Source: a virus
Length of the DNA stretch: 21,038 bases
Direction: 5' to 3' (one strand)
Virus record (IMG/VR): IMGVR_UViG_3300020448_000052
Span: 1 to 21,038 of that record
In this document: one piece after another, positions 1 through 21,038 of the stretch
Position numbering within the stretch: the first letter of the stretch is position 1
Layout of the letters: each line of letters starts with the position of its first letter
Notes under the pieces: model-generated
The model's input: only the letters and a program-made list of their open reading frames with translations
Told to the model about the DNA's origin: nothing
The model's database searches: none
Program-made: the position numbers and the translations under genes

Positions 1-2484
1 GCACTAAGCGGTGGTGACATGTCAATCACCAACTCTAACTCTAACTTTGGTAACACTGCTCTTAGATCAGCAGGATTTAAAGCAAAATCATTCTCGAAAG
101 ATAAGGCAGGAGCAATAACTCATATCATTCCACCAAAAGCATTGAATGTTATATCAACAACTGCTACTGGTGCTAGTGGTAGTACATCTATCACACTGAC
201 AAATGACGGGTCAGTCAACGGGGTTATCCAAGGTATGACTATAACTGGAACTGGTATTGCTGCAGGTACGACTGTAGGGTCAGTCAACACAAATACTAGA
301 GTAATAACATTATCTGCTGCACTGACTGGAACAGCAGGTGCAGTCATCTTTGGTGAAGAGACATCCGTGAACTGGGTTAACATTGATATACAAAGAACAA
401 AGGTTATCAATGCATCACTTGCAGGTCAAGGTGGTACACCAGGTACAAGATTATACTTATATGGTTATACAACAGAAGCATCACCACCAACAACAAGAGT
501 ACAGGGTTTCTCAGTCGGAGCAAGACAGGACGGAACTGGTAGTAGTGCGATAGCAGATAAGATTAACTGTTTACTTGTTGCTAACGGTGCGACTGTTGCA
601 ACAACACAGTCAGCAAGCATATCACCTTATGGTCCTAGTGTATCTGGACTAGCAGCAGGTGTGACTGGATCACCGATCCAATATGACAGTACAACCTATA
701 CAATAGGTGGACAAGCAGGTTCAGTCGGTGGTTGGTATCTATCAGTTTCATCAACAAATAATGAAATTTATACAACTTTATCAACTAATGCACAATATAA
801 TACTGTAAACTTTACACCAAGTACATTTATAAAGAGGATCCCTGATCCAAGAGACTTACAAGATAGAACCTATCGTGTAAGATATGTGATTGATAAGGAC
901 AAGTCTAATCCTCTACCTAGAGACCCTATCTCTGGTTTCGTACTACAACCTCTGAATAGTGACACTACATCATTTAACTTGACTAAGTGTTTCTACATCT
1001 ATGATATTGAAGTTGTTCAACCATTTGAAAGAGGTGTTAATGATGGAATATATTATATAACATTACTATGCGGTTCTATTGCACCGTCAACATCTAACTT
1101 TAACGACAGGAAGTTCTCACAGAACGTCAACGAAGTATATCCTACATTTGATAGAGATAATCCAGTTGCCGATCCTGACGCTGCAGTTTCTGTTGCTGAT
1201 AATGTTACTATAGGTCTCGTCAACGCAACTGATGGTGCTACACCAACACCTGCATTAGATCCAAAGAGATCTATCACTAAAGAAGGCATTGTCTTCTTAC
1301 TCACAGATACAGGTTGGACACAACCAGGCACAACACCAAACTATGACTCAGGAAACGCACTTCTCTCGAATGTGCAACTCACTGCACGAGCAGGTGATGA
1401 GGAAACACGAAAAATTAAGATTCGAGAAAATAATGATGGAACAGTCGCACCGATCAATGTCGAGTTCCGACGTCACTCTATCCTCAGATCAGGTAATCAC
1501 ACATTTGAATACCTTGGTTTCGGACCTGGAAACTATAGTACAGCGTTCCCGCAAACCCAAGTTGAGACACTAACTCAAGAACAGATTAGATTCTCACAGT
1601 CTATTAAAGAGGAAGGCGGAGTATCATTCTACTCTGGACTTAACTCTAATGGTGACCTATTCATCGGTAACCAAGTTATCAACCCTGTTACAGGTCAGAT
1701 TACTAACGAAGACATCGCACAGTTAAACGTTGTTGGAGAAGAAAGCACAACGATTCAGACATTCTCTGAGTTGGTGCTGACTGACAAACTAACCGTACTT
1801 GGTGGTGCATCTAACCAGTTAGAATCTATCTTTGCAGGTCCTGTTACATTCCAAGGACAACTAACTTCTACGAATAATATACAGGCAAGAAAGATCTCTT
1901 ACTACAACCAAGATGGTACAGTTATCAAACAAACTCTGCTCGCACCTGCTGATGCAAGTGGACTACCAGATTTCAGTAATATCACCAACTACACTACACC
2001 TGCTGATGGTGACCTTGTTTATAATATTAACTGGACGCCTGGGAAATCTCTTGGTTGGATATACTACGGTGGATACTGGAAAGAGTTTGGTCTCACAGAT
2101 ACTGGTCAGATCAATATTGACACTTTCTCTGGCAACCAACATATTGGTATTGGTACTGCTGCTGTATCTGGATTTAGGGTTGGATTACTAGGTAACGCAA
2201 AAGTAGATGGTGACTTAGTTGTTACTGGACGAGGTGGTGTTGGTGCTGATAAGTATATCACTAAAACATACACAGGAGACGGTACCACTCTAACGTTTGC
2301 TGTAACTACATATAGTGGAGGCATCAAACATTCTGATGATTCACTCTTAGTATTCCTCAATGGTGTAGCACAGATTGCAGGAACTAACTACACAGTCGAC
2401 TCAAACGGTGCAAACGTTGTATTCTCATCAGGAGATGCACCTTTAGCATCTGATACTGTTCACATTCTAGAACTACCTATCTAA
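1..2484 (+). CDS. large virion structural protein (tail/baseplate region), 5' end outside window
   Basis: The reading frame is open from base 1. The first in-frame ATG is at 19, but the codons before it (ALSGGD) continue without a stop, so the true start probably lies upstream and this is the C-terminal part of a longer protein. At least 827 residues are visible, rich in Gly, Thr, Ser and Asn, with no membrane segment or enzymatic motif. About 490 residues after the ATG is HTFEYLGFGPGNYS, which I associate with large structural proteins of T4-like cyanophages. The last ~65 residues (VFLNGVAQ...NYTV) resemble a beta-sandwich module common near the ends of phage tail proteins. The next gene starts 2 bases after the stop and is also fibre-like. 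Being a virion tail or baseplate component is well supported by composition and context; its exact position in the particle is not. Confidence 0.8.
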   Translation, partial: ALSGGDMSITNSNSNFGNTALRSAGFKAKSFSKDKAGAITHIIPPKALNVISTTATGASGSTSITLTNDGSVNGVIQGMTITGTGIAAGTTVGSVNTNTRVITLSAALTGTAGAVIFGEETSVNWVNIDIQRTKVINASLAGQGGTPGTRLYLYGYTTEASPPTTRVQGFSVGARQDGTGSSAIADKINCLLVANGATVATTQSASISPYGPSVSGLAAGVTGSPIQYDSTTYTIGGQAGSVGGWYLSVSSTNNEIYTTLSTNAQYNTVNFTPSTFIKRIPDPRDLQDRTYRVRYVIDKDKSNPLPRDPISGFVLQPLNSDTTSFNLTKCFYIYDIEVVQPFERGVNDGIYYITLLCGSIAPSTSNFNDRKFSQNVNEVYPTFDRDNPVADPDAAVSVADNVTIGLVNATDGATPTPALDPKRSITKEGIVFLLTDTGWTQPGTTPNYDSGNALLSNVQLTARAGDEETRKIKIRENNDGTVAPINVEFRRHSILRSGNHTFEYLGFGPGNYSTAFPQTQVETLTQEQIRFSQSIKEEGGVSFYSGLNSNGDLFIGNQVINPVTGQITNEDIAQLNVVGEESTTIQTFSELVLTDKLTVLGGASNQLESIFAGPVTFQGQLTSTNNIQARKISYYNQDGTVIKQTLLAPADASGLPDFSNITNYTTPADGDLVYNINWTPGKSLGWIYYGGYWKEFGLTDTGQINIDTFSGNQHIGIGTAAVSGFRVGLLGNAKVDGDLVVTGRGGVGADKYITKTYTGDGTTLTFAVTTYSGGIKHSDDSLLVFLNGVAQIAGTNYTVDSNGANVVFSSGDAPLASDTVHILELPI

Positions 2485-2485
2485 C

Positions 2486-2908
2486 ATGGCAATTTCAAGA
2501 GTAAGTGGTAATCAGATTGCCACTAGCACACAAGCAATTATAACAACCTTAAGTTTCTTAAACACTAACTCAGTGCTTAGGTTACCGTCTGGTACAACAG
2601 CACAAAGACCAACAGGTGTATCCGTAGGTACATTACGTTTCAACTCAACAATAGACCAAGCAGAGATTTATAAAGCAGATGATGGTACAGGTAGTGCAGG
2701 TTGGACACCAGTTGCAGGTGGAGGACCTGCTATTGGAACTGATAGTATTATTAGAACTAATCATAATAGAATACAAGAAAATCTTACAGTCGGACCTACT
2801 GCTAACAATGGTAATGAGTTTACTAACGGAATGAGTGCAGGTCCTATATCCATAGATTCTGGTTTTACTGTTACAGTCGAATCAGGTGCAGCATGGAGTG
2901 TTAGATGA
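2486..2908 (+). CDS. tail fibre-like protein with GTTAQRP module
   Basis: This 140-residue protein starts one base after the preceding stop. Residues ~31-62 read LRLPSGTTAQRP..., then an RFNS segment and an E-I-Y strand. This is the same module found in the fibre genes at 3985, 5020 and 6158, and it is widespread in marine phage tail fibres. The rest is Gly/Thr/Asn-rich and probably beta-structured. The start codon of the next gene overlaps the stop (ATGA), suggesting coupled translation with another short fibre-like protein. It is much shorter than its relatives downstream and lacks their large C-terminal region, so it may be a connector or short fibre rather than a receptor-binding protein. 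No catalytic motif is visible. Confidence 0.65.
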   Translation: MAISRVSGNQIATSTQAIITTLSFLNTNSVLRLPSGTTAQRPTGVSVGTLRFNSTIDQAEIYKADDGTGSAGWTPVAGGGPAIGTDSIIRTNHNRIQENLTVGPTANNGNEFTNGMSAGPISIDSGFTVTVESGAAWSVR

Positions 2909-3171
2909 AATTACGAGTACAAAACATACAAGGTCTTACACCTAACTTTACAGTCACAATAGATGAAGATAGTGATATGGCATTCAAAGGTGGATCAGAG
3001 TTGAGAGTTACAAACCAAAGTGCTTTACCATTACCATTTGGTACTACCACTGCATTTGCTGCTAGACAAATAACTCATTCACCAAGAAGAGGATATGAAA
3101 ACGGAGAACTAAGATATAATCTATCAACACAAAAACTAGAAGTGTTTAATAACGGTGTCTGGTCAGGCTAA
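2905..3171 (+). CDS. short fibre-like structural protein
   Basis: This 88-residue protein has its ATG overlapping the previous stop (ATGA). Its second half is a divergent copy of the fibre module: LPLPFGTT near residues 41-48, then GELRYN and LEVFNNGVWSG at the very C-terminus. The other copies have GxxRxN and VELFNGSTW in the same order. The protein ends where the module ends, so it is a stand-alone module with a ~40-residue N-terminal cap. The following Cys-rich gene begins inside its last codons. A virion or assembly role is inferred from the shared module and neighbours; its location in the particle cannot be read from the sequence. Confidence 0.6.
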   Translation: MKLRVQNIQGLTPNFTVTIDEDSDMAFKGGSELRVTNQSALPLPFGTTTAFAARQITHSPRRGYENGELRYNLSTQKLEVFNNGVWSG

Positions 3172-3343
3172 ACTGATTGTCGAGGATGGTGATGTACCTG
3201 ACTTGACATTATATCAAAATAGGATTAAAATATGTAATGACTGTCAGTATAAATCCCCTATTGGGATCTGTACTAAATGTAACTGTGTGCTTGCAGTTAA
3301 AGCACGCTTTCCTATATTCCACTGCCCGATAAACAAATGGTAA
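3155..3343 (+). CDS. small Cys-rich, probable zinc-binding protein
   Basis: This 62-residue protein uses a GTG start inside the last codons of the previous gene (17-base overlap). No ATG is available in the frame before the conserved part. It carries CNDCQ and CTKCNC, then a C-terminal FHCPINKW, giving a CxxC-x(n)-CxxCxC-x(n)-CP arrangement typical of a small zinc ribbon or knuckle. I recognise the overall pattern, with the terminal CP-x-x-KW, from small conserved proteins of T4-like marine phages, but no function is known to me. It sits between structural genes and a 2OG-Fe(II) oxygenase, and the oxygenase start overlaps its stop. Metal binding is inferred from the cysteines only. Confidence 0.6.
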   Translation: MSGQAKLIVEDGDVPDLTLYQNRIKICNDCQYKSPIGICTKCNCVLAVKARFPIFHCPINKW

Positions 3344-3960
3344 TGAGTCCTTTTGCGAACCAACCAGAACCTATAATCACAAAATCTATACATCATGATA
3401 ACTTTATATCTGAGTTTGAGACTAATTTAGATTGTACAGAAGTTATTAAGTATTATCAGTACATTGCAGATAATGGTTTGACTATCAAGAGATACACCGA
3501 GAAAGGTGCTGCTGATACTCAAGTCTTTATGCATGAGTTACCAGTAGAATATTTCCATGATAATCTTGGTCGTCCAGTATTCCAACGTTGGAACTATCTT
3601 ACTGAACAAGCATTGAGAGAATATGTTTATAAGTATGATATTTTAATGGGTCGTAGGTTTCAACATACTATGGCAAAAATCCAAAAGACAGAACCAGGAC
3701 AGGGATATCACGCATGGCATTATGAAGCAACACCTTCAGCACCATATCGTAAGTTAGCAACAATGATCTATTTGAATGATAACTTTGAGGGTGGTGAAAC
3801 AGAATTTTTATATCAACATTGTAGAATAAAACCAAAGGTAGGTAAGTTCGTAATATTTCCCTGTGATTGGGCATGGACACACAGAGGAAATCCTCCCCTA
3901 AATAATGATAAGTATATTGTTACTGCATGGGTAGAAGAATATCCAACGCCAGGACAATAA
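3337..3960 (+). CDS. 2-oxoglutarate/Fe(II)-dependent oxygenase (prolyl 4-hydroxylase-like)
   Basis: This 207-residue protein looks like a viral prolyl-4-hydroxylase-type dioxygenase, which couples 2-oxoglutarate decarboxylation to hydroxylation of a substrate residue. Visible motifs fit the double-stranded beta-helix core: H128-Y-E130 (the HxD/E iron-binding pair), then MIYLNDNFEGGET at ~143-155, a turn before FVIFP, and the second histidine H182 in WTHRGNPP. K192, ten residues on, is a candidate for binding the 2OG carboxylate. Two starts are possible: ATG 3337, or ATG 3343, which overlaps the previous TAA as TAATG; they differ by two residues. It lies among fibre genes, so hydroxylation of a virion protein is a reasonable guess, but the substrate is unknown. 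It is one of three such enzymes in the window. Confidence 0.8.
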   Translation: MVMSPFANQPEPIITKSIHHDNFISEFETNLDCTEVIKYYQYIADNGLTIKRYTEKGAADTQVFMHELPVEYFHDNLGRPVFQRWNYLTEQALREYVYKYDILMGRRFQHTMAKIQKTEPGQGYHAWHYEATPSAPYRKLATMIYLNDNFEGGETEFLYQHCRIKPKVGKFVIFPCDWAWTHRGNPPLNNDKYIVTAWVEEYPTPGQ

Positions 3961-3963
3961 ATA
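3957..3963 (+). promoter_or_regulatory. T4-type late promoter motif
   Basis: ATAAATA overlaps the stop codon of the oxygenase gene and lies 21 bases upstream of the ATG at 3985. T4-like phages use TATAAATA (cyanophages a related motif) as late promoters read by the phage sigma-like factor gp55. The same motif sits 25-28 bases before two other fibre genes here. The call rests on motif and position; AT-rich DNA gives chance matches. Confidence 0.5.
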
Positions 3964-3984
3964 GAAATACTATAACCTGTTCAA

Positions 3985-5016
3985 ATGAGCAAACTCACTG
4001 TAGGTAGTATCGGTGGTATACCTGCATCACTTAATCAATCTTCAATTCCTACAGGACATACGCTGCAGATAAACGGTAATGTATATCATGATGGAACTGG
4101 TGCTTTGCGTCTTCCTACAGGCACAACTGGTCAAAGACCAAGTTCACCTCAACCAGGATATATGAGGTGGAATACATCATTAGGTGCAGTTGAACTCTTT
4201 AACGGAAGCACATGGATACAATATTACGGAGAGAATGGTACATCTAATGCACCATTTACATCAATGGCAAACTTATCGAGTGCTGATCCTGGTTCTGGAT
4301 ATTGGTATGTTAAGTTTGATGGAACTAATACAGAAGAGATTTACGCATATAAAGACCCTAATGGAAAGTATTGGGTCATGGTTGCATCTATCACAGATAA
4401 TACGTCACATGGTCAGTACACAGGTGGTTCAGACTCTTGGTATGGTAACTGGACAACTACATCAACTACTGGTAATGCAAGAGGTGCAATGGGAAATGAC
4501 TTTAAGTCAAATCACTACAGAGGTTGGACAGCAGATGATGTATTGATTATGCAAGGGTTTGCTACATCAGGCACACCTTACGATACATCAACAGAAGTTG
4601 GATATATTACTGGATGTTTTACTAATAGAGGTGGAAACATGTTCCAGATGTTTAATAACTATATCTCTTTAGACAACCATAGTAATATTGGCGGTACAAT
4701 AATTCCAGGTATGCAGTTCTTTAAAGGATCAGCATCAGCATCAGATGGTAGATATAGAGGTAGCAGTGCAGGTGAACTTCAACCTGTAAATTCTTGGCAT
4801 CTATCACCTGCAAACTGTGAAAACTATACTTTCAGTATGATTAACGCACTTGGTTGTTCATCTACAGGTTGTAATGTTGAACACCATGCATGGGTAGGAC
4901 AAACAGGTAACAACTATTCAAATCAAAACTTCCCAGAACCTAACTGGTCTGGTAGTTGGGGAATAAATAATCCTGGTTCTGAAAACCATATGTATTGGTT
5001 ATTCTTTTACGCATAA
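3985..5016 (+). CDS. tail fibre protein with GTTGQRP module and fibrinogen-like C-terminal domain
   Basis: This 343-residue protein has three visible parts. Residues 1-40 are a short N-terminal attachment-like region. Residues ~41-80 are the shared module (LRLPTGTTGQRP, then GYMRWNT and VELFNGSTW). The long C-terminal part begins DPGSGYWYVKFDG at ~101 and continues GKYWVMVASI. It contains W-rich stretches, four cysteines, and ends MYWLFFYA. This order (SGxYW..., a 'W-x-L/M-V-A' strand, NW-TT-S-STG, and an aromatic YWLF end) resembles fibrinogen-related globular domains, which some phage fibres use as carbohydrate-binding tips. That homology is by eye and needs a profile search. A late-promoter motif precedes it, as expected for a virion gene. 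Confidence 0.7.
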   Translation: MSKLTVGSIGGIPASLNQSSIPTGHTLQINGNVYHDGTGALRLPTGTTGQRPSSPQPGYMRWNTSLGAVELFNGSTWIQYYGENGTSNAPFTSMANLSSADPGSGYWYVKFDGTNTEEIYAYKDPNGKYWVMVASITDNTSHGQYTGGSDSWYGNWTTTSTTGNARGAMGNDFKSNHYRGWTADDVLIMQGFATSGTPYDTSTEVGYITGCFTNRGGNMFQMFNNYISLDNHSNIGGTIIPGMQFFKGSASASDGRYRGSSAGELQPVNSWHLSPANCENYTFSMINALGCSSTGCNVEHHAWVGQTGNNYSNQNFPEPNWSGSWGINNPGSENHMYWLFFYA

Positions 5017-5019
5017 GAT

Positions 5020-6129
5020 ATGAGTACTCTAAACGTTAACGAAATACACGCATCCTCGATGAATAACTTCGAGATCAACTTTGACGATGGAGAGTCAATG
5101 ATAGTTAATGGTTCTTGTAACTTACATCCTCTATCACATTTTAAGTTACCTGCAGGTACTACAGCACAAAGACCTGCTTCCCCTGCTGTAGGTATGATAA
5201 GATTTAATACAGAAGAACTACAAGTAGAAGTTTGGAATGGTAGTTCATGGTTACAAATAATTAGAGCATCAGCAGGTGGTAATAATGGTAGTACACCTGC
5301 TTTAGCAGCAGCAAATGTTCAAGAACTTATGGACTCAGGTGTTGCTGCAGATGGTAACTACTATATGAATATAGATGGTACAACCCGTAGATACTTTGTA
5401 CCGATCAATAGTCACCCGTATTATATTCTCATAGGTAACTGGGGTGGCGGTGGTGCTGTATTTTTCAGTAATGCATCATCATTGTCAGGTCAGAACTTAA
5501 GTGACCAAGGAGATACAACTCCTACAGGTAACTTTGCATATAACTCAACATGGGGTTACTACAGGAATGTAAGTGGATCTGATTACAGACATGCAACTTT
5601 TAGTAATAGAGGTATTACATATCGATATGTAAAAGTAAGAATGAACCTCTATAACTATTATTCTAATGATGGTCAGAACGGTAGAAACTTCCTAAATATT
5701 TCATCAGGAGTTGGTGATGGTCTAACGATCATGCGTGACAACTCAGGTGCAGGGGACGGACAACACATTTTTACTTTCTATACTGCTATCTCTAACAATG
5801 ATAGTAACTCTTGCCCTTCAGTTGCGGGACAACAACCTACACACGTTGCAGGTGGTAATAATCCAGGTGGTTTTATGAGTAACAGATATACTTGTTTCTC
5901 TAGATCTGGAAGCAGTTACACCTCAGAGTATGTAAGAAACTTTACTGTACAACCAGGAGATAACTCTGGTGGTACAGGTCCGAACGTATTTAATGGTGAT
6001 GCATGGTTCACCCTCGATTTAGGAGCATCATACTCTGACAACATGCATATTGTAATACACTCAGATCAAGACAGTGGAAATGAAGATACATACCTTAAAA
6101 GAGGTTGTGTACTCGTTCGACCTGCATAA
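5020..6129 (+). CDS. tail fibre protein with GTTAQRP module
   Basis: This 369-residue protein starts three bases after the preceding stop. It opens MSTLNVNEIHASS, similar to the MSQLNV starts of the fibre genes at 6158 and 13335. The shared module lies at residues ~41-80 (FKLPAGTTAQRP, GMIRFNT, VEVWNGSSW). From ~97 it runs VQELMDSGVAADGNYYMNIDGTTR, a start typical of collagen/fibrinogen-like fibre tips in which DGxYY begins the globular fold. Then comes a long Asn/Gly/Ser-rich beta region and a C-terminal CVLVRPA. It is probably a receptor-binding or accessory fibre paralogous to its neighbour. No strong Shine-Dalgarno sequence is visible, so it is likely co-transcribed and perhaps coupled. 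Confidence 0.7.
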   Translation: MSTLNVNEIHASSMNNFEINFDDGESMIVNGSCNLHPLSHFKLPAGTTAQRPASPAVGMIRFNTEELQVEVWNGSSWLQIIRASAGGNNGSTPALAAANVQELMDSGVAADGNYYMNIDGTTRRYFVPINSHPYYILIGNWGGGGAVFFSNASSLSGQNLSDQGDTTPTGNFAYNSTWGYYRNVSGSDYRHATFSNRGITYRYVKVRMNLYNYYSNDGQNGRNFLNISSGVGDGLTIMRDNSGAGDGQHIFTFYTAISNNDSNSCPSVAGQQPTHVAGGNNPGGFMSNRYTCFSRSGSSYTSEYVRNFTVQPGDNSGGTGPNVFNGDAWFTLDLGASYSDNMHIVIHSDQDSGNEDTYLKRGCVLVRPA

Positions 6130-6132
6130 ATA
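6126..6132 (+). promoter_or_regulatory. T4-type late promoter motif
   Basis: ATAAATA spans the stop codon of the previous fibre gene and lies 25 bases before the ATG at 6158. A strong Shine-Dalgarno stretch (AAGGAAGGAG, 6135-6144) lies between the motif and that ATG, although its 13-base spacing is longer than usual. Position and spacing match the late motifs before 3985 and 13335. Confidence 0.55.
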
Positions 6133-6157
6133 ACAAGGAAGGAGTAAAAAGTCACGA

Positions 6158-7540
6158 ATGTCACAATTAAACGTTGATAAAGTTGTATCCCTGACAGGTG
6201 GAGGTGGAACCGCAGAGTTTCAACTGGAAGCGTCTGGAAACTTTAATTTTGATTCTGGAACTCTTTATGTTGATTCTTCTAACAATAGAATCGGTGTTAA
6301 TGACGCATCACCTAGTTTCACCTTAGATATTGCAGGTACTGACGGTATGAAAGTTCCAGTAGGAACTACTGCTCAAAGACCAGGTGCACCAGTAGAAGGA
6401 TTATTCAGATATAATAGTTCAGATAGAACCTTTGAAGGTTACTCATACGATCAAGATGCAGGACAGGTACAGTGGGGTCCTATCGCAGGAGCAGGTAGTT
6501 CACTACCAGATCAATCTACAAACAGATATTCGGCATCATATACGGTTGGAGCATTATTAAGATCAGACGGAACTAACGCATATTGGTCATTTGATGGAGA
6601 GAACGATACAGGGTGGTCAACAGCAAGAATTTGGACACATGGATATGTTGGTGGTGGATACCAAAATGGTTCGCCATGGAATAATGTTAACAGAACAGTT
6701 CATGCTACAGATACATCAACAAACTTAGGAGATATTTTAGATAGATCAGGTGCTTATATGTCAGGATCATGGCATGATACTAGACACTTCTTTCACTCTA
6801 TGGAGAACACATATAGAGGTTCTTCAAACTATACTAACGCAATGTCAATGTCAACTGAATCTGGTGTAACTCATCAGTCACAGTGGAATATGACGGTGAA
6901 CAGAGACTCAATGGGATCTCACCAAGATCATGTGTTTGCAGGTGGATACTCTTACCTATATGGTGGTAACAACAGTAGGACAGACGTATTTAACTTAAAA
7001 ACAGAAGTTATGAGAACATCTGGTTTCCCACCAAACTTTGATGACTCAGGTGCTGACCCTACATGGGGTGGACATGGTAGACTCTATGGTTGGGTTAAGA
7101 GATCAGGAACTAGAAGAGGTCAGTTCTTCAAGACAGAATCATGGGTATCATGGGAACACGGACCAGGTGGTGATGGTTGGAAGAAAATACTTCCTAGTAT
7201 GTTAGGACATATGTACGTTGGTACAGGTAATAACAACCAGAACGGTAACCAGAAGTGTAGTGACCTTACTGGTATACAGGTTAGAGGTCTTAACTTTGGT
7301 AACATGGGTGAAGAAAACTTTGAAATGGGTATGAGAAAAGGTTATTGTTTAGGTAACTATAATGGTTCACAGAACAACAATACATTCAAAGTTAACTACA
7401 ATAGCGATAGTTACAACAACTTAGGTGGAAACTCACCACCAACAGGACATGGTGGTATGTCATCAGCACACTGTTCGTCCTCTAGTTCTGTATCAGGACA
7501 GGGCAACTACGATTATGGTACAGCAATTCCTAACTACTAA
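6158..7540 (+). CDS. tail fibre protein, long Asn/Gly-rich C-terminal region
   Basis: This 460-residue protein begins MSQLNVDKVV. Residues ~41-64 (SNNRIGVNDASPSFTLDIAG) form the N-terminal repeat seen in many marine phage fibres, often written NNRIGIGTxxPxxxLxV. It runs directly into the shared module MKVPVGTTAQRP (64-74), GLFRYNS and TFEGYSY. The long C-terminal part is rich in Gly, Asn, Ser, Trp and Tyr and ends in a Ser-rich stretch and DYGTAIPNY, which suggests an exposed receptor-binding domain. A late-promoter motif and strong Shine-Dalgarno sequence precede it. The start of the next gene overlaps its stop (TAATG). Structural assignment is firm; the receptor is unknown. Confidence 0.72.
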   Translation: MSQLNVDKVVSLTGGGGTAEFQLEASGNFNFDSGTLYVDSSNNRIGVNDASPSFTLDIAGTDGMKVPVGTTAQRPGAPVEGLFRYNSSDRTFEGYSYDQDAGQVQWGPIAGAGSSLPDQSTNRYSASYTVGALLRSDGTNAYWSFDGENDTGWSTARIWTHGYVGGGYQNGSPWNNVNRTVHATDTSTNLGDILDRSGAYMSGSWHDTRHFFHSMENTYRGSSNYTNAMSMSTESGVTHQSQWNMTVNRDSMGSHQDHVFAGGYSYLYGGNNSRTDVFNLKTEVMRTSGFPPNFDDSGADPTWGGHGRLYGWVKRSGTRRGQFFKTESWVSWEHGPGGDGWKKILPSMLGHMYVGTGNNNQNGNQKCSDLTGIQVRGLNFGNMGEENFEMGMRKGYCLGNYNGSQNNNTFKVNYNSDSYNNLGGNSPPTGHGGMSSAHCSSSSSVSGQGNYDYGTAIPNY

Positions 7541-8307
7541 TGATTAGCACAACTTCAAATGACGTCATCGTCTTAGATGTCGAGAAATATCCTCAGGTAG
7601 GGGAGTGGGGTATCCTAATAGGTACTTACTTAGGGTTGGAAGCGTATCATCTTGCAGATGAATATTTTAAAACTATTCCTCAACATATAACATATCTCAG
7701 ATATGATAGTAAATCAGGTATCATGGGGGATAGATATTGGAGTGAGATAAGATTTCAGAAGTCAACTTATGGTGTAAACGAAGAAGGAACTACAAACAAA
7801 GAGAAAGAGACTATACCTGATACGATCTATTCTGATTATGTGATTCCTTACATGAAAGACGTGATAACCCTAGCGATTCAAGAAGAGTTTGAACACAGAC
7901 ATAATGTTCTTTTGACTAAGTTTTCTACACTTGAAGAAGCAACATGGGTAGATCAAATATGTGAGGCAACCGCATATATTGCTGATAATTCCTTTGAGAC
8001 AAAACTGATACATAGTTTAGCGGAGGTCAGAGACTTGACAACTCTGGAGTTTGCGACTAAAATAGTTGATAAACAAACAGAGTTTAAAACACAACTCTAT
8101 GACCTAGCAGTCGCAGAACAAAAGATGATCCATATCGTAACTGGATGTACAACTGTTCGTGACTTGAATGTAGTGCTTGAAGATTACTTCAGCATTGCAA
8201 TGTCAAATGCACAATGTCTTGAATATGGAAGATGCACAACCAATGAAGAAACAGGAAACATCGAAAGAAAAGAAACTTTCGACTACTCAGGCGGATACAA
8301 GTTCTGA
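7540..8307 (+). CDS. uncharacterised 255-residue protein after the fibre genes
   Basis: I do not recognise this gene. Its ATG overlaps the stop of the fibre gene (TAATG). The N-terminal half is mixed and aromatic (VEKYPQVGEWGIL, then HITYLRYDSKSGIMGDRYWSE at ~50-70). The C-terminal half is helical and acidic, with four scattered cysteines. There is no signal peptide or membrane segment. The next gene starts inside its 3' end in another frame, so the two are probably co-translated. Placement between the fibres and a helical partner suggests a virion or assembly role, but nothing in the protein shows that directly. Confidence 0.6.
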   Translation: MISTTSNDVIVLDVEKYPQVGEWGILIGTYLGLEAYHLADEYFKTIPQHITYLRYDSKSGIMGDRYWSEIRFQKSTYGVNEEGTTNKEKETIPDTIYSDYVIPYMKDVITLAIQEEFEHRHNVLLTKFSTLEEATWVDQICEATAYIADNSFETKLIHSLAEVRDLTTLEFATKIVDKQTEFKTQLYDLAVAEQKMIHIVTGCTTVRDLNVVLEDYFSIAMSNAQCLEYGRCTTNEETGNIERKETFDYSGGYKF

Positions 8308-9118
8308 TTATCATATCAGAGAAACTTTAGAAGATTTAAAACATATAAGTGAATATGATGTAGATAAGTTTGATGAGCAGTTGATGGCATGGTCAGAGCA
8401 ACAGCACTTCGGACAAACTAAATTTCAAAACGAATACTTTGTTGTAAACTCACAAGTATCCCCATTCAGACAGGTACGTCAGGCAATGATGGAGATACAG
8501 GGTAGAACAAACGCATTACAAAAAACTACTATACAGTTTAAACGTTGCATGAATGATATTGCAAGGGTTACTGCTGCTATGGAAAAAGAGGAAGATGAGT
8601 TTCATAAGATTGATAGACAGTATGAACTAGAGTTACTATACCTTGATAGACAAATATGGTTGAATAAGATTAAGCAATGTAAAGAGGAACTTAATGGTTT
8701 CTTTGCTATTATCAAAGAGAAGGCAGGAACTGATGACCCTGTAAAGATAACAGAACTATTAGAAGACAAAGAGTTAGAAAATGTAGAGGAGCATAAGTAT
8801 TGGATTGCTCGTATGGGGAAACAAAGTGCGATAGATTTGCTAACTACTGGTAGAATACAAGCAGGTAACCTAGAGTCCTTGCTGCAAATGGCACCAGAAG
8901 ACCAAGCAGCAGTTACCGATCTTGCTATGATGTACTCAACAGCAGTTAATAAATCCATTGGAGGTATTAAAGAAGCAGCAGAGAACAGAGTAGAGAAGAT
9001 GATGGAAGGTAAACCCCCACAACTATTTGACACAGCAGGTGTCTTATCAGATTATGCGACCAACAACCTTAAGGACAGGAGTCTTCAGTCTTCCGATCAA
9101 TCCGAAACTCAGTCCTGA
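8225..9118 (+). CDS. helical/coiled-coil protein of unknown function
   Basis: This ~297-residue protein is rich in Glu, Lys and Gln. Long helical stretches lie around residues 85-160 (heptad-like QYELELLYLDRQIWLNKIKQ), suggesting a coiled coil or helical bundle. There is no catalytic motif. The frame is open back to an ATG at 8177, but that would overlap the upstream gene by 131 bases. I chose ATG 8225 (MEDAQPMKK); 8243 is also possible, and no clear Shine-Dalgarno sequence decides. The real overlap with the previous gene is therefore at least 65 bases. The C-terminus overlaps the start of the U32-like gene. Architecture and context fit a conserved cyanophage hypothetical; role unknown. Confidence 0.6.
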   Translation: MEDAQPMKKQETSKEKKLSTTQADTSSDYHIRETLEDLKHISEYDVDKFDEQLMAWSEQQHFGQTKFQNEYFVVNSQVSPFRQVRQAMMEIQGRTNALQKTTIQFKRCMNDIARVTAAMEKEEDEFHKIDRQYELELLYLDRQIWLNKIKQCKEELNGFFAIIKEKAGTDDPVKITELLEDKELENVEEHKYWIARMGKQSAIDLLTTGRIQAGNLESLLQMAPEDQAAVTDLAMMYSTAVNKSIGGIKEAAENRVEKMMEGKPPQLFDTAGVLSDYATNNLKDRSLQSSDQSETQS

Positions 9119-10781
9119 GTTTATTGATAGCGACTTTATACCTTTCTTAAAGAGACACTCTAACTTATTATACGATCTTTATTTTACTACGAGAATGCCA
9201 CCCTTTATGCAAGATGCAATGGGAGACGTGTTTCGTAGTGTCAATGATGCACAGGGTGCTGCAAAAAATGCATTATATATCTCGCAAGAGACAGGTATCC
9301 CCCTGTCAGCAACTTTCAATAATATATGGGTGAGACCAGACCAAAAGAATCTTGAAACTTTTATCACCAACTTCAAATTTTTATATAATAATGGTGTAAG
9401 ATGTGCAACTATACCTCATACATCATGGGTTTCTACGGGTCAGATACAACGGGAATATCCAGAGTTAGAGATAAAGAATACTATACTTAGAGAAGTATCT
9501 AAACCAAATGAGGTAGTATCACTTGCAAGTGTAGGGTTTCATTATATAAATTTAGATCGTGATGTAATGAGAGACAGACCATTATTAGATCGCATTGTAG
9601 AAGCAAAGAAATATTGTCACAGTAAAGGTAATGATGTAATGCTATCACTCTTAGCAAATGAGCATTGTTGGGGTGGTTGCCCTATCATGCCAGAACATTA
9701 TCAATATAATGCAACAAGAGAAGGAAGTGACCCTCAATACTTCAATAGTACTATAAGTCGTGTGTCATGTTCTAAGTGGGACGCATACGACCCTGCCAGT
9801 GAACTTAAAGCAGCAAACATACCACCTTGGAGAGAAGATTGGGAAGAATTCCTAGATGCAGGTATTGATGTGTTCAAGTTACATGGTAGAGAAGATGCTA
9901 TGAGATTGAAGGAGTCTATGGACATCATAGAAAGATGGGCAAATCATGATAAAATGATGCAACCAACTTTTAGTGAGTACATGGACGATGTGGACATGCC
10001 AGAAGCACCTATAAATATCTGGCGAGAGAAAATAAAATCTTGTAGGTTCGATTGTTGGGATTGCAACTATTGTGAATCTGTGCTAGAATCTAGGTTAAAG
10101 AAGCAAAAACGAAAAGAAATGAATCCACTCGTTGATCTTGCAATAAGATCTATTGATGCTGCTATTGATAATAAATCTAACTTCGATCCAAAAGGATATG
10201 ATGTTCTAGGTTTATCATCAAATAAAGTCAGACACTTACTAAACAACTTATGTCAAGAACGTGGTACTGTATATGTTGATGCAGGTTCTTATATGGGTAG
10301 TACAGTATTTGCTGCTCTGTATAGAAATAGTGCGGTCAAGGCATATGCTATTGATGACTTTCAAGACGAGGTAGTAAAACCTAAACGTAAAGATTTACAT
10401 AAACCTTACGCAGACATAACAAATCCAGTTGATGAGTTCATTAAGAATGCAGAGAAATGGATGAATACTGATTGTTCTATTGGTTTCGCAGTTAAACCTA
10501 TACAGGCAGTTGAGTTTAATCCTCAATATCCCCCTCGTGTTATATTTTATGATGCTGCCAACGATCATAATATGGTTCCAAATTTAGAACATATCCATAA
10601 GTATGCTGATAAAGATTATATACTGGTAGTTGATGATGCAAACTTTGAAGGGGTGATGGACAAAACAAAAGAGTTCACCAAAAACAAAAATGTGATATGG
10701 GATAGAACTATACTTACAGAAACATCAGAAGATGCAAATGATTTCTGGAATGGTGTATATCTCGCAGTGATAGAGAAATGA
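9054..10781 (+). CDS. U32 peptidase/UbiV-like domain fused to a methyltransferase-like domain
   Basis: The frame is open from a TTG at 9027, but ATG 9054 (MRPTTLRTGVFSLPIN) is chosen because it puts the first likely beta strand near the N-terminus; the protein is then 575 residues. The first ~345 residues resemble the U32 family (YhbU/UbiU, YhbV/UbiV, RlhA). They include GVRCATIPH, cysteines C205 and C209, C239, and the diagnostic-looking AGIDVFKLHGRED at ~269-281. A CxxxCxxCxxC cluster follows at 330-340. UbiU/UbiV carry a 4Fe-4S cluster and act in O2-independent hydroxylation, so these cysteines may bind a cluster. From ~382 a second domain follows: GLSSNKVRHLLNNLC, then VDAGSYMGST (408-417, SAM-binding-like), then a conserved D. 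I have seen this type of domain in marine phages as a predicted methyltransferase. Substrates of both halves are unknown. An ATGA overlap joins it to the next oxygenase. Confidence 0.6.
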   Translation: MRPTTLRTGVFSLPINPKLSPEFIDSDFIPFLKRHSNLLYDLYFTTRMPPFMQDAMGDVFRSVNDAQGAAKNALYISQETGIPLSATFNNIWVRPDQKNLETFITNFKFLYNNGVRCATIPHTSWVSTGQIQREYPELEIKNTILREVSKPNEVVSLASVGFHYINLDRDVMRDRPLLDRIVEAKKYCHSKGNDVMLSLLANEHCWGGCPIMPEHYQYNATREGSDPQYFNSTISRVSCSKWDAYDPASELKAANIPPWREDWEEFLDAGIDVFKLHGREDAMRLKESMDIIERWANHDKMMQPTFSEYMDDVDMPEAPINIWREKIKSCRFDCWDCNYCESVLESRLKKQKRKEMNPLVDLAIRSIDAAIDNKSNFDPKGYDVLGLSSNKVRHLLNNLCQERGTVYVDAGSYMGSTVFAALYRNSAVKAYAIDDFQDEVVKPKRKDLHKPYADITNPVDEFIKNAEKWMNTDCSIGFAVKPIQAVEFNPQYPPRVIFYDAANDHNMVPNLEHIHKYADKDYILVVDDANFEGVMDKTKEFTKNKNVIWDRTILTETSEDANDFWNGVYLAVIEK

Positions 10782-11281
10782 GCGATATAACAATATCAGA
10801 TAGATTTGTCAAACTCTCGGAGTTTGAAGCAATATATCATGGGTTACTGGACAGTTATTTTCCTTGGAATGCATCTAAGATTGTAGATGATACAAAAGAT
10901 AATAAGCATCGTAATCTACAGATGACTCATATGTTCTATGAGCGTCATACACCTGACAGTTCATGTGAACTTCTATATCCTATCTTGCAGAAGATACAAC
11001 CTTGTGCTATAATCAAGATCAAAGCAAACCTTATCATGGGAACTGATACGTTAGTTGAACATGGTATGCACGTTGATATTCTTGATGCAGAAGATAGAGA
11101 CTATCTTAAAACTTCCCTATATTATATGAATACTTGTGATGGTTACACACTCTTTGAAGATGGTACAAAGATAGATTCGGTTGCTAACCGATTAGTTACA
11201 TTTCCAAATAGTATGAAACACACAGGAACATCAACAACTAACTCATCATTTCGTATGGTAATCAACTTTAACTATGTTTAA
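10778..11281 (+). CDS. 2-oxoglutarate/Fe(II)-dependent oxygenase
   Basis: This 167-residue protein is translationally coupled to the U32-like gene by ATGA. It has the compact iron-binding set of the dioxygenase fold: H98-V-D100 in HGMHVD, a strand TSLYYMNTCDGYTLFEDG (~112-129), then RLVTFPNSMKHTG with H148, and R159 eleven residues on as the likely 2OG carboxylate ligand. The order and spacing match small T4-like phage oxygenases annotated as prolyl hydroxylase-like. Little is present outside the core fold, so substrate choice cannot be guessed from extra domains. It sits between a putative cluster-binding hydroxylase-like protein and a membrane protein; these may share a pathway, but that is inference. 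Confidence 0.8.
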   Translation: MSDITISDRFVKLSEFEAIYHGLLDSYFPWNASKIVDDTKDNKHRNLQMTHMFYERHTPDSSCELLYPILQKIQPCAIIKIKANLIMGTDTLVEHGMHVDILDAEDRDYLKTSLYYMNTCDGYTLFEDGTKIDSVANRLVTFPNSMKHTGTSTTNSSFRMVINFNYV

Positions 11282-12308
11282 AATATTAGAATCAATAGCA
11301 CAGAAGGAACTCTACATGGGTTACATCTTTGGTATTATGATCTTAGGTGGATTTATTAGAGAGTATCATGTATTGAATGATGTTTACTCACTTGCAAAGA
11401 GATATATTAAAGACAACAGGGTGATGATAATTCTCACCTCTATTTTAGGTGGTGTGTTACCTATACCTGGTCGTGTGGCATTGTCAGCACCATTACTAGA
11501 TGCTATAGCACCACCTGATAAGAAGAAGAGGAGTGCATTTGGTATTATTGATTACTTATCTACACATCATTACTATTGGTGGAGTCCATTAGAAAAGACT
11601 ATTATATTGCCTATGGCAGCATTGGGTATAACTTATAGAGAAATGTTAGGTTATACTTTTGTGCCATTGTGTATCTGTTTATTATATACATGGTGGTATA
11701 TATTTTCTAAAGTTGACCCTAGATCAGTTATACCTAACATGGATAATATCCGAGACTTCAACTGGCAGAGGGCATTACGAGGTTGGGCACCCTTTATTGC
11801 TACGATCTGGTTTTTATTGTGTGTAGGTAAGGCAGGTGCTATATTCTTTTTCCCTTGGTTCATAGGTATGGCATGTTATTATAGTATCCTATGTAAAGAT
11901 TGGAGATGGGGTAAATATCTTGATGGTAACTTTGCTATTATTGCAACTGTAGTATTGGCATTAGGTGGTGTTGTAGGTATGATAAAAGAACCTGTTATGG
12001 TATATCTCAAGTCAGCAGACCCGACTATGATTATACCAGTATCAATAGTGGGAGCAGTCGCAGCATGGATTATGGGTTCATCTGGTAAGTATGCAGGAAT
12101 GACATCAGCACTTGTATTAATATTTGGTCAGCAATATCTCGTATGGTTCTTAGCAACAGAATACTCAGGGTATCTACTATCCCCTGCACATAAGTGTTTG
12201 ATGATTGGACAGCAATACTTTGGTACACCTATCAAAAAATACTATAAAGTGTTGGGTGGATTGTGTGCATGGTTAATAGGATACGCATGGTTGACAACAT
12301 TCCTATAG
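11274..12308 (+). CDS. polytopic membrane protein, DUF401/permease-like
   Basis: This 344-residue, strongly hydrophobic protein has about nine to ten membrane segments (roughly 13-29, 48-70, 103-120, 123-145, 170-205 possibly two, 217-237, 250-268, 274-295, 325-344). Four motifs resemble the DUF401 family of integral membrane proteins, related to the ion-transporter superfamily: LPIPGRVALSAPLLD (62-76), WWSPLEKTIILP (102-113), SGKYAGMTSAL (270-280) and GYLLSPAHKCLMI near 299-311. The family normally has LPxPGGxxxSAP and a GxxLSPxHLCL segment. Substrate is unknown. The gene overlaps the oxygenase by 8 bases, so it belongs to that operon. A full-length transporter is unusual phage cargo. A promoter for the next gene lies in its last codons. 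Confidence 0.65.
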   Translation: MFKILESIAQKELYMGYIFGIMILGGFIREYHVLNDVYSLAKRYIKDNRVMIILTSILGGVLPIPGRVALSAPLLDAIAPPDKKKRSAFGIIDYLSTHHYYWWSPLEKTIILPMAALGITYREMLGYTFVPLCICLLYTWWYIFSKVDPRSVIPNMDNIRDFNWQRALRGWAPFIATIWFLLCVGKAGAIFFFPWFIGMACYYSILCKDWRWGKYLDGNFAIIATVVLALGGVVGMIKEPVMVYLKSADPTMIIPVSIVGAVAAWIMGSSGKYAGMTSALVLIFGQQYLVWFLATEYSGYLLSPAHKCLMIGQQYFGTPIKKYYKVLGGLCAWLIGYAWLTTFL

Positions 12309-12319
12309 TGTGCTAAAAT
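12291..12319 (+). promoter_or_regulatory. sigma70-type promoter for the ParB-like gene
   Basis: TTGACA at 12291-12296 is followed after exactly 17 bases by TAAAAT at 12314-12319, with a TGC just before the -10 (extended -10 form). Transcription would begin near 12326, giving a leader of about 16 bases before the ATG at 12342, with no clear Shine-Dalgarno sequence. The -35 is inside the last codons of the membrane protein gene. Sequence and spacing make this a strong early or middle promoter candidate. Confidence 0.75.
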
Positions 12320-12341
12320 TCTATTATATACTATCAATACA

Positions 12342-13295
12342 ATGAATCCAACTATTGACGATCTCGAACTAATCGCAGAACAAATTAATGCAGGAACTTG
12401 GAAAAAAAGAAAAAGAGTAAAAAACATGAATTTCTTTTTTCCTCGTAATACAACATGCCCAGATCTTATTGTTCCAGACCCTCAGACAAGGGTTCAAGCA
12501 AGAGTTGAAGATAGAGATTTGGATTTCATAGATCGTCAAGTTAATAAGGTTAATAATGGTGGTAGCACCGATAACATAAAAGATATAACTTGTATTGAGT
12601 TCAAAAATGATATTGACAAACTATTAAATGGTAATCATGGTGTTGAGATCAACGTCATGCTTGGCATTGACGAAGCAAATGCTAACATGGTTAGTTGGGA
12701 AGACGACCTTGGCAGTAGCATGTTTAATGCTATAAGACTTGGAAATATGTTGAACAGGGTGGAGCAAGAGTCACAAGCAACTCAGAACAACGATATTAAA
12801 AGAGAGTTGTTCACATTAATGGACGAACGTGTTGCTCAAGGTTTAGAACCCCACCCAACTCTCGAACAAAGAGAGGAGTTTTTAAAACTATATCCTCAAA
12901 TAAAAGGGCAAAGGGCATTAGGTCAATGGATTGCCGATCATGAAGAAGTAGGAAGTAACAACAAACCTAAGATCAGTTATACCTCTGCTCAAAGATTACA
13001 CATGGAGTCAGTTTTCAGAAGTTTATCACGTTATTCTGAACACGCTGTTACTGAATGTAGAACTGTAGCGTCATGGAAACAAACTGCAGTTGAGCAAATT
13101 TTCCTACAAATGTTAGCAGAAAAGAAGAAAAAAGCACTTATCATTTTCTACTGCTCTACTGTATCTCAGGCAGATCTACTTGATAACACTAATCTCAAGA
13201 AGACCATTCGTGACCTATATGATAGATTAGGAGCATATTATCAAGTAGATCGCAAAAACATTGAAATTGATATTGAATATTTGAGACATAGATAA
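12342..13295 (+). CDS. ParB-like domain protein (putative)
   Basis: This 317-residue protein has its own strong promoter. Residues ~44-120 follow the layout of a ParB/sulfiredoxin-like domain: VPDPQTRVQARVEDRDLDF, a helix with an N-N-G-G turn, an ITCIEF strand, then LLNGNHGVEINVMLGI (94-109). The last resembles the DGxHRxxA box that binds nucleotide or DNA in ParB proteins, but has N where they often have D/R. The rest is helical, ending in a Lys-rich segment (~260-263) and an acidic C-terminus. An alternative start, ATG 12426, follows an A-rich tract and would remove the first 28 residues. Role could be DNA binding or nuclease; the family call is tentative. Confidence 0.5.
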   Translation: MNPTIDDLELIAEQINAGTWKKRKRVKNMNFFFPRNTTCPDLIVPDPQTRVQARVEDRDLDFIDRQVNKVNNGGSTDNIKDITCIEFKNDIDKLLNGNHGVEINVMLGIDEANANMVSWEDDLGSSMFNAIRLGNMLNRVEQESQATQNNDIKRELFTLMDERVAQGLEPHPTLEQREEFLKLYPQIKGQRALGQWIADHEEVGSNNKPKISYTSAQRLHMESVFRSLSRYSEHAVTECRTVASWKQTAVEQIFLQMLAEKKKKALIIFYCSTVSQADLLDNTNLKKTIRDLYDRLGAYYQVDRKNIEIDIEYLRHR

Positions 13296-13299
13296 ACTT

Positions 13300-13307
13300 T
13301 ATAAATA
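13300..13307 (+). promoter_or_regulatory. T4 late promoter (TATAAATA)
   Basis: This is an exact match to the T4 late promoter consensus, 27 bases before the ATG at 13335. Its 3' half overlaps the 5' arm of the hairpin at 13303-13330, so a transcript starting a few bases downstream would lack most or all of that arm. Position matches the late motifs before the other fibre genes. Confidence 0.7.
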
Positions 13308-13334
13308 CCTGTGGGCAACTACAGGTATTTTTTT
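13303..13334 (+). terminator. intrinsic terminator/RBS-sequestering hairpin
   Basis: AAATACCTGT (13303-13312) pairs perfectly with ACAGGTATTT (13321-13330) around an 8-base loop, and a run of seven T ends at 13334. It lies 7 bases after the stop of the ParB-like gene, so it should terminate that transcript. The only Shine-Dalgarno-like bases for the next gene (AGG, 13323-13325) lie in the 3' arm, so read-through RNA would have them paired. Confidence 0.8.
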
Positions 13335-14144
13335 ATGTCACAACTTAATGTAGGCACATTAAATGTAGGCACTACAACATTTACTGGCGACTCATCAACA
13401 TTAAACTCAGCACCTGCAAGTAGTTTAAGTGAAATGCTTACAGGTACACCAAGTACAAACCACTCTATAATGTGGAATGGTTCGGCATGGGTTCCTCAGT
13501 TGATGACAGGAAGATTGTTAGGTGTCAACGTATATACATCACAGGACGGAACTTGGAACTCAAATAGTACATCAAGTGGTAGCGGTACATGGACTAAACC
13601 AAGTGGTTGTAGCAATGTATTAGTATATGTCACAGGTGGTGGCGGTGGTGCAAGAATCAATGATAACTCATATCGTGGTGCAGGTGGCGGTGGCGGTGGC
13701 ACTGCTATTAAATGGATTGACGTTAGTGCTGTCAATTCTGTAAGTTATACTTACGGTGGTGGTGGAGACTATTCTCGTAATGGTGGTAGAGGTTCTACTG
13801 GTGGCACTTCATCATTTGGTTCATATTGCACTGCAAATGGTGGACAGGGTGGACAAACTGATAACCCATATCAGGGAGGTCCTGGTGGAAATGCCAGTGG
13901 TGGAGACATTAATTTACCAGGTGGTGGTGGAGAAATGGCACATGGAGCAGACAGAGAAGGTGGAGCAGGTTCATCATTCTGGCATAAACCAGGTAGTTCA
14001 CATCACTATGCCAATAACCAAGAACAGATTACTCATGGTCAGTGGGGATCTGGAGGAGGTTATGGATATTATTCTCAAAATGATTACGCATATAATAACT
14101 CACGAGGTGGTGCGGGTTGCGTAATAGTTTACAACTATAGTTAA
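13335..14144 (+). CDS. glycine-rich tail fibre/adhesin
   Basis: The start is ATG 13335 (MSQLNVGTLNVG), matching the MSQLNV start of the fibre at 6158; a GTG at 13311 in the same frame falls in the terminator loop and is rejected. The 269-residue protein has a short fibre-like N-terminus with a MWNGSAWVPQ strand (~46-55). Then comes a glycine-rich domain opening GTWTKPSGCSNVLVYVTGGG (~84-103), the usual entry to the Gly_rich_2-type domain of phage fibres. Several poly-Gly runs follow (GAGGGGGG, YGGGGD, LPGGGGE), and it ends GGAGCVIVYNYS. Such domains can form polyglycine-II cores, as in T-even adhesins, with variable loops that contact receptors. It is expressed from a late promoter overlapping a hairpin. 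A receptor-binding role is inferred. Confidence 0.75.
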   Translation: MSQLNVGTLNVGTTTFTGDSSTLNSAPASSLSEMLTGTPSTNHSIMWNGSAWVPQLMTGRLLGVNVYTSQDGTWNSNSTSSGSGTWTKPSGCSNVLVYVTGGGGGARINDNSYRGAGGGGGGTAIKWIDVSAVNSVSYTYGGGGDYSRNGGRGSTGGTSSFGSYCTANGGQGGQTDNPYQGGPGGNASGGDINLPGGGGEMAHGADREGGAGSSFWHKPGSSHHYANNQEQITHGQWGSGGGYGYYSQNDYAYNNSRGGAGCVIVYNYS

Positions 14145-14148
14145 AAAA

Positions 14149-14499
14149 ATGAAAGCATTAGTTCACGCAGACTCAGGTACAGTAACGGACATAGTAGCAG
14201 ATGACGCTACATTTGATGTTCATTCAGATTACGTTTGGAAGGATATGATCTCGGATTATGTCGAAGGTACAGACCAACCCCCAGATTATTCTTATGATGA
14301 TTCAACAGATACTATCACAAGAAAAGAAACCCCTACTGAAACTTATGATGTAAAGAGAAGATGGGCATATAATATTGTAACAGAGCAACTAGATCAACTC
14401 TGGCATGATATAGATGATGGTAAGTTTGGTGCAGACGCAAAGACAGGAGTATGGTATAACGGAGTAAAGAGTACGAAAGACGCATATCCAAAAACTTGA
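14149..14499 (+). CDS. small fibre-associated protein with XkdW-like C-terminal motif
   Basis: This 116-residue acidic protein starts 4 bases after the adhesin-like gene. The C-terminal half has YDVKRRWAYNIVTEQLDQLW (residues 66-85), then HDIDDG and KSTKDAYPKT at the end. I know this pattern (RxxxYPxxxxQLDxLWHDIDxG ... VKxxYPK) from small proteins encoded beside phage fibres and from XkdW-like proteins of PBSX-type tails. The first half is not recognisable. The position directly after a fibre gene fits a chaperone or tail-accessory role, but that is inference. The next promoter starts within its last codons. Confidence 0.65.
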   Translation: MKALVHADSGTVTDIVADDATFDVHSDYVWKDMISDYVEGTDQPPDYSYDDSTDTITRKETPTETYDVKRRWAYNIVTEQLDQLWHDIDDGKFGADAKTGVWYNGVKSTKDAYPKT

Positions 14500-14523
14500 C
14501 ACGCATTAAAAATATGCTATAAT
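14496..14523 (+). promoter_or_regulatory. consensus sigma70 promoter
   Basis: TTGACA (14496-14501) and TATAAT (14518-14523), both perfect consensus hexamers, are separated by 16 bases, with TGC immediately before the -10. Transcription should start near 14530. This is the strongest promoter in the window and leads the train of small genes. Its -35 overlaps the stop of the preceding gene. Confidence 0.88.
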
Positions 14524-14559
14524 AAGAGGGTACTTTGGCAAAAACCAATGCCCTCTTTT
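14524..14559 (+). terminator. hairpin overlapping a promoter and the next start codon
   Basis: AAGAGGG (14524-14530) pairs with CCCTCTT (14551-14557), and an inner TTGG/CCAA stem (14535-14538 with 14545-14548) closes a CAAAAA loop. Only four T follow, so it may be a modest terminator. The ATG at 14548 lies in the inner 3' arm and junction. RNA from the adjacent promoter begins at about the end of the 5' arm and would not form the outer stem; RNA from upstream would. Confidence 0.6.
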
Positions 14560-14772
14560 ATATTGACCGCCATTGATGATGATGGCACTAATACAACTAA
14601 AGAATTTAATTCTGAAGGATTAAAGGAAGTTGTAGAAAAGACATCTGACTTCCTTAAAGGTGTTGGATATGTCTTTGATGACCTAACATATACAGTTCAG
14701 CAAAAACAAGAAGATCATATATCTGAACTTGTTTCATATGCTAGAAATGTATCAGCAGGGACAAAACCTTAA
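14548..14772 (+). CDS. small hypothetical protein, first gene after strong promoter
   Basis: This 74-residue acidic protein reads MPSFILTAIDDDG at the start and has FLKGVGYVFDDL near residues 35-46, a segment I associate with small conserved proteins of T4-like marine phages. There is no known function. Its ATG lies within a hairpin, and the transcript from the promoter just upstream would have a leader of only ~18 bases without a standard Shine-Dalgarno sequence at normal spacing (GAGGG lies ~18 bases upstream). Expression is probably early, judging from the host-type promoter. Confidence 0.7.
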   Translation: MPSFILTAIDDDGTNTTKEFNSEGLKEVVEKTSDFLKGVGYVFDDLTYTVQQKQEDHISELVSYARNVSAGTKP

Positions 14773-14812
14773 CTCAACATCTACTATATAAAATGTAAGT
14801 TATTTACGATCA

Positions 14813-14992
14813 ATGGGTAAAACATTCAGAAGGGGTGGAAGCGAAAAAGGCAACTACTCTTATGGTAAATCAATCAGAGACAAACGGTCTCGAAACTCTA
14901 AATCATCTTTCTCAGAGGACTCTTATGACTACCAAAGCAAAAACAAAGCGAACAAAAGTAAAAGAAGATTCAACACTTACGCAGATGATTAA
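14813..14992 (+). CDS. 59-residue basic protein
   Basis: ATG 14813 opens a 59-residue frame ending at TAA 14992. It begins MGKTFRRGGSEKGNYSYGKS and ends NTYADD. It is rich in Lys, Arg, Ser, Asn and Tyr, with many basic residues and no hydrophobic core, so it is probably disordered and could bind nucleic acid. I know similar short basic proteins at this position in T4-like cyanophages, without a function. The start is not preceded by a strong Shine-Dalgarno sequence. The next gene begins inside it in another frame (68-base overlap). This is too short for many gene callers, and a different frame through the same bases can be mistaken for the gene. Confidence 0.65.
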   Translation: MGKTFRRGGSEKGNYSYGKSIRDKRSRNSKSSFSEDSYDYQSKNKANKSKRRFNTYADD

Positions 14993-15071
14993 AGATGCTG
15001 ATGAAGATTTAGAAATGTTTGATGATTGTGCTTACATGGATTATGATGTAGATTACACCACTCAATACTAA
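14925..15071 (+). CDS. 48-residue acidic hypothetical protein
   Basis: The frame is open from GTG 14835, but the likely start is ATG 14925, because AGAGGA (14914-14919) lies five bases before it and the upstream part duplicates the coding region of the basic protein. The product reads MTTKAKTKRTKVKEDS, then an acidic LTQMIKDADEDLEMFDD, and ends with several Tyr and Asp. It has a basic N-terminus and acidic C-terminus and no recognised domain. The next gene starts two bases after the stop. Confidence 0.6.
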   Translation: MTTKAKTKRTKVKEDSTLTQMIKDADEDLEMFDDCAYMDYDVDYTTQY

Positions 15072-15072
15072 A

Positions 15073-15321
15073 ATGATAGGTAAAGAGACACCTGAGATTA
15101 AATACGATAGAGCATTGACTTTGTTTCAAGAGTCAGTATTAAAACCTGACCATAAACTAAGGGCATGTGCCTACAACCAAGATTGTTTCAATGAACTCAT
15201 GGAGATCAGAGAACATGTATTGGAATATCTCAAGACATTAAGGGAAGTCACACATCACACTTATGCTGATGAGAGTGACGAAATAGAAACAGCAAAACTA
15301 CAAGCAATTAAATCTCAGTAA
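15073..15321 (+). CDS. small helical hypothetical protein
   Basis: This 82-residue protein follows the previous stop by one base. It is mostly predicted helix, with two cysteines (ACAYNQDCF, ~31-39) and a charged C-terminus (DESDEIETAKLQ). I do not recognise it. It belongs to the tightly spaced small-gene train, so it is probably co-transcribed from the strong promoter at 14496. Confidence 0.6.
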   Translation: MIGKETPEIKYDRALTLFQESVLKPDHKLRACAYNQDCFNELMEIREHVLEYLKTLREVTHHTYADESDEIETAKLQAIKSQ

Positions 15322-15322
15322 A

Positions 15323-15523
15323 ATGTCATACCTTTACCACTCAGCAATGTTTGGTCTGGAAGAAAAGACCTTACTAAAGAATGCACTTATTAAATATGTC
15401 GCAAGTTTACAAAAACAATACTTTGCGAACAAAACACTTGACAAACACACATACGAAACACAGATGGATTATGTGAGATCATGTGTTGAAAAACTACATC
15501 TAAATGAACTCTATAAATTATGA
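15323..15523 (+). CDS. small helical hypothetical protein
   Basis: This 66-residue protein starts one base after the previous stop and overlaps the next start by ATGA. It is helix-rich and basic (LLKNALIKYVASLQKQYFANK), without a recognised domain. It may be a regulatory or takeover-type small protein, but that is guesswork from position. Confidence 0.6.
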   Translation: MSYLYHSAMFGLEEKTLLKNALIKYVASLQKQYFANKTLDKHTYETQMDYVRSCVEKLHLNELYKL

Positions 15524-16164
15524 GTGGAACTATTGAAATGTTTTGCCCTCAGTGGTATTATCATTCAACTATATCTAATGAATATCAAGAACAAATAAAA
15601 AAATTATTTGACTCGAAAGTATATGATGATAGTATATACACCGCAAGTCCTTGGGATTGCGATTGTATGACTACATTTCAATCAGAGTCAAATATGAAAT
15701 TGCCTTGGAATGATTGGTTAGAGTGCATACGCTTGGATATAGATGATGCTATTGACAAGTTAAAACCAAAGATAGATATTGAAGTCATACCACAGGACGC
15801 ATGGGCAAACAAATATAATCGTGGTCATTTTCAAGAGTATCATACACATGAAGTACCATTTTGTAACTTGAGTATGGTATATTTTTATGACATTCCTGAC
15901 AATGGAGACGTTGGATTCCGATTCTGGTATGATGGTCACTCTAAATATAAGAAATCAGGTTTGGCACAGGCATTTGATATGCCAGTATTTCCAATAGTAA
16001 TACCAAAAGTCAAACAAGGCGACTTTATGTTATTTCCATCACACTATGCACACATGGTTGCACCTAACAGGAATGATAAACCTCGCATTACATTCTCTGG
16101 CAACTTATATGTTGTGCCAAATGATAAAGGGTCACAACGTGACCCCACACCATTGAAAAAATAA
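15520..16164 (+). CDS. 2OG-Fe(II) oxygenase, DUF/2OG-FeII_Oxy_5-like
   Basis: This 214-residue protein is the third dioxygenase here and of a different type from the other two. The core reads DAWANKYNRGHFQEYHTHEV with H108 and H110 (residues ~93-112). Then comes a MVYFYDIP strand, a loop, and the C-terminal part GDFMLFPSHYAHMVAPNRNDKPRI with H178 and R189. This is the arrangement of the family in which WxNxYxxGxxQxxHxH and FPSxxxHxVxPNxxxxxRIS are diagnostic (2OG-FeII_Oxy_5 in Pfam, from memory). Iron ligands would be from HTHE and H178, with R189 holding 2-oxoglutarate. It sits among small early genes rather than with virion genes, so its substrate may differ from that of the oxygenase at 3337. 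It is coupled by ATGA to the gene before. Confidence 0.8.
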   Translation: MSGTIEMFCPQWYYHSTISNEYQEQIKKLFDSKVYDDSIYTASPWDCDCMTTFQSESNMKLPWNDWLECIRLDIDDAIDKLKPKIDIEVIPQDAWANKYNRGHFQEYHTHEVPFCNLSMVYFYDIPDNGDVGFRFWYDGHSKYKKSGLAQAFDMPVFPIVIPKVKQGDFMLFPSHYAHMVAPNRNDKPRITFSGNLYVVPNDKGSQRDPTPLKK

Positions 16165-16167
16165 GTT

Positions 16168-16362
16168 ATGATTACACCTAACATCAATAGAAGCGTGCCT
16201 GTTATTGGAGTTATTAAATCCATTAAAAAAGCACTTAAAGCATCTATGGACGACCCATTCCTCTATACTGAAGAGGAAATACACAAACTCAAAAAAGCAA
16301 AACGAGATTATGAAAAAATCGAACAGGAATCAAGAAAGGAACAAAAAGGTGGATTTGGATAA
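16168..16362 (+). CDS. small basic/helical hypothetical protein
   Basis: This 64-residue protein has an N-terminal VPVIGVIKSIKKALKAS helix and a charged coiled-coil-like C-terminal half (EEEIHKLKKAKRDYEKIEQE). No family is recognised. Start ATG 16168 is three bases after the preceding stop. The next small gene begins inside its last codons. Confidence 0.6.
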   Translation: MITPNINRSVPVIGVIKSIKKALKASMDDPFLYTEEEIHKLKKAKRDYEKIEQESRKEQKGGFG

Positions 16363-16456
16363 TCTACCTTTGTATGATTGCATACAAGAACAGGAAGATG
16401 ATTGGGTATCATCTGTATTAGGTTCAAACACAGACGCATTTAGGGATTTATTTTAA
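16349..16456 (+). CDS. 35-residue hypothetical protein (GTG start)
   Basis: The frame is open well upstream, but the upstream part overlaps the previous gene. The likely start is GTG 16349, because AAGGA (16336-16340) is eight bases before it. ATG 16310 is an alternative giving 48 residues. The product reads MDLDNLPLYDCIQEQEDDW and ends GSNTDAFRDLF. I associate this acidic pattern with short conserved cyanophage proteins. The next start overlaps the stop (TAATG). Function unknown. Confidence 0.55.
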   Translation: MDLDNLPLYDCIQEQEDDWVSSVLGSNTDAFRDLF

Positions 16457-16707
16457 TGTCAGGAGACAACTTACATGGTAAACAACCGAATATTTTTTAT
16501 TCAGAATATGGTCAACGTACACTAAGGAATAACATACCAGAAACAACGTACCACATTTATTTGAATGACAAATGTTTATTCAAAAATTTAAATGAGTCGG
16601 AGTTCGATTTGATCTGGGATAAGATATATTATTCTTATTGGAGAGAGGAACTATCCTACGCTGTCTGTTTTGATGACGTATGTTTAACTGAAGAGCATTC
16701 TTACTAA
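16456..16707 (+). CDS. small conserved phage protein of unknown function
   Basis: This 83-residue protein starts on TAATG and ends on TAATG. The stretch TTYHIYLNDKCLFKNLNESE (~30-49), followed by aromatic helix EFDLIWDKIYYSYW and a terminal EEHSY, matches a type of short protein I recognise from many T4-like cyanophages. No function is known to me. Start-stop overlaps on both sides suggest coupled translation along the cluster. Confidence 0.65.
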   Translation: MSGDNLHGKQPNIFYSEYGQRTLRNNIPETTYHIYLNDKCLFKNLNESEFDLIWDKIYYSYWREELSYAVCFDDVCLTEEHSY

Positions 16708-16904
16708 TGAACACACACAGAGTTAGAGTTGTACCCAGAGAGGGTAACAGGGAAGCAAGAGAATTCTTTACATATCACATGAAACGTGATGGGTATATGT
16801 ATTGTGATGAGAGATTACATCAATGGCATCTACATCAACCTAATACTGGCATAAGTTTTTGGGTCGACCCAAAAGATGACCCAATGTGGGAGGTCATATA
16901 TTAA
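16707..16904 (+). CDS. small hypothetical protein
   Basis: This 65-residue protein is coupled on both sides by TAATG. It is rich in His, Arg and aromatic residues (HRVRVVPREGNREAREFF, YCDERLHQWHLH, ISFWVDPKDDP). It is probably a small alpha/beta protein; not recognised. Confidence 0.6.
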   Translation: MNTHRVRVVPREGNREAREFFTYHMKRDGYMYCDERLHQWHLHQPNTGISFWVDPKDDPMWEVIY

Positions 16905-17071
16905 TGGATTGTTTTCGTATTTCATGGTGGGATTGTAGCGTACATGGTTACCATAATAAGAAAGGAGAATGTATAACCAATAATATATCAACAGGAGCAG
17001 AAATAATGCAATATGTTAGTGATAATGGTTGGAGTTGTACTGTTGAATGTTGTAAACATGATGGTATCTAG
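16904..17071 (+). CDS. small Cys/Trp-rich hypothetical protein
   Basis: ATG 16904 overlaps the preceding TAA and gives 55 residues; an in-frame GTG at 16886 is less likely. It has six cysteines, including DCFRISWWDCS and CTVECCKH, and alternates strands and a Gly/Asn turn. The cysteines may bind metal; no family is recognised. It is the last of the TAATG-coupled run. Confidence 0.6.
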   Translation: MDCFRISWWDCSVHGYHNKKGECITNNISTGAEIMQYVSDNGWSCTVECCKHDGI

Positions 17072-17192
17072 GCATAAATTCTTGTTACTAAATCACTCAA
17101 ATTCGTTGATATAACAATAAATATTAGCAGATTTGGAGATAGACCAATGAATCTAAACTTATCTGTTATGAAGTAAAGTTTAAAAGGTTAGA
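17072..17192 (+). other. non-coding gap
   Basis: About 120 bases separate two small genes. There is only a nine-codon ATG frame at 17148 and an ATAAATA at 17117-17123, which may be a chance match in AT-rich DNA or a weak late-type promoter. No hairpin stands out. Confidence 0.4.
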
Positions 17193-17348
17193 ATGAATCA
17201 CAAACAGACACCAGAATATTACAACTTCACTTCTGAAACACCCAACAATGATTTATGGAATGACTATTTCGATTGCATAGTTGAATGTTCGGAACAAAAC
17301 CAAACTCAATCCTGTAGAAGGATATGTCGAGATATGATTCCTAACTAG
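17193..17348 (+). CDS. 51-residue protein with twin CxxxC motifs
   Basis: ATG 17193 opens a 51-residue frame ending TAG 17348, with AAAAGG (17182-17187) five bases before the start. It begins MNHKQTPEYYNFTSE and contains FDCIVEC at ~27-32 and SCRRICRD at ~40-47. These give two CxxxC pairs 8 residues apart, the spacing of small disulphide-linked helical hairpins (CHCH-like) or of a metal site. I associate this pattern with short cyanophage proteins. It is too short for many gene callers. The strong terminator follows 20 bases later. Confidence 0.6.
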   Translation: MNHKQTPEYYNFTSETPNNDLWNDYFDCIVECSEQNQTQSCRRICRDMIPN

Positions 17349-17368
17349 ACCAGTTTTAATACTGTCAC

Positions 17369-17393
17369 AACCCCTTGCAAAAGGGGTTTTTTT
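17369..17393 (+). terminator. strong intrinsic terminator with GCAA tetraloop
   Basis: AACCCCTT (17369-17376) pairs perfectly with AAGGGGTT (17381-17388) around a GCAA (GNRA) tetraloop, with seven T at 17387-17393. It ends the small-gene transcription unit. The -35 of the next promoter lies in its loop and arm. Confidence 0.9.
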
Positions 17394-17403
17394 AATGTAT
17401 AAT
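17375..17403 (+). promoter_or_regulatory. promoter interlaced with the terminator
   Basis: TTGCAA (17375-17380, 4/6 to TTGACA) and TATAAT (17398-17403, perfect) are separated by 17 bases. TSS would be near 17410, leaving a ~25-base leader before ATG 17435. The -35 is formed by the terminator's loop and stem, and the spacer by its 3' arm and T-run. Confidence 0.7.
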
Positions 17404-17434
17404 AATAATATTGAGACAGTATGTCATTTTTATT

Positions 17435-18688
17435 ATGAAGTTGAGATCACATCAACAGCGAGCATTTGATTCAATGCAAAAGACACCATTTGGACAGATC
17501 ATCATTCCTACAGGTGGTGGTAAGACTTATGTTATGATTGCTGATGCTATCAAACAGTTCCAGTTACCTAGATCACAGACTATTGTTGTAGTTGCACCTC
17601 GCATACTACTAGCAAATCAGTTATGTGCAGAGTTCACAGAGTTCATCACAGAACAGAACTCAAGATTTGGTCTTGACATTGCACACGTTCACTCAGGAGA
17701 GACACATCATTTTTCTACTACAAACCAGTTCGAGTTAAACGAGTGGGTAAACAACAGCACAAAGAACATTCTAATCTTTACAACATATCATTCACTTCAC
17801 AAAGTGTGTAATGCAGTTGATGTAGAAGTTGATACTATCTACTATGATGAAGCACACAATGGTACTAGCAAGAACTTCTTTGAAGCGGTTGCTAGAATGT
17901 CATTTGGTATAGCATATCGTAGGTTCGCATTTACAGCAACACCTAAGTTGGGTAGAGGTGCATCTAAGGAAAGAGGTATGAACAACACTAAGATATGGGG
18001 TCATACATTATGTAATGTAAAAGCACAGGAACTTATTGATACTGGTGCTATACTACCCCCTAAAGTAGTTCCATTTGAGTGTAAGACAGAGAGAAACAAA
18101 GAGAATGCACATGAAGTTGATGCACAAAATTTGATGGATATGCTCACATCATTTGGAGACAATGGACAGAAAGTATTGGTTGCTAGTCCTAGTACCAGAG
18201 TGTTAAACAATATGCTAACAAGAACTTTCATACTTGACTTTTTGTATGAAAACGGTTATGATGTATTACATATCACATCAAAGTATGGTGCTATCATCAA
18301 TGGTAAGAAGGTAGGTAGAGAAGAGTTCTTTGATACTCTTACTCAGTATGGTAATGATAATAATCGTAAGGTTATTATATTTCACTACAGCATACTATCA
18401 GAGGGTATCAATGTCAATGGACTCACTCATACAATACTATTGAGAAACTTACCAACTATCGAAATGGCACAAACTATTGGTCGTGTTATCAGAGTTCACA
18501 AAGATGACAGAGACGCTATTTCCAGTGGTCAGTTGACTATTGGTAACTGGCAGTTCTATAAGAAATCAAGTGGACAGATCACAGTACCAACAGAGAACAA
18601 GTATGGCGATAAGATCGCTAGAAGACTTGAGTCTATTGTTGATTACATATTCAAGGAAGGATTACCCCCTATAGCATACGCATCATGA
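17435..18688 (+). CDS. SF2 DEAD/DEAH helicase, UvsW-like
   Basis: The start is ATG 17435 (MKLRSHQQRAFDSM) rather than the in-frame TTG 17411, because the SF2 'LRxHQ' motif normally stands at the N-terminus of UvsW-like helicases. The 417-residue protein has motif Q-like LRSHQQRA, Walker A PTGGGKT (25-31), YDEAHNG with DEAH at 138-141, FTATP (166-170), LSEGINV (~321-327) and motif VI QTIGRVIRVHKDD (346-358). T4 UvsW (about 500 residues) unwinds recombination and R-loop intermediates and helps switch replication modes. This protein is shorter and lacks an obvious extra N-terminal domain, so it may instead be a restriction-type helicase. It shares ATGA with the nuclease gene. Confidence 0.85.
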   Translation: MKLRSHQQRAFDSMQKTPFGQIIIPTGGGKTYVMIADAIKQFQLPRSQTIVVVAPRILLANQLCAEFTEFITEQNSRFGLDIAHVHSGETHHFSTTNQFELNEWVNNSTKNILIFTTYHSLHKVCNAVDVEVDTIYYDEAHNGTSKNFFEAVARMSFGIAYRRFAFTATPKLGRGASKERGMNNTKIWGHTLCNVKAQELIDTGAILPPKVVPFECKTERNKENAHEVDAQNLMDMLTSFGDNGQKVLVASPSTRVLNNMLTRTFILDFLYENGYDVLHITSKYGAIINGKKVGREEFFDTLTQYGNDNNRKVIIFHYSILSEGINVNGLTHTILLRNLPTIEMAQTIGRVIRVHKDDRDAISSGQLTIGNWQFYKKSSGQITVPTENKYGDKIARRLESIVDYIFKEGLPPIAYAS

Positions 18689-19203
18689 CAGCAAGAAAAG
18701 GTACAGACTCATTTACTACAAGTGAGTCTTTTATTTCAGAGGAAAAACATATATCTCTAGTAGATGAAATCTTTAATGAGTTTAAATCTATAGATGATAA
18801 ATGGAAAATCAAAAAGGGAGTAAGTACAGAGGATATAATCGGAAAAGAAAATGTTGTAAATGCTAAACGCATGGACAATACATCTACTGAAATCCTTAGT
18901 GATGGTGGAATAATATTTTATGATGGTAAGATAGTAGGAGTATGTGAGAACAAATATCAGAAAGATCATAGAAACGCATGTCAAAGAGCATCTATATATC
19001 CATTATATTTTAATATTAAACCTAGTCAAGTCTTTTTATCATGTACTGGAGAAGGATATACATTTGATACAGATAGATGGGGTGGTGGTGCAACAGGTAC
19101 AATGTATGATATAATGAAGGTTAGAGGAACATTTATTATTTTAAATCCAACAGAACAAGAGTTCAAACAAACATTAAGAGATTGGTTTAAGCAACTATTA
19201 TGA
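18685..19203 (+). CDS. PD-(D/E)XK endonuclease, EcoRI-like
   Basis: This 172-residue protein begins on ATGA with the helicase stop and ends on ATGA with the methylase start. Its catalytic signature is LSDGGIIFYDG with D73, then VCENKYQ with E88-x-K90, the D-X(14)-ExK pattern of PD-(D/E)XK nucleases. A helix with RNACQRASIY follows, then VFLSCTGEGYTF (~116-127) and a Gly-rich loop. The order resembles R.EcoRI (D91...E111-x-K113, later a FLEGSNF segment), but it is about 100 residues shorter. A DNA-cleaving role is likely; a specific recognition site is not readable. Because the methylase follows directly, a Type II-like restriction pair is the simplest reading. Confidence 0.7.
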   Translation: MTARKGTDSFTTSESFISEEKHISLVDEIFNEFKSIDDKWKIKKGVSTEDIIGKENVVNAKRMDNTSTEILSDGGIIFYDGKIVGVCENKYQKDHRNACQRASIYPLYFNIKPSQVFLSCTGEGYTFDTDRWGGGATGTMYDIMKVRGTFIILNPTEQEFKQTLRDWFKQLL

Positions 19204-20063
19204 AACCATTATTCATGTGGGCAGGTGGTAAGACAAAATTATTGAAACATTATCAACCTTACTTGCCTAGTTATGTCACTCATTATCATGAACCATTTTT
19301 CGGTGGTGGTGCTATGTTCATATATGTGATGAAAAGATATAAACCTGATAATATACTCATTAATGATATTAACCCAGACATCATGAGAATATACAGAATG
19401 ATAAGAGATAATCATTCTCAGTTTATTAAACACATGGACGAATATCAAGAGAAGTATATACCACTTAGTAAGGAAGATAGAAAGAAATATTATTTCGAGG
19501 TCAGACACGCACACGCATTTGACTATACTGATTGGAGTGAAGTCAAGGAAGCATCTACTCTTTATTTCCTGATGAAAACAGGATTCAATGGCATATATCA
19601 AATCAATCAGAATACTAATGGACGTTATGGTACACCTAGTGGACTTCTTAATCAAAAGGATACTGTTTACGATAAAGAAGTTGTTAAGTGGTGGAGTCAA
19701 GCATTGCAAAAGGTAGAGATAACATCTAAAGATTGGAGAGAAGTCAAAGCACCCCCAACTAAAGTTTACGCATTTCATTTTTTTGACCCCCCTTACAGGA
19801 CATCTTATGCTGATTATGGACATGAGTTCAATGATAAAGATTTACTAGAGTTGATAGATTATGCTAATCAATGCCCACAGGTATTTTTGGCAAACAGGGC
19901 AGATGATGATTTCTTTGAAAAGCAAAAACATAATCTGAATGTAGCATACTTTGACATAACATACACAGCAGGGAGAAGAAAGAAAACTGATTATGGACAT
20001 GTGGCAAAGAGAGCAAAAGAGATTCTACTATACAATGTCAAGGAAGGTGTGACAGTTGTATAA
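19200..20063 (+). CDS. Dam-like D12-class N6-adenine DNA methyltransferase
   Basis: This 287-residue protein transfers a methyl group from S-adenosylmethionine to adenine N6. D12-class (alpha group) motifs are in order: FMWAGGKTKLL (5-15), EPFFGGGAMF (31-40), the region with LNDIN-like ILINDINPD (52-60), KTGFNGIYQINQ (126-137), and the catalytic FDPPY (195-199, DPPY). The C-terminal segment YTAGRRKKTDYGHVAKRAKEILL also fits the class. Length is close to Dam (278 residues). GATC is the common target for the family, but the site is not proven. It may protect phage DNA from the nuclease upstream or from host restriction. An ATGA overlap ties it to the nuclease. Confidence 0.9.
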   Translation: MKPLFMWAGGKTKLLKHYQPYLPSYVTHYHEPFFGGGAMFIYVMKRYKPDNILINDINPDIMRIYRMIRDNHSQFIKHMDEYQEKYIPLSKEDRKKYYFEVRHAHAFDYTDWSEVKEASTLYFLMKTGFNGIYQINQNTNGRYGTPSGLLNQKDTVYDKEVVKWWSQALQKVEITSKDWREVKAPPTKVYAFHFFDPPYRTSYADYGHEFNDKDLLELIDYANQCPQVFLANRADDDFFEKQKHNLNVAYFDITYTAGRRKKTDYGHVAKRAKEILLYNVKEGVTVV

Positions 20064-20235
20064 GTGACCACTGATACAACACAAAATTAAATAGCGTGTT
20101 ATATTAATAGTGGGGAAACAAACCCACCAACATAAGACTTTCAAGGTAGCGGATACCCAGAGGAAAACGCTTTTAAGTCGAACTTAAGCAGTTGGTCGTG
20201 TTTTGTTTCCTCTCGTCATTCTATTATTTTTTATT
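20064..20235 (+). ncRNA. structured non-coding region, putative RNA element or leader
   Basis: This 172-base stretch has no convincing gene. Several paired segments are visible. GTGGG/CCCAC is at 20110-20114 and 20123-20127. GGTA/TACC is at 20145-20148 and 20154-20157. An AAC-GC-TTAAGT stem pairs with ACTTAA-GC-GTT around a CGA loop (20166-20193), with small bulges. AGAGGAAA (20159-20166) can pair with TTTCCTCT (20206-20213) and would enclose the last stem. It may be a small RNA or a leader of the gene at 20236. I could not match it to a known riboswitch or tRNA. A frame from TTG 20203 exists but starts inside the element. Confidence 0.35.
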
Positions 20236-20430
20236 ATGAGTTGTGACAGAGAACACTATTATGCAGTTCAATCATTTTTAGATGATGATGAACTATGCAA
20301 GATATGGAACATTATCGAGATCGCTATGAACAGAGAAGGTCATGACGTAGAAAACGCAGAACTTTCAATGAGACTATATGATAGTGAACTTACAGAAGAT
20401 GTTGAATCTGATATGGAGCATTTACTATGA
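20236..20430 (+). CDS. small acidic hypothetical protein
   Basis: ATG 20236 (MSCDREHYYAV) gives 64 residues; the in-frame TTG at 20203 would add a hydrophobic stretch encoded inside the structured region and is rejected. The protein is acidic and helical (FLDDDELCKIWNIIEIAMNREG), with no known family. Its stop overlaps the next start (ATGA). Confidence 0.6.
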   Translation: MSCDREHYYAVQSFLDDDELCKIWNIIEIAMNREGHDVENAELSMRLYDSELTEDVESDMEHLL

Positions 20431-20522
20431 GAAGATATGCTTTGAGTGTGACAGTTAAGAAACTGTACTACTTGGGTATTGCATTTGGCATTGCACACCT
20501 TATAATAAGAATATCAAACTAG
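20427..20522 (+). CDS. 31-residue single-span membrane peptide
   Basis: ATG 20427 overlaps the previous stop (ATGA) and opens 31 residues ending TAG 20522. A basic N-terminus (MRRY, VKK) is followed by a hydrophobic segment of ~16 residues (LYYLGIAFGIAHLIIRI), which looks like one transmembrane helix. It could act as a small inner-membrane modulator, but function is unknown. Support is the ATGA coupling and composition only. Confidence 0.5.
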   Translation: MRRYALSVTVKKLYYLGIAFGIAHLIIRISN

Positions 20523-20528
20523 ATTATT

Positions 20529-20765
20529 ATGACACTTCCAACTCAAAACCTCTATGAACAAATGTTTATGAAGCAAGAAGAACCTATTGACTTTCTTGTT
20601 ACTATTTACGAGGACTATCTAACTAAGCATAACCTACCAAAGTATGATGCTAGTGATATGTTACACGCAAATCACATAGGAGAGATCGAACTACACGATA
20701 GTCAAATCGGTTGGTTAAACAACTTCATACGCTTATGGGATTTTGTAAGCGAAGCACAAAACTAG
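20529..20765 (+). CDS. small acidic hypothetical protein
   Basis: This 78-residue protein starts six bases after the previous stop. It reads MTLPTQNLYEQMFMKQEE, then a helical acidic region (IDFLVTIYEDYLTKHNLP) and ends with aromatics (IGWLNNFIRLWDF). The segments suggest a small helical fold; I do not recognise a family. It is probably co-transcribed with its neighbours. Confidence 0.6.
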   Translation: MTLPTQNLYEQMFMKQEEPIDFLVTIYEDYLTKHNLPKYDASDMLHANHIGEIELHDSQIGWLNNFIRLWDFVSEAQN

Positions 20766-20774
20766 GAGATCAAA

Positions 20775-21038
20775 ATGAATCAAAACGACAAAAACAAACT
20801 TGAGTTATTTGGTATGACTCATAACCAAATAAGAGAACTAAAATCTTTTATGGTAGAAAGATATGTTGATAATATGTCAACTAAAGATTTAGTTGCATAT
20901 GTTATGGACGATCTTGACAGATACTATGAAGATATGCCTGATGCAGAGTTTATTGATGAAGCAAAAAACTACTGGGAAGATCACTATGATGAGGTAGTCG
21001 AGGAAGTCAAGGAGTATGTAGATTGCGATTTCAAAAAA
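20775..21038 (+). CDS. acidic helical hypothetical protein, truncated by window end
   Basis: ATG 20775 has AGGAGA (20764-20769) five bases before it, and the frame is open to base 21038 (88 codons, no stop), so the 3' end is outside the window. The visible part is strongly acidic and helical (DLVAYVMDDLDRYYEDMPD, then EEVKEYVD). It is typical of small phage takeover or DNA-mimic-like proteins by composition only; no domain is recognised. Confidence 0.6.
   Translation, partial: MNQNDKNKLELFGMTHNQIRELKSFMVERYVDNMSTKDLVAYVMDDLDRYYEDMPDAEFIDEAKNYWEDHYDEVVEEVKEYVDCDFKK

Follow-up and report, generated by a model that had tools for sequence, protein, structure and literature searches.

A probable AATT-specific restriction-modification gene pair in T4-like cyanophages

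The window analyzed here, a stretch of 21,038 nucleotides of viral DNA (IMG/VR record IMGVR_UViG_3300020448_000052, positions 1 to 21,038), encodes an EcoRI-like PD-(D/E)XK nuclease and a D12-class adenine methylase that probably make up a Type II restriction-modification pair with the palindrome AATT as its target, borne by T4-like cyanophages (Kyanoviridae). The nuclease would be a small enzyme of the EcoRI fold cutting unmethylated AATT, and the methylase, a Dam relative of altered specificity, would methylate the adenine in AATT and so protect the phage DNA. In the infected cell, the nuclease would break up the host chromosome as well as the DNA of incoming rival phages, with the phage's own DNA spared through methylation and the scarcity of AATT sites. 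This reading of the gene pair, its fold, its motif and its link to AATT draws on sequence comparison and site statistics, and for the fold also on predicted structures.

Gene arrangement across relatives

The initial annotation had described a coupled operon of helicase, nuclease and methylase, and these three open reading frames are indeed present on the + strand, where all features given here lie: a UvsW-type SF2 helicase (17435..18688, 417 aa), the nuclease (18685..19203, 172 aa) and the methylase (19200..20063, 287 aa), joined by two exact ATGA overlaps at 18685-18688 (helicase/nuclease) and 19200-19203 (nuclease/methylase). An alternative, longer TTG start of the helicase at 17411 is unnecessary. 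On the 5' side of the helicase, a terminator-like hairpin (17369-17388) overlaps a promoter-like TTGCAA-17-TATAAT element (17375-17403); both signals, noted previously, exist as sequences, and promoter-like matches occur in the region at about the rate expected by chance (20 versus 16.1 +/- 4.3). The terminator/-10 stretch is well conserved among five aligned relatives with the exception of one, L007, in which the stem is altered and the -35-like TTGCAA is missing. A search of the window for tRNAs and Rfam families returned no match. Elsewhere the window carries three 2OG-Fe(II) oxygenase-like genes (3337-3960; 10778-11281, weakly matched; 15520-16164) and, in the phage structural region, a gene for a DUF401 membrane protein (11274-12308) that also matches phrog_14035, a family of no known function.

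Matches to the ResIII profile (4.8e-21) and to the DNA helicase family phrog_16 (6e-68) bear out the SF2 helicase assignment; the protein shares 65% identity with the helicase annotated in P-RSM4, and part of the MbCM1 copy is annotated as UvsW. A search for the same three-gene order, as had been suggested, recovered it with both overlaps in three IMG/VR contigs (L008, L009 and L010; protein identities to the window: helicase 94%, nuclease 62%, methylase 88%), which places the arrangement beyond chance. This recurrence, together with a helicase match at the majority of the other pair-carrying loci, is what would be expected if helicase, nuclease and methylase acted jointly as a coupled three-component system, either Type I/III-like or a new hybrid, as the initial annotation had considered. 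We regard such a system as very improbable, since the helicase proved separable from the other two genes. In L007 the helicase is 96% identical to that of the window and exactly the nuclease and methylase are missing: the helicase stop codon directly abuts sequence matching the last methylase codons of the window and the region downstream, so that 18689..20047 is absent as one block, which argues that nuclease and methylase are gained or lost jointly, to the exclusion of the helicase. Among Synechococcus phages, S-BM1 and a number of S-RIM2 isolates have the pair upstream of the helicase, the two genes likewise overlapping by 4 bases. Moreover, UvsW-type helicases are present in 433 phage records, most of them without a nuclease match, and in P-RSM4 the helicase is followed by a different methylase. 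As the helicase is common in cyanophages, is found on the other side of the pair in S-RIM2 and S-BM1 and persists without the pair in L007, the functional unit is made up of the last two genes, nuclease and methylase; the adjoining helicase would share their transcription unit by happenstance.

The methylase gene of P-RSM4 (L003 7257-8210) is annotated 'dam', lies directly after the helicase, is unlike the D12 methylase of the window and resembles an N4/N6-type enzyme, suggesting that the site beside the helicase accepts different methylases. It was considered as an ancestral Dam and rejected on account of its N4/N6-type appearance and the absence of a match to the window methylase.

Across the IMG/VR loci of the nuclease family (S-RIM2-type), the nuclease gene has a D12 methylase gene downstream of it in the same orientation, immediately adjacent or no more than about 1.5 kb away, in 38 of 43 cases, a tally that counts one locus cut by a contig end, and three more nuclease loci beyond these 43 also have a D12 methylase. 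Phage GenBank holds 65 records with the nuclease and 64 with the partner D12, from the same Synechococcus phages but not matched record by record; the additional nuclease record is S-CREM2, where a diverged D12 lies nearby. Near its nuclease and methylase, S-CREM2 also has genes annotated as Cas9/Csn1-like and as SAM hydrolase (L014 2305-8781). An extra gene separates nuclease and methylase in S-RIM2 R1_1999 and in some ten loci from IMG/VR. In L005 (3937-4992) this gene encodes 351 aa with a weak DUF6551 match and a DGQH motif; it is missing in some S-RIM2 isolates, in which the pair then overlaps. With the ATGA overlap, the frequent pairing and the joint loss, the endonuclease gene adjoins a methyltransferase gene in the manner of Type II systems, and together with the fold match described below this upholds the earlier proposal of a compact restriction-modification pair.

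Nuclease carriers in which no D12 was found also exist (L051, L054-L057, L001 and L002), several of them fragments. The lack of a nearby D12 in L001, L051 and L054-L057 would suit a lone or selfish nuclease, either of a homing-like type or one that degrades host DNA, located by chance beside a methylase for another site, for example GATC, and so would the signs of exchange at the nuclease gene: the nuclease segment of the window shares 71% nucleotide identity with L008, as opposed to 90% and 88% in the flanks, with a sharp break, which marks it as a likely allele exchange, and the window nuclease is closer to the copy in L001 than to that in L008. We nevertheless consider a solitary nuclease unlikely, given the high pairing rate, the loss of both genes as one unit, the invariant Gln that replaces the GATC-reading Arg of the methylase and the fact that AATT persists solely in records with a D12 or in fragmentary ones. 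The L054 nuclease was examined as a possible pseudogene, and this was dismissed as its stops are located past the gene end. L002 additionally contains a second, distinct pair (3465-4813), in which a gene for a 191-aa REase_II-like protein overlaps an N6_N4 methylase gene; the corresponding position of L001 does not have it.

Nuclease and methylase families

The 172-aa nuclease gave no significant match in Pfam, NCBIfam or PADLOC and a weak match to phrog_2400 (7e-5), for which PHROG lists no function, while in one GenBank record (S-CREM2) the family is already named 'restriction endonuclease EcoRI'. A tblastn search of phage GenBank with the window nuclease found nothing, the bridge to these records being the S-RIM2 nuclease (29% identity), and a pattern scan of bacterial genome contigs detected no relative. 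In an alignment of 32 family members D73-G-G, E88, K90, Q92, N97, A98 and R101 are invariant. These include the D73...E88-x-K90 residues (18901..18954) from which a PD-(D/E)XK protein had been proposed; they correspond to D91, E111 and K113, the catalytic residues of EcoRI, an enzyme that touches the AATT core through Asn141, Ala142 and Arg145 (PMC4081073). The counterpart of the AATT-reading EcoRI segment N141-A-I-E144-R145 is N97-A98-C99-Q100-R101 (18973..18987), in which N, A and R do not vary within the family. At the position of EcoRI E144 the window protein has Gln, in contrast to Glu in all 31 remaining sequences of the alignment, which makes the activity of this copy uncertain, and the enzyme may be weakened.

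In order to place the family relative to EcoRI, profiles and structural models were compared. The S-RIM2-type profile aligns with EcoRI at an E-value of 5e-6 (hhalign), with DGG, E-x-K-x-Q and NAIER in register; the window nuclease is 20-27% identical to this subfamily, in which the link to AATT is strongest. PDB sequence searches with the nuclease alone or with small profiles yielded chance matches only, and the 32-member profile retrieved EcoRI first, at an E-value of 0.2. For the predicted structure of the window nuclease, of modest confidence (pLDDT 65), EcoRI was the top Foldseek match (E 6e-4; VIA Z 7.7). The better model, of a relative's nuclease, aligned to EcoRI 1eri over 147 residues with a VIA-align Z of 12.5, the best non-EcoRI chain reaching 9.1; Foldseek did not list EcoRI for this second model, although VIA-align found it, and MunI was absent among the structural matches listed. 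The comparison with R.EcoRI that had been called for thus points to an EcoRI fold.

The methylase is a D12 enzyme with a DPPY motif, as the initial annotation had recognized: it matches MethyltransfD12 (PF02086) at 5e-33 and scores 146 bits against a cut-off of 115 for the Dam family TIGR00571, with DpnM as the best solved match. In E. coli Dam, Arg124 reads an outer G:C pair of GATC. An Arg at this position is common to E. coli Dam, T4 Dam and DpnM; the window enzyme departs from this Dam type with Q134 (codon 19599-19601), and the same Gln occurs in 44 of 44 related partner methylases. The replacement makes an outer A:T pair, as in AATT, a plausible target of the methylase, and the proposed AATT specificity is suggested by this change together with the retention of AATT where the methylase is present. 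Lys9 of E. coli Dam was tried as a second specificity marker and abandoned, as T4 Dam does not have it and S-CREM2 retains it. A further D12 gene is located at a separate genomic position in S-RIM2, S-BM1 and P-RSM4, which makes the paired methylase of S-RIM2 and S-BM1 an additional copy.

AATT sites in cyanophage genomes

AATT, the sequence cut by MluCI, was proposed as the target from the EcoRI motif before any site was counted. Expressed as observed over expected counts, with the expectation from a Markov model and records that are mostly fragments, AATT ranges from 0.08 to 0.82 in 13 records with nuclease and methylase; among nuclease-free cyanophages it lies at 0.91-0.95 in five, 0.55 in P-RSM1 and 0.70 in MbCM1. 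The depletion is linked to the nuclease (one-sided Mann-Whitney p=0.001, kinship ignored). All 16 flanking contexts of AATT are depleted in pair carriers, which indicates a four-base site. The target suggested by this avoidance in every context, and by the absence of AATT from two related phages, is AATT rather than the six-base GAATTC of EcoRI, so that the likeness to EcoRI drawn in the initial annotation does not extend to that specificity.

Avoidance of a short palindrome could also reflect an AATT restriction system encoded by the host, with the phage nuclease having another specificity or none. The mild AATT deficit of the nuclease-free P-RSM1 and MbCM1 is compatible with this, as are the values within the lineage of the window (window 0.37, L008 contig 0.43, L009 contig 0.48), where a pair-free relative is just as AATT-poor at 0.35 and which alone does not discriminate. 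Likewise most of these phages, with or without the nuclease, are poor in CCGG, AGCT and GGCC; this avoidance, being independent of the nuclease, was taken as background. CCGG occurs 0-1 times against 74-143 expected in P-RSM4, S-P4, Syn30, Syn9, S-CAM22, S-RIM2 and others, with AGCT and GGCC strongly depleted. However, phages recorded on the same host, Synechococcus WH7803, differ threefold in AATT according to the nuclease (S-RIM2 0.31 and S-BM1 0.25 with it, S-P4 0.92 and Syn30 0.93 without), and this speaks against host restriction being responsible. As, in addition, AATT was predicted in advance and is completely absent only from nuclease carriers lacking a detected D12, we judge host restriction to be quite improbable and ascribe the depletion to the phage nuclease.

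The two phages in question, G001 and G002, have the nuclease and no detected D12 methylase, and contain no AATT at all, where 339 sites were expected in G001 (112 kb) and 233 in G002 (74 kb); a further record, G024, matches G001 at 99.99% identity and was not treated as an independent case. Over the 66 kb that G001 and G002 have in common they are about 87% identical and show 8,753 differences, and simulated neutral substitution between them created about 83 AATT on one lineage. Since none is observed, selection against the site appears to be continuing. It is reasonably likely, at somewhat lower confidence than the pair itself, that one lineage keeps an AATT-cutting nuclease and has become self-immune by erasing every AATT, which would turn the enzyme into an unpaired weapon against host or rival DNA, with the methylase-paired form of the window representing the ordinary state.

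Known systems and significance

The proposed pair resembles several known systems in part. EcoRI and MunI, with which MluCI is named together (PMC4081073), are like the phage nucleases in the EcoRI fold, the D...ExK triad and, except for the Q of the window copy, the N-A-x-E-R segment reading AATT, likenesses that extend to MluCI. In contrast to EcoRI, the phage enzymes are short (172-192 aa versus 277), phage-carried and partnered by a D12 (Dam-like) methylase; their probable target is the 4-bp AATT instead of GAATTC, and the window copy has Q for E144. PHROG 2400 and the 'restriction endonuclease EcoRI' of S-CREM2 belong to the same nuclease family; the accessible part of the S-CREM2 paper mentions the methylase and holds no discussion of a restriction-modification pair or target. 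The methylase is like Dam/DpnII-type enzymes in its D12 fold and in passing the family cut-offs, and unlike them in having Gln for the GATC-reading Arg and an EcoRI-like nuclease as partner.

Chlorovirus systems such as CviAII of PBCV-1 likewise combine adjacent, virus-encoded endonuclease and methylase genes with short sites, and their restriction enzymes, a precedent for viral enzymes of this kind, are thought to degrade host DNA, according to the accessible part of one account (PMC7019647), which describes no counterpart of a methylase-free nuclease with total site removal; chloroviruses, unlike cyanophages, infect eukaryotic algae. By analogy with them, host DNA breakdown or exclusion of rivals with self-protection, as the initial annotation had envisaged, would be the probable role of the cyanophage pair, and it is from such analogy only that we infer its biochemical activity and timing, including cleavage and methylation of AATT. 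In a limited literature search we found no earlier report of the AATT target or of AATT-free phages, though one may exist.

The analysis proposes a function and a target sequence for phrog_2400, a family without assigned function in abundant marine cyanophages, and makes directly testable how these phages may spare their own DNA while degrading that of the host. The AATT-free phages would be a naturally occurring example of a nuclease separated from its methylase, with selection powerful enough to clear at least 74-112 kb of sequence of a 4-mer.
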